Part shown: one piece after another, positions 1 through 64,000 of the stretch
Layout of the letters: each line of letters opens with the position of its first letter
Numbering within the stretch: position 1 is the stretch's first letter
Source: Phaeovulum vinaykumarii
GTDB lineage: Bacteria > Pseudomonadota > Alphaproteobacteria > Rhodobacterales > Rhodobacteraceae
Direction of reading: 5' to 3'
Length of the DNA stretch: 64,000 nucleotides
Assembly (NCBI RefSeq): GCF_900156695.1
Contig: NZ_FTOM01000001.1
Location: 744,001 to 808,000, forward strand
Program-made: the position numbers and the translations under genes
Notes under the pieces: generated by a model
Told to the model about the DNA's origin: nothing
Seen by the model: the letters and a program-made list of their open reading frames with translations, nothing else
Databases searched by the model: none

Positions 1-840
1 CATCAGCACCGAGATCGGCAGGCCGAAGACCTCGGAATAGCCCTCGGGCATGGTCTCGCCGCGCAGCCGGAATTCACGCCGCAGCCGCGCCGCCGGCACC
101 GCATAGGAATTGAGGATGGCGACAAACCCCAGGATCGTGCCGACGCCCAGCGTGGCGATCAGCGCCTCGGCCCAAAGCGGCTTGACGGGGAAGTCATGGC
201 GGATGCGGTCGGCACGCGCGCGCCAGATCGCCCAGAGAACGCCCAGACAGGCCAGCCCCCCCACTGCCCAGGACAGCGTGTCGCCCAGGGTGCCCTCGAT
301 CCCGCCGAACAGCACGAAGGTCTTGTCCAGCGGGCCCAGGGTCTGGCCGTCGGACAGATACCACGCCACGTTGCGCCAGATCAGCAGCCCCCCCAGCGTG
401 ACGATGAAGGCCGGGATGCGCTGATAGCCGATCAGCCAGCCGTTGAAAGCCCCGATCACCGTGCCCGCCAGCAGCCCCGAGGCCATGGCCAGCGGCGCGA
501 TGGCCGGATGGCCGATGCCCAGCCCCATCGACTGCGGCAGAACCCAGACCTGCATCACCCCCATGACCGCCGAACAGGTGGCCAGAAGCGCCCCCACCGA
601 CAGGTCGATGTGGCGCGTCACGATCACGAAGACCATGCCGGTGGCCATGATCGCCACGCTGACGGTCTGGATCGACAGGTTGAAGATGTTGCGCGGGGTC
701 AGGAAGCGGCCATCGGTGATGACGTCGAAGACAAGACACAGCACCACGAAGGCGCCGATCATCCCCAGAAGGCGGCTGTCGACACCCAGCGCCTGCCACA
801 GCGAACGGCGCGGGGCGGCGGCCTGGACGGGCTCGGACAT
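1..840 (-). CDS. xylH: Xylose-type sugar ABC transporter permease, C-terminus cut by window edge
   Basis: Inner-membrane permease of a CUT2-type sugar importer that moves the sugar handed over by XylF. The reading frame from the ATG at 840 stays open to base 1, giving 280 codons; the family is usually near 400 residues, so the C-terminal third lies outside. Visible are several hydrophobic segments and family-typical stretches such as FVIVTRHIDLSVGALLA (about residues 60-76) and the periplasmic-side GFNGWLIGYQRIPAFIVTLG region. It lies 101 bp downstream of xylF on the same strand, separated by a hairpin. The ATPase gene (xylG) is expected beyond the left edge. Xylose is inferred from similarity of the pair to XylFH and from the adjacent ROK regulator; another pentose is possible. 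Confidence 0.88.
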   Translation of the reverse strand, partial: MSEPVQAAAPRRSLWQALGVDSRLLGMIGAFVVLCLVFDVITDGRFLTPRNIFNLSIQTVSVAIMATGMVFVIVTRHIDLSVGALLATCSAVMGVMQVWVLPQSMGLGIGHPAIAPLAMASGLLAGTVIGAFNGWLIGYQRIPAFIVTLGGLLIWRNVAWYLSDGQTLGPLDKTFVLFGGIEGTLGDTLSWAVGGLACLGVLWAIWRARADRIRHDFPVKPLWAEALIATLGVGTILGFVAILNSYAVPAARLRREFRLRGETMPEGYSEVFGLPISVLM

Positions 841-902
841 GAAACGATCCCTGAATGAAGCGCGGCCCCGGTCGGGCCGGACAGAGGCGGGAAAGGATGC
901 GC

Positions 903-930
903 GGGGGCAGGCCACACGGGGCCCGCCCCC
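903..930 (-). terminator. Intercistronic hairpin between xylF and xylH
   Basis: Arms 903-913 and 920-930 form an 11-bp stem with a 6-base loop. One A/C mismatch on the plus strand becomes a G:U pair in the minus-strand transcript, so the structure is fully paired only in the xyl mRNA. No U tract follows, so it is more likely a 3' stabiliser or partial attenuator. Such an element would favour binding-protein over permease expression, which is the usual ratio in ABC importers. The function is inferred. Confidence 0.5.
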
Positions 931-941
931 GGCGGCCGGGC

Positions 942-1967
942 TCAGTTGCAGGGCGCCGGGCCGTTGCTCACGCCCTGGCAGAGCGTCTCGAGCGGGATCC
1001 ACCCGGCATCGACCACCACCGGCAGGTTGTCACGCGTGATCGGGATCGGCGGCAGGAACTTGGCGGTCATCACCGTGCCCGAAGGCGAGGTCCATTCCAC
1101 CGCGCCCTCGACCGACGCCTTCTCGGTGCCGCCGGCCATGGCCAGGGCGATCTCGGCCGCGGCGCGCCCCAGTTCGCGCGAATCCTTCCAGACGCTGACG
1201 GTCTGCGTGCCCAGCGCGATGCGGTTCAGCGCGGCATGGTCGCCGTCCTGCCCCGAAACCGGAATGCCGGCCATGCCCTGCGCGGTCAGCGCCGCCACCG
1301 CACCGCCCGCGGTGCCGTCATTCGAGGCCACCACCGCATCGACGTTGTTGTCGTTGGCGGTCAGGATCTGCTCCATGTTGCGCTGCGCGTTGGCGGGCAG
1401 CCAGCCGTCGGTATAGGCCTCGCCGACGATGGTGATCTTGCCCGCGTCGATCGCGGGTTGCAGCACCTCCTGCTGACCGCCGCGCAGGAAGTCGGCGTTC
1501 GGATCGGTGGGCGAGCCCTTGATCATCACGTAATTGCCCTCGGGCGCCTGGGCCAGAACGGCGCGCGCCTGCATCCGGCCCACCTCGACGTTGTCGAAGG
1601 TCAGGTAGAAGGCGCGCGGATCCTCGATCAGCCGGTCATAGGCCACGACCGGCACGCCCTCGTCGGCGGCCGCCGAGACCGCCGGCACGATGGCCTGCGT
1701 ATCCTGCGCCAGGATGATCAGCGCATCGACCCCCTGGGCCATCAGGCTCTCGACGTCCGAAAGCTGCTTGGCCGAAGACGATTGCGCATCGGCCGAGACA
1801 TATTTCGCCCCCGCCGCCTCAAGCGCGGCCTTGATCGCGGCCTCGTCGGTCTTCCAGCGTTCTTCCTGGAAGTTCGACCAGGACACGCCCACGGTCATCT
1901 CGGCCCAGGCCGAGGTCGTCGCAAGGCCCGCCGTCAGCGCGACCGCGGCCAGAAGAATCTTGTTCAT
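942..1967 (-). CDS. xylF: Periplasmic xylose-type sugar-binding protein
   Basis: Periplasmic substrate-binding component of the importer, 341 residues, of the ribose/xylose-binding type I fold (Peripla_BP_4). The N-terminus [22 protein letters not shown] is a clean Sec signal peptide cleaved after AWA. Family-like stretches include [19 protein letters not shown] at the start of the mature protein, [10 protein letters not shown], and [13 protein letters not shown] near residue 230. The start at 1967 was chosen because it opens the signal peptide and has GGGAGGG just upstream; an in-frame upstream extension to 2042 would put non-hydrophobic residues before the signal. It is the first gene of the operon, divergent from the ROK regulator, and probably repressed by it in the absence of sugar. 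Confidence 0.9.
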
Positions 1968-2040
1968 GACACCCTCCCATATCCGAGCCGCTGCCGGGCC
2001 CGCCCGACGCTGTTCGCCAGGGTGCGACAAACCTGCGCCC

Positions 2041-2070
2041 ATTAAATTTGGTTGTCAAAAAAATTTTAGC
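2041..2070. promoter_or_regulatory. AT-rich candidate operator/promoter for xylF and the ROK regulator
   Basis: The 212-bp divergent gap (1968-2179) contains a sharply AT-rich block in otherwise GC-rich DNA. It reads TAAATTTGG on the left and AAAAATTTTA on the right, an imperfect inverted repeat around TTGTCAA. Read on the minus strand it also offers a consensus -35 hexamer, TTGACA, directed at xylF, though no good -10 follows at 17 bp. ROK repressors of sugar operons typically bind such AT-rich imperfect palindromes. Operator assignment is inference. Confidence 0.4.
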
Positions 2071-2179
2071 TGCCAGACTTTCACAAGAGCAAAATCCCGC
2101 ATCATATGGCGCCGCATCGCGGCGAAACGAGGGGCAATTCGATGCTGCAACCGCAGAATATATTTCACCCTGTGAACAA

Positions 2180-3454
2180 ATGAGAGCCGCCGCGCCCCCC
2201 AAACCGCGCGAAATGGGCACCAGCCCCGGCTGCGGGCCGCTGATTCCCCCGCTGTCGGACACCGCGCGCCCGCTGCGCCAGCAGATCTTCGAGCGCGTCC
2301 GCGCCGCGGGTCAGACCGCGCGGGCCAGCCTGGCGCGCGACCTGGCGGTGTCGCCGGCATCGGTGACCACGCTGACCTCCGAGCTGATCGAGGCCGGCCT
2401 TCTCGAGGAAATCGCCACCCCGCGCGAGGCCGACAGTGGCCGCGGCCGGCCGGCGGTGGCTCTGGGGGTGCGGGCCGGGGCGCATCTGGTCGCCGGGATC
2501 AAGCTGTCGGACCGCGAACATACCGCCGTGGTGGTGGATTTCGCTGGCAACCGGCTGGCCGGCGAGGCCATCCCCCGCCAGCCCGGCCCGATGACCCTGC
2601 CCGAACTTCTGGACGCCGCGGACGCGCTTCTGACGCGTGTCTGCGCCAGCGCCGGCATTGCGCGCGACGCGCTGACCGCGGTGGGGCTGGGCGTGCCGGG
2701 CTTTGTCGATGCCGCCTCGGGCACCGTGCATTGGTCGCCCGTCATCACCGAACGCCACCTGCCGCTGGTCCCGCATCTGACCGACCATCTGGGCCTGCCG
2801 GTCCATGTCGACAACGACGCCAACCTGGTCACCCTGGCCGAATTGTGGTTCGGCGCCGGGCGCACGCTGTCGGATTTCGCGGTGGTGACGATCGAGCACG
2901 GGCTGGGCATGGGCTTCGTGCTCAACCACCGGCTCTATCGCGGGGCGCGCGGCATCGGCATGGAGCTGGGCCATACCAAGGTGCAGATGGACGGCGCGCT
3001 TTGCCGCTGCGGCCAGCGCGGCTGTCTCGAGGCCTATGTCGCCGATTACGCGCTGGTGCGCGAGGCGCAGACCGCGCTGAACCTGCCCAACCGCGACACG
3101 CTGGCGGTGGGGGCGCTGCTCGAGAGCCTCTATGACCACGCCAAGGCCGGCAATGCCGCGGCGCGCTCGATCTTCCACCGGGCGGGGCGCTATCTGGCGC
3201 TGGGGCTGGCCAATGTGGTCAACCTGTTCGATCCGGGGCTCATCATCCTGTCGGGCGACCGGATGCGCTATGATTACCTCTATGCCCAGGAAACCCTGTC
3301 CGAGATGGGGGCGATGATGCTCGACACCGGCCGGCCGGCGCCGCGCATCGAGATCCACGCCTGGGGCGACCTGCTCTGGGCGCATGGCGCCGCGGCACTG
3401 GCGCTTCAGGAGGTGACCGAGGCCGCGCTGGACGCCGCGCGGGCGGTGCCATGA
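2180..3454 (+). CDS. xylR: ROK-family transcriptional repressor, XylR type
   Basis: Sugar-responsive repressor of 424 residues. An N-terminal winged helix (about residues 30-85, including SLARDLAVSPASVTTLTSEL) is followed by a ROK/sugar-kinase-like domain. The ROK zinc signature CRCGQRGCLE is intact (around residue 275), preceded by the GIGMELGHTKV segment. It is transcribed away from xylFH, so it probably controls them by sensing the imported pentose. The frame is open upstream to a TTG at 2048, but that overlaps the AT-rich control region; ATG 2180 is preferred and ATG 2213 is possible. Neither has a strong Shine-Dalgarno. The stop overlaps the next gene by ATGA, implying cotranscription with the UnbV protein. 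Confidence 0.82.
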   Translation: MRAAAPPKPREMGTSPGCGPLIPPLSDTARPLRQQIFERVRAAGQTARASLARDLAVSPASVTTLTSELIEAGLLEEIATPREADSGRGRPAVALGVRAGAHLVAGIKLSDREHTAVVVDFAGNRLAGEAIPRQPGPMTLPELLDAADALLTRVCASAGIARDALTAVGLGVPGFVDAASGTVHWSPVITERHLPLVPHLTDHLGLPVHVDNDANLVTLAELWFGAGRTLSDFAVVTIEHGLGMGFVLNHRLYRGARGIGMELGHTKVQMDGALCRCGQRGCLEAYVADYALVREAQTALNLPNRDTLAVGALLESLYDHAKAGNAAARSIFHRAGRYLALGLANVVNLFDPGLIILSGDRMRYDYLYAQETLSEMGAMMLDTGRPAPRIEIHAWGDLLWAHGAAALALQEVTEAALDAARAVP

Positions 3455-5010
3455 GGGGGCGGCGCGCCGGCCTCCTGGCGGTCTGCCTGGCCGCGGCCCT
3501 GCCCGCGCGGGCGGCCGCCGACCCCGCCTTGCCGCCGGTGGCGCCCAGCTTCGTCGATGATGCGGCCCTGTCGCCCGGCCATGTCTACGACGGCGGCTGG
3601 GAGCATTTCGTGGGCGGCGGCGTCGCGGTGCTGGATTGCGACGCCGACGGGCGCCCCGATCTGTTCGCCGCCGGCGGTGCGGCGCCCTCGCATCTGCTGC
3701 GGAACGTCTCCGACCCGGGCGGCCCGATCCGCTTCGAGGCGCGGCCCCTCGATATGGCCGCCGACCAGACCGCCGATCTGCCGGGCGCCGTCACCGGGGC
3801 CTATCCGCTCGACATCGACAGCGACGGCCAGCTTGATCTGGTGCTGCTGCGCGTCGGGCCCAACCTTGTGCTGCGGGGCCTGGGCGCGTGCCGCTTCGCA
3901 GACGCGACCGAAGCCCTGGGCCTGAGCTTCCGCGACGCCTGGACCACCGCCTTCGCCGCGACATGGGAGCCGGGCCAGCGCCTGCCCACGCTGTTCTTCG
4001 GCAATTACGTCGACCGCACCGACCCCGACGGCCCCTTCATGGCCTGCGACACGAACGACGTCTTCCGCCCCCAAGGCGCGCGGTATCGCCCCGCCCTGCC
4101 GCTGGCGCCGGGCCATTGCGCGCTGTCGATGCTGGTCTCGGACTGGACGCGGACCGGCCGGCCCGCGCTGCGCATCGCCAATGACCGCCATTACTACGTG
4201 CGCGGCGGCTACGAGCAGATGTTCACCCTGCCCGCGCTGACCGAGCCCGCGAACTGGCCCAGGGTCTCGCTCTGGGGGATGGGGATCGCCAGCCGCGACC
4301 TGACCGGCGACGGCCTGCCCGAGGTGATGACCACCTCGATGGGCGACCAGCTTCTCCAGATCAACCGCGGCACCGGCTTCGAGGCCGCGCCCTATGACAT
4401 CGGCACCTATGCCCAGCGCCCCTTCATCGGCGGCGACGGGCGGCCCGCGACCGGCTGGCATGCCGAATTCGGCGATCTGGACAATGACGGGCGGGTGGAT
4501 CTGTTCATCGCCAAGGGCAATGTGGACCAGATGCCCTCGAACGCCATGCACGACCCCAACAACCTGCTGATGCAGGGCGCGGACGGCCGCTTTCACGAAC
4601 GCGCCGCCGAAGCCGGGGTGGCGTCGATGGCGCGCGGGCGCGGCGCGGCGCTGGTCGATCTGAACGGGGATGGCTGGCTTGACATCGTGGTGGTGAACCG
4701 CCGCGCGCCGATGGAGATCTGGCGCAACCGCGGCACCGGCGCGGCGCCTCACCGGGTCGAGATCCGGCCGCGGCAGGGCGGAACCAACCCCGATGCCGTG
4801 GGCGCCTGGGTCGAGCTGCGCAGCGCCACGGCGGGCCTTCAGGCGGCCGAGATCACCGTGGGCGGCGGGCATGCCGGCGGACAGGCGTGGGGGCTCCATT
4901 TCGGGCTGGGCGCCGACACCACGGCCGAAGCCCGCGTGATCTGGCCCGACGGAGAGACGGGCGCCTGGGCCCCGGTGCCGGTGGATGGGCGGGCCGAGAT
5001 CACCCGCTAG
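3451..5010 (+). CDS. Secreted FG-GAP/VCBS repeat protein with ASPIC/UnbV domain (CRTAC1 family)
   Basis: Predicted exported calcium-binding propeller protein of 519 residues. The first 24 residues form a signal peptide ending ARAAA. At least five Asp-rich FG-GAP/VCBS loops are visible: DCDADGRPDLF, DIDSDGQLDLV, DLTGDGLPEVM, DLDNDGRVDLF and DLNGDGWLDIV. Residues from about 430 to the end match the ASPIC/UnbV module (VELRSATAGLQ then IWPDGETGAW). The molecular role of this family in bacteria is not established. The start overlaps the xylR stop by 4 bp, yet nothing in the protein suggests sugar transport. It converges on a di-heme peroxidase gene with overlapping stop codons. A role with the peroxidase in the periplasm is inference. 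Confidence 0.8.
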   Translation: MRGRRAGLLAVCLAAALPARAAADPALPPVAPSFVDDAALSPGHVYDGGWEHFVGGGVAVLDCDADGRPDLFAAGGAAPSHLLRNVSDPGGPIRFEARPLDMAADQTADLPGAVTGAYPLDIDSDGQLDLVLLRVGPNLVLRGLGACRFADATEALGLSFRDAWTTAFAATWEPGQRLPTLFFGNYVDRTDPDGPFMACDTNDVFRPQGARYRPALPLAPGHCALSMLVSDWTRTGRPALRIANDRHYYVRGGYEQMFTLPALTEPANWPRVSLWGMGIASRDLTGDGLPEVMTTSMGDQLLQINRGTGFEAAPYDIGTYAQRPFIGGDGRPATGWHAEFGDLDNDGRVDLFIAKGNVDQMPSNAMHDPNNLLMQGADGRFHERAAEAGVASMARGRGAALVDLNGDGWLDIVVVNRRAPMEIWRNRGTGAAPHRVEIRPRQGGTNPDAVGAWVELRSATAGLQAAEITVGGGHAGGQAWGLHFGLGADTTAEARVIWPDGETGAWAPVPVDGRAEITR

Positions 5011-6287
5011 CGTTCGACCGGCAGGCCCGAGGGCACCGCATCGGGCACGCCCAGCCGCCCCCGCAGCGCGACCGGATCGCTCAGGCTGTCCAGAAAGTCC
5101 ACGATCAGGGTGATCTCGTCTTCCGACAAGGGGCGCACCGCGACCGCGGCATCGGCCAACGCCGCCCGTTCGGCGGGGCTGTCAAGGATCGCCCAATCAG
5201 GCTTGGTGTCGGGCAGCGCGGGCAGCACCGCCTGCGCGCGGTCGTATTCGGCCAGCCCGCGGCGCGGGTCGGAATGCGCCCGCAAAAAGGCGCGCAGGTC
5301 GGAATGCGCCCCGGCGTGCCCCCAGGGGCCCGTCTGCGTGACATTGCGCAGCGACGGCGTGCGAAAGGCGAAGAGATCGGCGGGGTCGCCCGTCACGCGA
5401 AACCGCCCCTCGTCGCGGGAATGGCTCTCGAAACGTTCGGTCTTGCCCGGCCCGATCTGCGGCGCGCCCATCGCGTGAAAGGCGTGATCGGTCTGGAACG
5501 GCCCGGAATGGCAGCCGCCGCAACCGGCCGCGCCATAGAAGAAGGCCGCCCCGCGCGGCAACGGCCCGCCCGCGCGCAAGATAGCGTCAAGGGGGCTGGT
5601 GTCCGAGCGCCATTCCTGCGCGACAAAGGCCGCGATGGCGTTCGAGATATCGGTGAAGGCCAGGGGCCGCCCCGCCGCGATTTCGGGCGAAAGCGCACGG
5701 AAGGCCGCGTCATAGGCCGGGATCGCGGCCACCCGGCGCGCGATCAGATCCCAGGCCCCGTCCGGCCCGGTAATCCGCCCCGAGCGCACCGCCTTCGAGA
5801 TCTCGTTCTCGGCGTAATGGCCGGCCATCTCGTCGGGCGACAGCACCGGGAACATCGTCTGCGCCGACAGCACCGAGGCAAAGCCGCTCACCATGTCCTC
5901 GTCGAGCGGGGTGCGCAGCCCCGAGGGCCGCGCCGGATCGGCCGCAATCCGCCCGTCGTGAAAGAGAACGGTGAACTCCCGCGCGCCCAGATTGAAGAGC
6001 GCGGGCGCGTTGCGGGGGATGCGCTGCTCGGGGGTGTTCTCGGGCGTGACGTGGCGCGCCGGGCCCAGACCCACCGCCCCCTCGCCCAGACCCAGCGACA
6101 GCCCGTCCGAGGTGGCAAAGCGCGGATGATGACAGCTCGCACAGGAGATATTGCGATTGCCCGACAGGATCGGGTCATAGAAGAGAAGCCAGCCCAGCCG
6201 CGCCTCGTCGGGGTCCACGGGGGCATAATCGGCGTCGCTCAGCGCACCGAACCCCGCCACAAGCGCCGCGGCGATCAGACCGCCCAT
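5007..6287 (-). CDS. Di-heme cytochrome c peroxidase / MauG-family protein
   Basis: Periplasmic c-type di-heme enzyme of 426 residues that would reduce peroxide or oxidise a protein substrate. Two covalent heme sites are present: CASCH (Cys49, Cys52, His53) and CGGCH (Cys256, Cys259, His260). The spacing and the LGWLLFYDPILSGNRNISC lead-in are typical of bacterial CcpA/MauG-like proteins. An N-terminal hydrophobic stretch (MGGLIAAALVAGFGAL) should direct export. The ATG at 6287 was chosen because it opens that stretch and has a G-rich Shine-Dalgarno; an upstream in-frame extension to 6437 is arginine-rich and unlike a signal. It could be a plain peroxidase or a MauG/MbnH-like modifying enzyme; the sequence alone does not decide. 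Confidence 0.85.
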   Translation of the reverse strand: MGGLIAAALVAGFGALSDADYAPVDPDEARLGWLLFYDPILSGNRNISCASCHHPRFATSDGLSLGLGEGAVGLGPARHVTPENTPEQRIPRNAPALFNLGAREFTVLFHDGRIAADPARPSGLRTPLDEDMVSGFASVLSAQTMFPVLSPDEMAGHYAENEISKAVRSGRITGPDGAWDLIARRVAAIPAYDAAFRALSPEIAAGRPLAFTDISNAIAAFVAQEWRSDTSPLDAILRAGGPLPRGAAFFYGAAGCGGCHSGPFQTDHAFHAMGAPQIGPGKTERFESHSRDEGRFRVTGDPADLFAFRTPSLRNVTQTGPWGHAGAHSDLRAFLRAHSDPRRGLAEYDRAQAVLPALPDTKPDWAILDSPAERAALADAAVAVRPLSEDEITLIVDFLDSLSDPVALRGRLGVPDAVPSGLPVER

Positions 6288-6617
6288 GCGCCTGCCCCCC
6301 GGTCGATACCCGCCACCGCGGCGCCGGGCGGGGCGGCGATATCCCGCGGGGGCCCGCCCCCACCGGCACAGGCGCGCGCGGTGCGGCAGATCGCCGACTT
6401 CACCTGATGGGGTCTGTCGTGGCCAAACTCGGGCCAAGGCGCCGCGGGGCGGGCCGCGGGCACCGACCCATGGCCCCCGTCACGGCGCCGGCCGCCGCGT
6501 CGCCCCGGCTGCCGCGCAGGACGCGCGGGATCGGGTGTCCAGTCCATGCGCGTTTCTCCCCCCTCGTCGTCCTTGCGAGGTCAGCAGAAACGCGCCGCGC
6601 AAGCAAGGGAGAGTTCG
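6288..6617. other. Longest intergenic region (330 bp), divergent, no gene found
   Basis: This gap separates the minus-strand peroxidase gene from the plus-strand YihY gene and should hold both promoters. Reading frames through it give arginine/proline-rich translations with no family features. It is as GC-rich as coding DNA. The only clear structure is the long inverted repeat close to the YihY start, listed separately. Confidence 0.6.
6548..6595 (+). repeat. Inverted repeat ahead of the YihY gene
   Basis: Perfect 10-bp arms GCGCGTTTCT (6548-6557) and AGAAACGCGC (6586-6595) enclose a second 5-bp stem (6562-6566 with 6576-6580). The structure ends 22 bp before the ATG at 6618, so if transcribed it sits in the 5' leader next to the ribosome-binding site. 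It could equally be a protein-binding palindrome. No function can be assigned from sequence. Confidence 0.55.
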
Positions 6618-7493
6618 ATGATCCGGGCCTGGCATTTCACCCGCGGATTGGCCGACAGGATGGGCGCGGCCCATCTGGGGCTGATCGCGGCCGGCGTCGC
6701 CTTCTATGCGATGCTGGGGATCTTTCCCGGTCTGGCGGCGGTGATCGCCATCTGGGGGCTGGTCGCCGATCCGCATGTGATCGCCAGCTATCTGGACGTC
6801 GCGCGCGAGTTCATCCCCCCCGAGGCCTTCGCCATCCTGACCGCGCAGATCGACACCTTGCTCGAGGCGCCGCGTCAGGGGCTGGGCTGGGCCACGGCGG
6901 TCTCGGTCGCAATCGCGCTCTATTCGGCGCGGGCGGGCGTGGCCGGTCTGGTCGAAGGCATCGACATCTTGCACGACACCCGCCCCCGCCACGGCATCGC
7001 GGCCTTCATCCTGGGACAGGTGCTGACGCTGGCGCTGGTGGGGGTGATGCTGGTGGCGCTGGCGGTGGTGGTCGTGGTGCCGCTGGTGCTGGCCTTCCTG
7101 CCGATGGCGGGGGTGCAGGCGCTGATGCTCAAGGCGCTGCCCTGGGTGGCGATGCTGGCGCTGATGCTGACGGCGCTGGGGATCCTTTACCGCTATGGCC
7201 CCAACACCCCCGACCGGACCGAGCGCTGGTTCTCGACCGGCGCGGTGGTCGCGTGCCTGGGCTGGGCGGGGGCATCGCTGGCCTTTTCCTATTACCTGGG
7301 CAATTTCGGCGCCTATAACCGGATCTATGGTTCGCTGGGGGCGGTGATCGCGCTGCTGATGTGGCTTTATCTGTCGGTCTGGGTGGTGCTGGCGGGGGCG
7401 GCGGTCAACGCCCAGATCGCCGCGCGCGCCCGCGCGCCGGACCGGGACCAGCCCCCCGCACCGCCGCAGCCCCGCGCCGGCATCACGCCCTGA
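6618..7493 (+). CDS. YihY/BrkB-family inner membrane protein
   Basis: Polytopic membrane protein of 291 residues, of the YihY/virulence factor BrkB family once misnamed RNase BN. About six hydrophobic segments are visible, with the family signature near the end, YNRIYGSLGAVIALLMWLYL, followed by the NAQ motif of the last helix (GAAVNAQIA). The cytoplasmic C-terminus is proline-rich. The ATG at 6618 is preceded by AAGGGAGAG at good spacing; the frame extends further upstream but without membrane character. Function of the family is unknown, with transport or envelope roles suggested. It is alone on its strand, converging on tamB with a 24-bp gap. Confidence 0.83.
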   Translation: MIRAWHFTRGLADRMGAAHLGLIAAGVAFYAMLGIFPGLAAVIAIWGLVADPHVIASYLDVAREFIPPEAFAILTAQIDTLLEAPRQGLGWATAVSVAIALYSARAGVAGLVEGIDILHDTRPRHGIAAFILGQVLTLALVGVMLVALAVVVVVPLVLAFLPMAGVQALMLKALPWVAMLALMLTALGILYRYGPNTPDRTERWFSTGAVVACLGWAGASLAFSYYLGNFGAYNRIYGSLGAVIALLMWLYLSVWVVLAGAAVNAQIAARARAPDRDQPPAPPQPRAGITP

Positions 7494-7517
7494 GCGCCGG
7501 ACATCGGGCGTGGGGCG

Positions 7518-10500
7518 TCAATAGTCGCGTTCGTAATAGATGCCGACGCCGGTGCCGCCGTCCTGGCCCATCGCCCCGCGCACCGTCAGATTGGGCGAGA
7601 CATCGAGGTTGATCGTCACCTCGCTCTGGCCCTGGCTGTCCACGGTCACATCGGTATAGAGGTTCTCGCCCAGATACTTGCCAAAGCGCAGCTCGGTTTC
7701 GCCATCGGCGCCGCTGGTCACGTCGAAATCGTCCAGCCCCAGATTGGCGCGCAGCCGGCCCACCATCCCCTCGCCGCCCTTGCCGGCCAGGCTGGCGACC
7801 GCGCTGGCCATCTGCGCGGCCTGGAAGGGCGAGAGCGTCGCCGCCGCCCGGCCGAACAGGATGCGCGCCAGGATCTCGTCCTCGGGGAGTTCGGGGCTTG
7901 AGGTGAAGCTCAGCTCGGGCGCATCGGCAGGCCCCTCGAGGCCGATGGTCACGCTCACCTCGTCCTCGGTGGTGGTGGCGGCAAAGCGCAGCCAGGGCAC
8001 CAGCGCGCCTTGCAGCCGGATCAGCCCTTCGGTCAGGTCGAACCGCTTGGCCAGGATGTCGAGCCGGCCGCGGATCAGCCGAAACTCGCCCGCCGGGGCC
8101 ACCGCGGCCGAGGTGCCGCCCAGACGCAGCGCGCCGCCCAGTTCGGCATCGACGCCGCGGCCACGCACGAAGATGCGCCGCGGGGCGGACAACCCGATAT
8201 CGAGCGGATAGGCCCGCCCCGGCGCCGCGGCCTCGGCCTGCGCCAGAAGGCCCGCGCGGGCGCGGGTGGCGCGCACGGCGGCCGGCTCGGCGCGGTGGAT
8301 CAGATCGGGGATGGGCGCGGCCGTGGCCAGCCCCGCGGGAATGCGCAATTCGGTCTGGCCCAGCTCCAGATTGCCCGCGATCCGCGCGCCCCCCGTCAGC
8401 GGCCCGTCGATCGAAAGATCCCCGCTGACCGAGGTGTCGAACAATTCCGGGTCGCGCAGATGCGCCTGCGCAAGCGTCGCGCGCAGCGCCGCGTCAAAAC
8501 CGCCCGACAGGCCGATCCGGCCGCGCAGGTCCATCCGCCCGCCCTCGCGCAGGCGCGCACCGGCGCTCACCTGGGCCGCCCCGCCCGCCAGATCGGCGCG
8601 CGCCTGCATGTCCTCGAGCACAAGGCCCAGCGCCGGGTCGGCCAGCCGCAGACCCGCGCCCGTCACCCGCCCCGACAGCGCCGAAAGCCCCGGCGCCCCG
8701 TTCAACCGCAGATCGAAATCAAGCGGCCCGGACAGCGCGCGGTCGCCCAGGAAGGGCGCGGCCAGATCGGCGCCGGTGCGCCCCGCAAGGTTCAGATCGG
8801 CGCGGGCCAGATCGGCCGCCACCTGGCCTTCGATGCGGGCATCCGTGGCGCCGGGGCCGCGCAGATCGGCGGCCACGCGCCAGCCGCCCTGCGCGCCCGC
8901 GATCTGGGTGACATCGGCCGACAGCGCGATGCTCTGGCCCAGGATCTGGTCCAGCGTGCCCAGCCCCAGCCCCAGGGCGCGGCTGGTCCCCGACAGCGCC
9001 AGCGCGCGCCCGCCCGCAGGCCCGGTCAGCGCGGCCTGCGCCGTCAGGCTGCCGCGGGCCAGGGGCGCAAGGCTCGGCGCCGCGATCTGCGCATTCAGAT
9101 CGGCCGCCTCCGAGGAGAGCCGCCCCCCGGCCTCGGCCCGGATCTGACCGGCGGTGAACCGCGCCCGGCGCAGCTCGAGGCCGTCGGCATCGCGGCGCGC
9201 CGACACCACCAGATCGGAGGTTCCGCCCCAGAGCCCGTCCGCCGCACCGAAGCCCGCCGAAAGCCCGGTGGCCTGCGCACTCAATTCGCCGTCGAAGGCG
9301 CCCGACAGAAGCTCGGCCCGGCCCTCGAGACGCGCCTCGGCCGCGCCCGAGAGCGCCCGCCCCGCCAGCGCGGAATAGCGCGCCAGATCCGGCAGATCGA
9401 GGTCCAGCGCCCCTTCCAGATCGGCCTTGGCGCCGGTGATATCGAGCCGCAGGTTCCCGCCCGCGCGCGCGCCCGCAGCCGCAAGCTCCAGCCGCGACAG
9501 GCGCAGCGCCTCGGCCGCGCTCCAGGTGAAGATCGTGCGCGCCTGCGCCTGCGGGCCCAGCGCGCGCGCCAGGCGGGCATCACGCGGCGCCAGCCCCGAG
9601 GCGGTCATCTCCACCGTGCCGCCAAGGACCAGCGGCCGATCGCGCCGCTCCTGCACCCGGCCCGAGCCGCGCAGATCCAGCGCCGCCATCCGCCCCGCGG
9701 GCAGCACGACATCGCGCAGCTGGCCCTGAAGCCGCCAGGCCTCGCCCCGGCTGCGGTCGAACCCCAGATCCAGCTGGCCGCCCTCAGCCGTGCCCCCGCC
9801 CGGCAGCGGCACGGCCATGTCCTCGGCCCCCAGCCGCACGGCCAGGCTCAGGTGGTCGGGCCGCCCCGAGGCCAGCAGCGCGCCCGTCCCCGTGGCCTGC
9901 ACCCCGCCCGCGGCGATCTCGAAGGCGGGCAGCCGTAGCCGCCCGTTGGCCGCGCGCATCAGCTGCGCCGTCACCCGCACATCGGGGCCCAGGAAAGCGG
10001 CCTGATCGGCGGGCAGGAACGGCCCCGGATCGCCCGAAAGCGCCAGATCCAGGATCTGCGCGCCGTCCTTGTCGGCGCGGGTCTCGACATGGCCCGACAG
10101 TTGCGGGCGGTTGTCCACCGACAGCCGCATGTCGGCCGAAAAGCCGCGCAAGGGCCCGTTCCCGGCCAGCGCCAGTTGCAGCGCCGGCGCCTCGGGCAGG
10201 CCCAGAAGCCCCGCCGCGATCCCGCCCGCGCCCTCCTGCGCCAGAAGGTCGATCGCCGCCTCGGAGGTTGTTCCATCATAGCGCGCATTGAGCGAGAAGC
10301 GCCCCTCGGGGCCTTCGTCGAGCCGCTTTGCGCTGAGCTGCGCGCTGGCGCCGCCATCGGCCAGCGTCAGCGCGCCGCTGGCCGACAGCTCGGCCGCCTG
10401 ACCCAGCACCGGCGCGCCCAGGACGATGCGTTCGGCCTCGATCCGGCCGATCTGCACGCCCACCGGCAGTTCGGGCAGCGCAAAGGGCGTGGCCTCGGCG

Positions 10501-10907
10501 GCGGGGGCTTGATCGGGGGCGGGCGTGGGCAGGCGCGGCAGCTCGATGCGCGCGGCCTTCAGCGTGTCCACCTCGATCCGGCCGGACAGGAGCGCGCCGC
10601 GGTTCCACGCGATCACCCCGTCCGAGATGGTCAGCCAGACGCCCGCGTCATCGGCGATGGTCAGGCTGTCGAAGCGCGCCTCGGACGACAGCGCGCCGCG
10701 AAACCCCTCAAGCCGCAGGGTCCGCCCCGTCCCCGAGAGGTTGTCCTCGATCAGCCCGGTCAGGAAGTCGCGGTCGGCGCGCGTGGTCTCGGGGTCGGCG
10801 GCGGGCAAGACGCTGGGCGGCAGGGCGGGCGGGGCCTCGATGTCCTGCGCCGCAACCGGGCCGGCCAGCGCCGCCGTCAGAGCCAGAAGGGGGACGATCC
10901 GTGCCAT
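7518..10907 (-). CDS. tamB: Translocation and assembly module inner-membrane subunit TamB
   Basis: Large AsmA-like bridge protein of 1129 residues that spans the periplasm and works with TamA in outer-membrane protein insertion or phospholipid transport. An N-terminal signal/anchor (MARIVPLLALTAALAGPVAAQ) is followed by a long repetitive beta-rich region in which short units containing GR, LDLRG and similar recur. The C-terminal DUF490 domain (about residues 800-1129) includes FGRAAATLSPFQAAQMASAV and ends VGIYYERDY, as in the family. The start ATG shares one base with the tamA stop (TGATG), so the two are translationally coupled. It is slightly shorter than E. coli TamB, which is normal for alphaproteobacteria. 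Confidence 0.9.
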   Translation of the reverse strand: MARIVPLLALTAALAGPVAAQDIEAPPALPPSVLPAADPETTRADRDFLTGLIEDNLSGTGRTLRLEGFRGALSSEARFDSLTIADDAGVWLTISDGVIAWNRGALLSGRIEVDTLKAARIELPRLPTPAPDQAPAAEATPFALPELPVGVQIGRIEAERIVLGAPVLGQAAELSASGALTLADGGASAQLSAKRLDEGPEGRFSLNARYDGTTSEAAIDLLAQEGAGGIAAGLLGLPEAPALQLALAGNGPLRGFSADMRLSVDNRPQLSGHVETRADKDGAQILDLALSGDPGPFLPADQAAFLGPDVRVTAQLMRAANGRLRLPAFEIAAGGVQATGTGALLASGRPDHLSLAVRLGAEDMAVPLPGGGTAEGGQLDLGFDRSRGEAWRLQGQLRDVVLPAGRMAALDLRGSGRVQERRDRPLVLGGTVEMTASGLAPRDARLARALGPQAQARTIFTWSAAEALRLSRLELAAAGARAGGNLRLDITGAKADLEGALDLDLPDLARYSALAGRALSGAAEARLEGRAELLSGAFDGELSAQATGLSAGFGAADGLWGGTSDLVVSARRDADGLELRRARFTAGQIRAEAGGRLSSEAADLNAQIAAPSLAPLARGSLTAQAALTGPAGGRALALSGTSRALGLGLGTLDQILGQSIALSADVTQIAGAQGGWRVAADLRGPGATDARIEGQVAADLARADLNLAGRTGADLAAPFLGDRALSGPLDFDLRLNGAPGLSALSGRVTGAGLRLADPALGLVLEDMQARADLAGGAAQVSAGARLREGGRMDLRGRIGLSGGFDAALRATLAQAHLRDPELFDTSVSGDLSIDGPLTGGARIAGNLELGQTELRIPAGLATAAPIPDLIHRAEPAAVRATRARAGLLAQAEAAAPGRAYPLDIGLSAPRRIFVRGRGVDAELGGALRLGGTSAAVAPAGEFRLIRGRLDILAKRFDLTEGLIRLQGALVPWLRFAATTTEDEVSVTIGLEGPADAPELSFTSSPELPEDEILARILFGRAAATLSPFQAAQMASAVASLAGKGGEGMVGRLRANLGLDDFDVTSGADGETELRFGKYLGENLYTDVTVDSQGQSEVTINLDVSPNLTVRGAMGQDGGTGVGIYYERDY

Positions 10908-12703
10908 CAGAATGCCTGCCCGATCCCGATATAGACCTGTGCGCCGGTGCCGGTGCCCCCCGAGACGGGGCCGGCCACGTCCAGCCGGATCGGCCCGATC
11001 CCGGTGTCGTAGCGCAGCCCGAGCCCCGCACCCGAATGCCAGCTGGCGCCATCACCGGGCAGGGAATTGGTCCCCACGCCCGCCGCGTCATAAAAGGCCA
11101 CGACGCCGATCTTGTCGGTAACGCGGGTGCGCGCCTCGAGCGACACCCCCACGAAGCCGCGCCCGCCCAGATCCAGCGTGGTGCCGCCCTGCGTGACCGA
11201 AACGCCCAGCGACTGATAGGGCTGGCCGCGCACGGTGCCGCCCCCGCCCGAATAGAACAGATAGTCGCGCGGGGTTTCCAGCAGCCCCGATCCGGTGACC
11301 GAGCCCAGCTGCACCCGCCCTGCCATCGTCACCCGGCCAAGGGTGCGATAGCCGCGCAGATCGGCCTTGATCTGCGCCCCGGTGCCAGTGGTCCCGAACC
11401 CCAGAAAGGGCCGTGCCGCGGCGGTGGCATAGATGCCGTTGCGCGGGTCGATGGGCGTGTCGCGGTTTTCCCAGGTGATCGCCATCGGCAGTTCCAGCCG
11501 CCGGTAATGCGTGGTGCCCAGCGCATCCTCGACCCGGCTGACGGCATAGCCCAGGCCCGCCTCGGCGGTCAGCTTTTCGCTGAACCAATGGCTGAAGCCC
11601 AGTTCGATCGCGCCGGTGGTCTCGGTATAGTCTTCCTCGTCCAGCCGCTCGAGCCGCGTCTCCAGATAGGCGCTGGTGTCGGGCCCCGGCGTCGCCGGCC
11701 GCTCGAGCCGCAGCCCCAGCGTGTAATCCGTCCCCCCGGTCTGCGCGCCGATCCCCTCGATCTCGGCCTCGACGCGCAGCCGCTCGGCCCCGCGCCAGAG
11801 ATTGCGGTGCAGCCAGTAGCCCGACAGCGACACCCCGTCGAGGCTGGACACTTCCGCCCCGAAGCCCAGCCGCCGCGGCTTCTGGTCGACCACGCCCAGC
11901 GTCACGTCAAGGCTGTCGTCGGGGCCCAGCCGTTCGGCCTCGGTCAGCGCGACGGACGCAAAGACCCCGGTGCGCAGGAGACGCGCGCGCACCCGGTCAA
12001 GCTCGGCCGGGGCGAAGACCTCGCCTTGCGGGAACCCGGCGATCTTGGCCAGACGCGCGGGGCGGGTGCGGCCGGTTTCGGCCAGGCGCAACTGACCGAA
12101 GCGGACGCGCGGGCCGGGCTGGAAGGCCAGGCTGGCCGCCAGCGTGGCGCTGCGATGATCGGCGATCAGACGCTGATCCGACAGGCGCGCCTTGGCGTGG
12201 CCCGCCGCGCGCCAGGCGGTCACACCGTCGCGCGCGGCGCTGGCAATCACGCCAGAACGGGCAACGGCGCCGGGGCGATAGCCCTCGGGCAGATCGGCGC
12301 CGGGGGGCAGCGGCGCGGCCTTGGCCTGCGCAAAGCTGAAACGCGGCCCCGGCGTCACGCTCACCTCGACCCGGCCGATCCGCGCGGGCGCATCCAGCGG
12401 GCCGATCGTCGCCGCCTCGCGCCCGTCAAGGCGCAGATGGATCTGGCCGCCGTAATGGCCCGCATCATAGAGCGCGGCCAGAAGGCGGGCGTAATCGCCG
12501 CGCGCCGCGGCCAGAACCTCGGCCGGATCGACGCCTGCATCGGTGTCGAGCCCCGCCACCAGCGCGGCCCCGCGCAAGGCGTCCGCAAGATCGTCGTCCC
12601 CGCCGGTGACCCGGAAATCGACAGAATATGCCCCGGCGCCGGCCGCGCCCAGAAGGCCCGCCGCCCCGAAGATGACCCCACGCAAGAAGACCCCGAACCG
12701 CAT
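10907..12703 (-). CDS. tamA: Outer-membrane assembly factor TamA (Omp85 family)
   Basis: Outer-membrane barrel of 598 residues, the partner of TamB. The N-terminus MRFGVFLRGVIFGAAGLLGAA is a signal peptide, POTRA-like repeats span about residues 30-270, and an Omp85 16-strand barrel fills the rest. Barrel signs are HRNLWRGAERLRVEAEIEG, ENRDTPIDPRNGIY and a terminal Phe (IGIGQAF), the usual outer-membrane sorting residue. The ATG at 12703 opens the signal peptide; a longer frame to 13003 would run into the idi gene in another frame and is rejected. The gene lies directly upstream of tamB in a two-gene operon. Confidence 0.9.
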   Translation of the reverse strand: MRFGVFLRGVIFGAAGLLGAAGAGAYSVDFRVTGGDDDLADALRGAALVAGLDTDAGVDPAEVLAAARGDYARLLAALYDAGHYGGQIHLRLDGREAATIGPLDAPARIGRVEVSVTPGPRFSFAQAKAAPLPPGADLPEGYRPGAVARSGVIASAARDGVTAWRAAGHAKARLSDQRLIADHRSATLAASLAFQPGPRVRFGQLRLAETGRTRPARLAKIAGFPQGEVFAPAELDRVRARLLRTGVFASVALTEAERLGPDDSLDVTLGVVDQKPRRLGFGAEVSSLDGVSLSGYWLHRNLWRGAERLRVEAEIEGIGAQTGGTDYTLGLRLERPATPGPDTSAYLETRLERLDEEDYTETTGAIELGFSHWFSEKLTAEAGLGYAVSRVEDALGTTHYRRLELPMAITWENRDTPIDPRNGIYATAAARPFLGFGTTGTGAQIKADLRGYRTLGRVTMAGRVQLGSVTGSGLLETPRDYLFYSGGGGTVRGQPYQSLGVSVTQGGTTLDLGGRGFVGVSLEARTRVTDKIGVVAFYDAAGVGTNSLPGDGASWHSGAGLGLRYDTGIGPIRLDVAGPVSGGTGTGAQVYIGIGQAF

Positions 12704-12824
12704 GCGCCCAACGTCGCAGGAAACGCGCCCGGATACCAGAGGCGCCCGCGCGTCAACCGCGCCGGAACGGCCCGTCCGCGCGATCGTGATCGCCGATCGC
12801 GCAGGCGCGCGGTCCCCGCCACCG

Positions 12825-13355
12825 TCAGCTGCGCAGCAGCGCCGAGAAGATGCGGTCCATGTGCTCTTCGAGATAGATCTGCAACCAGATCGTGTAGCGG
12901 TCCGGGTGCCGGGTGATATCGGCCGCCAGATCATAGAGCCCCACCCATTTCGTCTCGACGATCTCGACCGGATCGGGCGCGAGCGCCATCCCCACCCGCC
13001 CATAGGCCAGGTAGATGTCCACCACCTCGTGCTCGGTCAGACCGTCGCCCACCTCGGCGCGGTATTCGATGCGGTCGGCAAAGGCGGGATAAAGCCCGCG
13101 GATGCCCAATTCCTCGCGCAGGCGGCGAATGGCGCAATCCTCGGGGGCCTCGTTCCAATGGGGATGGGTGCTGACGGAATTCGACCACAGACCGGCGGAA
13201 TGGAACTTCCCCGGCGCCCGACGCTGGATCAGCGTCTTCTCCCCGTCCATGACGAAAACCGACACGGCGCGATGGCGCAGGCCTTCGGTATGGACTTCCA
13301 GTTTTTCTACAGGGGCCAGCCTTCCGCCGACCCACGCCGGAACCAGATCCGTCAT
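12825..13355 (-). CDS. idi: Isopentenyl-diphosphate delta-isomerase type I, catalytic Cys replaced by Ser
   Basis: Nudix-fold enzyme that interconverts isopentenyl and dimethylallyl diphosphate, feeding carotenoid, quinone and bacteriochlorophyll side-chain synthesis. At 176 residues it has the size of the Rhodobacter enzyme. Recognisable are VSVFVMDGEKTLIQRRA, the metal-binding HPHW, the Nudix helix CAIRRLREELGI and the downstream EHEVVDIY acid pair. The position that holds the catalytic Cys67 in E. coli (NSVCGHP) reads NSVSTHP here, with Ser62 encoded by AGC at 13170-13172. Start ATG 13355 follows a 10-bp inverted-repeat arm. The gene is downstream of secB on the same strand with its own leader. 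Whether the Ser form is active is open. Confidence 0.85.
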   Translation of the reverse strand: MTDLVPAWVGGRLAPVEKLEVHTEGLRHRAVSVFVMDGEKTLIQRRAPGKFHSAGLWSNSVSTHPHWNEAPEDCAIRRLREELGIRGLYPAFADRIEYRAEVGDGLTEHEVVDIYLAYGRVGMALAPDPVEIVETKWVGLYDLAADITRHPDRYTIWLQIYLEEHMDRIFSALLRS

Positions 13356-13358
13356 AAT

Positions 13359-13426
13359 GCTGCCCAAGCCGGATGATGCCCCAACCCCATTGGGCGCCGG
13401 GGAAATCTTCGCGTCACTTGGGCAGC
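13359..13426 (-). repeat. Inverted repeat in the idi leader, ending 3 bp before the start codon
   Basis: Perfect 10-bp arms at 13359-13368 and 13417-13426 (GCTGCCCAAG / CTTGGGCAGC), 48 bp apart. In the minus-strand mRNA the 3' arm covers the ribosome-binding position of idi. No canonical Shine-Dalgarno is otherwise visible there. The structure could restrict translation or be an operator; both are inference. Confidence 0.45.
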
Positions 13427-13487
13427 TTGCCGCTGGGGCGGCTTGCCGCAGGAGTTGCGTCATTCACTCGGAAACCGGAAATACGCG

Positions 13488-13979
13488 TCAGGACAGGGGC
13501 TTGTCCGCCGGCGGCGTGTTCTCGGCCCGGCGCGCCAACTCGGCGCGGTACAGCGCGACAAAGTCCACCATGTCCAGGTTGAAGGGCGGGAAGCCGCCGT
13601 CGCGGGTCACGTCCGACACGATCCGGCGCACGAAGGGGAACAGGATGCGCGGGCATTCGATCATGAGGAACATGTGCAATTGCTCCTCGGGGATGCCCTC
13701 GACGTGGAAGATGCCGGCATAATCCACCTCGAGCAGATAGAGCGGCGCATCATCGGTCTTGTTCTTGGCGGTCACCTTGAACCGGGTGATGACCTCATAT
13801 TGATGCTCGGCCGGGCGCTTGCGCGCATCCAGGCTGACCTGCACCTGCATCTCGGGCTGGACCTCGGCCGAGCTGAGCCCCTTCTGCGCGACCACGTTCT
13901 CGAAGGACATGTCGCGGACGTATTGCGCCAGGACGCTCATCTTGAGCTGCGGCGCCTGCGGCGCGGGTTGCTCGGACAT
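13488..13979 (-). CDS. secB: Protein-export chaperone SecB
   Basis: Cytosolic tetrameric chaperone, 163 residues, that keeps preproteins unfolded and delivers them to SecA. Diagnostic segments are YVRDMSFENVVAQKGL near the N-terminus, VTAKNKTDDAPLYLLEVDYAGIF in the middle, and CPRILFPFVRRIVSDVTRDGGFPP, the conserved surface that contacts SecA and substrate. The C-terminal tail ends PPADKPLS, without zinc ligands, as usual for SecB. The start at 13979 is the only sensible ATG. It lies in tandem with fxsA upstream and idi downstream; secB next to fxsA and a Tim44-like gene is a familiar Rhodobacterales arrangement. Confidence 0.96.
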   Translation of the reverse strand: MSEQPAPQAPQLKMSVLAQYVRDMSFENVVAQKGLSSAEVQPEMQVQVSLDARKRPAEHQYEVITRFKVTAKNKTDDAPLYLLEVDYAGIFHVEGIPEEQLHMFLMIECPRILFPFVRRIVSDVTRDGGFPPFNLDMVDFVALYRAELARRAENTPPADKPLS

Positions 13980-14037
13980 TAGGTCTTCTCCTCGGAATTC
14001 TGTTCGCCGAAAGTCTTAGCAGCCCGTTTCCGGCCTC

Positions 14038-14580
14038 TCAATGGCGTGTCCACCCCGAAGACCCGTCCGAGGGGCGTTTTGCATCCCCGTCGGGGTCGAT
14101 CTCGGTGAAATCGCCCTCGATCACGTCGCCTTGCGCGCGATTGCGCGGGGTGTCGGGCCCCGCTCCGGGCGCCCCCGGCCCCATACCCGGCCCCGGCCGC
14201 GCCGAGCCATAGGTGGCAAAGACGATCCCCCCCGACTCGATGCGCCGGGCGATCGACTTCATCAGCGCCGCGCGCACGCCGGGGATCAGCAGCAGAAGGC
14301 CCACCGTGTCGGTGAAGAACCCCGGCGTCAGCAGCAGCGCGCCGGCAAACAGGATCATCGCCCCATGCGCCAGCGGTGCCGTCGGGTCGCGCAGCTCGGC
14401 CATGGAACGGTTCAGATCCGCCAGCGCCTGCGCGCCCTGGCTGCGCATCAACACGGTGCCGGCCAATGCGGTCAGGATGACGATGCCGATCGTGGGCCAC
14501 AGGCCGATCAGGCCGCCCACCTGGATGAAAAGCGCGATCTCGATGACCGGAACCGCGACGAAGGCAGCAAAAAGCCACAT
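14038..14580 (-). CDS. fxsA: FxsA-family membrane protein
   Basis: Small cytoplasmic-membrane protein of 180 residues. The family signature is clear: an N-terminal pair of hydrophobic helices (MWLFAAFVAVPVIEIALFIQVG), then GTVLMRSQGAQALADL and a further helix region with LLLTPGFFTDTVGLLLLIPG. The cytoplasmic C-terminus is Gly/Pro-rich and acidic. FxsA of E. coli suppresses F exclusion of phage T7; its normal role is unknown. The ATG at 14580 starts exactly at the first membrane segment. It is transcribed away from the Tim44-like gene and precedes secB by 58 bp. Confidence 0.88.
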   Translation of the reverse strand: MWLFAAFVAVPVIEIALFIQVGGLIGLWPTIGIVILTALAGTVLMRSQGAQALADLNRSMAELRDPTAPLAHGAMILFAGALLLTPGFFTDTVGLLLLIPGVRAALMKSIARRIESGGIVFATYGSARPGPGMGPGAPGAGPDTPRNRAQGDVIEGDFTEIDPDGDAKRPSDGSSGWTRH

Positions 14581-14638
14581 GCGGCGTCTCCCTCCCCTGC
14601 GCAAGCGCCCTTTGTCGGGCGGTGGACTTGATCCTGCC

Positions 14639-14667
14639 CTTATCCTACATAAGTCGGGTCGAGCCAA
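14639..14667 (-). promoter_or_regulatory. Candidate sigma-70 promoter for fxsA
   Basis: On the minus strand TTGGCT (14667-14662) and GATAAG (14644-14639) are separated by exactly 17 bp, in the less GC-rich part of the fxsA / Tim44 divergent gap. The predicted start would lie about 50 bp before the fxsA ATG. This is a by-eye match of four of six bases at each box. Confidence 0.3.
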
Positions 14668-14726
14668 GCCGCCCCGCCCCGCGCGCGTCGGGTTGCCGCG
14701 CATCGCAACGCACAGGACCATGCCCC

Positions 14727-15389
14727 ATGTCGAACGCTCTCATTCAGCTCATCGTGCTGGCCGCCGTGGCGATCTTCCTGATCCTGCGGCTGAAAAGCGT
14801 GCTGGGCACGCGCGACGGCTTCGAACGCCCGGCCAAGCCGATGCCGATGCCCACCGACCGCGCCCCGGCCCGCGACTTCGAGGTGATCGAGGGCGGCCCC
14901 GATCCCGACATCATCGACCATGTGGACGAGAACAGCCCCGCCGCCGAGGCGCTGGCCGCGATGAAACGCACCGAGCCCGGCTTTTCGGTGGGCGACTTCC
15001 TCAAGGGGGCGCGCGGCGCTTATGAAATGATCCTGATGGCCTTCGAGAAGGGCGAGCTGGACGGCGTGCGCCGGTTCCTGGGCCCCGAGGTTCTGGAGGC
15101 CTTCGAACAGGTGGTCAACGCCCGCGCCGAGCAGGGGCTCAAGGTCGACTCCGAATTCCTGGGCCTGCGCGAGCTGACCCTCGAGGATGCAAGCTTCACC
15201 CCCGCCGACGGCCTGGCCGAGATCACCGTGCGCTTCCAGGGCGAGCTGGTGTCGGTGGTGCGCGACGCCGAAGGCAACGTGGTCGAGGGCGACCCCAAGG
15301 CGGTGCGCAAGCAGCGCGACATCTGGACCTTTGCCCGCCGCATGGGCGCTTCGGACCCGAACTGGCAACTGGTCGCCACCGGCGGCTGA
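14727..15389 (+). CDS. Tim44-domain protein (TimA-type)
   Basis: Protein of 220 residues with one N-terminal membrane anchor (residues 5-20, LIQLIVLAAVAIFLILRL) followed by a linker and a C-terminal Tim44-like domain (about 85-215). Domain features include FLKGARGAYEMILMAFEKGE, LTLEDASFTPADGLAEITVRF and the ending DIWTFARRMGASDPNWQLVATG, which is nearly diagnostic. In alphaproteobacteria such proteins are membrane-bound relatives of mitochondrial Tim44; an adaptor role at the inner membrane is suggested but not settled. The ATG at 14727 starts directly at the anchor. It stands divergent to fxsA and upstream of the Smr-domain gene. Confidence 0.87.
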   Translation: MSNALIQLIVLAAVAIFLILRLKSVLGTRDGFERPAKPMPMPTDRAPARDFEVIEGGPDPDIIDHVDENSPAAEALAAMKRTEPGFSVGDFLKGARGAYEMILMAFEKGELDGVRRFLGPEVLEAFEQVVNARAEQGLKVDSEFLGLRELTLEDASFTPADGLAEITVRFQGELVSVVRDAEGNVVEGDPKAVRKQRDIWTFARRMGASDPNWQLVATGG

Positions 15390-15574
15390 CCTTGGGGGAT
15401 GGACGCCGCCCTTCCCCTTGCGTCGGCACGGGTCCGGCCGATCGCCCCAGCCGCGTGGCCGGGACGGGCGATCGCGCCGCCTGACGTCGGGCGGCACGCG
15501 GCCTTGCGCGGCACCCACGCCGGGGATCGCGTCGGGGATCGCACCAGGGGTCGCACCGGCCCGCAGGTGCCGTG

Positions 15575-16252
15575 ATGAGCGGGCAAGGGCGCAAGAAGCG
15601 CAAGCTGTCTTCGGCGGAACGCGATCTCTGGGCGCGGGTTGCGGCTTCGGCCACGGCGCTGCCGGCAGATGCGCGCAACGCCGGCGATCTGCGCCCGTCC
15701 GAGGATCTGCCCGATCCGCCCCTTCCCGCATCCCCGCCCGCCGGAGCCGCCCGTCCGCCCGCCGCGCGCGTGCCGGAAAAGGATCCGCCCCGCCTGGCCG
15801 CCTTTTCCCAGCGCATCCCCGCCCCCGAGCCGCGCCCCGAACCACGGTTGCGCGTCGATCTGGCCGGTGCACCGGCCGAATGGCTGGCCGAGGCGCCCGT
15901 GCGCATGGACCGCAAGACGCATCAGAAGATGGCGCGCGGGCGGTTGGCGCCCGAGGCCCGGATCGACCTGCACGGCATGAGCGTGGCGCAGGCCCATCCG
16001 GCGCTGATCCGCTTTGTCTCGGGGGCGCATGCGCGCGGGCAGCGGCTGGTTCTGGTCATCACCGGCAAGGGCCGGCGCGACGGCGACCCCGGCCCCTTGC
16101 CCACGCGGCCGGGCGTGCTGCGCGAACAGGTGCCGCATTGGCTGCATCTGCCGCCGCTTTCGGGGTTGGTGCTCCAGGTCAGCTCGGCCCATGCCCGCCA
16201 CGGCGGCAGCGGCGCCTATTACGTCTATCTGCGCCGCCCCGGAACGCGCTGA
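15575..16252 (+). CDS. Smr/MutS2 C-terminal domain protein
   Basis: Protein of 225 residues. The N-terminal half is a low-complexity Pro/Ala linker after a basic start (KKRKLSSAERDLW), and the C-terminal half (about 130-222) is an Smr domain. Its hallmarks are IDLHGMSVAQAHPALIRF, VLVITGKGRR and SAHARHGGSGAYYVYLRR. Smr domains bind nucleic acid and some are endonucleases; the substrate here is unknown. A GTG directly precedes the ATG, and either could start. In related genomes I recall a murein transglycosylase gene (mltA) between the Tim44-like and Smr genes; here only a 185-bp non-coding gap is present. Confidence 0.86.
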   Translation: MSGQGRKKRKLSSAERDLWARVAASATALPADARNAGDLRPSEDLPDPPLPASPPAGAARPPAARVPEKDPPRLAAFSQRIPAPEPRPEPRLRVDLAGAPAEWLAEAPVRMDRKTHQKMARGRLAPEARIDLHGMSVAQAHPALIRFVSGAHARGQRLVLVITGKGRRDGDPGPLPTRPGVLREQVPHWLHLPPLSGLVLQVSSAHARHGGSGAYYVYLRRPGTR

Positions 16253-16294
16253 ACCGGCACGCGCTGAAGACAGGCACGCACGGAACGGGGCCGA

Positions 16295-17443
16295 TCAGGG
16301 CGTCAGCCCCACCATGCCCCCCACCGGCGACAGCACGATCCGGGTCGCGTCGCGCACCGTCAGCACCACGCCCGGCACCAGCCCCGTCCGCCCCGAGGCC
16401 TCGGTCGCCAGCGCCGCATTCAGCTCGCCCCCATGCTTGAGCAGCGCCAGCAGCGCCGGCGAATTGCCCGGCGTGAAATGCCCGTCGCCCGAGGAATAGG
16501 CCCCCACCTCGACCACCGTCACCGGCAGATCGGCCACGCGCTCGACATCGCTGAGGTTGCCCAGACGCTCGCCCTCGCCCGACAGCCGCGAGGCCAGCTG
16601 CAACGCCCGGTCACGCTGCGAGGTGAAGATGACGAAGGGCCTGGGCAGCCAGCCCGCCCGCAGCGACTGCGACCGGAACAGGTCGACATCGAGATCGGGC
16701 GAGATCAGCACTACCCCCGAGATCCGCCGCAAAAGCGCGTCATCCCCCTGGAGCGAGATCTGGCGCAGCACCTCCATCGTCAGCGCCGAGCCCATCGAAT
16801 GCGCCAGGATCACCACCCGCCGCGCGCCCGCAGCCCGCAATTCGCGCAACAGCCCCTCGAAGCCATCGCGCGAGACCATCATCGAATCGCGGTCATAGGC
16901 ATAGCCCATCACATGCGCGCGCGAGGGCCAGGCGTAATGCACGAAGACGCCGGGCAATTGCAGGTCATGGGCCAGCTGCGCCATGCGATAGACGCCCTCG
17001 GCCATGGTGTTGTTGAAACCGTGGACATAGATCACCGCCTCGCCGCCGCGCGCGGCCAGCGCCTTTGAAAGGCTGGCGCGGAAGGCGGGCGCGGCCGGAT
17101 AGACCTGCGCGTCGCCCAGAACGAAATGGCGTTCGGGATCGGCCGGACGGCCGCGCGCAGGCACCGGGATCTCGCCGGGGGCGCGGTCGCGCGGCACCTC
17201 GACGTCAAAGCGCGCATAGCGCAGCCGCGGCGCCCGCTTCCACGAGAAGGGCTCGCCCGTCTCGGGATCGGGGGCGCGGGTCGTGCCCACGAAAACCGGC
17301 ACCTCCGCGCTTTCGGGCGCCCCGTTCTGCCCCCCGTCTTGCCCCGCGTCACGCGCGGCCTCGGGGACCATGCGAAACTCGGCCCGCGGCGAACAGGCCG
17401 CCGCCAGGACCACGATCAGAACCACCAGAATGCTGCGCCGCAT
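16295..17443 (-). CDS. Lipoprotein alpha/beta hydrolase, DUF900 type
   Basis: Predicted envelope-anchored esterase-like protein of 382 residues. A lipoprotein signal ends at a lipobox (VVLAAACSP), so Cys is the likely lipidated residue near position 17. The hydrolase fold shows the oxyanion-side HGFNNTMAEG motif and the nucleophile elbow AHSMGS, with a late GDGHF that may supply the catalytic His. This pattern fits the DUF900 family of unknown substrate. The gene follows hslU downstream on the same strand with a 68-bp gap and is convergent with the Smr gene. A role in envelope lipid or peptide turnover is only a guess. Confidence 0.8.
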   Translation of the reverse strand: MRRSILVVLIVVLAAACSPRAEFRMVPEAARDAGQDGGQNGAPESAEVPVFVGTTRAPDPETGEPFSWKRAPRLRYARFDVEVPRDRAPGEIPVPARGRPADPERHFVLGDAQVYPAAPAFRASLSKALAARGGEAVIYVHGFNNTMAEGVYRMAQLAHDLQLPGVFVHYAWPSRAHVMGYAYDRDSMMVSRDGFEGLLRELRAAGARRVVILAHSMGSALTMEVLRQISLQGDDALLRRISGVVLISPDLDVDLFRSQSLRAGWLPRPFVIFTSQRDRALQLASRLSGEGERLGNLSDVERVADLPVTVVEVGAYSSGDGHFTPGNSPALLALLKHGGELNAALATEASGRTGLVPGVVLTVRDATRIVLSPVGGMVGLTP

Positions 17444-17511
17444 GCCCCCTCCGCGCCGGGATGACCCGCGCGAAAGGTTAGCCGCCCCCGCCCCCCCTGA
17501 CCAGTGGCCGA

Positions 17512-18822
<1,311 letters not shown>

Positions 18823-18825
18823 GGA

Positions 18826-19902
18826 TCACTCCGGATAGGGCGGCAGGCGGTGCTTGCCGGGAAAATCGGGAAGCGCGCGCATCAGACGCGCGCGCAGGTC
18901 GGTCCAGAAGGTGCCGGTGGCGGTGAGAACGGCGCCCAGCGCGATCAGGATGGCGGCCCATTGCCCGGTCGAGCCGGAGCCGTCGCCCATCACCACCCAG
19001 ACGACCAGCGCCCCCACCCACAGGATGCCCGCGGTCAGGAAGGACCGCCGGTCGATCACCAACGCCAGAAGCGTCATCACCGCCAGCACCGCGGCCAGCG
19101 CCGCCATGCCCGCGCCGGTGCCCATGTTGTAGAAGGTCACCGCGCCGGTGTTGACCAGCGCCGGCGCCGCCAGCAGATGCAGCCAGAAGGCGGTGGCCGA
19201 ATGCCGGCCCAGCCGGTGCGGGTCTTTCATGTCAAAGCGCATCCCCGCGGCAAGGGCCGCCAGCCCGAAGCCCAGCGTGGCCAGGCCGAAGGCCGGGTTG
19301 GCGCGCAGGTCGAACAGGGCGCCGGTGCCATTGAGCCCGATCGCCATGATCGACTGCGCCGAGGCCGTCAGCGTATAGGTCAGCGCCAGCGCCACCGCGC
19401 CCAGAACGAACATGGTGAAGGGCAGCCGAAAGCGCTGAAACCACGCCCACAGCCCCGCGATCGTGGCGATCTCGGCTGCGGCCAGGACGGCGCGTTCGGG
19501 CAGGTCGAACAGGGTGGCCAGCGTGCCCCCCATCAGGAAGACCGAGGCCGCGAAGGCCCCCACCAGCAGCATCGAGGGCAGGTTCATCCGCCGCTTCAGC
19601 GTGAAATAGCCCCCCATCCACCAGGCCAGGGCAGCGGTGACGCCCGGCACCGTCACCAGCGCGCCGGCGCCGGTGAACAGGGTCATCATCACCCCCACCC
19701 CGGAAAACAGGATCGCCAGCCCGACCGAGATGAAGATCTCGGCAAAGCCGCGGAAGAACTCGAAGGGTTCGTCGTCGGGGCCCATGGCGGCGCGTTGGCC
19801 GGCGCGGGCCTCGGACAGCGCCTGGGTCGAGGCCGCCTGGGCCTCGGTCAGGATGCCGGCGGCAACGGCGGCGCGCAGATCCTCGCGGGTCAGCTCAGCC
19901 AC
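18826..19902 (-). CDS. Multi-pass membrane protein inserted between hslV and hslU
   Basis: Uncharacterised integral membrane protein of 358 residues with about ten hydrophobic helices. A soluble N-terminus of about 45 residues ([20 protein letters not shown]) resembles the short head of DUF2157-like membrane proteins, but I cannot assign the family firmly. The start is a GTG at 19902 with a perfect GGAGGTGAT ribosome-binding site that lies inside the end of hslV. The gene overlaps hslV by 8 bp and ends 3 bp before hslU, so all three are one transcription and translation unit. That suggests co-production with the protease, but not necessarily a shared function. Confidence 0.82.
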
Positions 19903-20452
19903 CGATCACCTCCACGGTCAGGTTGCCGTTGGTGTAGACGCAGATGTCGGCGGCAATGGCCATGGCCTTGCGGGCCACGGTCTCGGCGTCGAGATCGGTC
20001 TCCATCAGGCCCCGCGCCGCGGCCAGCGCGTAATTCCCGCCCGAGCCGATGGCGGCCACGTCATGTTCGGGTTCCAGCACGTCGCCCGCGCCGGTGATGA
20101 CGAAAAGATCCGCGCCGTCGGTCACGATCAGCATGGCCTCGAGGTTGCGCAGATACTTGTCCAGCCGCCAATCCTTGGCCAGTTCCACGCAGGCGCGGGC
20201 CAGCTGCCCCGGCGCGGCCTCGAGCTTGCGCTCAAGCCGGTCGAGCAGCGCGAAGGCATCTGCGGTGGACCCGGCGAACCCCGCCACGATCTCGTGGCCG
20301 CCGGGCGCAAGGCGGCGCACCTTCCGGGCGGTGCCCTTGATGACGGTCTGGCCCAGGCTGACCTGTCCGTCGCCCGCCACCACGACCCGTCCGCCCTTGC
20401 GCACGCCGATGATGGTGGTGCCATGCCAGCCGGGGAATTTGTCGTCGGCCAT
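19895..20452 (-). CDS. hslV: HslV peptidase subunit of the HslVU protease
   Basis: Proteasome-like threonine peptidase, 185 residues, assembling as a double hexamer with HslU. The N-terminus [19 protein letters not shown] is cleaved to expose Thr (GTT motif), the nucleophile. [25 protein letters not shown] and [14 protein letters not shown] are classical HslV blocks. The start at 20452 gives the short propeptide expected; the frame upstream is open but runs through the trxA gene in another frame. It is first in the hslV - membrane protein - hslU unit and lies 143 bp downstream of trxA on the same strand. Confidence 0.96.
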
Positions 20453-20543
20453 CTTAACCCTCCCGTGTTCGTGTCCATATTGGGGCCGGACGGGCAAGGT
20501 GCAAGGCGGCGATCCGCCCCGGCGCGGCGCGGGCCCAACGCAA

Positions 20544-20566
20544 GACGCCCCCGCAAGGGGGGCGTC
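20544..20566 (-). terminator. Hairpin between trxA and hslV
   Basis: A 9-bp GC-rich stem (20544-20552 with 20558-20566, loop GCAAG) lies 30 bp beyond the trxA stop on the minus strand. The following minus-strand bases (TTGCG) are only weakly U-rich, so termination may be partial. It separates trxA from the hslV unit. Confidence 0.45.
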
Positions 20567-20595
20567 GGCGGTCTTCGTGCTGCGGGGAACGGCGC

Positions 20596-20916
20596 TCAGA
20601 TCGAGGCGTCGATCCAGCTTTTCAGCGCGGCTTTCGGCGCGGCGCCGACCTTGTTGGCCACCACTTCGCCGCCCTTGAACAGGAACAGCGCCGGGATGCC
20701 GCGCACGCCCAGCATCGCCGGGCTGTCGGGGTTTTCGTCGACGTTGATCTTCACGATCTTGACCTTGCCGGCATATTCCCCGGACAGCTCCTCGAGCGCG
20801 GGGCCGATCTGACGGCAGGGGCCGCACCATTCGGCCCAGAAATCGACGACGACGGGAATATCGGACTGGCGGACCTCGGCGTCGAAGGTCGCGTCGGTGA
20901 CGGCTTGGGTGGCCAT
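20596..20916 (-). CDS. trxA: Thioredoxin 1
   Basis: Small cytosolic disulfide reductase, 106 residues, with the WCGPC active site in [18 protein letters not shown] and the cis-proline loop [15 protein letters not shown]. It reduces ribonucleotide reductase and other targets using thioredoxin reductase. ATG 20916 gives the standard length and is preceded by GGAGAAAG. A longer in-frame start (to 21399) would lie inside addA and is rejected. It follows addA by 56 bp on the same strand, an arrangement seen in related alphaproteobacteria, and is followed by a hairpin. Confidence 0.96.
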
Positions 20917-20972
20917 GACTTTCTCCTGCGGGAAACGGGTTGGCGGCAACGTAGGTCCGCCCCCCGCCTGCG

Positions 20973-23900
20973 TCAAGGCGAAGCGGCCCGCGCCAGCGCC
21001 GCCTGCATCAGCGCGCCCGGCAGCTCCATCAGCCGCGGCCCCGCTGTCCACAGCACGAAGCCCCGCACCACGCGCCCCGGATGCAGCCGGCCCAGCGCGG
21101 CGTGATAGGCCCCCATCTGGCGCAGGATGCCTTCGGGCACCGCCTCGGGCGTCGCGGAGAGTGCGGCATTGGTCTTGTAGTCCAGAAACAGCACCTCTGC
21201 CCCGGTCACGACCAGCCGGTCGATGGCGCCATGGATCGGCCCCAGCCCCGGCAGATCGGCCTGGATCGTGGCCTCGGCGATGGCCTCGGGCGCCAGAAAG
21301 GGCGCCATCTCCGGCAGGTCCAGCACCGCCTGCGCGGCCGGAAGGGCCGCTTCGGCGCCCAGCGCGCGCGCCAGCGCCGGCCACTCGGCAGGCGGGCAAT
21401 CGGGCAGATGTTCAAGAAGTGCATGCACCCGGCTGCCGTGTTCCAGCGCCGCGTCCAGATCGCGCGCGCCCTGCGTGATACCGGGCAGGATCTTGGCGCC
21501 GCCCAGATCCGACGGCGACCGCACCACGGGCGGCGCCGGCGCGGGATCGGGGCGTGCGGCCACCCAGCCGGGCAGATCGACGGGCGGGGCGGACGGGGCG
21601 GCCTCGGCGGACATCGGCTCGGGCCAGTCCCCTTCGGCCAGCCGCAAGACCGGCCCCATGTCGGCCATCACATGATCGGGTTCGGACGCGGGCGTGGCCC
21701 CGGCCTGCGCCATGGCGCCTTCCACCGCGGCATACCAGCTGCCCGGACCGGTGTCGCGCGCGCCGGCCACGATCAGCCAGCTTTCGGCCCGCGTCATCGC
21801 CACGTAGAGAAGACGCTGATCCTCTTCCGCGCGCAACGCGATCTCGGCGGCCTTGCGGGCCAGGATCTCGGGCGGGCTGTCGGGGTTGGGCAGGCTCCAG
21901 AGCGGGGCGGGATCGCCGGGAACAGGCCCCAGCACCGGCCCCGGCGCATGCGCCCGGCGCAACCGCGTGTCGGGCAAAATGACCACCGGCGCCTCAAGGC
22001 CCTTGGCGCCATGCACCGTCATCACCCGGATGGCGCGGCCCGCACCCTCGGGGCGGCGCTTGACCTCGACATCCTCGGCTGCAAGCCAGCCCAGGAAGCC
22101 CGTCAGGCTGGGCACCTCGGCGCTCTCGAAGGCCAGCGCCTGCGCGACCAGCTCGTCGATGCCATCCTCGGCTTCGGGGCCCAGCCGCCCCAGAAGCCGC
22201 GCCCGCCCGCCATGCCGGGTCAGAAGGCGCTCGATCAGCTCGTAGGGGCGCAGGAAATCGGCTGCGTCGCGCAGATCGTGCAGGATCTCCAGCGCCGGGG
22301 CCGGGCCGCGGCGGCGCATCTCCTGCCACAGATAGCCGGCCCGGGCCTCGGAAAAGGGCGGATCGGCATCGGGGCGGCGCGCAAGCGTGAAGAGATCGCT
22401 CTCCGACAGCCCGAAGAGCGGCGCGCGCAAGGCCTCGGCCAGCGACAGGTCATCCTCGGGCGTGGCCAGGAATTTCAGCGTCGAGGTGATGTCGCGCACC
22501 GCAAGTTCGGCGCCCAGCTTGAGCCGGTCGGCCCCGGCGATGGCCAGCCCCTGCTGCTTGCAGGCGCGGATCAGTTCGGCAAAGAGCACCCCCTTGCGCC
22601 CCCGCACCAGGATCAGCACGTCGCCCTCGTGCAGGGGCCGCGGCCCGTCGCGGGTGGGAATGGCGGTGCCTGCGTCGATCATGCGCCGGATCTCGCGCGC
22701 GACGGACTGGGCCAGGACGACCTCGGGGTGGTCGCTCTCGGGGCGGTCGATCGGGGTGGTCCAGTCGTCGGTGTCCTCGGCGGCGGCGGCGGCCGGGATC
22801 GCGGGCCACAGATCCACCCGGCCGGGGCTGGCGTCGAAGAACGCCCGGTGGCGCGTGGGCCCGCCCAGGCCCGCCTCGGCGCCGGGGCCGAAGGTCAGGT
22901 CGACCACGCGCAGGACCGCGGGCGCCGAGCGGAAGGAATATTCCAGTTCCAGCCCCTGCATCGGCCGCGCGGCCTGCGCGAAGCGGTCGGCGAAATGCGC
23001 CCGCATCGCCTCGAAGGCGCGCAGATCCGCCCCCTGGAAGGAATAGATCGACTGCTTGCGATCCCCCACCACGAACAGCGTGCGCTCCCCCCCACGCGCG
23101 CCTTCGCCGGCGGTGAATTCCGCCGCCAGCCGTTCGATCACATGCCATTGCGCGGGGCTGGTGTCCTGGGCCTCGTCGACCAGGATATGGTCGATCCCCC
23201 CATCCAGCCGGAACAGCACCCATTGCGCCATCGAGGAGTGCGACAGAAGCCGCCCCGCGCATTCGATCAGGTCATCGAAATCCAGCCATCCGCGCGCGGC
23301 CTTGTGCGCGGCCACCCGCGCCAGATATTCCCCGGCCAGGGCATGGAGCGCATGGGCACGGGTCGCCGCCAGAAGCGCCAGCCGGCGCGGACGCGCGGCC
23401 TCGGTGCGCAGCATCAGCCCCTCAAGCGCGTCCATCAGCGGCGCCGCGGCGCCATTGGCTGTGGCCTTGGTCGGGAATTTCCCGATCTTGGCCGTGAAGG
23501 GCGCCTTGGACTTCTCGCCGTAGAGCAGGACATTTTCCAGCACCGCCTGCGTCTCGGGCGCGGGGATCGCAAGACCGCGCAGGCGCGCCGCGGCCTTGGT
23601 GTCGCTGGCCCCGCCCGTGTCGAGCGCGGCGCAGAGCTTGTCCAGAAGATCGGCCTCATTGCCCAGGAACACCTCGGCCAGAAGCGCCGGCATGTCAAAG
23701 CCCGGCGGCAGACCGAATTGCGCCAGCGCCGCATCGCGCGACAGCGGCGCGGCAAAGGCGGCGCGGTGGGCTTCGATCCCGGCCAGCAGCGCCGAGAAAT
23801 CATCCCCCCCCAGAAAGGCCGCGACGCCGGCGATCAGATCGGGGCGGTCCTCGGCGATCTCCTCGAGGATCTGCGCGCGCAAAAGCGCCGCCGACCGCTC

Positions 23901-24377
23901 GTCGAGTTCGACGAAATCATGCGACACACCGGCCTCGAGCGGAAAGCGCCGCAAAAGCGCGCCGCAAAAGGAATGGATCGTCTGGATGCGCAGCCCGCCC
24001 GGCGCCTCGATCGCCTGGGCAAAGAGCCTGCGCGCCTGGGCCAGTTGCGCGGGCACCACGACCTCGCCCAGCCGGTCAAGCTGCGCGGCCAGCGCGTCGT
24101 CGGGCAGCATCGCCCATTCCCCCAGCCGCGCCAAGAGCCGGTTCTGCATCTCGGCGGCGGCGGCCTTGGTATAGGTCAGGCACAAGATCTTCTGCGGCTC
24201 GGTCCCGCCCAGGAGAAGCCGCGCCACCCGGTCGGTCAGCACCTTGGTCTTGCCCGAGCCGGCATTGGCCGCCACCCAGGTGGAAAGGCCCGGAGCGGCG
24301 GCCTGGCGCTGGCGCTCGGAGGCGGGATCGGGGGCGGGCCGGGGCGTGGAACGGAGCGGGGAACGGGGCGGGCTCAT
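20973..24377 (-). CDS. addA: Double-strand break repair helicase-nuclease AddA
   Basis: Large subunit of the AddAB (RecBCD-like) enzyme, 1134 residues, that resects double-strand ends for RecA loading. It is a UvrD-type superfamily 1 helicase: Walker A ANAGSGKT (about residue 40), motif Ia [13 protein letters not shown], motif [15 protein letters not shown], motif [18 protein letters not shown], and motifs V-VI ([25 protein letters not shown]). The C-terminal nuclease has LFLDYKTNA of the PD-(D/E)XK type. ATG 24377 overlaps the addB stop by ATGA; the in-frame extension to 24416 is unnecessary. Translation is coupled to addB. Confidence 0.96.
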
Positions 24378-27325
24378 CCCACATCCTCCTGCCGGGGCAG
24401 GTCGCTCGGCTCCCATTCGCCCAGCCGCGAGAGGTGGTCATAATCCGACACATCGGTGTCCTTCATCAGCGCGCGGCGGGCGGTGAAGCCCTGATCGGGC
24501 GCCAGATAACGCGCGATCAGGCGCGACAGCCCCTCCCAGGTTTCCCGCAGCTCCTCGGGGGTCAGGGTGTGGCAGGTCTCGCCGCCCGCGCCGCCCAGCG
24601 CGACATGGCTCACCGCCGCCACCTCGGTCACGCCCAGCGCGCCGAAAGCCCCGCGTTCGACCAGCCCCGCGGTTAGCGGCAATTGCTTGTCATAGGTGTC
24701 GATCTGCTTGCGGCTGGGCACGCGGCCGCTCTTGTAGTCGAAGACATGTGCGCGCCCATCGTTCAGAAGGTCGATGCGGTCGGGCCGCGCGGTCAGCCGA
24801 AAGCCAAGCCCCGGCAGATCGAGCCCCCCGCCCTGCTCGATCACGACGGGGCGCCCACGGGCGGCGCGCGCGGCCTCGTCGGCGGCGAACCCGGCCGACA
24901 GGCGTTCCAGACGCGCCAGCCACAGCCGCCGCGGCAGCGCCCAGGCGACGTCGGTCTCCAGCACCTCTTCAGCGGTCGCCATCAGCCGCGCGGCGGCGGT
25001 CTCGGCGGTCTCGGTCTCGGGGCGGGCGCGCAGGAACATCTCGACGATGCGGTGCAGCACCTCGCCGCGCAGCCCCGCGTCCGGCTCGGGGCGCAAGGGG
25101 TCGAGCGGGCGCAGACGCAGAACCTCGCGCGCATAGACGGCATAGGGGTCGCGGATCAGCCGCGCGATGGTGGTGACGGGCAATTCGCGCGGGCGCGCGG
25201 CCAGCGGCGGACAGGGCTTGGGTCGCGGCGCCAGTTGCCGGGCCGCGGGCGGAAGCGCCGCGATCTCGGCCGCCTCCAGCGCGCGGGCCCGCGCCAGCCA
25301 TGTCTGACCGCGCGCGCGCATGGCCTCCAAGGCCGCCGCGCCCCCCTGATCGGGCAGCCCCTGCATGAGGTTCGTCAGCCGGTTGAGCCAGCGTGCCGGC
25401 ACGCATTCGCTGTCGCCATCGCGCAGCGCCCGCGACAGGATCACCTGCGGCGCGGCCACGGCCTGCTGGAAGTCATGCGCGGCCAGGCCCACCTGCCGTT
25501 CGGGCAGGGTCAGCCCCAGATCGAGCCGCATCTTCCGGCTGAGCCAGGGATCGGGGGCGGGCGGCGCGGGCCAGCTGCCTTCGTTGAGCGCGCCCAGCAC
25601 CACCAGATCGGCCGAGAGCGCCCGCGCCTCGAGCGTGCCGCGGATGACGATGCGCGGATCGACCTCGGCCACCGCCGAGATGCGCCCCTCGGCCAGCAGC
25701 CCGCCCAGAAGATCGCCGTATTGGCGCGGTGCAAGCACGCCCGCCGCATCGGCCTCGGCGGCCAGCGCATCGAGAACGGCGCGCGTCTCGGCCCCGCCCT
25801 CGCGCGCCCAGAGCCCCGAGGCCGCGACATCCCCGCCGGGGCCCGCGGCCAGCGCCTCGGTCACGCGCAGATGCAGGCCGATGTGGTCGGCCAGCGACGC
25901 CTCGGCCGCCGTCTCCAGCTCGGCCAGCGCGTCCAGGAACCACGCCGCCCAAGGCGCGCGCACCTCGGGGTCGCGCGCGATCCAGGGCGCAAGCGTCGCC
26001 GGCGCGGGAAAGGCCACGCCACGGCGGCGCATCCACAATTCCAGCTCGCGCGTCAGCCGCAGATGCGGGCCGCGCATGTCCGCCCCCGTCGCCGTCAGCG
26101 GATGCTTGAGCAGGATCAGGAGGGGCTCGGGCTCGAGCGGGCGGCCCATCAGCCCGGCGACATGGCGCAGAAGCCGGCCCGGCGGCGACAGATCGAGCGG
26201 CAGGCCCGCGCTGTCGTCGGGCCGCAGCCCCCAACGATCCAGCGCCGCCGTCACCCGCCGCGCCAGCACCCGGTCGGGCGTGACCAGCGCCGCGCGCCGC
26301 CCCTCGGCCAGCGCACCGCGCAGCGCCAGCGCGATCGCCAGCGCCTCGTGGCGGGGGTCAGGCGCCTCGATCAGGCTCAGCCCCGCAGCGCCTTCGGGCA
26401 GATCGTGCAGCCCCGCCCCTTCGGCGCGCCAGCGGTCGGTGACGGGCGCGGGCCGCAGCGCCAGCGACACCAGGCGGTTGCGCGCGCGGCTGACCTCGGG
26501 CGCGGGTGCCCAGGGGCGCACCGCCTCGGGGCCAAGCCCCATCTCCGACAACAGCGCCGCGGCGCGGTATTGCGGGTGATCCTCGGCCGGAACCGGGCCC
26601 GCGGCCAGATCCGCCCAGAGCGCGGCGGGCATCTCGAAATCGAAGCCCGGCAGGACCACCGCCCCCTGCGGCAGCCCCGCGACCAGCCGCAAGAAGCCCG
26701 CCGTCGTCCCGCGCGAGCCGGTCGAGCCCACCACGATCATCGGGCCCTGCGGCGGCGCCTGCGTCCAGCGCGCGCGCAAGGCATCCAGCACGGCGCGGGC
26801 GCGCGCGGCCGGAACGGGCGCGGCCTCGGGATCGAAGAAGCGCGCCACCAGCCGCACGAAAGCCAGGCTGCGCTGCCAGTGGATCGCGTGGCTCTCGGCG
26901 ATCTCGAGGCGCTCGAAGGCTTCGGGGGGGACGCCCTCGTCATGCATCTCGGCCATGAGCCGCGCCAGCGACCGCGCCAGCGCGAAAAGCCCGCTTCCGG
27001 GCGCGAAATCGGGCAGGCGGCGGTCCATGTCGGCGATCAGCGCGGCCAGCTCCAGCTCGCGCCGCAGCGCGGGCACCGCCGGCACGATGCCCGGCAGCGG
27101 CCAGTCGGCCAGATCCGTCACCAGCCCCAGCCGCGGCAGATATCCGTCACCCAGGCGGGCCGACAGTGCGGCCGCGATCTCGCGACGCATCCGCCCGGCA
27201 TTGGCAAAGATGCGCACGCGGGCCATGGCCTCGGGGGGCTGGCCGGCCATGCGCGCGATCAGCCCATCGGCGAAGCGGGCGGCAAAATCGGCCCCCGGCG
27301 GCAGCGCAAAGAGACCGTTATCCAT
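24374..27325 (-). CDS. addB: Double-strand break repair protein AddB, alphaproteobacterial type
   Basis: Second subunit of AddAB, 983 residues, a helicase-like scaffold with a C-terminal nuclease. As in other alphaproteobacterial AddB proteins there is no Walker A motif near the N-terminus (IFANAGRMRREIAAAL stands there), so it is not expected to be a motor. The nuclease motif VFDYKSGRVPS lies near residue 870. I see no cysteine cluster for the iron-sulfur site found in Firmicutes AddB. The gene overlaps murU upstream by 8 bp and addA downstream by 4 bp. It sits in a long chain of overlapping genes from tsaE to addA. Confidence 0.93.
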   Translation of the reverse strand: MDNGLFALPPGADFAARFADGLIARMAGQPPEAMARVRIFANAGRMRREIAAALSARLGDGYLPRLGLVTDLADWPLPGIVPAVPALRRELELAALIADMDRRLPDFAPGSGLFALARSLARLMAEMHDEGVPPEAFERLEIAESHAIHWQRSLAFVRLVARFFDPEAAPVPAARARAVLDALRARWTQAPPQGPMIVVGSTGSRGTTAGFLRLVAGLPQGAVVLPGFDFEMPAALWADLAAGPVPAEDHPQYRAAALLSEMGLGPEAVRPWAPAPEVSRARNRLVSLALRPAPVTDRWRAEGAGLHDLPEGAAGLSLIEAPDPRHEALAIALALRGALAEGRRAALVTPDRVLARRVTAALDRWGLRPDDSAGLPLDLSPPGRLLRHVAGLMGRPLEPEPLLILLKHPLTATGADMRGPHLRLTRELELWMRRRGVAFPAPATLAPWIARDPEVRAPWAAWFLDALAELETAAEASLADHIGLHLRVTEALAAGPGGDVAASGLWAREGGAETRAVLDALAAEADAAGVLAPRQYGDLLGGLLAEGRISAVAEVDPRIVIRGTLEARALSADLVVLGALNEGSWPAPPAPDPWLSRKMRLDLGLTLPERQVGLAAHDFQQAVAAPQVILSRALRDGDSECVPARWLNRLTNLMQGLPDQGGAAALEAMRARGQTWLARARALEAAEIAALPPAARQLAPRPKPCPPLAARPRELPVTTIARLIRDPYAVYAREVLRLRPLDPLRPEPDAGLRGEVLHRIVEMFLRARPETETAETAAARLMATAEEVLETDVAWALPRRLWLARLERLSAGFAADEAARAARGRPVVIEQGGGLDLPGLGFRLTARPDRIDLLNDGRAHVFDYKSGRVPSRKQIDTYDKQLPLTAGLVERGAFGALGVTEVAAVSHVALGGAGGETCHTLTPEELRETWEGLSRLIARYLAPDQGFTARRALMKDTDVSDYDHLSRLGEWEPSDLPRQEDVG

Positions 27326-28055
27326 CGCCCGCCCCTTCGTGAAGCCCCGCCCCTTCCCGAAGCCCCGATCCTTCCCGAAGCCCCGGTCCTTCCCGAAGCA
27401 CCGCCTCGGCCAGGGGGATCGCCTCGGGATAGCCCACGTCGCACCAGCCGCAGGGCAGGACCAGCCCGCGCGCCCGCCCTTGCGCGATCAGCCGATCCCA
27501 GTGGCGGTTGAGCGAGAAGGCCGCCTCGGGGATGTCCTCAAGGCCCGCCGGGTCCACGATCTGCGCGCCGGTATAGACGAAGGGGCCGCCGCGGATCAGC
27601 CGCCCCTGCCCGTCCAGCCCGAAATCCCCCGCGCCGCGATAGCCGCGCGCCTGCGCCGCCGGCACCAGCCCCAGAAGCGCGCCCGTTCCCTGCATCCAGG
27701 CGGCGTCGAGGCAGGTCAGCGGGTTGGGCCCGGTCCAGACAGCATCGGTGTTGAGCGTGAAGACCGGCCCCGCGCCCAGAAGGGGCCGCGCCGCGCGCAG
27801 CCCGCCGCCGGTCTCGAGGATCACCTCCTCGTGCCGGATGTGCAGATCACGCCCCGCCAGATGCGCCGCGATCTGCGCGCCCCGGTAATGCGTGTTGACC
27901 ACGATCGGCGCCGCACCGGCCCCCGCCGCCAGATCCAGCGCATGATCGAGAAGCGCGCGGCCCGCGACCTCGATCAGGGGTTTGGGGCGATCGGCGGTCA
28001 GATGACGCATCCGCGTCCCGAAGCCTGCGGCGAACAGCATCAGCGGGCGGGGCAT
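27318..28055 (-). CDS. murU: N-acetylmuramate alpha-1-phosphate uridylyltransferase MurU, repeat tail
   Basis: Nucleotidyltransferase, 245 residues, that turns MurNAc-1-phosphate into UDP-MurNAc in cell-wall recycling, bypassing MurA/MurB. The sugar-nucleotide signature AAGFGTRMRHLTADRPKPLI is intact at the N-terminus, and VFTLNTDAVW carries the metal-binding Asp. Its partner kinase amgK lies immediately upstream with a 16-bp overlap. ATG 28055 was chosen over a GTG at 28076, as AAGG stands at reasonable spacing. The last 25 residues are a repetitive LREG-x-G tail, encoded by four 18-bp tandem repeats, that is not part of the fold. Confidence 0.88.
   Translation of the reverse strand: MPRPLMLFAAGFGTRMRHLTADRPKPLIEVAGRALLDHALDLAAGAGAAPIVVNTHYRGAQIAAHLAGRDLHIRHEEVILETGGGLRAARPLLGAGPVFTLNTDAVWTGPNPLTCLDAAWMQGTGALLGLVPAAQARGYRGAGDFGLDGQGRLIRGGPFVYTGAQIVDPAGLEDIPEAAFSLNRHWDRLIAQGRARGLVLPCGWCDVGYPEAIPLAEAVLREGPGLREGSGLREGAGLHEGAGDG
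27335..27406 (-). repeat. Four tandem 18-bp repeats at the 3' end of murU
   Basis: Units at 27335-27352, 27353-27370, 27371-27388 and 27389-27406 follow the consensus CTTCCCGAAGCCCCGRTC (plus strand) with one to four changes each. The period is a multiple of three, so copy number changes keep the murU frame and add or remove a six-residue LREG-x-G unit. The array stops 10 bp short of the addB start codon. Confidence 0.85.
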
Positions 28056-29038
28056 CGGGCCTTGATCCTTTCGCACAGATCGGGCGTGGGGGCGGGCAGC
28101 GCGGCCACCACCACGGCACGCAGATCCGCCAGCGCGGGATGGTCGAGATTGCGCATCAGCTGCGCCCAGACCCGCGGCATCAGATCGACATAGCGGGGCT
28201 TGCCCGCCTCGCGGCAGAGCCGCGCAAAGACCCCCAGGATGCGCAACGCCCGCTGCGCGCCCAGCGCGGCATAGGCGCGGTCGAACGCCACCCCGTCGAG
28301 CCCGCGCGCGGTCACGTATTGCGCCCGCACTGCGGCCTCGATGGCGGCGGGCACATCGCGGCGCGCGTCTTGCAGGACCGAGACCAGATCATAGGCCGGA
28401 TGCGCGGCAACCGCGTCCTGGAAATCGAGCAAGCCCAGCCGCGCCGCGCCTTTCCGCGCAGGCAGCCAGATCAGGTTTTCGGCGTGGAAATCGCGCAAGG
28501 CACAGACCGACGGCAGGCCATCATCGGCGCAGGCCTCGGCCACGCGGGCCGCCAGTTCGGGCACACGGGCGGGGGCGCCGGCCGCGGGCAGGTAATGGCT
28601 TTCGATCAGCCCCACCAGATCGGCCAGCGCCGGGGCATCGAGCCGCGGCAGGAAGGCGGGCGCGGGGCGGGCGTGCAACTCGAGCAGGAAAACACCGATC
28701 GCGTGATAGAGATCGCCCTCGCGCGCGGGATCGGCCGCCACCAGCCGCGCGATCAGATCGTCGCCCAGATCCTCGAGCAGGAGAAGCCCGTCCCCGGGCG
28801 CGCGCGCCAGCACCCGCGGCGCGGAAAACCCCTGCGCCAGAAGCCAGTCGCCCACGCGCAGGAAACGCGCCACCTGATCGGTGTCGCCCGGCGGCACATC
28901 CATCAGCACGGCGCGCTGGCCGGCGAGGTCCAGCCGCTCATACCGGCGCGCCGAGGCATCGCCCGCAAGCGGGCTGCGCCGCGCCCCCCCCCAGCCGGCC
29001 TTCGCCAGAAAGGCCGCGATGGTCGCCGCCCGGCTCAT
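28040..29038 (-). CDS. amgK: N-acetylmuramate/N-acetylglucosamine anomeric kinase AmgK
   Basis: Aminoglycoside-phosphotransferase-fold kinase, 332 residues, that phosphorylates MurNAc or GlcNAc at C1 for the MurU recycling route. Catalytic elements are the Brenner-type loop LRDFHAENLIW and the metal-binding LLDFQDAVAAHPAYDL. The N-terminal lobe includes SPLAGDASARRYERL, typical of AmgK. Start ATG 29038 overlaps the tsaE stop by ATGA and the 3' end overlaps murU. The tsaE-amgK-murU order is common in Proteobacteria, which supports the specific name over a generic phosphotransferase. Confidence 0.9.
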   Translation of the reverse strand: MSRAATIAAFLAKAGWGGARRSPLAGDASARRYERLDLAGQRAVLMDVPPGDTDQVARFLRVGDWLLAQGFSAPRVLARAPGDGLLLLEDLGDDLIARLVAADPAREGDLYHAIGVFLLELHARPAPAFLPRLDAPALADLVGLIESHYLPAAGAPARVPELAARVAEACADDGLPSVCALRDFHAENLIWLPARKGAARLGLLDFQDAVAAHPAYDLVSVLQDARRDVPAAIEAAVRAQYVTARGLDGVAFDRAYAALGAQRALRILGVFARLCREAGKPRYVDLMPRVWAQLMRNLDHPALADLRAVVVAALPAPTPDLCERIKARCPAR

Positions 29039-29514
29039 GGCGTGCCCCCGTCCAGACGCGCCGCCCAGCGCGGATCGTCCGAGGACAGGCGGGCGGTGCG
29101 GCTGTCATCGGGGGCGGCGGACAAGGCGATGGACAGCGCCCCCGCGGGCGCCAGATCGCCCAGCCGGTCGGGCCATTCGATCAGGCAGATCGCGCTGGCA
29201 AAGGCATCTTCGAGGCCCAGCTCGACCAGCTCGTCGGAATGGGTCAGCCGGTAGAGATCGGCGTGCCAGATCTCGCAGCCCGCGACCTCGTAGACCTGCA
29301 CCAGGGTGAAGGTGGGCGAGGGGATATCCTCGACCCGGCCCTCGACTTCCAGACGCGCGGCGATGCAGGCGCGCGCCAGGTGGCTCTTGCCGGCGCCGAT
29401 CGGCCCGGACAGAAGCACCACGTCCCCCGGCGCCAGAAGGCTCGCCAGACGGCGCCCGAAGGCGGCGGTGGCCTCGGCATCGGGGAAATGAAGCGCGGTC
29501 TCGAAACGGGGCAT
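29035..29514 (-). CDS. tsaE: tRNA t6A biosynthesis ATPase TsaE
   Basis: P-loop ATPase, 159 residues, that powers the TsaBD complex making N6-threonylcarbamoyladenosine at position 37 of ANN-decoding tRNAs. Walker A is GPIGAGKSHLARACI; SPTFTLVQVYE and WHADLYRL are TsaE blocks, and LIEWPDRLGD is the conserved late motif. The start ATG 29514 lies two codons inside a TTG that could also be read. It is the first gene in the overlapping tsaE-amgK-murU-addB-addA chain. The t6A precursor enzyme Sua5 is encoded separately at 44886. Confidence 0.95.
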   Translation of the reverse strand: MPRFETALHFPDAEATAAFGRRLASLLAPGDVVLLSGPIGAGKSHLARACIAARLEVEGRVEDIPSPTFTLVQVYEVAGCEIWHADLYRLTHSDELVELGLEDAFASAICLIEWPDRLGDLAPAGALSIALSAAPDDSRTARLSSDDPRWAARLDGGTP

Positions 29515-29580
29515 GGGCAATCACGGGGGGCGGATGTCGGCCCGGATTGTGACCGCTTGGCCGCGCCATCGCAAGGCCTG

Positions 29581-29627
29581 CCCCGAACGCGCCCCCAGAA
29601 CCGGCCCCCCGAACGCCCCCAGAACCG
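29581..29627. repeat. Imperfect direct repeat ahead of tsaE
   Basis: Copies at 29581-29603 and 29607-29627 share CCCCGAACGC and CCCCAGAACCG and differ by a 2-bp indel. They lie between the terminator of the PAS gene and the tsaE start, in the segment expected to hold the promoter of the tsaE-addA chain. Function unknown. Confidence 0.6.
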
Positions 29628-29657
29628 AAAACGCCCGCCGGGAGAAACCGGCGGGCG
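29628..29657 (-). terminator. Intrinsic terminator of the PAS-domain gene
   Basis: A perfect 10-bp GC-rich stem (29632-29641 with 29648-29657, loop GAGAAA) is followed on the minus strand by TTTT. It lies 27 bp beyond the stop of the PAS gene. This ends the regB-side transcription unit before tsaE. Confidence 0.75.
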
Positions 29658-29683
29658 GGCAATCTAAGGCGCAGAGGGCCGGA

Positions 29684-31273
29684 TCAGGCGCGCATCTCGG
29701 CCAGCATCTGCGGCGGGCGCGGCGGCACGATGGCCAGCGCCGCATCGGGCAGGGTGAAGCTGGCCAGCGTAGCCCCCCCCGACAGCGGCACGAAGCGGCA
29801 CAGAAGACGGCGGCCGTCGCGCAGATGGGTCTCGGCGCTCCAGCCCTGACGCTCGCCCATGCGGTGGGCGAAGTCGCGCACATCCGACCAGATCCCGGAG
29901 CGTTCGCATTTCTCCGACCAGGTGCGGGTGGCATCGAACACCGTCACCTGTCCCAGCGCGGTGCCGGGGTCCGACCCCCACAGCCGGGCATAGGCGGCGT
30001 TCGAATTGACCAGCTCGCCCGAGGGCAGGAACACCGCCACCGCCTGATCGAGCGCATCGAGAACCTCCTGGCCCATCTCGATCTCGGCGTGGAACCGCTG
30101 GGTCAGCGACACCTCGGCGGTGATGTCCTCGAACAGGAAGGCCACGGCCCCGTCGGGGTGCGGACGCCCGGTCACGCGGTAGGTCTGCCCCCCCGGCAGC
30201 GACCAGGTCTCGACGTGGTGGCCCGCCGCGGCGGCCTGTTCGAGCACGGTCATCTGCTGGCGCCAGCTGCGGTAATCCTTGGGTTCGGGCATCATCCGCG
30301 CCTCGCGCAGACGGTCGAGAAAGGCATAGAGCGTGGGCCGCGCCGACAGGAAATCCGCCCCCAGCTGCATCAGATCGACCAGCGCGGGGTTGAACAGCTG
30401 AAGCTGGCGCTGACGGTCGAAGATGGCCAGGCCGATCGGCAGGTCGGCAAAGGTCTTGGTCAGCGTCTGGACGAATTCGCGCAGCGCCCGTTCGGCCCGG
30501 ACCGTGGCGTCGGCCGGCAGCGCGAAATAGAGCCGCGCGCCCTCGGGCAGGTCGTAGCTGTGGCATTCGAACCACGAGGGTTTGTCGTCGATGCCCGGAA
30601 TGGTGGTGCGGCGCGGCCCGTTGCCCTTGGCGGGCGGCAGGTCGAACAGCTTGGGCAGCGGCCAGGTCACCACATCATCGGGATTGTCGAGCGCATTGGT
30701 GCGCAGGATATAGGCGCGGTTGGCCCAGACCACGACACCTTCGGCATTCTCGCGCCAGGCCAGCACCGGCAGGCGGTCAATGGTGCCGCGCAGCTGCGAC
30801 AGCTCGTCCTCCATCGCGCGGTGGCTGAGGCTGTCGACCAGCACGCCATGCCCTTCGGCGTCGGGATCGACCAGGGTGATGCGGGCCAGCCCGTTCATGT
30901 CCTCGGCGCGCAGTTGCAGCGGCGCACCACCATGCGGGCCGGGCAGACCGATCATGTCGATGCGCCCGCGATCGGCCAGCGTGGACATGGTGGCGACGAA
31001 ATCGGCAAAGCGCGGCACCAGAAAGGCCGACAGGCGCGACCAGTCGGTCGGCCCCATCGGCGCGGCATCCAGAAGCGCGCGGGCCGGTGCGGTGGCATCG
31101 ACCAGCATCTCGTCGTCGAAGAGAAAGACGATCTCGTCGAGCGGGGGCCGTTCGGCGGTGGAAACGCCCCGCTTCCCGCTGCCCATGCGCAAGGCCACCA
31201 GCATCAGCGCCAGAAGCGCCGAGCCGACGGAACTACCCACAACGACGAGTGCCAGTGTCCAGGTTTCAAACAT
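29684..31273 (-). CDS. Membrane-anchored PAS-domain protein without a kinase domain
   Basis: Signalling-type protein of 529 residues. A single N-terminal helix (about 5-30, WTLALVVVGSSVGSALLALM) anchors it. PAS-like modules follow: one around DRLPVLAWRENAEGVVVWANRAYI (about 170-195), one around FADLPIGLAIFDRQRQLQLFNPALV (about 290-315), and a third around ALDQAVAVFLPSGELVNSNAAYARL (about 415-440). No histidine kinase, GGDEF or output domain is visible, so it is a sensor or scaffold in need of a partner. ATG 31273 places the helix at the N-terminus. It lies downstream of regB and is preceded by a CtrA-type site. Related Rhodobacterales seem to keep a similar gene near tsaE. Confidence 0.78.
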   Translation of the reverse strand: MFETWTLALVVVGSSVGSALLALMLVALRMGSGKRGVSTAERPPLDEIVFLFDDEMLVDATAPARALLDAAPMGPTDWSRLSAFLVPRFADFVATMSTLADRGRIDMIGLPGPHGGAPLQLRAEDMNGLARITLVDPDAEGHGVLVDSLSHRAMEDELSQLRGTIDRLPVLAWRENAEGVVVWANRAYILRTNALDNPDDVVTWPLPKLFDLPPAKGNGPRRTTIPGIDDKPSWFECHSYDLPEGARLYFALPADATVRAERALREFVQTLTKTFADLPIGLAIFDRQRQLQLFNPALVDLMQLGADFLSARPTLYAFLDRLREARMMPEPKDYRSWRQQMTVLEQAAAAGHHVETWSLPGGQTYRVTGRPHPDGAVAFLFEDITAEVSLTQRFHAEIEMGQEVLDALDQAVAVFLPSGELVNSNAAYARLWGSDPGTALGQVTVFDATRTWSEKCERSGIWSDVRDFAHRMGERQGWSAETHLRDGRRLLCRFVPLSGGATLASFTLPDAALAIVPPRPPQMLAEMRA

Positions 31274-31318
31274 CACCGATCGCTCCCCTGATCCTGAGAT
31301 CAGCATCGGTGATATTGG

Positions 31319-31333
31319 TTAATCCGCCGTTAA
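31319..31333. promoter_or_regulatory. Candidate CtrA-binding site TTAA-N7-TTAA
   Basis: On the minus strand the site reads TTAACGGCGGATTAACCAA, matching the full CtrA consensus TTAA-N7-TTAA and continuing with AACC. It lies 46 bp upstream of the PAS-gene ATG, in a gap with little other AT content. CtrA is the cell-cycle and motility regulator of alphaproteobacteria. Binding is inferred from sequence only. Confidence 0.5.
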
Positions 31334-31394
31334 ACCCCGTTACGAAAAGCGAAAGGCCGGTATACCGAAGCCGGCGCGGCCCGCCCTGACGCGG

Positions 31395-32774
31395 TCAGGA
31401 CAGGATCGGGACGTTCTCGCCCAGCGCGCCCTCGGGGGCGATCAGACGGTCGGCGGGCCAGACCACCGCGACCACCGCGCCCTTGCGCACCGGCCCCGTA
31501 TCATCCGGCCCGCGCCAGCCTTTTCCGTTGGAAAAACTGATACTTGCCCCCGTCCGCTCCAGCAGGGTCTTGGCGATGAACAGGCCCAGCCCCATGCCTT
31601 CGTATTCCGGCCGCTTGCCGCGTTCGGTCTCGGGCCGGCGCGCGGACAGGAAGGGGTCGCCAATGCGGTTGATGACCTGCGGCGCATAGCCCGCGCCATC
31701 GTCGCAGACGCGCACCAGAAGGTGTTCCGAGGTCCACTCGGCTTCAACCCAGACGGTCGAATCGGCAAAGTCGACGGCGTTCTGGATAAAGTTCCTTAAC
31801 GCGTGGATAATCTCGGGGAAGCGATAGATCACGGGCTGCCGCTCGGGGCCGCCCGGCGCGGGGCAGGCGTCGAACAGGATGTCCTTGCCGCGGTCCAGAT
31901 GCGGCTCGGCGGCCTCGCGCAGGACCGCCATGACGGGGGCGGTGCGCAGATGCAGGTCGTCCTTGCCCGCCCGCCCCATCGACCGCAGGATGTCGCGGCA
32001 ACGGTCGGCCTGATCGCGGATCAACTCTGCATCGGCGCAAAGTTCGGGCCGGTCCTCAAGCTCGTCGGCCAGCTCGGCCGAGACCAGCTTGATCGTGGCC
32101 AGCGGCGTGCCCAGCTCGTGCGCGGCGGCCGCGACCACGCCCCCCAGATCGGTCAGCTTCTGCTCGCGCGACAGCGCCATCTGCGCGGCCAGCAACGCAT
32201 CCGACATCGAATGGATCTCGGAGGAGACGCGGCGCGCATAAAGGCCCAGAAACAGCACCCCGATGACGATGGCCAGCCAGAAGCCGAATGCGAAAATCTC
32301 TGGCACTTCAATCGCTTCGCCGGATCGCGTCAGAATCGGGCTGTCGGTGAAACCCAGAACCGAGACCATGGTGATCGTGGCCAGCCCCACCGCAATGGCC
32401 GAGCGCGTCTGCAAGGCCGCCGCGGCGATGGTCGCGGGCGCCAGGATCAGCAGCGCAAAGGGGTTGTTGAGGCCCCCCGTCAGCGCCAGAAGCAGGGCCA
32501 GCTGCGCGGTGTCGAACAGCAGCATCCCCATCGCCTCGGTCTCGGTCAGGCGGCGGTTCTCGGGAAACAGCGACGAGGCCGCGATGTTGACCGCGATCGC
32601 CGCCCCCACGACCACCAGACACAGGTCGAGCCGCAGCGCGATGTCATAGAACAGATAGGCCACGATGATCGCCGCGATCTGCCCGGTGATCGCCCCCCAG
32701 CGCAACAGGATCAGCGTGCGCAGACGAACCCAGTCGGAATGGGTCTCGCGCTGCGGGGAAAGCGTAGGTGTCAT
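31395..32774 (-). CDS. regB: Redox-sensing histidine kinase RegB/PrrB
   Basis: Global redox sensor kinase of photosynthetic and related Rhodobacterales, 459 residues. Six membrane helices cover residues 18-180 and include the quinone-binding motif GGLNNPF (100-106). The H-box HELGTPLATIKL places the phospho-acceptor at His219. Cys259 in DQADRCRDILRSMGRAGKDD corresponds to the redox-active Cys265 of R. capsulatus RegB. N, G1 and G2 boxes are present (NFIQNAVDFAD, VCDDGAGYAP, GMGLGLFIAKTLLERTG). ATG 32774 is preferred to upstream in-frame starts that enter the senC leader. It is divergent from senC-regA, the classical arrangement, and signals to RegA. Confidence 0.95.
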   Translation of the reverse strand: MTPTLSPQRETHSDWVRLRTLILLRWGAITGQIAAIIVAYLFYDIALRLDLCLVVVGAAIAVNIAASSLFPENRRLTETEAMGMLLFDTAQLALLLALTGGLNNPFALLILAPATIAAAALQTRSAIAVGLATITMVSVLGFTDSPILTRSGEAIEVPEIFAFGFWLAIVIGVLFLGLYARRVSSEIHSMSDALLAAQMALSREQKLTDLGGVVAAAAHELGTPLATIKLVSAELADELEDRPELCADAELIRDQADRCRDILRSMGRAGKDDLHLRTAPVMAVLREAAEPHLDRGKDILFDACPAPGGPERQPVIYRFPEIIHALRNFIQNAVDFADSTVWVEAEWTSEHLLVRVCDDGAGYAPQVINRIGDPFLSARRPETERGKRPEYEGMGLGLFIAKTLLERTGASISFSNGKGWRGPDDTGPVRKGAVVAVVWPADRLIAPEGALGENVPILS

Positions 32775-32797
32775 GGCAATGTCTCTTTTCTGCGCAC

Positions 32798-32820
32798 TTG
32801 GCATTGATAGTCCCTGCCAA
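32798..32820. promoter_or_regulatory. Inverted repeat TTGGCA-N11-TGCCAA in the regB/senC divergent gap
   Basis: Perfect 6-bp arms at 32798-32803 and 32815-32820 with an 11-bp spacer lie in the 106-bp region between two divergent start codons, 24 bp from the regB ATG. The layout suits a dimeric regulator (LysR-type sites often show this spacing) acting on both directions. I do not recognise it as a RegA site. Confidence 0.4.
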
Positions 32821-32880
32821 TTGCGCAATCAATTCACCGATGCCGCGCATGGGCGGCAGATCCGCGTAGGAGGGGCAGAG

Positions 32881-33537
32881 GTGCCTATCCCCGCCAGACA
32901 GGCCGCCATCGCGGCCGCCGTTGTTGCGATCGCGGGCCTCGGGGTTGCCGGTTACGCCGTGATGCGTCCCGCACCGGACATGTTCGCGCAATGCCGCGTG
33001 GACGGGCGGCCGGCACCGATCGGGGGGCCGTTCACGCTGACCGACGAGACCGGACGCAAGGTCACCGACCGCGATGTCATCACCGGGCCGACGCTGCTTT
33101 ATTTCGGCTATACCTTCTGCCCGGATGTCTGCCCCATGGACAACATGCGCAATGCGCTGGCGGTGATGGCGCTGGAAGACAGCGGGCGCATGGTGACGCC
33201 GGTGTTCATCTCGGTCGATTCGGGGCGCGACACGCCCGAGACCCTGCGCCAGTTCACCGATGTGATGCATCCGCGGATGATCGGGCTGACCGGCACGCCC
33301 GAACAGGTGAAGGCGGCCTCGAAGGCCTATCGCACCTTCTACCAGATCCGCGACCCGGAGGACGAGTATTACCTGATCGACCATTCCACCCAGACCTATC
33401 TGGTGTTCCCCGAGCTTGGGTTCGTGGAGAATTTCGATCGGGATGTCGAAGCCGAGGACATGGCGGCGCGCGTGGCCTGTTTCGTGGATGCCTGGACGGC
33501 ATCGCAAGCGGCAAAGACCGCACCGGCGGGGCAATAG
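32881..33537 (+). CDS. senC: SCO1/SenC/PrrC-family copper chaperone
   Basis: Membrane-tethered periplasmic thioredoxin-fold protein, 218 residues, needed for copper insertion into cytochrome c oxidase and linked to Reg/Prr signalling. An N-terminal helix (about 7-27) anchors it. The copper ligands are both present: YTFCPDVCPMDN (CxxxC) and the His in YLIDHSTQTYLV. The start is GTG 32881, chosen for its strong GGAGGGG ribosome-binding site; an upstream in-frame ATG lies within the regB leader. The regA gene follows 91 bp downstream and is probably cotranscribed. Confidence 0.93.
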   Translation: MPIPARQAAIAAAVVAIAGLGVAGYAVMRPAPDMFAQCRVDGRPAPIGGPFTLTDETGRKVTDRDVITGPTLLYFGYTFCPDVCPMDNMRNALAVMALEDSGRMVTPVFISVDSGRDTPETLRQFTDVMHPRMIGLTGTPEQVKAASKAYRTFYQIRDPEDEYYLIDHSTQTYLVFPELGFVENFDRDVEAEDMAARVACFVDAWTASQAAKTAPAGQ

Positions 33538-33628
33538 GCACCATAGCGCGCGGTTATGTCACAGGAAAAATTGACCAGGGCCGCCCGACGGCCTAGAAGC
33601 AAGGATAAACGCAATGCGAGGGGTGGAG

Positions 33629-34183
33629 ATGGCTGAGGAAGATTTCGCGGAACTGGGTCCCGACCGTTCCCTTCTGCTGGTCGATGACGACGTTCCCTTT
33701 CTGACCCGGCTGGGACGCGCGATGGAAAAGCGCGGCTTCATCACCCAGACGGCGGAAACCGTGGCCGCGGGCAAGGCGGCCGTTCAGGCCAACCCGCCGG
33801 CCTATGCGGTGATCGACCTGCGGCTCGAGGATGGCAACGGGCTCGACGTGGTGGAGCTGCTGCGCGAGAAGCGCCCGGATGCGCGCATCGTCGTGCTGAC
33901 CGGCTATGGCGCGATCGCCACCGCCGTGGCCGCGGTCAAGATCGGCGCGACGGATTACCTGTCGAAACCCGCCGACGCCAATGACATCACCAATGCGCTG
34001 CTGGCGCGGGGCGAGACCCTGCCGCCCCCGCCCGAGAACCCGATGTCGGCCGACCGCGTCCGCTGGGAGCATATCCAGCGCGTCTACGAGCTGTGCGACC
34101 GCAACGTGTCGGAAACCGCGCGCCGGCTCAACATGCACCGGCGCACGCTGCAACGCATCCTGGCCAAGCGCAGCCCGAAATGA
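33629..34183 (+). CDS. regA: Redox response regulator RegA/PrrA
   Basis: DNA-binding response regulator of 184 residues, exactly the length of R. capsulatus RegA. The receiver domain shows LLLVDDD and the phospho-acceptor Asp63 in VIDLRLEDGNGLDVVELL. A proline linker (PPPPENP) leads to the Fis-type helix-turn-helix VSETARRLNMHRRTLQRILAKRSPK, the nearly invariant RegA C-terminus. ATG 33629 was chosen over ATG 33614 because GAGGGGTGGAG then serves as Shine-Dalgarno and the N-terminus (MAEEDFAELG) matches relatives. It activates photosynthesis, CO2 and N2 fixation and respiratory genes. A strong terminator follows. Confidence 0.97.
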   Translation: MAEEDFAELGPDRSLLLVDDDVPFLTRLGRAMEKRGFITQTAETVAAGKAAVQANPPAYAVIDLRLEDGNGLDVVELLREKRPDARIVVLTGYGAIATAVAAVKIGATDYLSKPADANDITNALLARGETLPPPPENPMSADRVRWEHIQRVYELCDRNVSETARRLNMHRRTLQRILAKRSPK

Positions 34184-34222
34184 GGCGCGCGCCCGCGGGC
34201 GCATGACGGAACGCAGAAATGC

Positions 34223-34257
34223 AAGGGGCCCCGCCACGCCGGCAGGGGCCCCTTTTT
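34223..34257 (+). terminator. Intrinsic terminator after regA
   Basis: A perfect 10-bp stem (34223-34232 with 34245-34254) rich in GGGGCCCC, with a second 3-bp stem at its apex, is followed by TTTTT (34253-34257). It lies 39 bp after the regA stop. The AA/TT ends also leave two U residues on the minus strand, but the converging OmpA-like gene would gain only weak termination from it. Confidence 0.88.
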
Positions 34258-34290
34258 CATGCGCCGGTCCGCTCGGGCCGTCTCGGGCCG

Positions 34291-34956
34291 TCAGACGCCG
34301 GTCGGGCGGATGACGAATTCCACGCGGCGGTTCTGGGCCCGGCCTTCCTCGGTCAGGTTCGAGGCGATGGGCTGATCCTCGCCGCGGCCATAGGCGACCA
34401 CACGGCCCGCGTTCACGCCCCCGTCGATCAGCACCCGCGCCACCGAATTCGCGCGCGCCTGCGACAGGTTCTGGTTGTAGCTGGCCGAGCCGGTGTTGTC
34501 GGTATGGCCGATCACCTCGACCCGCGTGTCGGGATAGCGGTTGAGGCTGCCGGCCAGCGTATAGATGTCGCGCGTCAGATCGGGCCGCAGCGTCGCGGAA
34601 TCGGTGGCGAACAGCACGTCCTGGGGCATGGTCACGACCAGCTCCGAGCCGGTGTTGACCACGCGCACCCCGTCGGTGCCGATATCGCGGCGCAGCTCCG
34701 CGGCCTGGCGGTCGAGATCGGCGCCGATGGCGCCGCCGATCAGCCCGCCCACCGCCGCGCCGGCGATGCCCTTGGTCAGCCGGTCGTCGCCGGGACGCGT
34801 GGCGCCGAACAGGCCGCCCAGAAGCGCCCCCGCAACCGCCCCCGATTGCGCGTTCGACGGTCCGGTGCCGCTGGGCGTGCCCGAACCGTAAGGATCGGTG
34901 CAGGCGGCAAGGGTCAGGCTGGCAAGCGCCAGCGCAAGGGGAAATTTCGGGTTCAT
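34291..34956 (-). CDS. OmpA-family lipoprotein with glycine-zipper region (YiaD type)
   Basis: Outer-membrane lipoprotein of 221 residues. A lipobox (LTLAAC) ends the signal peptide, with Cys19 as the lipidated residue. A glycine-zipper segment follows ([17 protein letters not shown] and [20 protein letters not shown]), then an OmpA C-terminal domain from about residue 105. That domain has the peptidoglycan-binding signature [30 protein letters not shown] and NRRVEFVI. It probably anchors the outer membrane to peptidoglycan. The ATG at 34956 opens the signal peptide. It converges on regA across the terminator. Confidence 0.9.
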
Positions 34957-35105
34957 CAATGCCTCTTCGCAGCTTGCCTCGTCACGGCGCGCTCTGGTGG
35001 CGCGCGCATCGGGGGCAATATAGCGCGTTCGCGGGCAGATGCCGCATCCCGCGTGCATCACGCGCGGATTTCTGCCCAAGGGCGGGCGAATGGGCGGGTG
35101 GGGGC

Positions 35106-35999
35106 TCAGGCCGTGGGGGCCTCGGCGCGCGCGCCCTCCCAGGCCAGAAGCGCGCGCTTGACCCCCAACCCCCAGTGATAGCCGCCCAGCGCCCCGGTGC
35201 CGCGCAAAACACGGTGGCAGGGAATGAGAAAGCTGACCGGATTGCGCCCGACCGCGGTGCCGACGGCGCGCGCCGCGCCCTTGCGGCCGATGGCCTCGGC
35301 CAGGGCGGCATAGCTGGTCGCCCCGCCCGCGGGGACGCGCAAGAGCGCCTCCCAGACCTTGATCTGGAACGGCGCGCCAAGGACATGGAGCGGGGCCGGA
35401 CCGCCGCGGGCCCCCATCGCCGGGCCCAGCGCCGCCTTGACCCAGGGTGCGATCTCGGCCGGTGCCTCGCGCAGCCGCGCGGCGGGCCAGCGCCCGGCCA
35501 GATCGGCAAAGGCGGCCTCGGGGCCGGTTTCGGCCGCGAAGGCCAGCCCCGAGATCCCGAGATCGCTGGCCATGACCAGCGCCGGGCCGAAAGCGGTGTC
35601 GAACCAGCCCCAGCGCAAGCACAGCCCGGCGCCCGCGCGCGCGGCCTGGCCGGGCGACATCGCCTCCCAGCGCAGGAAGAGATCATGCAGCCGCCCCGGC
35701 CCCGACAGCCCCGCCCCCTGCGCCACCTCGACCAAGGGCACCCCCGCCGAGGCCAGCGCACGGGCATGCCCAAGCGCCAGATATTCCTGATATTTCTTGG
35801 GCGACACACCGGCCCAGGCCGAAAAGACACGCTGGAAGTGCGCAGGGCTCATGCCCAGATCAGCGGCCAGACGCGCCAGCGGCACCGGCGCGCCTTCGTG
35901 GGCATCCAGCGCGCGGATGGCACGGGCAATCACCTGGTAATGATAGCCGTCCTCGGCGGGGGCGGGGGGCGCGTCGGGCATCGGGGGGGGCGTCGGCAT
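35106..35999 (-). CDS. ada: Ada-like methyltransferase: AraC-type HTH plus O6-methylguanine transferase
   Basis: DNA repair and regulatory protein of 297 residues. The N-terminal half (about 20-115) is an AraC-type helix-turn-helix ([29 protein letters not shown]), and the C-terminal half is a methyltransferase with the suicide Cys in [17 protein letters not shown]. The arginine-finger/recognition region [20 protein letters not shown] is also intact. The first Ada domain, with zinc-binding cysteines that accept methylphosphotriesters, is absent, so the usual switch that makes Ada an activator is missing. The gene has its own 286-bp upstream gap. Naming as ada rather than ogt rests on the HTH half. 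Confidence 0.88.
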
Positions 36000-36208
36000 C
36001 GGCGGGTCCGGTCTTCTGATGGGATGGTCGTGTCGCGGGGTGATCTTGTCGCGGGGGTGGGCAGGCTCAGGCTAGCCCAGCCGCCGCGCCCGCGCGACCC
36101 GATCCTTGCGCATTCGCCCCAAACCGCGACACGCGCCCCCGCCCCCGATCAAGGGGCCAGCCATCCGTCATCGTGGTGGCGCGCGCGGACACGGCTCAGC
36201 TCGATGGC

Positions 36209-36251
36209 GCCGTGCTCACGGGTGTGTGCCCACGGGTGCCGTGCTCATGGG
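36209..36251. repeat. Short direct repeat between ada-like and Hint genes
   Basis: GCCGTGCTCACGGG (36209-36222) recurs as GCCGTGCTCATGGG (36238-36251), 29 bp apart, in the 286-bp gap 36000-36285. The rest of the gap shows no gene or clear promoter to me. This may be a remnant of local duplication. Confidence 0.4.
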
Positions 36252-36285
36252 CGCCCACCTTCGTGCCGTGCGCGCAAAAGCCCGC

Positions 36286-37386
36286 TCAGGCCGCGACCAG
36301 CTGGGCGCGGCGCGCGGCTTCGATGGTGAACATCCGCAATTCCCAATCCGCCAGCTCGGCCCGCGCCGAAAGCGCATGCGCAGCGCCCAGCTGGGCGGCA
36401 AGCGCCCCGGCCTGATCGGGCGGCAGATGGGCCAGCACCTCGGGGTGGGCCTGCAAGGTCTCGACCCACAGCCCTTCGGCCAGGATCACCTCGTGCCGAG
36501 GCAGCGCCATCACGAAAAAGCGTTCCTCGCGCGCGGGGGGGACGCCCGCATGCGTCTCGACCTGCGTGGTGCGCTGCGCCTGAACCGGCCGGGCCGCGGC
36601 CAGCATCTGATCGGCGCGGGCGAACATCTCGGCCTCGCCGAACCACAATTGCAGCTCGGGCGCGCCGAGAAGAAGCCGCAGCCCGGCCGAGACCACCAGT
36701 TCGCGCTGCGGCTGATCGGCGCCGAAGATCCGCGCCTCGAGCGCCAGCCGATGCGCCCCGATCCGCTCCGCATCCGCGCGGCACGAGAGCTGCGCGATCC
36801 ACTGGATCGGCCGATAGCCGTTGTCGCGCGTCAGCACCCGGTCGCCGGGGCGCAGCCAGTCCACGGGTTGCTCGCCCTCGTCGGTGGCGATCATCGTGCC
36901 GGCGCCCAGCGCGGGCAATGCGGCCAGATCGGCGGCCTCGAGGGCCAGGACCGGCTGGGCCTCCTGCCGCGCGGCGGGATAGACCTGCCCCGGTTCCAGC
37001 GGTTCGGAGGCAAGAAGCACCTCGGCCCGGCCATCGACGGCGATGCGGTCGACCCGGATCATGCCGCCGCCGGGGCCGTGCAGGAACAGCGGCGGGCCGG
37101 CAATGGCCAGCCCCTCGGCCAGAAGAGCGCCCCGCGCATCGAACAGGCGTGCCGCATCGGGCGCGCGCGGATCGGGCGACGGCGCGCGCGCGTCCGGCCC
37201 CTGCGGGTCGCCCCGCCCCGAAGGGCCCAGCGCCCATTCCCAGACGGCATCCGCCTCGGCCTCGGCCGCCGCGGCCGCGGTTTCCAGCCGCAGCCCCCGG
37301 CGCGCGGGATCATAGCCCGGAACCAGTTCCCAGGCCGCGCCGTCCTGAACCGGACGCAACGCCTCGGGCGGATATCCGCGATCCAT
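36286..37386 (-). CDS. Stand-alone Hint-domain protein
   Basis: Protein of 366 residues with a Hint (Hedgehog/intein) domain starting near residue 165: GAGTMIATDEGEQPVDWLRP, then GDRVLTRDNGYRPIQWI, and a late HEVILAEGLWVETL. The catalytic Cys/Ser expected at the start of a splicing Hint is not there (residues read LPALGAGTMIA), so self-splicing or autocleavage looks unlikely. The N-terminal part (about 1-160) is Ala-rich and unlike known domains. No signal peptide is visible. Such Hint_2 proteins are frequent in Rhodobacterales, sometimes with calcium-binding repeats, and have no established function. ATG 37386 follows AAGGGG; it is divergent from nth. Confidence 0.8.
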   Translation of the reverse strand: MDRGYPPEALRPVQDGAAWELVPGYDPARRGLRLETAAAAAEAEADAVWEWALGPSGRGDPQGPDARAPSPDPRAPDAARLFDARGALLAEGLAIAGPPLFLHGPGGGMIRVDRIAVDGRAEVLLASEPLEPGQVYPAARQEAQPVLALEAADLAALPALGAGTMIATDEGEQPVDWLRPGDRVLTRDNGYRPIQWIAQLSCRADAERIGAHRLALEARIFGADQPQRELVVSAGLRLLLGAPELQLWFGEAEMFARADQMLAAARPVQAQRTTQVETHAGVPPAREERFFVMALPRHEVILAEGLWVETLQAHPEVLAHLPPDQAGALAAQLGAAHALSARAELADWELRMFTIEAARRAQLVAA

Positions 37387-37538
37387 GAGCCGAACCCCTT
37401 GCCACGTTACATTCCTTCCAAATCTTGACCCCGGCGCTGCCAACAGCCGGTTAACACGCTGCCCATTTTGCGCGCAATTCGCCACAATTCCGACGGGATG
37501 CTTGCCCCTTGCCCCCGCGCGCGGCATAGCTGTCGGCC

Positions 37539-38189
37539 ATGAGCGCATCGCCCCCCCTGCCCCATGCCCGCATCCGCGAGGTCTTTGCCCGGTTCCAGGC
37601 CGCCAATCCCGAACCCAAGGGCGAGCTGGAGCACACCAGCGCCTTCACCCTGCTGGTTGCGGTCGCGCTGTCGGCCCAGGCCACCGATGCGGGCGTGAAC
37701 AAGGCCACGCGCGGGCTGTTCGCCGTGGCCGACACGCCCGAGAAGATGCTGGCCCTGGGCGAGGAGGGCCTGATCGCGCATATCCGCACGATCGGGCTCT
37801 TCCGCAACAAGGCCAGGAATGTCATCGCCCTGTCGCGCCGCCTGATCGAGGATTTCGACGGCCAGGTCCCCTCAAGCCGCGCCGCGCTGGAATCGCTGCC
37901 CGGCGTCGGGCGCAAGACCGCCAACGTGGTGCTGAACATGTGGTTCCACCATCCCGCGCAGGCCGTGGACACCCATGTCTTCCGCGTCGCCAACCGCACC
38001 GGCATCGCGCCGGGCCGCGACGTGCTGGCCGTGGAGCGCGCGCTCGAGGACCGCATTCCGGTCGAATTCCAGCGCCATGCCCATCACTGGCTGATCCTGC
38101 ATGGGCGCTACATCTGCACCGCACGGGCACCGCGTTGCGCGGCCTGCCCGATCGCCGACATCTGTCAATCCGAGGAGAAAACCGCGTGA
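37539..38189 (+). CDS. nth: Endonuclease III, base-excision DNA glycosylase/AP lyase
   Basis: Bifunctional glycosylase of 216 residues that removes oxidised pyrimidines and nicks the abasic site. The helix-hairpin-helix LPGVGRKTANVVLN contains the catalytic Lys, and VDTHVFRVANR holds the catalytic Asp. The 4Fe-4S cluster pattern C-x6-C-x2-C-x5-C is complete near the end (CTARAPRCAACPIADIC). The ATG at 37539 matches the family N-terminus. The stop overlaps the next gene's GTG start (GTGA), so it is coupled to the PfkB kinase; a functional link between them is not obvious. Confidence 0.96.
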   Translation: MSASPPLPHARIREVFARFQAANPEPKGELEHTSAFTLLVAVALSAQATDAGVNKATRGLFAVADTPEKMLALGEEGLIAHIRTIGLFRNKARNVIALSRRLIEDFDGQVPSSRAALESLPGVGRKTANVVLNMWFHHPAQAVDTHVFRVANRTGIAPGRDVLAVERALEDRIPVEFQRHAHHWLILHGRYICTARAPRCAACPIADICQSEEKTA

Positions 38190-39172
38190 AACGCTATCAG
38201 GTCGTGGGGATCGGCAACGCCATCGTCGATGTGCTGAGCCAGACGGACGACGCCTTTCTGGATGCCGCCGGCATCGGCAAGGGCATCATGCAGCTGATCG
38301 AGCGCGACCGCGCCGAGACGCTCTATGACGCCATGTCCAACCGCACCGAGGCCCCCGGCGGCTCGGTCGCCAACACCATCGCCGGGCTGGGCAATCTGGG
38401 TCTGAGCACCGGCTTCATCGGCCGCGTGCGCGACGATGCGCTGGGGCGGTTCTATGCCGCCTCGATGGCTGCCGAGGGCACCGATTTCGTCAACCCGCCG
38501 GTGGCGGATGCCGATCTGCCGACCTCGCGCAGCATGATCTTCGTCACCCCCGACGGCGAGCGTTCGATGAACACCTATCTGGGGATCTCGGCCGATCTGG
38601 GCACCGAAGATGTGCCCCTCGATGTCGCCGAGAATGCCGAAGCGCTGTTTCTCGAGGGCTATCTCTTCGACAAGGACCACGGCAAGGCCGCCTTCCTGAA
38701 GGCCGCGCAGGCCATTCACCGCGGCAAGGGCCGCGCGGGCATCGCGCTGTCCGATCCCTTCTGCGTGGACCGTCACCGCGACAGCTTCCGCCGGCTGGTC
38801 AAGGACGAGATGGATTTCGTCATCGGCAACCAGCACGAATGGGAATCGCTCTACCAGACCGACCTCGATGAGGCGCTGGCGCAGGCCGCGGCGGAATGCG
38901 AACTGGTCGTGTGCACCCGCTCGGGCGCCGATGTGGTGCTGATCCGCGGCGACGAGCGCGTCGAGGTGCCGGTGCACAGCGTGACCCCGGTCGATGCCAC
39001 CGGCGCGGGCGACCAGTTCGCCGCGGGCTTCATCTACGGCTATGTGACCGGCCGCCCGCTCGAGGTTGCGGGCAAGATGGGCTGCGTCGCCGCGGCCGAG
39101 GTCATCAGCCATTTCGGCGCCCGCCCCGAAGTCGACGTGCTGGAATTGTTCAAGGCCAAGGGGCTGGTCTGA
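38186..39172 (+). CDS. PfkB-family sugar/nucleoside kinase, adenosine kinase-like
   Basis: Ribokinase-fold kinase of 328 residues. The N-terminal glycine motif GGSVANTIAGLGNLGL and the C-terminal catalytic motif VDATGAGDQFAAGFIYGY, with Asp as base, are intact. The overall sequence (MKRYQVVGIGNAIVDVLSQTD) is that of the Rhodobacterales proteins annotated as adenosine kinase; the substrate is not certain from sequence. The start is GTG 38186 overlapping the nth stop by 4 bp, with GAGGAG upstream. Downstream lies a short convergent gap to the acetyltransferase gene. Confidence 0.88.
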   Translation: MKRYQVVGIGNAIVDVLSQTDDAFLDAAGIGKGIMQLIERDRAETLYDAMSNRTEAPGGSVANTIAGLGNLGLSTGFIGRVRDDALGRFYAASMAAEGTDFVNPPVADADLPTSRSMIFVTPDGERSMNTYLGISADLGTEDVPLDVAENAEALFLEGYLFDKDHGKAAFLKAAQAIHRGKGRAGIALSDPFCVDRHRDSFRRLVKDEMDFVIGNQHEWESLYQTDLDEALAQAAAECELVVCTRSGADVVLIRGDERVEVPVHSVTPVDATGAGDQFAAGFIYGYVTGRPLEVAGKMGCVAAAEVISHFGARPEVDVLELFKAKGLV

Positions 39173-39226
39173 CGCCGCCCTGACGCCGGGCGGGGGGCGG
39201 CGCGCCGCCCCTTGCCGCGCCCATTT

Positions 39227-39949
39227 TCAGACTTCGCGCACCATCGCCAGCGCCGCACCGAAGGCAAAGAGCACCCGCGCCAGCGGCACCTGCATCCGGT
39301 GGGTGACGGTAAAGCCCATGCGTTCGTAGAGCGCGCGGGCGCGGGTGTTTTCCTCGATCACGTCCAGACGCAGCGCGCGATGCCCGCGCAACTGCGCCTC
39401 GAGGCAGAGCGCCTCGAGAAGCGCGGTGCCGATGCCCCGGCCACGGTGGGCTTCGGCCACGACAAGACCATCGACCATGAAGCCCTGTTGCGAGACATCG
39501 CGCGCCAGCACGCTCAGGCAGCTCTTGCGCCAGAGCGCGCCCAGCCGGCCATAGACCGCGACCAGATCGCCGAACCCGCCGCCCACGAAGGCGCCCGTGC
39601 GGGTGCGAAACCCCGCGATGCCCAGCACCTGCCCGCGATCGTCCACCGCCGCCAGCACGTGATCGGCCGCCATCACCCGTTCGATGAAGCGCAGCGCCCT
39701 GGGGGCCGGCCCCATCACCCGGCCGAGCTTGTCGCCGAAGGCCTCCCAGTAGAGTGCGGCCGCCGCGGCGCGCTGATCGGGCGTGATCCCGCAGCGGATC
39801 GACCAGCTTCCGGGGGGCGCGGGCGTCTCGGCGCCGCGCGCAAGATCAAGCGCAAGCGCGCTTGCGGCCTCGAGCGCGGCAAGCCCCGCAAGAGGCACCC
39901 CCGCATCCCCGTCCCCGTCCCGCATCATCCGATCCTGTTCCAGCGTCAC
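39227..39949 (-). CDS. GNAT-family N-acetyltransferase
   Basis: Acetyltransferase of 240 residues; acyl-acceptor unknown. The acetyl-CoA-binding loop VVAEAHRGRGIGTALLEALC (motif A) and the following RLDVIEENTRARALYERMGF (motif B) are clear at about residues 165-215. The first 45 residues are Ala-rich and probably an extension before the fold. GTG 39949 was chosen because GGGAGAG stands at the right spacing; two in-frame ATGs 7 and 8 codons further in are alternatives. It is transcribed away from azlCD across a gap with tandem repeats. Confidence 0.84.
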   Translation of the reverse strand: MTLEQDRMMRDGDGDAGVPLAGLAALEAASALALDLARGAETPAPPGSWSIRCGITPDQRAAAAALYWEAFGDKLGRVMGPAPRALRFIERVMAADHVLAAVDDRGQVLGIAGFRTRTGAFVGGGFGDLVAVYGRLGALWRKSCLSVLARDVSQQGFMVDGLVVAEAHRGRGIGTALLEALCLEAQLRGHRALRLDVIEENTRARALYERMGFTVTHRMQVPLARVLFAFGAALAMVREV

Positions 39950-39971
39950 GCCGTCTCTCCCGAAGGTGCCC

Positions 39972-40030
39972 GGCCCCAAGTGAGTTGGCCCCAAGTGATT
40001 GGCCCCAGACGGATTGGCCCGAAGCCAACG
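39972..40030. repeat. Degenerate 15-bp tandem repeat in the GNAT/azlC divergent gap
   Basis: Units begin at 39972, 39987, 40001 and 40016, each starting GGCCC and following the pattern GGCCCCAAGTGAGTT with growing divergence. The array fills the middle of the 141-bp region between two divergent genes. It could be a cluster of regulator sites or an expanded microsatellite. No -35/-10 pair is recognisable inside it. Confidence 0.7.
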
Positions 40031-40090
40031 GGCCTTGCGCCGCCCGGTCACGCGACTACAACTGGCCCATCCCACAGCCCTGGACAAGCG

Positions 40091-40834
40091 ATGACCGACC
40101 GGACCCCCGACACCGCCCCCGCGCGTGACATTCGCGCCGCCTATATTCTGGGCCTTCTGCGGGGCATTCCCTTCCTGCTGGTGATCGTGCCCTTTGGCCT
40201 GCTGTTCGGGGTGTCGGCCGCGGAATCGGGCCTGCCGCTGAGCCAGATCATGGGCTTCTCGATCCTGGTCATCGCCGGGGCGGCGCAATTCACCGCGCTG
40301 CAGATGATGAACGACAACGCGCCGATGATCGCGGTGCTGGCCACGTCGCTGGCGGTCAACCTGCGCATGGCGATGTATTCGGCCTCGCTCGCGCCGCATG
40401 TCGGGCGCGCGCCCACCTGGAAGAAGGCCCTGCTGGCCTATTTCATGGCCGACCAGCCCTATGCCGTGGCGCACGAGGATTACGAGGCCAACCCGGCCCG
40501 GCCGCTGGGGGGCAAGCTGGCGATCTTCTTCGGCGCGGCCACCCCGATCTGCGGCAGCTGGTATGTGGCAACCCTGGCAGGCGCGGTGCTGGGCCAGGCG
40601 ATCCCGCCCGAATTCGCGCTGGATTTCGCGGTGCCGATCACCTTCCTGGCGATCGTGGCGCCGCTGATGCGCAGCCTGCCGCATCTGGTGGCGGCGGGCG
40701 TGTCGGTCGCCGGCACGCTGGCGCTGTCGTTCGTGCCCAACGGCATGGGTCTTCTGATCGCGGCGCTGGCGGCCATGGCGGCGGGTGCACAGACCGAAAC
40801 CTGGCTGGCCCGGCGCCGGGCGCGGCAGTCCTGA
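40091..40834 (+). CDS. azlC: AzlC-family branched-chain amino acid exporter, large subunit
   Basis: Inner-membrane protein of 247 residues, the larger half of an AzlCD-type exporter. Family features are AYILGLLRGIPFLLVIVPFG, VIAGAAQFTALQMM, and the NLRMAMYSASLAPH segment followed by LAYFMADQPYAVA. About six to seven helices are visible. AzlCD proteins export branched-chain amino acids or analogues, but substrates of most members are unknown. ATG 40091 is the natural start. The small subunit azlD follows with a 19-bp gap. Confidence 0.9.
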   Translation: MTDRTPDTAPARDIRAAYILGLLRGIPFLLVIVPFGLLFGVSAAESGLPLSQIMGFSILVIAGAAQFTALQMMNDNAPMIAVLATSLAVNLRMAMYSASLAPHVGRAPTWKKALLAYFMADQPYAVAHEDYEANPARPLGGKLAIFFGAATPICGSWYVATLAGAVLGQAIPPEFALDFAVPITFLAIVAPLMRSLPHLVAAGVSVAGTLALSFVPNGMGLLIAALAAMAAGAQTETWLARRRARQS

Positions 40835-40853
40835 AAACGCGGGAGGCATGACC

Positions 40854-41186
40854 ATGACCAGCTATACCCCCACCGACATCTGGACGGTGATCGTGCTTCT
40901 GGGGCTGGGCACCTTCGGGCTGCGCTTCTCGTTCCTGGGCGCGCTGGGGCGGCGGCCGCTGCCCGACTGGGCGCTGCGGCATCTGCGCTACACGGCGGTG
41001 GCGATCATGCCGGGGCTGGTGGCGCCGCTGGTGCTGTGGCCCGCGGCCACGGGCGGGCAGACCGACCCCGCGCGCCTGCTGGCGGCGCTGGCCGCCATTG
41101 TCTGCGGCATGGCCACGCGCAACACGCTGGTAGCGATCCTGGGCGGGCTGGCCGCGCTCTATCTGGGGCTGTTCAGCTTCGGCTGA
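40854..41186 (+). CDS. azlD: AzlD-family small subunit of the amino acid exporter
   Basis: Small membrane protein of 110 residues with about four helices, the required partner of AzlC. Typical stretches are LLGLGTFGLRFSFLGALGRRP, LRYTAVAIMPGLVAPLVLW and the final CGMATRNTLVAILGGLAALYL. Two ATGs lie two codons apart (40848 and 40854). The second is chosen since GGGAGG is only one base from the first but 7 bases from it. It is cotranscribed with azlC. Confidence 0.88.
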   Translation: MTSYTPTDIWTVIVLLGLGTFGLRFSFLGALGRRPLPDWALRHLRYTAVAIMPGLVAPLVLWPAATGGQTDPARLLAALAAIVCGMATRNTLVAILGGLAALYLGLFSFG

Positions 41187-41253
41187 CCGCCCGCGCGCAC
41201 AGGTGGCTTGCGGGCGGGGCCGCTCAATGCCCCGCCCGCAAGCCCCCCGCCGC

Positions 41254-41904
41254 TCAATGCCCCGCCGGACGCTCGATCCCCAGCTCGCGGGCGCGTTCGG
41301 CCTCGATCATCAGCACGCCCGAATTGTTGGCCGGGTCGCCGTCGTAATGGTCATGCGTGACCACGCCCGGCAGCGCACCGAAGGCCGCCGACAGGCGCAC
41401 CGGCGAAAAGCCCCCCGGCAGATCCTTGAATTCGGGGATCGTGCGCAGCACCTGGGCCACCGAATTGGCGCAGAAGGCCTTGGGCGCGGCGCCATGCGCC
41501 TCGACCGCGGCGCGCAGACGCTCGGCGGTTTCCAGGCTGACGGCCAGCTTCTGGTCGCGCACGAAATAGGTCTCGCGGGCGTGGTAGTCGATGTAGAACT
41601 TCCGCATCTGCTCGGTGATGCCATAGAGCACGTCGTTCCGCTCGGGCACCCAGGGGTGATAGAAGGTGCCCGCCGGATCGAACAGGACGCGCTGCGTGCC
41701 GTCGATCAGCAGCGACGAATGCCCCCCCGCCCCGGTATTGGTCGAGATGACCGTATAAAGCGTGATCGAGGGCGGCGCGCCGGTGACATGGGCCGCGCGG
41801 GCGACCTCTTCGTCGGGGGCCCAGACCGTCGAGGCTCCACAGGCCGCAAGAACAAGCGGCAGCAACAGGGTCAGAAGCAGGCGGAGGGGGCGGAGCGGGG
41901 TCAT
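41254..41904 (-). CDS. Lipoprotein with permuted-papain-like His/Cys arrangement
   Basis: Predicted lipoprotein of 216 residues; the lipobox LVLAACG puts Cys22 as the lipidated residue. I do not recognise an experimentally defined family. His62 lies in GGHSSLLIDGTQRVLFDPAG and Cys145 in KAFCANSVAQVLRTIP at the start of a predicted helix. His-first, Cys-second order within a compact domain is the pattern of circularly permuted papain-like hydrolases (YiiX/YaeF, LRAT, NlpC relatives). If so it would be an envelope amidase or protease. The ATG at 41904 opens the signal peptide. It converges on azlD. Confidence 0.72.
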   Translation of the reverse strand: MTPLRPLRLLLTLLLPLVLAACGASTVWAPDEEVARAAHVTGAPPSITLYTVISTNTGAGGHSSLLIDGTQRVLFDPAGTFYHPWVPERNDVLYGITEQMRKFYIDYHARETYFVRDQKLAVSLETAERLRAAVEAHGAAPKAFCANSVAQVLRTIPEFKDLPGGFSPVRLSAAFGALPGVVTHDHYDGDPANNSGVLMIEAERARELGIERPAGH

Positions 41905-42042
41905 CGGAACCTCGGGCGCTGGGGGAGGGCACGCCCCCCAAAGCATCAAACGCCCCGGCGATCAACCGATCCCGCCGCGCTGAGGCATCTGCGCCGCGCG
42001 GCGGGGCTTTCGGGGCACAGGCGTTCGGGGCGCGCACAGGCT

Positions 42043-43071
42043 TCAGGGCAAACGCCAGACCCAGGCGCCCGTGTCGCTGCGCGTGCGCGTCACCTCGCCC
42101 CGGCGCAGGAGGTGGTTGAGATGCGCCACCGCCTCGACCAGCGCCAGGTTGGTCTCGGCTGGCCCGATCTCGCGCGCGAACAGCGGTGGGAAACATTCGA
42201 TCGCGGTGCGCGGGGTTTCCAGATGGCTGCGCAGCCGCGCCAAAGCGCCGATGTGGTTGTCGGCCATCTGCCGCAGGCGCACCGGCAGGCCGGTGAAGGG
42301 CGTCTTGTGCCCCGGCAGAACCAGATGCCGGTCCTCGGCATGATTGGCCAGCCGCGCACAGGCGTCCAGCCAGTCGGCCAGCGGATCGGCGTCGGGTTCC
42401 GAGGCATAGACCCCGATATTGGCGGAAATCGACGGCAACAATTGATCGCCCCCGATCACCAGATCGTCGTCGCGGCTCCACAGGGTGACATGCTCGGGCG
42501 CGTGACCATCGCCCATGCGCACGTCCCACGTCCGCCCGCCGGCGTGGAAGATGTCGCCCTCGCTCAGCCGGGTGAAGCCATAGGGCAGGGGATGCACGCA
42601 ATCGGCAAAGTTGAAGGGCCGTTCGGTCGCGCGCCGCGCCAGCTCGTCTTCCGGCAGGCCCGCGTCACGCCAGAAGTCCAGCGTCTGCGCCGTGGGCAGC
42701 GGCTGCACGTCGAGCGTCAGCATCCGCGCCCAGAGCCACGACAGCCGCGAGGTGACCAGTTCCGCGCCGCGCGCCATGAACCAGCCCGCAAGGCCCACGT
42801 GGTCGGGGTGGTAATGCGTGACCAGGACGCGCCGCACCGGCCGCCCGCCCAGCGGCCCGGTCAGAAGCCCCTCCCAGATCGCGCGCGACCGGCGGCTGTC
42901 AAAGCCGGTATCGACCAGCGTCCAGCCGTCGCCATCGTCGAGCGCCAGGCAATTGACATGATCGAGCGCCATCGGCAGAGGCAGCCGCAGCCACAGCACG
43001 CCCGGCGCCACCTCAAGCGCCGCGCCGGGCTCGGGCGGGGCCGTCCAGGGGTATCGGATCGGCGCGTTCAC
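42043..43071 (-). CDS. Metallo-beta-lactamase-fold hydrolase
   Basis: Hydrolase of 342 residues. The zinc-binding motif is THYHPDHVGLAGW (HxHxDH), with further ligands in GDGHAPEHV, IGGDQLLPSI and LVLPGHKTPF. A C-terminal helical region with a winged-helix look (LVEAVAHLNHLLRRGEVTRT) resembles the LACTB2-like family. It may be a thioesterase or lactonase-type hydrolase. The start is GTG 43071, overlapping the acyl-CoA dehydrogenase stop as GTGA. Coupling to that gene supports a role in acyl-CoA or thioester metabolism, which remains inference. Confidence 0.85.
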   Translation of the reverse strand: MNAPIRYPWTAPPEPGAALEVAPGVLWLRLPLPMALDHVNCLALDDGDGWTLVDTGFDSRRSRAIWEGLLTGPLGGRPVRRVLVTHYHPDHVGLAGWFMARGAELVTSRLSWLWARMLTLDVQPLPTAQTLDFWRDAGLPEDELARRATERPFNFADCVHPLPYGFTRLSEGDIFHAGGRTWDVRMGDGHAPEHVTLWSRDDDLVIGGDQLLPSISANIGVYASEPDADPLADWLDACARLANHAEDRHLVLPGHKTPFTGLPVRLRQMADNHIGALARLRSHLETPRTAIECFPPLFAREIGPAETNLALVEAVAHLNHLLRRGEVTRTRSDTGAWVWRLP

Positions 43072-44750
43072 AAGCCCAGATCCGCATCCGACAGCGCCGA
43101 AAGATCGCCCAAGCCCGCGCGCGCCTCGACCAGATGCGCGGCATAATGGGGCAGAAGCCGCAAGATATAGACGCGCGCCAGCTTTTCGCGCGTGGGGTCG
43201 GCCAGGGCCGCGCGCAGGTGGTAATGTGCCCCCAGCACGCGGGCAAAGGCCATCAGATAGGCCACCGCCCCGGCCGAGCGGTCGGGCATGTCCTGCGCCA
43301 GAAGCGTCTCGGTCGCCTCGCGCAGGGTCTCGGCCGCGGCCCAGACCTTGCCGGCCAGATCGGGCAGGCGGGCGCGGGCATCCTCGGCGCCGTCCTCGAT
43401 CTCCTGCAACAGGCGGAAGGCTGCCTCGCCGCCATCGGCCATCTTGCGCCCGACCAGATCCAGCGCCTGAATGCCGTTGGTGCCCTCGTAGATCGCGGTC
43501 ACGCGCACGTCGCGGCAGAATTGCGCGGCGCCGGTTTCCTCGACATAGCCCATGCCGCCATGCACCTGCACGCCGGTTTCGGACACGCGGATGCCCACCT
43601 CGGTGCCAAAGGCCTTTGCGATGGGCGTCAGGAACGCCGCCCGCGCCGCCCAATCCGCCCCGCCCGCGGCCCGCGCCATGTCGAGCGCCACCGCACAGGC
43701 CAGCGCGATCGACCGCGCGGCAAAGACATCGGCGCGCATCGTGGCCAGCATCCGCCGCACGTCGGGATGGCCCGCGATCACGCCCATCTGCGCGCGTTCG
43801 GCGGCATAGGCGGTGGCTTTCTGAAGCGCGGCCTCGGCCACGCCGATGCCCTGCACCCCCACCGCCAGCCGGGCGTTGTTCATCATCGTGAACATGGCCG
43901 CCATGCCGCGGTTTTCCGCCCCGACCAGGAAGCCCGTCGCCCCCTCGAAGGCCATGACGCAGGTGGGCGAGCCATGCAGCCCCATCTTGTGCTCGAGGCT
44001 GACCACCTTGAGGCTGTTGGCCGCGCCGGGGTTGCCGTCGGCGTCGGGCAGATACTTGGGCACCATGAACAGGCTGATCCCGCGGGTGCCCGCCGCCGCC
44101 CCCGGCAACCGCGCCAGCACCAGGTGGCAGACATTCGCGGTGATGTCGCTGTCGCCCCACGAGATGAAGATCTTCTGGCCCGTGATCGCATAGGTGCCGT
44201 CGCCGCGCGGTTCGGCCTTGCTGCGCAGCGCGCCCACATCCGATCCCGCCTGCGGTTCGGTCAGGTTCATCGTGCCCGACCATTCCCCCGAGATCAGCCT
44301 GGGCAGATAGAGCGCCTGCATCTCGGGGCTGGCGTGGTGCTCCAGCGCCTCGATCTGGCCCTGGCTCAGCAGCGGGTTGAGCTGGAGCGCAAGGCACGCC
44401 CCCGACATCATGTCATTGACCGCCATGTTCAGCGCCTGCGGCAGGCCCATGCCGCCGTGTTCGGGCCCCGCGGCCAGGCCGATCCAGCCGCCCTCGGCGA
44501 TGGTGCGATAGGCGTCGGCGAAACCGGGCGTGGCGCGCACGACCCCGTTTTCCAGCCGCGCCGGATGCAGGTCGCCCGCCCGGTTCAGCGGCGCCAGGGC
44601 GGTATCGCACATGCGCCCGGCCTCGGTCAGGATCGCCTCGACGGTCTCGGGCGTGGCCTCGGCAAAGCGCGCCTCGGCGGCCACGGGCGCCAGCGGCACC
44701 ACCTCGTCCAGGATGAAACGGAATTCGCCAACCGGCGCGCGATAGCTCAT
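43068..44750 (-). CDS. Acyl-CoA dehydrogenase with C-terminal extension
   Basis: FAD-dependent dehydrogenase, 560 residues, introducing a 2,3 double bond into an acyl-CoA thioester. The middle domain shows SGTMNLTEPQAGSDVGALRS and the FAD region GQKIFISWGDSD; the C-terminal helical domain includes QVHGGMGYVEETGAAQFCRD and ITAIYEGTNGIQALDLVGRK in shortened form. An extra C-terminal segment (about 470-560) is characteristic of the DmdC/fadE5-like group, whose members include 3-methylmercaptopropionyl-CoA dehydrogenase. The exact substrate cannot be read. ATG 44750 is the clear start; it is divergent from sua5. Confidence 0.9.
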   Translation of the reverse strand: MSYRAPVGEFRFILDEVVPLAPVAAEARFAEATPETVEAILTEAGRMCDTALAPLNRAGDLHPARLENGVVRATPGFADAYRTIAEGGWIGLAAGPEHGGMGLPQALNMAVNDMMSGACLALQLNPLLSQGQIEALEHHASPEMQALYLPRLISGEWSGTMNLTEPQAGSDVGALRSKAEPRGDGTYAITGQKIFISWGDSDITANVCHLVLARLPGAAAGTRGISLFMVPKYLPDADGNPGAANSLKVVSLEHKMGLHGSPTCVMAFEGATGFLVGAENRGMAAMFTMMNNARLAVGVQGIGVAEAALQKATAYAAERAQMGVIAGHPDVRRMLATMRADVFAARSIALACAVALDMARAAGGADWAARAAFLTPIAKAFGTEVGIRVSETGVQVHGGMGYVEETGAAQFCRDVRVTAIYEGTNGIQALDLVGRKMADGGEAAFRLLQEIEDGAEDARARLPDLAGKVWAAAETLREATETLLAQDMPDRSAGAVAYLMAFARVLGAHYHLRAALADPTREKLARVYILRLLPHYAAHLVEARAGLGDLSALSDADLGL

Positions 44751-44885
44751 GACACTCCCCCCCCGACAGGCGCCTTGGCTTTCGCCGCGGGGGCGCCTAT
44801 GTCCGTCCTAGTCAGGGGTCAAGGTTACCGCAAGGTCAGACCCCATCAACCCGCAACGCTGCGTCATGCCGGGGGGCCTCACGCA

Positions 44886-45839
44886 ATGTCAAGCCAGACG
44901 CGGATCCTGTCGCCCGACACTGCCGGGATCGCCGCCGCTGCGGCGCTGCTGCGCGCAGGCGGTCTGGTCGCCTTCCCGACCGAGACCGTCTATGGCCTGG
45001 GCGGGGATGCGACCGACCCGGCCGCGGTGGCGGGGATCTATGCCGCCAAGGGCCGGCCCGCGTTCAACCCGCTGATCGTGCATGTCCCCGATCTGGCCGC
45101 GGCGCAGGTGATCGCCCGCATCGAGGGCCAGGCGCTGGCGCTGGCGCGCGCCTTCTGGCCGGGGCCGCTGACGCTGGTGGTGCCGCTGCGCGCGGGCGCG
45201 GTCTGTGATCTGGTGACCGCGGGGCTTTCGACGGTGGCGCTGCGGGTGCCGGCGCATCCGCTGGCGCAGGCGCTCCTGCGGGAAACGGACCGGCCGCTGG
45301 CGGCGCCTTCGGCCAATCCCTCGGGGCGGATCAGCCCCACCGCTGCGGCGCATGTCGCCGAAGGGCTCTCGGGGCGGATCGCGGGCATTCTGGACGGCGG
45401 GCCCTGCACCGTCGGCGTGGAATCGACGATCATCGCCCCCGATCCGCTGCGTCTGCTGCGCCCCGGTGGCCTCGCGCTCGAGGAGATCGAGACCGTTGCG
45501 GGCACCCGCGCGGGCCAGGAGATGACGCCCGCCCGGCCCGCCGCGCCGGGGCAGCTGGCCTCGCATTACGCCCCCGAGGCGGCGGTGCGGCTGAACGCGA
45601 CCGCAGCGCTGGGGGACGAGGTGCTGATCGGCTTCGGGTCGGTCGCGGGCGATCTGAACCTGTCGCCCGCGGGCGACACGACCGAGGCCGCGAGCCGGCT
45701 CTTTGCGCTCCTGCGCGCGGCCGATGCGCTGGCCGCAGGGCGCGGCGGTAGCGGCATCGCGGTCGCGCCGATCCCCGAGACGGGCCTCGGCCGCGCCATC
45801 AACGACCGGCTGCGCCGGGCCGCCGCGCCGCGCGGCTAA
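44886..45839 (+). CDS. sua5: Threonylcarbamoyl-AMP synthase, Sua5 long form
   Basis: Enzyme of 317 residues making threonylcarbamoyl-AMP from threonine, bicarbonate and ATP, the first step of t6A tRNA modification. The YrdC-like domain (about 1-200) begins with GGLVAFPTETVYGLGGDATD and has KGRPAFNPLIVHV, LAAPSANPSGRISPT and GGPCTVGVESTII. A C-terminal Sua5 domain (about 230-317), connected by PAAPGQLASHYAPEA, distinguishes it from the short TsaC. The ATG at 44886 is natural. TsaE acts later in the same pathway and is encoded at 29035-29514. Confidence 0.94.
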   Translation: MSSQTRILSPDTAGIAAAAALLRAGGLVAFPTETVYGLGGDATDPAAVAGIYAAKGRPAFNPLIVHVPDLAAAQVIARIEGQALALARAFWPGPLTLVVPLRAGAVCDLVTAGLSTVALRVPAHPLAQALLRETDRPLAAPSANPSGRISPTAAAHVAEGLSGRIAGILDGGPCTVGVESTIIAPDPLRLLRPGGLALEEIETVAGTRAGQEMTPARPAAPGQLASHYAPEAAVRLNATAALGDEVLIGFGSVAGDLNLSPAGDTTEAASRLFALLRAADALAAGRGGSGIAVAPIPETGLGRAINDRLRRAAAPRG

Positions 45840-46036
45840 GGCCCGCTTGCAGACCGGCGGCTGGCCCAAACCAGACCGCCCCGTCCGGCGCAAGGGCCGC
45901 AGCCCCATCCATCCCGCGCGCCTCGCTTGATCCCGCGCCCCTTCGGGGCCGCAGGGCCCCGGCGCCCGCGCGCCCCTCGATGGGGCAAGCGGGCGCTCCC
46001 ACCAGCGCGCCGCTTCCCCATGCCGCAAAACCGCCG

Positions 46037-46603
46037 TCAGGCGTGCCCGGCGGCCGCCGACAGCGTCACCGGGTCGATCCCCAGCGCCCGCAGCGCCGCA
46101 TCCCACTTGCCGTCGGTGCCCGGCTGGAACACCAGCTCGGTATCGGCATCCGCGGTCAACCAGCCGTTTTCCAGGATCTCGGCCTCGAGCTGGCCCGGCC
46201 CCCAGCCGGCATAGCCCAGCGCCAGAAGCGCGCGCGAAGGCCCCTGCCCCTGCCCCAGATCCACCAGGATATCGCGCGTGCTGGTCATCGCCAGATCCGC
46301 CCCCAGCCACATCGTCCCCTCGCGGTGGAACCATTCGCCCGAATGCAGCACGAAGCCCCGCCCCGGCTCGACCGGCCCGCCATATTGCACCGGCACCCGC
46401 TGCACGCCGGGCCCGGCCGGGATATCCAGTTGCTCCAGCAGTTCGGCAAAGCCCTCGGGGCCGTCATGCACCAGCCCCGGCTTGTTGACGATCACCCCCA
46501 TCGCGCCCGCCTCGGAATGCGCGCAGATCAGCACCACGCTATGGGCGAACCGCGGATCGCCCATCCCCGGCATTGCGATCAGGAATTTCCCGCTCAGATC
46601 CAT
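46037..46603 (-). CDS. YqgE/AlgH-family protein
   Basis: Cytosolic protein of 188 residues of the UPF0301 family. Signature segments are GKFLIAMPGMGDPRFAHSVV, GAMGVIVNKPG, VQYGGPVEPGRGFVLHS and ALGYAGWGPGQLEAEILENG. The family name AlgH comes from an alginate regulator in Pseudomonas; the biochemical role is unsettled. ATG 46603 yields the family length. The Shine-Dalgarno is weak (GCCGAAG). It is divergent from the DsbD-N-like gene across a 234-bp gap and convergent with sua5 over a 197-bp gap in which I see no gene. Confidence 0.9.
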   Translation of the reverse strand: MDLSGKFLIAMPGMGDPRFAHSVVLICAHSEAGAMGVIVNKPGLVHDGPEGFAELLEQLDIPAGPGVQRVPVQYGGPVEPGRGFVLHSGEWFHREGTMWLGADLAMTSTRDILVDLGQGQGPSRALLALGYAGWGPGQLEAEILENGWLTADADTELVFQPGTDGKWDAALRALGIDPVTLSAAAGHA

Positions 46604-46837
46604 CTTCGGCCCCGATGCTCGACACGCAGGACCGGTGCGCACCACCCGCCCTGCCCGTCCGATATGTCGTCCTGCGCCCCGCGCGGCCCGCCCCTGCGGC
46701 ACCGGCTGCGCCGTCTGACATAGTTGCGCGCGCAGGCGCCGCAGGCAAGCGCCCGCCGCCCGGCCCGCCCCCGGCGGCCCCGCCGATGAAGTACTTGTGA
46801 CTTTGCTTGCCCGAGGTCGCGTCGTAAGTCCTGAAAC

Positions 46838-47740
46838 ATGAGCAGAACCACCTCCGAGTCGCGCCGCTTGCCCGTGTTTCCTCCGGCCGGGCGTCGGGTC
46901 CGGTGCATCGCATCCGGATCGCGGTCGCGTCTCGGGGTCCTGCTCGGGGTTCTCCGTCAGCCTGTCCTCGCCCTCGCCCTGCTTGCGCCGCTTGCCCCGG
47001 CCGCGGGCGCGGGCGAGCTGGCCCCCGGCCTTGACGGCGCCGGGCTGCGCCCCGGCTGGCAGACCCCCGACGGCGCACATATGGCAGCGCTGGATTTGCG
47101 GCTCGAACCCGGCTGGAAGACCTATTGGCGGGCACCGGGGGACGCCGGCGTGCCGCCGCGCTTTGACTTCTCGGGCTCGCGCAACCTGGGCGCGGTGCGC
47201 TTTCACTGGCCCACGCCGCAGGTCTTCGACCTGAACGGGATGCGCTCGATCGGCTACAAGGACGCGCTGGTCCTGCCGCTCGAGATCACGCCCCGCGACC
47301 CCGCCCGCCCGGTCCATCTGTCGGCAAAGATCGAGATCGGCCTGTGCAATCACATCTGCATGCCCGTGGCGCTGACGCTCTCGGGCGATCTGGACGGCAA
47401 GGGCACCCCCGATCCCGCGATCCGCGCCGCCCTGGGCGCGACGCCGCGCCCGGCGCCGGGCGCCGCCCGCTGTGACGTCAGCCCGATCCGCGACGGGCTG
47501 CGCCTGCGCGCCGAGATCACCGCCCCCAATCTGGGCGGCAACGAGGTGACGCTGGTCGAATTGCCCGGCGCCGATATCTGGGTGTCCGAAACCCGGACCC
47601 GGCGCGAGAAGGGGCATCTGGTCTCCGAGGCCGATCTGGTCCCGCCCGAGGCCCAGCCCTTCGCGCTGGACCGCTCGCGCGTGGTGCTGACCGTTCTGGG
47701 CCGCACCGGCGCGGTCGAGATCGCCGGCTGCAAGGGCTGA
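46838..47740 (+). CDS. Exported DsbD N-terminal-domain-like protein
   Basis: Protein of 300 residues with an arginine-rich leader and a hydrophobic segment (VLALALLAPLAPAAGAGELA, about 43-60), probably a signal peptide. The mature part resembles the periplasmic alpha domain of DsbD: LRPGWQTPDGAHMAALDLRL, EPGWKTYWRAPGDAG and a Cys pair in IGLCNHICMPVAL. No membrane domain or C-terminal thioredoxin domain follows, so it is the domain alone. Such stand-alone forms may receive or pass electrons in the periplasm, or may bind metal; this is inference. The start at 46838 is the first ATG; a start nearer the hydrophobic core is possible. Confidence 0.78.
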   Translation: MSRTTSESRRLPVFPPAGRRVRCIASGSRSRLGVLLGVLRQPVLALALLAPLAPAAGAGELAPGLDGAGLRPGWQTPDGAHMAALDLRLEPGWKTYWRAPGDAGVPPRFDFSGSRNLGAVRFHWPTPQVFDLNGMRSIGYKDALVLPLEITPRDPARPVHLSAKIEIGLCNHICMPVALTLSGDLDGKGTPDPAIRAALGATPRPAPGAARCDVSPIRDGLRLRAEITAPNLGGNEVTLVELPGADIWVSETRTRREKGHLVSEADLVPPEAQPFALDRSRVVLTVLGRTGAVEIAGCKG

Positions 47741-47797
47741 GGCCCCTCTTTCCCCCATCCCCCGAAAACACCAGCCGGGCCCTACGCAAACGGCAGG

Positions 47798-47819
47798 GCC
47801 CGCCGATCACTCGGCGGGC
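47798..47819. other. Hairpin across the RND pump stop codon
   Basis: A 9-bp perfect stem GCCCGCCGA / TCGGCGGGC with a 4-base loop (47807-47810) covers the stop codon of the minus-strand RND gene and faces the converging DsbD-N-like gene. Neither strand has a U tract, so it may stabilise 3' ends or give factor-dependent termination. Confidence 0.4.
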
Positions 47820-50800
47820 AACGTCGCCCCCGTTCGCGCGCGCCGCCGCAGGACCGGGGCGGCCAGCCCCGCCAGCGCCACGATGACCACGACCAGCCCG
47901 GCATAGGTGGCCAGCGCCGGCAGCAGCTCCGCCCCGGTCGCCATCGCCCGGCCCAGCGTCAGCGCAAAGGCCCCCGCCAGCGCCAGCGCCGCCGTGCCGA
48001 AGGCCAGCCGCAGCCCCGGCACCCGCAGCCCGCGCTGGAAGGCGCGGATCTGCCGCCCGGCATCCATCTGCACCGCCAGGATCGCCGGCACGATACACAG
48101 CACGATGATCAGCCCGAAGCCCAGCCCGTAGACCAGCGTGATGACCGTGGGCTTGAGGAAGGTGGCCGCGTTCGAGCGTTCATAGAGGATCGGCGCCAGC
48201 CCCAGCACCGTGGTCGCCGTGGTCAGGAACACCGGCCGCAGCCGTTCGGACACCGCCTCGACGATCGCCTGATGCAGCCCGTGGCGACGCGCATGCTGAT
48301 CGACCGTCGTCACCAGAACGATGGAATCGTTGATGATGATCCCCGACATCCCGATCAGCCCGACCACGGCGAACATCGACAGCGGCAGATCCCAGAACCA
48401 ATGCCCCCAGATCGCGCCGACCAGCCCGAAGGGAATGACCGACATCACCACCATGGGCCGCGTCCAGCTGGCGAAGATCCACGACAGCACGATGTAGATC
48501 CCCAGAAGACACAGCACGAGGCCCAGGAGCGCGTCGGACATGAAGTCACGCTCCTGCTCGGCCATGCCTGTCATGGTCCAGGCAATGCCGTTCTGTTCGG
48601 CGATGCGGGGCAGGATTTCCTCGCGCAGGCTGCGCATGATCTCGGTGGCGCGGCGGGCATTGTCCTCGGACAATTCCGCCGTCACCTGCACCACGCGCAA
48701 GCCGTCCTCGCGCCGGATCGAGGAAAAGCCGTCCTGCATGCGCACCGACACGATATCCGACAGCGGCACCCAGTTCCCCGAGGGGCTGCGCAGATAGAGC
48801 CGTTCGGTGAAATCGGCGCGCAGATCCTCGGGCGGCAGTTCGACCCGGATCGAGGCCGAGCGCGGCCCGTCGGGGAAGGTGGCGGCCTCGATCCCGGCCA
48901 TGCGCGCGCGCAGATCGCGGGCCAGCGCCTCGAGGGTGAAGCCCAGGGCCTCGCCCTGCGCGGTCAGGTCCAGCACCATCTCAGCCTTGTCGAAGGCCAG
49001 GTTGTCCTCGATCGCCGAGACCTCGGGGTAGCGGGCCAGTTCCGCCTTCAGCGCCTCGGCCGCCGATTTCAGTTCGCGCGCCTCGGCGCCCGACAGATCG
49101 ACCGAGATCGCGGCATCGGTGCCGCCCGAGCGATAGGCGCGCATCGAGATTTCCTCGAGCAGCGGATGGCGCGGGGCCGCCGCCTGCAACCGGCCGGCGA
49201 ATTCCATCGACGAATAGGGGCGCAGGTCGGCGTCGATCAGCTCGATCGAGACCGAGCCCAGAAGATCCTGATCCTTGGTATCGGCGCCGGCCAGACCGCG
49301 GCCGGAATTGCCGCCCACCTGCCCGATCATGAACAGGATCGGATTGACGCCGTGCTTGTCCTCCATCTCCTGGCCCAGCGTCTCGACCGAGGCCTGAAGC
49401 GCGCGCATCATCTCGAAGGTATCCTCGCGCGAGGCGCCGGGCAGCATCGAGAAATTGGCCGACATGGACCCCTGTTCGGGCGGGTTGAAGAAGCGCCATT
49501 GCACCTTGCCCGAGATCACCCAGCTGACCTGCCAGGCCAGGATGCAGCCCGCCATCGCCAGCACCGGATAGCGCGCGCGGATCACGAAGCGGGTGAAAGG
49601 CCGCATCACCTTGACGCGCAGCCACTCGAAGCCTTCGTTGACCTTCTGCGAGGGCAGGTCATACCAGGCGCCATGCCCCACCTTGCCCAGCGCATGCACC
49701 ATGTGATTGGGCAGGATCAGGAAGCATTCGACCAGCGACGCCGCCAGCACCGCGATCACCGTCAGCGGGATATCGCGGATCATGTCGCCCATGCGCCCGC
49801 CGATGATGACCAGCCCGGCAAAGGCGATGATCGTGGTCAGCGTCGAGGCAAAGACCGGCGCCAGCATCCGCAGCGCGCCGTTCTCGGCGGCCAGAAGCGG
49901 TGGCTCGCGCAGATGACGGGCACGGAAATCGGCGTGTTCGCCCACCACGATGGCATCGTCGACCACGATCCCCAGCGTGATGATCAGCGCAAAGATCGAG
50001 ATGACGTTGAGGGTCAGCCCGCCCATGTACATCATGGCAATGGCGGCCATCATCGCCACCGGGATACCCATCGCCACCCAGAAGGCCGTGCGCGCGTTCA
50101 GGAACAGGAACAGCAGCACCAGGACAAGGCCCAGCCCCATCGCGCCGTTTTCCAGAAGAAGGCTCAGCCGCTGGCCGATCATCTCGGCGCGGGTGCGTGT
50201 CAGCTCGATCGTGACCGAGGCCGGCAGGGTGGCCTGCATCTCGGCCACGACCTTCTCGACCTTTTGCTGAAGCCCGATCGCATCGCCCTGCGCCGAGCGC
50301 GAGACATTGATCGACACGGCCGGATCGTCGCCCACGAAATAGGCGCGATTGCGGTCGGCCCCCTCGCGGCGGATCTGCGCCACATCGCCCAATGTCAGAA
50401 GGCTGCCGTCGGGTTCGGCGCGCAACACCAGCCCGGCGATCTCGGCGACCTTGCGCCGCTCCTCGCCGGTGCGCACGCGCGCGCCCCCCGAAGCCACGTC
50501 GCCCGCCGGCGCGGTGGCGGCCTCGGCGCCGATCACCGCCGCGATCTCGCGCAGCGTCAGATCATGGCGCACGAGGTTCTCGGAGGGCACCTCGACCACC
50601 ACCTGCGGCGCGGCAAAGCCCTGGATCGTGGTGCGCGTCACCCCTTCGGCATAGAGCCGCGCCACCAGTTCGTCGGCCAATTGCCCCAGCTGATCCAGCG
50701 CCATGGGCCCGGTCAGGACCAGATCGGTGACCGTGTCGCGCCAGGCGCCGCGGGTGACCTCGGGATCCTCGGCCTCCTCGGGGAGATCCTCGGCCTGGGC

Positions 50801-51328
50801 CACGGCGGTCTCGACCTCGTCGACCGCGCGGCCCATGTCCCATCCTGGCTCGAATTCAAGCGAGATGACCGCCCGCCCCTCCGACGCGCGCGAGGACGAG
50901 CTTTCCACCCCCTCGACCACCAGCAGCGAGGGTTCGAGCACCTGCACGATGGCGCGATCCACATCCTCGGGTGAGGCGCCTTCCCAGATCACGGAAACCG
51001 AGATCTCGTCGACGGCCATGTCGGGGAAGAACTGCGCGCGCAGCCGCGGCATGGCGGCCAGCCCGGCGACAAGGATCACCACGAGAAGGATATTGGCCAG
51101 CGTCTTGTGACGGGTGAAGAGCGACACGAGACCCGCGGTCCGGCCCGGCTCGGGGGCGCGGGTGTAATCGGCGGGGCTGTCGGCCGCCTGCGCGGCGGGC
51201 CGGTCGGCCAGGCGCGGCAGATCCTCGGGGCGGCGCGCGGGCAGGTTGGGCGTGGCGCCGTTATTTTCGGGGCCGTTATTCTCGCGGCCGGTGTTCTCGG
51301 GATCGGGGGTCGGGGGGGTGTCGGTCAC
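47807..51328 (-). CDS. RND-family efflux permease
   Basis: Proton-driven inner-membrane efflux pump of 1173 residues. About 65 hydrophilic N-terminal residues, rich in Asn/Gly repeats, precede the first helix (LANILLVVILVAGLAAMPRL). Two porter halves follow. The proton-relay Asp pair stands in LGIVVDDAIVVGEH (fourth helix), and the tenth-helix counterpart reads GIIINDSIVLVTTVDQ. The C-terminus carries two extra hydrophobic segments (LALAGAFALTLGRA and the following one) beyond the usual twelve helices. The adaptor gene lies 4 bp upstream. No outer-membrane channel gene is adjacent. The substrate range is unknown. Confidence 0.92.
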   Translation of the reverse strand: MTDTPPTPDPENTGRENNGPENNGATPNLPARRPEDLPRLADRPAAQAADSPADYTRAPEPGRTAGLVSLFTRHKTLANILLVVILVAGLAAMPRLRAQFFPDMAVDEISVSVIWEGASPEDVDRAIVQVLEPSLLVVEGVESSSSRASEGRAVISLEFEPGWDMGRAVDEVETAVAQAEDLPEEAEDPEVTRGAWRDTVTDLVLTGPMALDQLGQLADELVARLYAEGVTRTTIQGFAAPQVVVEVPSENLVRHDLTLREIAAVIGAEAATAPAGDVASGGARVRTGEERRKVAEIAGLVLRAEPDGSLLTLGDVAQIRREGADRNRAYFVGDDPAVSINVSRSAQGDAIGLQQKVEKVVAEMQATLPASVTIELTRTRAEMIGQRLSLLLENGAMGLGLVLVLLFLFLNARTAFWVAMGIPVAMMAAIAMMYMGGLTLNVISIFALIITLGIVVDDAIVVGEHADFRARHLREPPLLAAENGALRMLAPVFASTLTTIIAFAGLVIIGGRMGDMIRDIPLTVIAVLAASLVECFLILPNHMVHALGKVGHGAWYDLPSQKVNEGFEWLRVKVMRPFTRFVIRARYPVLAMAGCILAWQVSWVISGKVQWRFFNPPEQGSMSANFSMLPGASREDTFEMMRALQASVETLGQEMEDKHGVNPILFMIGQVGGNSGRGLAGADTKDQDLLGSVSIELIDADLRPYSSMEFAGRLQAAAPRHPLLEEISMRAYRSGGTDAAISVDLSGAEARELKSAAEALKAELARYPEVSAIEDNLAFDKAEMVLDLTAQGEALGFTLEALARDLRARMAGIEAATFPDGPRSASIRVELPPEDLRADFTERLYLRSPSGNWVPLSDIVSVRMQDGFSSIRREDGLRVVQVTAELSEDNARRATEIMRSLREEILPRIAEQNGIAWTMTGMAEQERDFMSDALLGLVLCLLGIYIVLSWIFASWTRPMVVMSVIPFGLVGAIWGHWFWDLPLSMFAVVGLIGMSGIIINDSIVLVTTVDQHARRHGLHQAIVEAVSERLRPVFLTTATTVLGLAPILYERSNAATFLKPTVITLVYGLGFGLIIVLCIVPAILAVQMDAGRQIRAFQRGLRVPGLRLAFGTAALALAGAFALTLGRAMATGAELLPALATYAGLVVVIVALAGLAAPVLRRRARTGATLPAE
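51256..51303 (-). repeat. Three 15-bp tandem repeats in the RND gene 5' end
   Basis: The region encodes ENTGR-ENNGP-ENNGA, three five-residue units from three similar 15-bp DNA units. The repeat lies in the cytosolic N-terminal extension of the pump, so unit loss or gain would not shift the frame. Confidence 0.65.
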
Positions 51329-51332
51329 GGGC

Positions 51333-52793
51333 TCAGCCTCCCATCCGCGATTCGATCCGCGCGATCATCTGTTCGGGGACCAGATCCTGTTCCAGCGCCG
51401 CCTGCGCGCGCGCCCGCATCGCCTCGGGCAGATCGCGCGCGCTTTCGAGATAGGCCAGAAGCCGCGCGCGCCGCTCGGGGTCCAGCCGGATCATGCCGGT
51501 GGTGTCCTCGGCGGGGGGCTGGCCGTCGCGGATCGGGCGCAGCTTGAGGCCTGCGCCCAGAAGCGGCGTGCGTTCCTGCACCACCTCGCGGCCGGCCAGC
51601 GGCGCCTCGACGATCACGTCGTCGCCCTGGCGGCGGATGATGCGGACGGAGGCGGATTCGAGCCGATCCTCGGGGCCCAGCACCAGAACGGTGCCGGTGC
51701 GCCCGCCGGGATCGGGCACCACCGCCACCGCCGGCAGCCGCGCGACATCGGGCAATTCGGGTTCGTGCAGGCGGACGGTGACGAAATCGCCCGGTTGCAG
51801 GCCCATCGGCCGGTCCAGCCGCGCATAGAGAAGCCGCCCGGTCTGGCCGTCGGCCACCGCCGGATCGACCCGTTCCAGCCGCGCCGGAACGTCGGGTCCG
51901 CCCGGCAGGTTCACGGTCAGCTCCAGCCGCGGCAATTGCCCGCCCGGCCCGGCCAGCCGCGCGAATTGCGCCGTCGAGACGCGGAAGGCCACCTCGAGCG
52001 CGCGCGGGTCGATCAGTTCGCCCAGCCGTTCGTTGCGCTGCACCAGGTTGCCGGCGACCACATCCACCCCCGACAGCCGGCCGGCAAAGGGGGCGCGGAT
52101 CTCGGTGTCGGCCAGGGTGCGCTCGGCCTCGCGCAGCGCAATGGCGGCGCGATCGGCGGCCGCGGCGCTGCGGGTGCGCGTGGCCTCGGCCTGCGACAGC
52201 GCGGCGCGGCGGTTCAGCACCGCCTGTTCGGCCGCCGACAGCGCCAGCTGCGCGGTTTCGACATCGGCGGTGCGGCCGATCCCGCGCGCGTCGAGCGTCT
52301 GCGCCCGTTCCAGCGCAGCGCGACGAAGTTCGACCTGGGCGCGCGCGGCGGTCAGATCGTCGGCGGCGATGGTCAGGGCGCGCTCGGCCTCGGCGGCGGC
52401 GGCGCGGGCCTCGATCAGGGCGGCGGCGGCAGTGTCGCGCGCGGCGCGGGCCTCGGCGGGGTCGACCTGCGCCAGAAGCGTGCCCTCCTCGACGCGGCCG
52501 CCATCGACGAACCCTTCCGCGGTCTCGACGATCCGGCCGGCGGCGGCGGCGCGCAGCTCGAGCCGGCGCCAGGCGCGCATTTCGCCATGGGTGACGATCT
52601 CGGGGGCCAAGAGGCCGGGTTGATAGAGGGCCACCGGCGCGGCCAGCAGGCGCTCGCGCGCGACGGGCGGGGCCGTTTTCGCCGCCGAGCGCGCCTGCAA
52701 CGCCGAGACGACCTGCCAGCCCGCGATTGCCAGGAACGCAAGCGTCATCGCAAGGCCGAAGAGCCCCATCAAACCGCGGCCGAGAAATCGCAT
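51333..52793 (-). CDS. RND efflux periplasmic adaptor (membrane fusion protein)
   Basis: Adaptor of 486 residues linking the RND pump to an outer-membrane channel. One N-terminal helix (about 7-32, LMGLFGLAMTLAFLAIAGW) anchors it. Beta-barrel and lipoyl halves flank a long alanine-rich coiled-coil hairpin (about 110-230), in which RDTAAAALIEARAAAAEAER and similar runs are seen. The second lipoyl half has ADTEIRAPFAGRLSGVDVV. The C-terminus has about 100 residues beyond the usual end. ATG 52793 follows AAGGATC and directly starts the anchor. It is the first gene of a two-gene operon. Confidence 0.9.
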   Translation of the reverse strand: MRFLGRGLMGLFGLAMTLAFLAIAGWQVVSALQARSAAKTAPPVARERLLAAPVALYQPGLLAPEIVTHGEMRAWRRLELRAAAAGRIVETAEGFVDGGRVEEGTLLAQVDPAEARAARDTAAAALIEARAAAAEAERALTIAADDLTAARAQVELRRAALERAQTLDARGIGRTADVETAQLALSAAEQAVLNRRAALSQAEATRTRSAAAADRAAIALREAERTLADTEIRAPFAGRLSGVDVVAGNLVQRNERLGELIDPRALEVAFRVSTAQFARLAGPGGQLPRLELTVNLPGGPDVPARLERVDPAVADGQTGRLLYARLDRPMGLQPGDFVTVRLHEPELPDVARLPAVAVVPDPGGRTGTVLVLGPEDRLESASVRIIRRQGDDVIVEAPLAGREVVQERTPLLGAGLKLRPIRDGQPPAEDTTGMIRLDPERRARLLAYLESARDLPEAMRARAQAALEQDLVPEQMIARIESRMGG

Positions 52794-52899
52794 GAGATGA
52801 TCCTTGGTTGCCGGAACGCCGGGCCGTCGCGCATGCCCGCATTCCATCTAGTGCATATGTCCCACCCTGCCAAATGCCAATGCCGTGGGTGGCGTTGGG

Positions 52900-53856
52900 T
52901 CACCCCGGCGGCAGGCCCAGCCGATGGGCGATCTCCAGCAGGTCGGCCCAGGCCTCGCGCCGGGCCAGCGGCTGGCGCAGGAGATAGGCCGGATGCGTCA
53001 TCGGCAACGCCGGGCGGCCGAAGGCTTCGGTCCAGGTGCCGCGCAGGCGCAGGATGCCGCGCCGGCCCAGCGCCGCGGCGCAGGGCGTGTTGCCCATCAA
53101 GACGACGATCTCGGGGGCGACCAGCTCGACATGGCGCTGCACGAAGGGCAACAGCATCTCGATTTCCTCGGACGTGGGGTCGCGGTTGAGCGGGGGCCGC
53201 CAGGGCAGGACATTGGTGATGTAGAGCGCGCGGGCAGGGTCTTCGGCCCGACGCTCAAGGCCGATGGCGGCGAACATCCGATCAAGGAGCTGGCCTGCGC
53301 GGCCCACGAAGGGGCGGCCTTCGCGGTCCTCGTCGCGGCCCGGCGCCTCGCCCAGGATCAGAAGGCGCGCGCCGGGATGGCCGTCGGCAAAGACGCACGA
53401 GCGCGCGCCCTGGCGCAATTCGCAATGGGGAAAGGCCGCAAGCGCCGCACGCAGGGCGTCAAGGTCGCGGGCGGCGGTGGCGGCGGCGCGGGCCTCGGCC
53501 ACCGCGCGGTCGAGACGGGCGCGGGCGTCCTGGGCCTCGCGGCGGGCGGGGGCTGCGGGCGCGGGGCGCAGGAGATGCGCACCCGGCATGGCTTCGGCGC
53601 GCGGATCCCGCCCATGGCCGGGGGGATCGGCTTCGGGGGCATCGAGCCCCCGCGCGCCGAGGGCCCCGGCTGCGCCGGCGCCCGGCCCCACCCCGGCGGC
53701 GGGTTCCGGCGCAGGCGCCGCGACCGTGCGGTCGAGCGGCGCATCGCAGATGGCCTCATCCGCGCCCAGTTCGCGCAGCCATTCATAAAGCGCCGCGGCG
53801 AGCGCCGGGTCGGCGGGCGCCTGCGGCAGCGCGCGGGGGGACAGATGCGAATCCAT
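52900..53856 (-). CDS. Family 4-like uracil-DNA glycosylase lacking the Fe-S cysteines
   Basis: Glycosylase of 318 residues that should excise uracil from DNA. The C-terminal 190 residues match family 4/5: GEAPGRDEDREGRPFVGRAG (motif A), LYITNVLPWRPPLNRDPTSE and the late MTHPAYLLR (motif B, His). The four cluster cysteines of family 4 are not conserved: the region before motif A reads FPHCELRQGA, and LPWRPP and MLLPFV replace the two later Cys positions. The N-terminal 130 residues are Pro/Ala-rich and not a known domain. ATG 53856 is preferred; a longer frame reaches 53919. It lies 106 bp upstream of the adaptor gene on the same strand. Confidence 0.85.
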   Translation of the reverse strand: MDSHLSPRALPQAPADPALAAALYEWLRELGADEAICDAPLDRTVAAPAPEPAAGVGPGAGAAGALGARGLDAPEADPPGHGRDPRAEAMPGAHLLRPAPAAPARREAQDARARLDRAVAEARAAATAARDLDALRAALAAFPHCELRQGARSCVFADGHPGARLLILGEAPGRDEDREGRPFVGRAGQLLDRMFAAIGLERRAEDPARALYITNVLPWRPPLNRDPTSEEIEMLLPFVQRHVELVAPEIVVLMGNTPCAAALGRRGILRLRGTWTEAFGRPALPMTHPAYLLRQPLARREAWADLLEIAHRLGLPPG

Positions 53857-53967
53857 GCGCCCAGATTGGCCGCCCGCGCCGCCAGCGCAAGCCCCCTGCG
53901 CCGACCCGTCCCACCGCACCGCCCGCCTCCGGCCGTCGCGTGAGAGCGGCAGGCCGCGGCCGCGGGA

Positions 53968-54282
53968 TCACAGGACGCCCGTCACCTCGTACATGACCGG
54001 CTCGAAGCTGGTGCAGAGCGTGGCGATATGGCGGTTGCGCTCGCGCATCTCGGGGGTGCGCAGCATCGCCTGGAAATCCTCGCGGCGTTCCCATTGGCTG
54101 TAATTGGCGATCCGGGTCTGGGCGTCGTTCATGTGCAGCCCAGCGGCCACGAAGCCCGGCTGATGGCGAATGAACTTGTGATAGGCGTCTTGCAGCGCCT
54201 CCATCAGGTCGGCGGCGGTGCCCGGCGTCATCTCGAAGGTGGTGATGACCGTCTGGCCCTTGAAATCACGGGAAACTTGCAT
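53968..54282 (-). CDS. Antibiotic biosynthesis monooxygenase (ABM)-fold protein
   Basis: Small ferredoxin-like-fold protein of 104 residues. MTPGTAADLMEALQDAYHKF, PGFVAAGLHMNDAQTRIANY and SQWERREDFQAML are the three ABM blocks in the right order. Members range from quinone-forming monooxygenases to heme-degrading enzymes and proteins of unknown role. The ATG at 54282 is preceded by AAGGAGAGG, a strong Shine-Dalgarno. It lies between the TRAP permease gene upstream and the glycosylase gene downstream, all on the minus strand; no functional link is evident. Confidence 0.87.
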   Translation of the reverse strand: MQVSRDFKGQTVITTFEMTPGTAADLMEALQDAYHKFIRHQPGFVAAGLHMNDAQTRIANYSQWERREDFQAMLRTPEMRERNRHIATLCTSFEPVMYEVTGVL

Positions 54283-54352
54283 GGTGATGCCTCTCCTTCT
54301 CCTGGGTCCATGCTGACACAGATGCCGGGATTTGGAAGGGGGCTTGCGCCGA

Positions 54353-55663
54353 TCAGAGCAGGAAAAGCGTCACCGCCGGCACCGCCACCAGAAGCGCCAC
54401 GCGCGCCATGTCGGCGGCCACGAACCACAGGACCGCGCCATAGGTCGCCGAGATCGGCACCGTGCGGTCCAGAGCCTGGATGACAAAGAGGTTCATCCCC
54501 ACCGGCGGCGTGATCAGCCCCACCTCGACCACGATCAGGACAAGGATGCCGAACCAGATCGCCACATGATCGGGCGCAAGGCCGAAGTCGAGGCCCATGA
54601 CCAGCGGAAAGAAGATCGGGATCGTCAGCAGGATCATCGACAGGCTGTCCATCAGGCAGCCCAGCACGAGGTAGAGCAGCAAGATCAGCCCCAGCACCGC
54701 CCAGGGCCCCAGCCCCGAGGCCGCGACCAGCGAAGACAGCTCCTGGGGCACCTGCGCACGCGCCAGGAAGCTGTTGTAGAGCGCCGCGCCCAGCAGGATG
54801 AAGAAGATCATCGCCGAGGTCCGCGCCGTCTCGAGCAGCGCCGCGCCCAGCCGGGCAAGCGTGATCCCGCCGCCGGCAAGGGCGATGACGAAAGCGCCGG
54901 CCGCGCCGACGGCGGCGCCCTCGACCGGGGTGAACCAGCCGCCATAGATCCCGCCCACGACCAGCGCGAAAAGCCCCGCCACCGGCCAGATGCGGACCAG
55001 CGCAAGAAGCCGCGCGCGCCAGGGCAGCGCCGGGGTGGGCTGACCCTCATCGGGGTGGGCACGGACATAGAGCGCCACCGCCCCGGCATAGAAGAGCGCC
55101 GCCAGAAGCCCCGGCACCATGGCCGCCAGGAACAACTGAGCGATGTTCTGCTGGGTCAGGATCGCATAGACGACCAGAACGACCGAAGGCGGGATCAGCA
55201 CACCCAGCGTGCCGCCCGCCGCCAGCGTCGCCGCCGCGAAGCCGCCCGAATGGCCGGCGCGGCGCAATTCGGGCAGCGCCACCTGCCCCATCGTCGCCGC
55301 CGTGGCCAGCGACGAGCCGCAGATCGCCCCGAAGCCCGCACAGGCACCGATGGCGGCCATCGCCATGCCGCCGCGCCGATGCCCGATCACCGCACGCGCC
55401 GCGGCAAAGAGCGCCGCACTCATCCCCCCCAGCGCGGCCAGGTTCCCCATCAGCAGGAACATCGGGATCGCCGCGAGGTTATACGAGGCAAAGGTCGAGA
55501 AGCTCTGGCTCTTGAGCATGGCCAGCACCGTGGCCGGCCCGCCGGTCAGCACCATCAGCCCACCCGCGCCCACCGCCAGCATCGCCAGCCCGATCGGCGC
55601 GCGCAGGAAGATCAGCACCAGAAGGAGCGGAAAGGACACAAAGCCCAGCGTCAGATCGCTCAT
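54353..55663 (-). CDS. dctM: TRAP transporter large permease (DctM type)
   Basis: Twelve-helix permease of 436 residues in a tripartite ATP-independent periplasmic transporter driven by sodium or proton gradients. Typical stretches are PIGLAMLAVGAGGLMVLTGG, IPMFLLMGNLAALGGMS, SSLATAATMGQVALPELRR, GGTLGVLIPPSVVLVVYAIL and VGLITPPVGMNLFVIQALD. The last two are the family's paired motifs. Start ATG 55663 overlaps the DctQ stop by ATGA. It is the last gene of the dctP-dctQ-dctM unit. Confidence 0.94.
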   Translation of the reverse strand: MSDLTLGFVSFPLLLVLIFLRAPIGLAMLAVGAGGLMVLTGGPATVLAMLKSQSFSTFASYNLAAIPMFLLMGNLAALGGMSAALFAAARAVIGHRRGGMAMAAIGACAGFGAICGSSLATAATMGQVALPELRRAGHSGGFAAATLAAGGTLGVLIPPSVVLVVYAILTQQNIAQLFLAAMVPGLLAALFYAGAVALYVRAHPDEGQPTPALPWRARLLALVRIWPVAGLFALVVGGIYGGWFTPVEGAAVGAAGAFVIALAGGGITLARLGAALLETARTSAMIFFILLGAALYNSFLARAQVPQELSSLVAASGLGPWAVLGLILLLYLVLGCLMDSLSMILLTIPIFFPLVMGLDFGLAPDHVAIWFGILVLIVVEVGLITPPVGMNLFVIQALDRTVPISATYGAVLWFVAADMARVALLVAVPAVTLFLL

Positions 55664-56223
55664 GCCGGCTCCTCGCGCGGGGCAAGTGCCGAAAGCGCGG
55701 CCACGAGCGCCGCCCCCCAGGCCCCGGCCAGCGCCAGCGCATAGCCCCACCAGACCGGAATGCGCAGAAGAAAGGTGGTTTCGCCGCTGTCCATCTGTGC
55801 CAGCATCCCCGCCCCCAGCCGCCAGGCAATCATCGCCAGCGCCAGCGTCATCGCAATATCCCAAAGCCGGTCCAACGCGGCCAGTGCGCGCGCCGGCAGC
55901 CAATGGGTCAGCGCCTCGACGCGGGCATGTCCGGCGCTGGCCTGCGCCCAGGGCAGGAAGGCGAAGATGACAAAGCCCGCGCCCAGCTCGATCACCTCAT
56001 AGGTGGCGCGGATCGGGCCGATCCCCGAGCCGCGGATCGCGGCCGCCCAGTCGGGCGCGGTCGCCGCCAGCCAGGGCGAAAGCCCGATCTTGGCCACGGC
56101 ATTGCCCGCCACCGACAGGCAGACCAGCCCCACCCCGGCCAGAAGCCCCGCGCCACCCGCCAGGGCCAGCCCCTGCGCCAGGCGCGCACCCAGCCGGGCG
56201 GCGGATCGACGGGCGTCGTGCAT
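55660..56223 (-). CDS. dctQ: TRAP transporter small permease (DctQ type)
   Basis: Four-helix membrane protein of 187 residues that binds the large permease. Hydrophobic helices appear near 15-38, 68-92, 118-138 and 150-175. The conserved region ASAGHARVEALTHWLPARAL and the late PVWWGYALALAG fit DctQ. ATG 56223 lies 8 bp after the dctP stop and gives the expected length. The second segment is unusually long, with PDWAAAIRGSGIGPIRATYE inserted between helices 1 and 2. Confidence 0.88.
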   Translation of the reverse strand: MHDARRSAARLGARLAQGLALAGGAGLLAGVGLVCLSVAGNAVAKIGLSPWLAATAPDWAAAIRGSGIGPIRATYEVIELGAGFVIFAFLPWAQASAGHARVEALTHWLPARALAALDRLWDIAMTLALAMIAWRLGAGMLAQMDSGETTFLLRIPVWWGYALALAGAWGAALVAALSALAPREEPA

Positions 56224-56231
56224 CGTCCCTC

Positions 56232-57302
56232 TCAGCCGCCGTGGCGGGCGATGGCCGCGCGCACCCGCGCCAGCAGATCCGTGCCGTCGATGCCGGCCTC
56301 GGCCATCTCGGACAGCCAGCGCTCGATCACCGGGCCACCCGCGGCTTCCCAGCGCGCGGCCTCGGCGGCATCGAGCATGGTGATCTGGTTGCCCAAGTCC
56401 CGGGCCACCTCGCGCGCGGGGGCGTCCGCGCCCTGCTGGAGCGCGCCGGCCTGCGCCGAGAAGGCCGCGCCCGACTGCGCCTCGATCACCGCTTGCAGAT
56501 CGGCGGGCAGGCGGTCGAAGGCGGTGCGGTTCATCGCCAGGATGAAGCTGGCCACATAGATCCCGCGGTCGGGGAATTCGGTGTGGTAATGCACCAGCTC
56601 CGGCGCCTTGATCGAGGAGGTGACCTCCCACGGCAGAAGCGCGCCGTCGATCACCCCGCGCGCCAGCGCCTCGGGGACGGCGGGCACGGGCATGCCCAGC
56701 GCCTGCGCGCCCATCCCCTCGAGCATCAGCGCCGTCGCGCGCGAGGGGGCGCGCAACCGCAGCCCGGCCATGTCCTCGAGCCGCGCGACGGGCCGCGCGA
56801 CATGCAGCACGCCCGGCCCGTGCACCCAGGTTCCCAGAAGCTTCATCGCCCGGAATTCGGTTGCGGAAAGGTCGCTCTCGGCGATCTCCCACAAGGCGGC
56901 CGAGGCGCCGCGGGCATCGCGCACCTGGAAGGGCAGCTCGAAGGCCTCGATGCGGGGGAACCGCCCCGGCGTATAGCCCGGCAAGGTCCAGATGATGTCG
57001 ACGATCCCGTCGGTGATCTGATCGATCAGCTCGGGAGGCTTGCCGCCCAGTTGCATCGAGGGAAAGCGCTGGATCCTGAGCCGGCCCTCGGAGGCAGTCT
57101 CGATCGCATCGGCCCAGGGGTCGAGGATCTGCGCCGGAACAAAGCTCTGTGCCGGCAGGAACTGATGCAGGCGCAGGACGTGCACATCGGCCGCGCGCAA
57201 GACCCCCGGCGCGGCCAGGGCCGCCGCGGCGCCCAGCGCCCCCAGCGTCAGGCGGCGGCGCCCCCGATCGACACCCCCGTCATGGCTCTGGCGATGAGAC
57301 AT
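56232..57302 (-). CDS. dctP: TRAP transporter periplasmic binding protein (DctP type), Tat signal
   Basis: Substrate-binding protein of 356 residues for the TRAP system. A twin-arginine signal (RRRLTLGALGAAAALAAPG) suggests folded export through Tat. The mature protein shows LHQFLPAQSFVPAQILDPWA, the conserved LRIQRFPSMQLGGKPPELID and FELPFQVRDARGASAALWE, and a late PVPAVPEALARGVIDGALLP. The ligand-binding Arg is likely in LRLRAPSRATALML. The ligand is unknown; organic acids are usual. ATG 57302 is preceded by AAGGGGGGAAG. It heads the dctPQM operon. Confidence 0.93.
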   Translation of the reverse strand: MSHRQSHDGGVDRGRRRLTLGALGAAAALAAPGVLRAADVHVLRLHQFLPAQSFVPAQILDPWADAIETASEGRLRIQRFPSMQLGGKPPELIDQITDGIVDIIWTLPGYTPGRFPRIEAFELPFQVRDARGASAALWEIAESDLSATEFRAMKLLGTWVHGPGVLHVARPVARLEDMAGLRLRAPSRATALMLEGMGAQALGMPVPAVPEALARGVIDGALLPWEVTSSIKAPELVHYHTEFPDRGIYVASFILAMNRTAFDRLPADLQAVIEAQSGAAFSAQAGALQQGADAPAREVARDLGNQITMLDAAEAARWEAAGGPVIERWLSEMAEAGIDGTDLLARVRAAIARHGG

Positions 57303-57389
57303 GGTCTTCCCCCCCTTGCGGTCTTGGGCACGAGCGGCCGCCCGGATGCGGCGCCGGCCCGGTCCCGGACGGCGGGCACTATGACGACA

Positions 57390-57418
57390 GGGGGGCGGGA
57401 CTGTCCAGCCCGCCCCCC
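57390..57418. other. Hairpin between the HIT gene and dctP
   Basis: A perfect 10-bp stem GGGGGGCGGG / CCCGCCCCCC with a 9-base loop lies 35 bp after the stop of the minus-strand HIT gene and 88 bp before dctP. It lacks a U tract. It may end HIT transcription inefficiently or act in the dctP leader. Confidence 0.4.
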
Positions 57419-57452
57419 GCATTCCGGTGCCCGATTCGGGCCGGCCGCGCGA

Positions 57453-57833
57453 TCACGCTTTCAGGAGCATCCGCCCCAGCGGCCGGCCGGCCAGGATATG
57501 CAGGTGGTAATGCGGCACCTCCTGCACCCCGTCGCCGCCGGCGTTGGTGATGGCGCGGAAGCCCGCGCCGTCTTCGCCCGGCATCACCTTGAGCCGGGCG
57601 CAGACCTCGGCCACCAGACGGGTGAAGCCCAGGATCTCGGCGTCCGAGGCATCGCGCGCGAAATGGGCGGCATCGACATAGGCGCCCTTGGGAATGACCA
57701 GCACATGATGCGGGGCCTGCGGCTGGATATCGTTGAAGGCCAGGGCGTGCTCGTTCTCGGCCACCTTGTTGCAGGGGATCTCGCCGGTCAGGATTCGGGC
57801 AAAGATGTTGGTCGTGTCATAGGCATAGGGCAT
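57453..57833 (-). CDS. HIT-family nucleotide hydrolase
   Basis: Histidine-triad protein of 126 residues, HINT-like, hydrolysing nucleoside phosphoramidates or acyl adenylates. The triad motif is VPHYHLHILAGR (HxHxH), placed near residue 107. The N-terminus TNIFARILTGEIPCNKVAEN and the FNDIQPQAPHHVLVIPKG stretch are classical. ATG 57833 follows GAAAGGA; a longer frame to 57869 would overlap the upstream glycosyltransferase gene. It is 26 bp downstream of that gene and likely cotranscribed. Confidence 0.93.
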   Translation of the reverse strand: MPYAYDTTNIFARILTGEIPCNKVAENEHALAFNDIQPQAPHHVLVIPKGAYVDAAHFARDASDAEILGFTRLVAEVCARLKVMPGEDGAGFRAITNAGGDGVQEVPHYHLHILAGRPLGRMLLKA

Positions 57834-57858
57834 CGTCGGTCCTTTCGAGGATGGGCGA

Positions 57859-59436
57859 TCAATCGACAAACAGATAATCTGTCTCGGCGATCTGACGGGC
57901 GGGATCGGCCTCGATCCCGAGGAAATTCATCAGCGCGCGCGCGTTCTCGGCAACGTCGGCACCCTGCCGCATCCGCGCCAGATGCGCAAAGCCTGCGTCA
58001 AGGATCCGGTCGGTTTCGAAGCGCATGTCGTAACGTATCGTGGGCAGGAGGCGGGCGATCACCTCAGGCGGGGTGCTCTCGCCGGCCAGACCGACCCGGC
58101 GGGCATGACCGACCAGATACTCCTCGGAGAAGTCGCATTCGACCTCGAGAATGCGGACCTCGGCCTTGTCGGCGGCGAAATCCTCGAGCAGCTCGAACGA
58201 ACCGGGATCGAGACAGATCACCAGCCGTTCGGTCCCGCTCAGGTCGAACAGCATCCGCATCAGCGCCCGGCGGTGGCGGTGGCGCTTGTCCATGCGGGTC
58301 TGGATGCCGCCCAGATCGGGCAGCGGGCAGCTGTCCTCGTTGAACAGATATTCGACGCCGGGAATGCCGGTCACCTGGTGGATGCGCTCGACCAGCCGCT
58401 TGGCGACATGCCATTTCTTGCACACCACGATCAGCAATTCGCGCTCGCGGCCCAAGCTTGATTCGGTCTCCCAGAAGCGCGGCGCGAACCGCCGGCCGAT
58501 CCGGCCCCGCCCGGTCAGGAAGGTGAAGAGGTTGCGCCCCTCGTTCGAGATCGGGAAATCCTCGGTGTCGGCGGCCCAGAGCGCGCCCAGCCGGTCCTTG
58601 AGCGCGCGCGCCTCGGGGCTGATCTTGCGGGCGAACAGGTAATCCTGGGCCAGCAGCAGGTCGTAATGATCGTTGTAGAAGGTCAGCGGCATCCCGTAGT
58701 CGGTGAACATCAGGAAGGTCAGCGTGCGCGCGCGGATCTCGACCTCGGGGACCAGATGGAAGACCAGCGTCTGGAAGAAGGTCTCGTCGGGGATCCAGGT
58801 GGTCGAGAAGAACCGGACGATGTCGCGGCGCTGGCGGATGAAGTCGAGAAGCTTCTCGACCGTCTCGCGGCGCAGGCACCACCACTGGCTGCCGATGCGC
58901 ATCTCGATGTCGGCGGGCACGGCGCGCGTCAGGCCCAGCCGGCGCTGGACCTCGTAGCTGAAATAGAACAGGCCCTTGCGCTTGCGCTCGTTGAACCAGT
59001 GCCGATAGATCAGCCGCTCTTCCTTGAAGCCGGTCTTGATCCAGTCGGACTCGAAGAAGTCGAAGCTCTCGATGTAGTCGACGCTCTCGCGGTCCAGGAA
59101 GGCATGGGCAAAGCGCGCCGACTTGATCTGCATGCAATCGCCCGAAAGCATGTAGAAATGCGTGGCCGCGGGAAAGGCCTCGCAGGCGGCGCGCAGGGCG
59201 TTGAGGGTGGCCGCCACCAGCGACCATTCCCCCCAGCCGCAGCGGACACGCCGGCGCGCGAAGGTCACGCGCGGGTTCGGGTCCAGCGCGTCGCGGATGC
59301 GGCGGTAATCCTCGGGGCGGGCGCGGCGGTCGAAATGGATCGAGATGAAATCACCCGTCGCGGTCAGCCGTTCGGCCTGCGCGATGATCCCTTCGGGATC
59401 CTTGTGGCACAGCAGGATGAAGGCAATCCTGGCCAT
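57859..59436 (-). CDS. Glycosyltransferase, core-2/I-branching (GT14-like) domain with C-terminal extension
   Basis: Probable cytosolic glycosyltransferase of 525 residues. The N-terminal half (about 1-290) resembles beta-1,6-N-acetylglucosaminyltransferases of the core-2/I-branching type: ARIAFILLCHKDPEGIIAQA, HFDRRARPEDYRRI, THFYMLSGDCMQIKS and GSQWWCLRRETVEKLLDF. The C-terminal half (about 300-525) is a second globular region of unknown function (a DUF5928-type module, from memory) with VCKKWHVAKRLVERIHQVTG. No membrane segment is seen. The acceptor is unknown. A sulfotransferase gene is divergent 148 bp away, suggesting a sulfated surface glycan. The start ATG 59436 is clear. Confidence 0.82.
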   Translation of the reverse strand: MARIAFILLCHKDPEGIIAQAERLTATGDFISIHFDRRARPEDYRRIRDALDPNPRVTFARRRVRCGWGEWSLVAATLNALRAACEAFPAATHFYMLSGDCMQIKSARFAHAFLDRESVDYIESFDFFESDWIKTGFKEERLIYRHWFNERKRKGLFYFSYEVQRRLGLTRAVPADIEMRIGSQWWCLRRETVEKLLDFIRQRRDIVRFFSTTWIPDETFFQTLVFHLVPEVEIRARTLTFLMFTDYGMPLTFYNDHYDLLLAQDYLFARKISPEARALKDRLGALWAADTEDFPISNEGRNLFTFLTGRGRIGRRFAPRFWETESSLGRERELLIVVCKKWHVAKRLVERIHQVTGIPGVEYLFNEDSCPLPDLGGIQTRMDKRHRHRRALMRMLFDLSGTERLVICLDPGSFELLEDFAADKAEVRILEVECDFSEEYLVGHARRVGLAGESTPPEVIARLLPTIRYDMRFETDRILDAGFAHLARMRQGADVAENARALMNFLGIEADPARQIAETDYLFVD

Positions 59437-59584
59437 TCAACGCAGCCCGCGCGTGTCATGTTGCGGCATAACGGACACACCCTTCCTGAGACACGTTGAA
59501 AAGAAACGCCTTCTTTGCTTTCTAGGGGCTAGTATATCCCGAACGCGCGGGCAAGCGCAGCGGGCCGCACAAAGGACGACGAAG

Positions 59585-60403
59585 ATGGGTTTTCCCGGCA
59601 CATGGATGACGGAAAGCGAAAGCATGGTCTATCGCGTGGTGCCGAAATGCGCCTGCTCGACCATCGGCCAGATCATGTTCTATTCCGATCATGGCCGCTT
59701 TTACGACGGCGACATCCATGATTCGACCGCCGGGCTGCACAAATGGTCCCAGCCCGACAGCCAGAACCCCATCGAAAACAACGTCCATGCGCACAAGTCG
59801 CTGGCCTTCACCTGCGTGCGCAACCCCTATGCGCGCATCCTGTCGTCGTTCTTCGACAAGATCGCGGGCATCCAGCGCAACGGCAAGCGCTACCGCGGCA
59901 ACCTGGTCCCGCAGCTGGTCCAGCGCTACGGGATCGAGGTCGGCAGCCCCGAAGACGGGTTCGAGTTCGACCAGATCAAGTCCTTCCGCCGATTCCTGCT
60001 GTTTGCGCGTGACACCATCCGCTGGCGCCGCCCGATGGAACCCGACATCCACTGGTCGGCCATGTCGGGGCATATCTCGACCTTCATCGTGAACGGCGGG
60101 CGCTATGACCAGATCTTCTTCACCGAGAAATTCAACGAGGGCATGCAGAAGGTTCTGGACGCGGTCGAGACGCCGGTGCCGGTCGATCTGTCCGCGATCC
60201 CGCGCTTCAACGAATCCGAAGGCCACGGCCCCAAGCGCGCCCACAAGGTCAGCGATTACTTCGACGACCTGTCGCGCCACCTGATCTGGGAGATCTACAA
60301 GAAGGACTTCCAGCTCTTCCGCTACGATTTCGACAACCCCGACAACAAGATGCCGCTGGGCGAGGTCGATATCGACGAAGTGCACGCGAAGCTGGGCCGC
60401 TGA
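59585..60403 (+). CDS. Sulfotransferase, family 2 type
   Basis: PAPS-dependent sulfotransferase of 272 residues, probably acting on a carbohydrate. The 5'-phosphosulfate loop is VPKCACSTIGQIMF (about 18-31) and the 3'-phosphate-binding motif is CVRNPYARILSSFFDK (about 78-93). The rest resembles carbohydrate sulfotransferases of the chondroitin/HNK-1 type, which are common in marine Rhodobacterales. No signal or membrane segment is visible, so the substrate would be cytosolic. ATG 59585 lies after an AT-rich leader. The divergent glycosyltransferase is the likely partner. Confidence 0.87.
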   Translation: MGFPGTWMTESESMVYRVVPKCACSTIGQIMFYSDHGRFYDGDIHDSTAGLHKWSQPDSQNPIENNVHAHKSLAFTCVRNPYARILSSFFDKIAGIQRNGKRYRGNLVPQLVQRYGIEVGSPEDGFEFDQIKSFRRFLLFARDTIRWRRPMEPDIHWSAMSGHISTFIVNGGRYDQIFFTEKFNEGMQKVLDAVETPVPVDLSAIPRFNESEGHGPKRAHKVSDYFDDLSRHLIWEIYKKDFQLFRYDFDNPDNKMPLGEVDIDEVHAKLGR

Positions 60404-60434
60404 GGCGCCGCCGCGCCACAGGGCGCGGGCCTCA
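60401..60434. other. Composite hairpin joining two convergent stop codons
   Basis: TGAGGC (60401-60406) pairs with GCCTCA (60429-60434), and an inner 7-bp stem CCGCGCC / GGCGCGG (60411-60417 with 60422-60428) has a 4-base loop. The outer arms include the stop codon of each convergent gene. There is no U tract on either strand. Confidence 0.5.
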
Positions 60435-62534
60435 GGCGTTCAGATCCTTGAGCAGACGACCATGCTTGCGCACCTCCTCGAGGACGGCGCCGAAGGTGGT
60501 CAGCCCGCGCGCCTTCAGCGCCGGCAACAGCTTGAGGAACGCATCCGCCGTCGCCAGCGTGTCGCCGATGGCGGTGTGGCGGGCCTCCTCGGGGATGGTG
60601 ATGCCCAGCCGATGCGTCAGCGCATCGAGCGAATGGCTCTCGGACTGGCCGAAGACCACCGCCGACAGCAGCACCGTGTCCAGCACCGGATTGTCGAAGA
60701 CCTTGCCGATCCCGGCCTCGTGGCGGCGCAGGAATTCCATGTCGAAGGGCGCGTTATGCGCCACCAGCACCGCGCCTTCGGCGAATTTGTGAAAGCGCCG
60801 GCCCACTTCGGCAATGTCGGGCGCGTCGGCCACCATCGCCTCGGTGATGCCGTGGACCTCGGTCGCGCCGGGCGGAATGGGCCGGCCCGGATTGACCAGC
60901 GTGTCAAAGACCTCGGTCTCGACGCGGCGGCCGTTGACGATGCGCACCGCGGCGATCTGGACGATCTCGTCCCCGTCCGAAGGCAAAAGGCCCGTCGTCT
61001 CGGTGTCGAAGACGACATAGGTCAGATCCTCGAGCCGCGAGGCCACCACCTCGGCGGTCGGCGCCTTGGACAACAGTTCGAAATCATAGACCACCGCGCG
61101 CGGCACTGCGGGCGGACGCGCGGTATCGCGGCGCGCCTCGCGCAGCGGCAGGCAGATGCGCGGCGCGGGACCGCCCTCGGGCCAGCATTCGGTGGCATGG
61201 ACCGACAGCACGCGATGGCCGGTCACATCGGCCATGCCCACCTCGAGCGGCGCGGCCAGCCAGCGTTCCAGATCGGCCAGCGCGACCGGAGCCCCCCGCC
61301 AGCCGATCGAGATCAGCGCGCCCGCCCCGTCGGCCTCGACGCGCAGGGTGAAGCCGTCGCGCCCGCCTTCCTCGGCGCGCAGGATCAGCGCCGCGATCAG
61401 CGCCACGATCTCGAAGCCGTCGCAGCGCAGGATCAGATCCTCGGTCTCGGCCTCGACGCGCAGCTCGACCGCCGCCAGCCGCGCCTGCACCGCCGCGCTC
61501 AGGTCGGCGGCGCGGATCAGCGACAGCGGCCACCAATCGGCGCGGGTGGCGTCATGGCGTTCGGACATGTCCTTGATGGCCGTGCCCAGCGCCGCAGCCT
61601 CGGTGCGCATGGCGGTGCACATCCCCTCGGGCAGAAGGCCGCCGGGCAGCGTGTCGCCGGTTTCCGCCACCACCCCGATCAGGCTTTGCAGATTGGCCGC
61701 CGGATGGCGCAGCCGTTCGAAGAATTCGTCCATCAGGCGTTCGCGCGCGGCATGGGCGGCCAGATCGCCGGTCACGTCGCGCAGGGTCAGCACATAGCCC
61801 GGCGCGCCCGCCCCCGGCGTCTGCGACGGGCACAAAAGCCGCATCCGCGCCGCCAGAACCCGCCCCGAATCCGTGGTGGCGCACAGAAGGTCGGTCGCCA
61901 CATCCGGATCCGCGGTGGCGATCAGGCGCGAATAGGCGTGCCGGATCGGCGCCTCGTGCAGGTAATCGAAGACGCGCCGGTCAAGCCCGGGCGCATGGGC
62001 GGCATCGAAATGCCCCAGCAGGTCCACCGCCTGCCCGTTGTAGAACACCAGCTTGTGGCGCGGCGTGCACAGAAGCACCCCCACCGGCACATCGGCCAGC
62101 AGCGTCTCGAGCCAGTCCTTCTCGCCGGCCAGACGGGTGGTCTCGCGCGCGACGGCCTCGGCCAGGGCGTTGCGGGTCTGCGACAGGTTTTCCGTCACCG
62201 CGGCCGCGGCCGGGGCCAGATCGCCCAGATACCGCGCCGGGGCATGGTCGATCTCGGAGCCGACATCGGCATGCGCACGCGCGCGCATCCCCCCCGCCAG
62301 CCGCTCGATCGGGCGTGCGACGTTTTCGTCGAAGAGATACCAGACCCAGGTGATCAGGCCGATGATGGCAAAGCCTGCCGTGGCCCCGCCGATGATGAAG
62401 CCGTTGAGAACCGACGGATCGCCCAGCCGGTGATAGCCGAAATAGAGCCCCGCCCCCAGCGCCGCGACATTGCCTGCCGCGAGCGCCGCGAAGAACAGGA
62501 AGACGCGCAGCCGCAGGCTGAGGCGGGCGATCAC
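60432..62534 (-). CDS. Membrane sensor-like protein fused to a DEDDh 3'-5' exonuclease
   Basis: Protein of 700 residues with an unusual order. Two membrane helices (about 8-30 and 43-67) are followed by a HAMP-like linker (ENVARPIERLAGGMRARAH), a PAS domain (about 140-260, DVPVGVLLCTPRHKLVFYNG), a degenerate dimerisation/kinase region (about 270-450) and a DnaQ-like exonuclease (about 510-690). The exonuclease is complete: FDTETTG (Asp, Glu), HNAPFDMEFL (Asp) and HTAIGDTLAT (His, Asp). The H-box equivalent reads ERLRHPAANL, with Glu where the phospho-His should be, so it probably does not autophosphorylate. The start is GTG 62534, overlapping the response regulator stop (GTGA). It would act at the membrane on small or single-stranded nucleic acid; function unknown. 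Confidence 0.86.
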   Translation of the reverse strand: MIARLSLRLRVFLFFAALAAGNVAALGAGLYFGYHRLGDPSVLNGFIIGGATAGFAIIGLITWVWYLFDENVARPIERLAGGMRARAHADVGSEIDHAPARYLGDLAPAAAAVTENLSQTRNALAEAVARETTRLAGEKDWLETLLADVPVGVLLCTPRHKLVFYNGQAVDLLGHFDAAHAPGLDRRVFDYLHEAPIRHAYSRLIATADPDVATDLLCATTDSGRVLAARMRLLCPSQTPGAGAPGYVLTLRDVTGDLAAHAARERLMDEFFERLRHPAANLQSLIGVVAETGDTLPGGLLPEGMCTAMRTEAAALGTAIKDMSERHDATRADWWPLSLIRAADLSAAVQARLAAVELRVEAETEDLILRCDGFEIVALIAALILRAEEGGRDGFTLRVEADGAGALISIGWRGAPVALADLERWLAAPLEVGMADVTGHRVLSVHATECWPEGGPAPRICLPLREARRDTARPPAVPRAVVYDFELLSKAPTAEVVASRLEDLTYVVFDTETTGLLPSDGDEIVQIAAVRIVNGRRVETEVFDTLVNPGRPIPPGATEVHGITEAMVADAPDIAEVGRRFHKFAEGAVLVAHNAPFDMEFLRRHEAGIGKVFDNPVLDTVLLSAVVFGQSESHSLDALTHRLGITIPEEARHTAIGDTLATADAFLKLLPALKARGLTTFGAVLEEVRKHGRLLKDLNA

Positions 62535-62947
62535 GGGGCGGCCCCGCCGTCGGGCGCCAGCGCCGGCGCATCAAGGATACGGTGCACCTCGGCGCGCAAT
62601 TCGCCCAGCTCGAAGGGTTTCGAGATGAACCCGTCCGCGCCCAGCGCCAGACCCTTGCGCCGCTCCATCGCCGAGCCGCGCGCGGTCATCATCAGGATGC
62701 GCACATCCGCCAGCGCCGGATCCATGCGCACGTCCTGGCAGATCTCATAGCCCGAGACGCCGGGCAGCATCACGTCCAGCAACACCAGATCGGGGCGCGT
62801 GGCACGGATGCGGTCGACGGCGCCGGCGCCGGTGTCCAGCCGGGCATGGTCATAGCCCTCGCGGCTGAGCAGATAATCCAGCGCGATGGCGATGTTGTCC
62901 TCGTCCTCGACGACAAGGACACGCGGTTTCCGGCCTGCCTCACCCAT
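62531..62947 (-). CDS. Receiver-only response regulator
   Basis: Single-domain CheY-like protein of 138 residues. The acidic pocket is LVVEDED, the phospho-acceptor is Asp58 in LVLLDVMLPGVSG, the Thr is in MMTARG, and the Lys is in FISKPFELGELRAEV. No DNA-binding or enzymatic output domain follows. ATG 62947 is chosen because AGGGGGTG stands 5-6 bp upstream; a GTG at 62953 would overlap the upstream gene by 4 bp. It is tightly coupled to the sensor-exonuclease gene and is a likely partner or target of a kinase outside the window. Confidence 0.9.
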   Translation of the reverse strand: MGEAGRKPRVLVVEDEDNIAIALDYLLSREGYDHARLDTGAGAVDRIRATRPDLVLLDVMLPGVSGYEICQDVRMDPALADVRILMMTARGSAMERRKGLALGADGFISKPFELGELRAEVHRILDAPALAPDGGAAP

Positions 62948-62949
62948 TC

Positions 62950-63483
62950 TCACCCCCTGTCACACGCAGCGCGCAGCATCGGGTCGCCGTCTGGCAGCGG
63001 GCGCCATTGCGCGCCGCCCTTGAGGTTCCCCTCGCGGTCGATGCCGCCCCCCCCGATCAGGTCGGCGCGCGCAGAGGCGGCACAGTCAAAGGCGGTGGGC
63101 ACGGCCTGCATGGATTGCCAGCGCCCGATCAGCAGCACCTTGGCCAGCGCGATATCGGGGGCGGCGGCCAGACGCTCGACCCGGTCGCGGTCGATGGCCA
63201 TGAAGCGCGTGGTGATCGGCGCGAGATAGGTCCAGGGCCGCCAGGGCGCGCTTTCCTCGACCGGGTTGAACACCACAAGGCTTTCGGGAAGGGCGGCGCG
63301 CAGGCGCGGATACCACGAATATTCCGACCAGATCGTCGACACCAGCATCGACACGCCGACCGCGGCCGGCATGATCCACTTGGGCAGGCGCATCCCCATC
63401 CGGCGCGCCACATGCCCGAAGGCGAAGATCACACAGAACGCCAGCGCGCCCGATGCAAGCATGGTGATGAGATCATTGGTCAT
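62950..63483 (-). CDS. Small membrane protein of unknown function
   Basis: Protein of 177 residues with two N-terminal helices (about 5-25 and 37-52, MPAAVGVSMLVSTIWSEYSW) and a soluble C-terminal part. I do not recognise a family. The C-terminal region contains FMAIDRDRVERLAAAPDIAL and two cysteines (FDCAAS, RAACDRG). It sits between the DUF294-type gene (13-bp gap) and the response regulator (3-bp gap or slight overlap), so it belongs to the same operon. Translational coupling suggests it is part of the signalling module. Confidence 0.75.
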   Translation of the reverse strand: MTNDLITMLASGALAFCVIFAFGHVARRMGMRLPKWIMPAAVGVSMLVSTIWSEYSWYPRLRAALPESLVVFNPVEESAPWRPWTYLAPITTRFMAIDRDRVERLAAAPDIALAKVLLIGRWQSMQAVPTAFDCAASARADLIGGGGIDREGNLKGGAQWRPLPDGDPMLRAACDRG

Positions 63484-63496
63484 TCTTCGTGGTCCT

Positions 63497-64000
63497 TCAA
63501 CTCAGCGGGCCCTTGCCGTGACCGGCCGAGCTTTGCATCGTGCGCACCACGACGAAGGCATCGCGCAGGTGGCTGCGCTCGAAATCCGACAGGTCCGAGG
63601 GCGCAAGGTAATTGTCCGGCTTGCGCCCCGAGCGCACCAGATGCGCCTGGTTCTCGAGCCGCATGGTGGCGATCAGGTCATAGGCCTCGATCAGGTCGCG
63701 CGCCCCCGAGGCCGAGATGATGCCCGCATCCTCGGCGCCTTGCAGGCGGGCGCGGGTGTTGACTTCGGGCAGGCGCCCCTGAAGCGCATAGATGCGCGCC
63801 AGATCGGTGACCGGCACGACGCCGTTATGCTTGAGGTCGATATGGTTGCGGTGCTCGCCCGAGCGGATGGTGGCAAAGCCCCGGATCAGCCCCAGCGGCG
63901 GCGTATGCTTGAGGCTGTTGGACACCATATGCGCCACGAAGATCGAATTCTTGGCGGCGCTCTCGAGCGTCTCGGCCTGAAGGTCGTGATAGAGGCTGGC
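63497..64000 (-). CDS. DUF294-type predicted nucleotidyltransferase, C-terminal part only
   Basis: The frame is open from base 64000 to the stop at 63497, giving the last 167 residues of a larger protein. The text (LESAAKNSIFVAHMVSNSLK, TPPLGLIRGFATIRSGEHRN, IDLKHNGVVPVTDLARIYAL) matches the C-terminal DUF294 region of proteins that also have CBS, cyclic-nucleotide-binding and GlnD-like nucleotidyltransferase domains. An internal GTG/ATG near 63937 is not the true start because family sequence continues upstream. In related genomes such genes neighbour solute:sodium symporters and DnaQ-like exonucleases, which fits the genes downstream here. Confidence 0.82.
   Translation of the reverse strand, partial: ASLYHDLQAETLESAAKNSIFVAHMVSNSLKHTPPLGLIRGFATIRSGEHRNHIDLKHNGVVPVTDLARIYALQGRLPEVNTRARLQGAEDAGIISASGARDLIEAYDLIATMRLENQAHLVRSGRKPDNYLAPSDLSDFERSHLRDAFVVVRTMQSSAGHGKGPLS

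Follow-up and report, generated by a model that had tools for sequence, protein, structure and literature searches.

A membrane-anchored DEDDh exonuclease with an apparent pseudokinase core, encoded beside a receiver and a DUF294 nucleotidyltransferase in Phaeovulum vinaykumarii

The window, by which we mean the whole stretch of 64,000 nucleotides of Phaeovulum vinaykumarii DNA that was analyzed, closes on a run of minus-strand genes encoding part of a nucleotidyltransferase, a small membrane protein, a receiver, and an exonuclease fused to the parts of a membrane sensor. The features are:

60432..62534, minus strand: exonuclease-fusion gene, 700 aa, with two transmembrane helices, a HAMP-like segment, and PAS, DHp, CA and DEDDh domains in that order (ORF list, Pfam, AF2)
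62331..62516, minus strand: two membrane helices, residues about 7-68, joined by a very short loop (hydropathy, AF2)
62094..62330, minus strand: HAMP-like or signalling helix, residues 69-147 (AF2 helices 40-89, 98-103, and 106-147)
61773..62093, minus strand: PAS domain, residues about 148-254 (Pfam PAS_8, E 0.019, below the cut-off; AF2)
61533..61772, minus strand: DHp-like helical hairpin, residues 255-334, the presumed docking site of the receiver (alignments, isolated model, profile)
61716-61718, minus strand: E273, at the place of the phosphorylated His of kinases (alignment)
61707-61709, minus strand: R276, almost invariant (alignment)
61137..61529, minus strand: degenerate CA domain (ATP-binding fold), residues 336-466 (VIA, Z 14.9 to the PrrB ATP-binding domain)
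60435..61034, minus strand: DEDDh exonuclease domain, residues 501-700, with D510, E512, D598, H653, and D658 (Pfam, fold search, alignment)
62531..62953, minus strand: single-domain response regulator (receiver), 140 aa, phospho-Asp at residue 60 of P0003 (Pfam Response_reg, E 1.1e-25)
62950..63483, minus strand: small membrane protein, 177 aa, matching nothing in Pfam (E up to 1) or NCBIfam (E up to 0.1)
63497..64000, minus strand: C-terminal part of a cNMP-CBS-DUF294 nucleotidyltransferase, whose gene extends beyond the window (L003:7500-9344; Pfam)

The fusion gene starts with GTG, and its frame runs unbroken from 62534 to 60432, in agreement with the single 700-residue frame described in an earlier reading made from the letters of this DNA (the sequence-only reading). 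That reading had allowed for a frameshift or assembly join between the sensor and nuclease halves, or for a fusion missing from all relatives; the former is excluded by relatives that carry the fusion in a single frame, and fused relatives occur both within the family and beyond it. The two halves are split over two frames in one draft relative (L013). A 762-aa frame at 60462..62750 on the plus strand likewise stays open across the exonuclease-fusion gene.

Structure prediction for the full protein, a check proposed in the sequence-only reading, modelled all domains with a mean AF2 pLDDT of 92.6 (98 sequences). Hydropathy places membrane segments at about residues 5-33 and 40-69, and AF2 places helices at 7-37 and 40-89, bearing out the two membrane helices claimed earlier; because the loop between them is very short, a periplasmic sensor domain is probably absent. 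A third hydrophobic peak, at about 366-387, coincides with a modelled helix of the CA-like domain. The long helix that follows the membrane segments resembles a HAMP linker by eye, and the modelled helices there accord with the HAMP-like linker of the sequence-only reading, although the Pfam search found no HAMP domain. A confident alpha/beta domain at about 148-254 has a PAS-like fold and, with the sub-threshold Pfam match, upholds the PAS assignment. The helical hairpin comprises residues 255-292 and 303-334, and a further alpha/beta domain spans 338-469. Foldseek matches to the whole model include WalK, VicK, LOV kinases, and DivL together with PolC, DnaQ epsilon, and RNase T. The anatomy of the fusion protein is well supported.

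Since the matches that VIA listed for the whole model were all exonucleases, the middle region was folded and searched separately. Predicted alone (pLDDT 92.8), it returned histidine kinases or kinase-core proteins in 50 of 50 of the Foldseek matches listed; its CA part aligns with the ATP-binding domain of PrrB over 127 residues at an rmsd of 2.6, and a sequence profile of the region built from 71 relatives finds ZraS (1.8e-9) and DivL (3.3e-8). The DHp-CA fold of a histidine kinase is evidently present, as the "kinase-like middle" of the sequence-only reading implied, with its catalytic equipment apparently lost. In the profile match, the column that aligns with the ZraS phosphoacceptor His and with Tyr (Y550) of DivL is Asp or Glu in 154 of 162 rows and never His. 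Family rows show D109/E16/A3 (n=128; D94/E16/A3 among the 113 distinct rows), and distant rows show E27/D2/S2/M1/A1/Q1 (n=34, omitting L241, L265, L286, L289, L290, and L291). R276, which aligns with R553 of DivL, is conserved in 127 of 128 family and 33 of 34 distant rows, and the core combines D/E273 with R276 in the manner of DivL, where the His is replaced and the receiver-docking Arg retained. The canonical N and G boxes of histidine kinases were not recognizable by eye in the family or the distant consensus, and Pfam searches (E up to 1 for the fusion protein) found neither HisKA nor HATPase in the fusion protein's middle or in five distant relatives. With neither a phosphoacceptor His nor recognizable ATP-binding boxes, the core looks catalytically dead, a pseudokinase as judged from sequence. 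A His at residue 277 is peculiar to the studied protein (1 of 128 rows) and stands in the wrong register for a phosphoacceptor.

At the C-terminus, Pfam RNase_T matches residues 507-666 (E 2e-39), and the complete DnaQ-type D, E, D, H, D set reported earlier is present in 215 of 215 aligned rows (200 distinct; 15 of the 78 genome-contig rows are identical to some family row). The nearest solved folds among the matches listed are 3'-5' exonucleases of RNA or DNA, namely PolC (Z 25.4, rmsd 1.8, 191 aligned), DinG, DnaQ epsilon, and RNase T; 7t2s (Cap18), which we take to be a 3'-5' exonuclease of CBASS defence, is also listed. The domain therefore resembles DnaQ/PolC-type DEDDh exonucleases in fold and catalytic residues, and looks catalytically competent; it differs from them in being membrane-anchored, joined to a sensor and pseudokinase, and encoded beside a symporter. 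A nuclease as the C-terminal effector of a membrane-anchored PAS protein, the core claim of the sequence-only reading, is thus real and conserved and lies outside the usual two-component outputs; the protein is missed by Pfam as a kinase relative. Its description as a sensor with a nuclease output stands as to the membrane PAS nuclease; it does not stand as a sensor kinase with a nuclease attached, because the kinase part appears to be a pseudokinase. The literature titles and abstracts listed, in a search mostly outside subscription journals, yielded no description of a histidine-kinase/DEDDh fusion.

The receiver gene lies directly upstream of the fusion gene and overlaps it by 4 nt. No second domain was found in its product by Pfam, and 130 of 131 rows (114 distinct) conserve the phospho-Asp. 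The only kinase-like gene identified in the operon is the apparent pseudokinase, so an active cognate kinase was not found beside the receiver.

Co-occurrence of this receiver with the DHp hairpin was scored in three sets. The family set holds 143 loci, one genome per genus, of which 139 were scorable; 181 of 394 genomes matched, and 120 family loci were drawn from the stronger matches among those listed. Genome-contig loci were the best 80 of 175 relatives and therefore lean to long, closely related forms. A wider search of 337 class and 349 phylum genomes found 44 and 53 genomes, respectively, with a match at E<=1e-28, many through the exonuclease alone. Loci were dropped from the scoring because of split frames (L013), lack of an N-terminal match (L024), an exonuclease end outside the stretch (L115, L122, L055), less than 450 nt upstream (L052, L097, L249, L254, L259), or because their family genomes had already been counted (L242, L248, L252, L263). 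Final DHp calls took the better of two HMMs (E<1e-5), so that training rows match their own HMM by construction.

Within the family, 78 short proteins (438-490 aa) all lack an upstream receiver, 53 long proteins have one, and 8 long or intermediate proteins do not. Column occupancy shows that the receiver-less long forms, a group that includes the contig-cut L052 with its DHp intact, are missing most of the hairpin (about residues 281-310) but still have the CA domain. The CA domain is retained, with DHp and receiver both missing, in seven CA-only family members, in L025, and in L290 of another class. Among genome-contig loci, 78 of 80 are long with a receiver (L052 is cut by the contig end and L055 is unscorable), and among distant loci the receiver is present in 35 of 37 with a DHp and in none of 16 without. 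Overall, DHp and an adjacent receiver gene agree in 191 of 193 loci (both in 89, neither in 102, DHp alone in 2). When each HMM was trained on one set and run on the other (E<1e-3), calls agreed with the receiver in 137 of 139 family, 77 of 77 genome-contig, and 46 of 53 distant loci; eight of the nine discordant rows have a receiver and a DHp that is weak by the far-trained and strong by the near-trained HMM, and the ninth is L236.

The two loci with a DHp and no adjacent receiver are L236, where a stand-alone receiver frame of 151 aa occurs 4.6 kb off, beyond DUF294, and L265, where a receiver was looked for and not found. L290 has lost exactly the DHp, and no receiver was found upstream or in a 16-kb stretch (L303). 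At L291 the corresponding segment is no longer DHp-like, and the locus was scored from its short upstream region as having neither; in a longer stretch (L304) there is a weak match to the receiver (29%) roughly 1 kb upstream. Genome-wide searches at E<=1e-28 in 21 of the 86 DHp-less family genomes found no receiver in 19 and matches of 44-45% elsewhere in the remaining 2, while in DHp-bearing genomes the receiver lies beside the exonuclease in 10 of 10. In these DHp-less genomes the receiver is not simply relocated. The link between receiver and DHp is well supported; because the short relatives have neither DHp nor CA nor receiver, receiver input appears to be optional.

The nuclease gene is the last of a probable operon that lies partly beyond the window edge and for that reason escaped the sequence-only reading. 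The gene order (L003) is acsA, an adenylate-kinase-like gene, DUF4212, an SSF symporter, cNMP-CBS-DUF294, the 177-aa membrane protein, the receiver, and the nuclease, and judging from order, strand, and neighbors the cluster is probably a single acetate/pyruvate symporter operon. Among genome-contig loci with at least 6.5 kb upstream, all eight genes occur in this order in 60 of 62, and symporter and DUF294 occur in all 62. DUF294 is found in the stretch at 128 of 128 family loci for which 1.4 kb or more of upstream sequence was available, the 177-aa protein in 128 of 128 family loci examined, and an intact nucleotidyltransferase motif in the DUF294 protein in 58 of 58 loci checked.

This association extends to whole genomes. 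A clear DUF294 (E<1e-30) is present in 27 of 61 genomes (relatives plus the studied one), and 25 of these carry the operon exonuclease (E<1e-40). In the other two, a single 756-aa frame of G014 encodes both exonuclease and DUF294, and a small exonuclease frame adjoins DUF294 in G038; the exonuclease accompanies DUF294 in all 27. None of the 61 genomes has the operon exonuclease without DUF294. G034 contains a second DUF294-symporter pair with no exonuclease nearby (L317). Of 20 further places, nine (L305, L308-L315) hold single-chain exonuclease-CBS-DUF294 fusions, five of them with a symporter in the stretch; in five others (L307, L316, L319, L320, L324) the stretch contains an exonuclease match but lacks DUF294, and L317 is also among the 20. 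Twelve longer stretches from other genomes include DUF294 in 8 and lack it in 4 (L294, L299, L300, L304), and L295 encodes a stand-alone 234-aa exonuclease in the order symporter-DUF294-exonuclease-ACS. The link between nucleotidyltransferase and exonuclease holds firmly within the family and loosens outside it. Because of this link, removal of what the nucleotidyltransferase adds is at least as likely a task for the exonuclease as action on a nucleic acid or messenger.

Comparable gene neighborhoods are known from pseudomonads. We take PA3232 to be the P. aeruginosa homologue of PP_0353, and PP_0354 and a P. fluorescens DUF294 protein to be homologues of each other. PP_0353/PP_0354 of Pseudomonas putida resemble the fusion in that one operon pairs an RNase_T-type exonuclease with a CBS protein, and the linkage of PP_0353-type exonucleases to a CBS/nucleotidyltransferase gene and an SSS symporter was found here as well. 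The P. fluorescens homologue of PP_0354 is annotated as DUF294 in the available part of its report (PMC5715377), and from this annotation and the arrangement at L295, PP_0354 is probably a DUF294 protein. According to the accessible portion of PMC9927547, the P. aeruginosa homologues of the pair adjoin actP and yjcH, deletion of PP_0353 or PP_0354 leaves growth of P. putida on acetate unaffected, and PP_0353 is described by an RNase_T Pfam match alone, that portion mentioning no membrane helices, PAS, kinase core, or receiver. A PA3232-PA3235 cluster with actP is likewise described in the excerpted text of PMC9765439. The CrbS/MxtR-CrbR/ErdR system, as presented in the available parts of three sources, controls acetate and pyruvate genes, including the PP_0354 promoter, which ErdR binds (PMC8402216); in contrast to the fusion, it comprises an active kinase and a DNA-binding transcriptional regulator, with no nuclease domain mentioned there (PMC8402216, PMC5715377, PMC9927547).

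For the core itself, the closest parallel appears to be DivL of Caulobacter, which in the portion of PMC4211667 available is a pseudokinase with Tyr in place of His that reads DivK~P through a docking surface, binding being disrupted by R553A. Both proteins have a kinase core without the His, an Arg three residues on, and a PAS domain; DivL-DivK also shows docking of a single-domain receiver and reversed information flow, both of which we infer for the fusion (PMC4211667). The fusion core differs in carrying Asp/Glu where DivL has Tyr, with docking presumed, and in being joined to a nuclease, whereas DivL acts on the kinase CckA (PMC9430884, available part). Because the core looks dead, the receiver is intact, and DHp presence tracks the receiver, the receiver probably serves as input, as in DivL-DivK, more likely than as a downstream regulator, and the nuclease would be the output.

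With moderate confidence, we propose that the protein is a signal-gated membrane DEDDh exonuclease, with the pseudokinase as docking module, that opposes the DUF294 nucleotidyltransferase on a symporter-linked target; receiver docking, the direction of information flow, the symporter's substrate, the target, and the nuclease's substrate are all presumptive in this model. The kinase core, its catalysis lost, would have been retained for docking and relay. The orphan receiver would be phosphorylated by another kinase or by acetyl phosphate. Acetyl phosphate is a possible donor, given the acetate kinase and phosphotransacetylase-family matches in the host genome, and another kinase is just as possible. 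Once bound to the DHp hairpin, the receiver would act with the PAS domain and the membrane helices to alter the conformation of the joined nuclease. The nucleotidyltransferase would add a nucleotide to a target tied to a Na+/acetate-pyruvate symporter and the exonuclease would remove it, undoing the modification, so that acetate/pyruvate status would set uptake. Counting against the model are the absent covariation between DHp and receiver columns, the two loci that have a DHp and no receiver alongside, the weak receiver match at L291, the looser nucleotidyltransferase link outside the family, the optional character of receiver input, and the unaffected growth of the P. putida deletion strains on acetate. 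A sharper version, which we regard as doubtful, is that the receiver, possibly charged by acetyl phosphate, acts on the dead kinase to switch the DEDDh domain as a protein de-nucleotidylase for a DUF294-modified symporter or partner, closing a reversible nucleotidylylation cycle of acetate uptake.

If the proposed reading is right, the receiver switches a nuclease and not a gene, the two-component repertoire gains an enzymatic, non-transcriptional output, a further lineage turns out to keep a dead histidine kinase as the reader of a receiver, and a testable function emerges for DUF294 and the operon exonuclease, both found repeatedly next to symporters across several lineages of the phylum. 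Were de-nucleotidylation of the symporter or a partner true, a "DNA proofreading" fold would serve as a protein de-nucleotidylase.

The nuclease may instead degrade RNA (nanoRNA, or mRNA of the operon or of central metabolism) under receiver and PAS control, the nucleotidyltransferase being a separate regulator that shares the operon. We consider this a possible though somewhat improbable alternative. It draws on the RNA and DNA exonucleases that are the nearest folds among the matches listed, on the distant stretches that lack DUF294, and on the speculation of the P. putida authors, in the part of their report available, about mRNA degradation by the exonuclease (PMC9927547); the nine single-chain fusions and the co-occurrence in 27 of 27 genomes argue for a task held in common with the nucleotidyltransferase.

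The polymerase-beta superfamily also holds messenger synthases. DUF294 might accordingly make a small oligonucleotide messenger that the membrane exonuclease degrades, with receiver and PAS tuning the degradation; this is the alternative closest to the idea of the sequence-only reading. DUF294_C is the C-terminal domain of nucleotidyltransferases of this superfamily (PMC3710099), and the Cap18 match would fit such a role, but DUF294_C is grouped with protein modifiers of the GlnD/GlnE type (PMC3710099), and no messenger receptor was identified, although the DUF294 protein has cNMP-binding and CBS domains. We think this rather unlikely.

It is very unlikely that the joint loss of DHp and receiver reflects shared ancestry or chance deletions, with no working contact between them. 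Independent events are few, with 7 pairs on supported branches (10 on the best tree) of a quick LG+G4 tree that gave warnings of long branches meeting and included L110 alone of the genome-contig loci; one clade supplies 73 of the receiver-less rows; and covariation is absent, mutual information with APC between DHp and receiver columns being no stronger than in the exonuclease-receiver control. Against this, about 760 bp of retained TM-PAS code separates the receiver gene from the DHp, so that a single deletion cannot have taken both; the CA-only forms show that it is the DHp that goes with the receiver; and losses recur across different classes. On average, 6.8 of the 7 pairs change the same way, 0.2 show no difference, and none is opposite (sign test, median p 0.016, range 0.016-0.031).

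The protein could also be a working sensor histidine kinase for the neighboring receiver that carries the nuclease as an accessory. The fold and the kinase-receiver gene layout favor this reading, but it is rejected on sequence by a phosphoacceptor column without His in 162 of 162 rows, unrecognizable ATP-binding boxes, and the lack of Pfam HisKA/HATPase matches in the studied protein and five distant relatives, and is hardly credible.

The exonuclease and the DUF294 nucleotidyltransferase also occur on a single chain, as exonuclease-CBS-DUF294 proteins at nine loci (L305, L308, L309, L310, L311, L312, L313, L314, and L315); an SSF symporter lies within the fetched stretch for 5 of these 9. 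One searched genome (G034) carries a second DUF294 gene adjoining a symporter (L317), with no exonuclease match within the 8-kb stretch.

Two further genes accompany the locus:

L003 (the same locus past the window edge) 11609-12313, (-), gene resembling adenylate kinase, flanked by acsA and DUF4212

Window 62950-63483, (-), 177-aa membrane protein gene

The 177-aa membrane protein was found in all 128 of 128 family stretches, whether or not the receiver was there, and returned no match in searches of Pfam (E up to 1) and NCBIfam (E up to 0.1). The adenylate-kinase-like gene, retained in 60 of the 62 loci with at least 6.5 kb upstream, may recycle AMP from acetyl-CoA synthetase.

A full-length copy of the sensor-exonuclease, receiver included, is present in a record named Caenispirillum salinarum (L110); its placement inside family members in the tree makes horizontal transfer possible. 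In one draft genome (L013), the sensor and exonuclease halves occupy two overlapping frames, reflecting either a split gene or an assembly error. Elsewhere in the window, positions 55660-60403 hold frames that, by eye, resemble a TRAP-type binding protein and HIT-like, glycosyltransferase-like, and sulfotransferase-like proteins.
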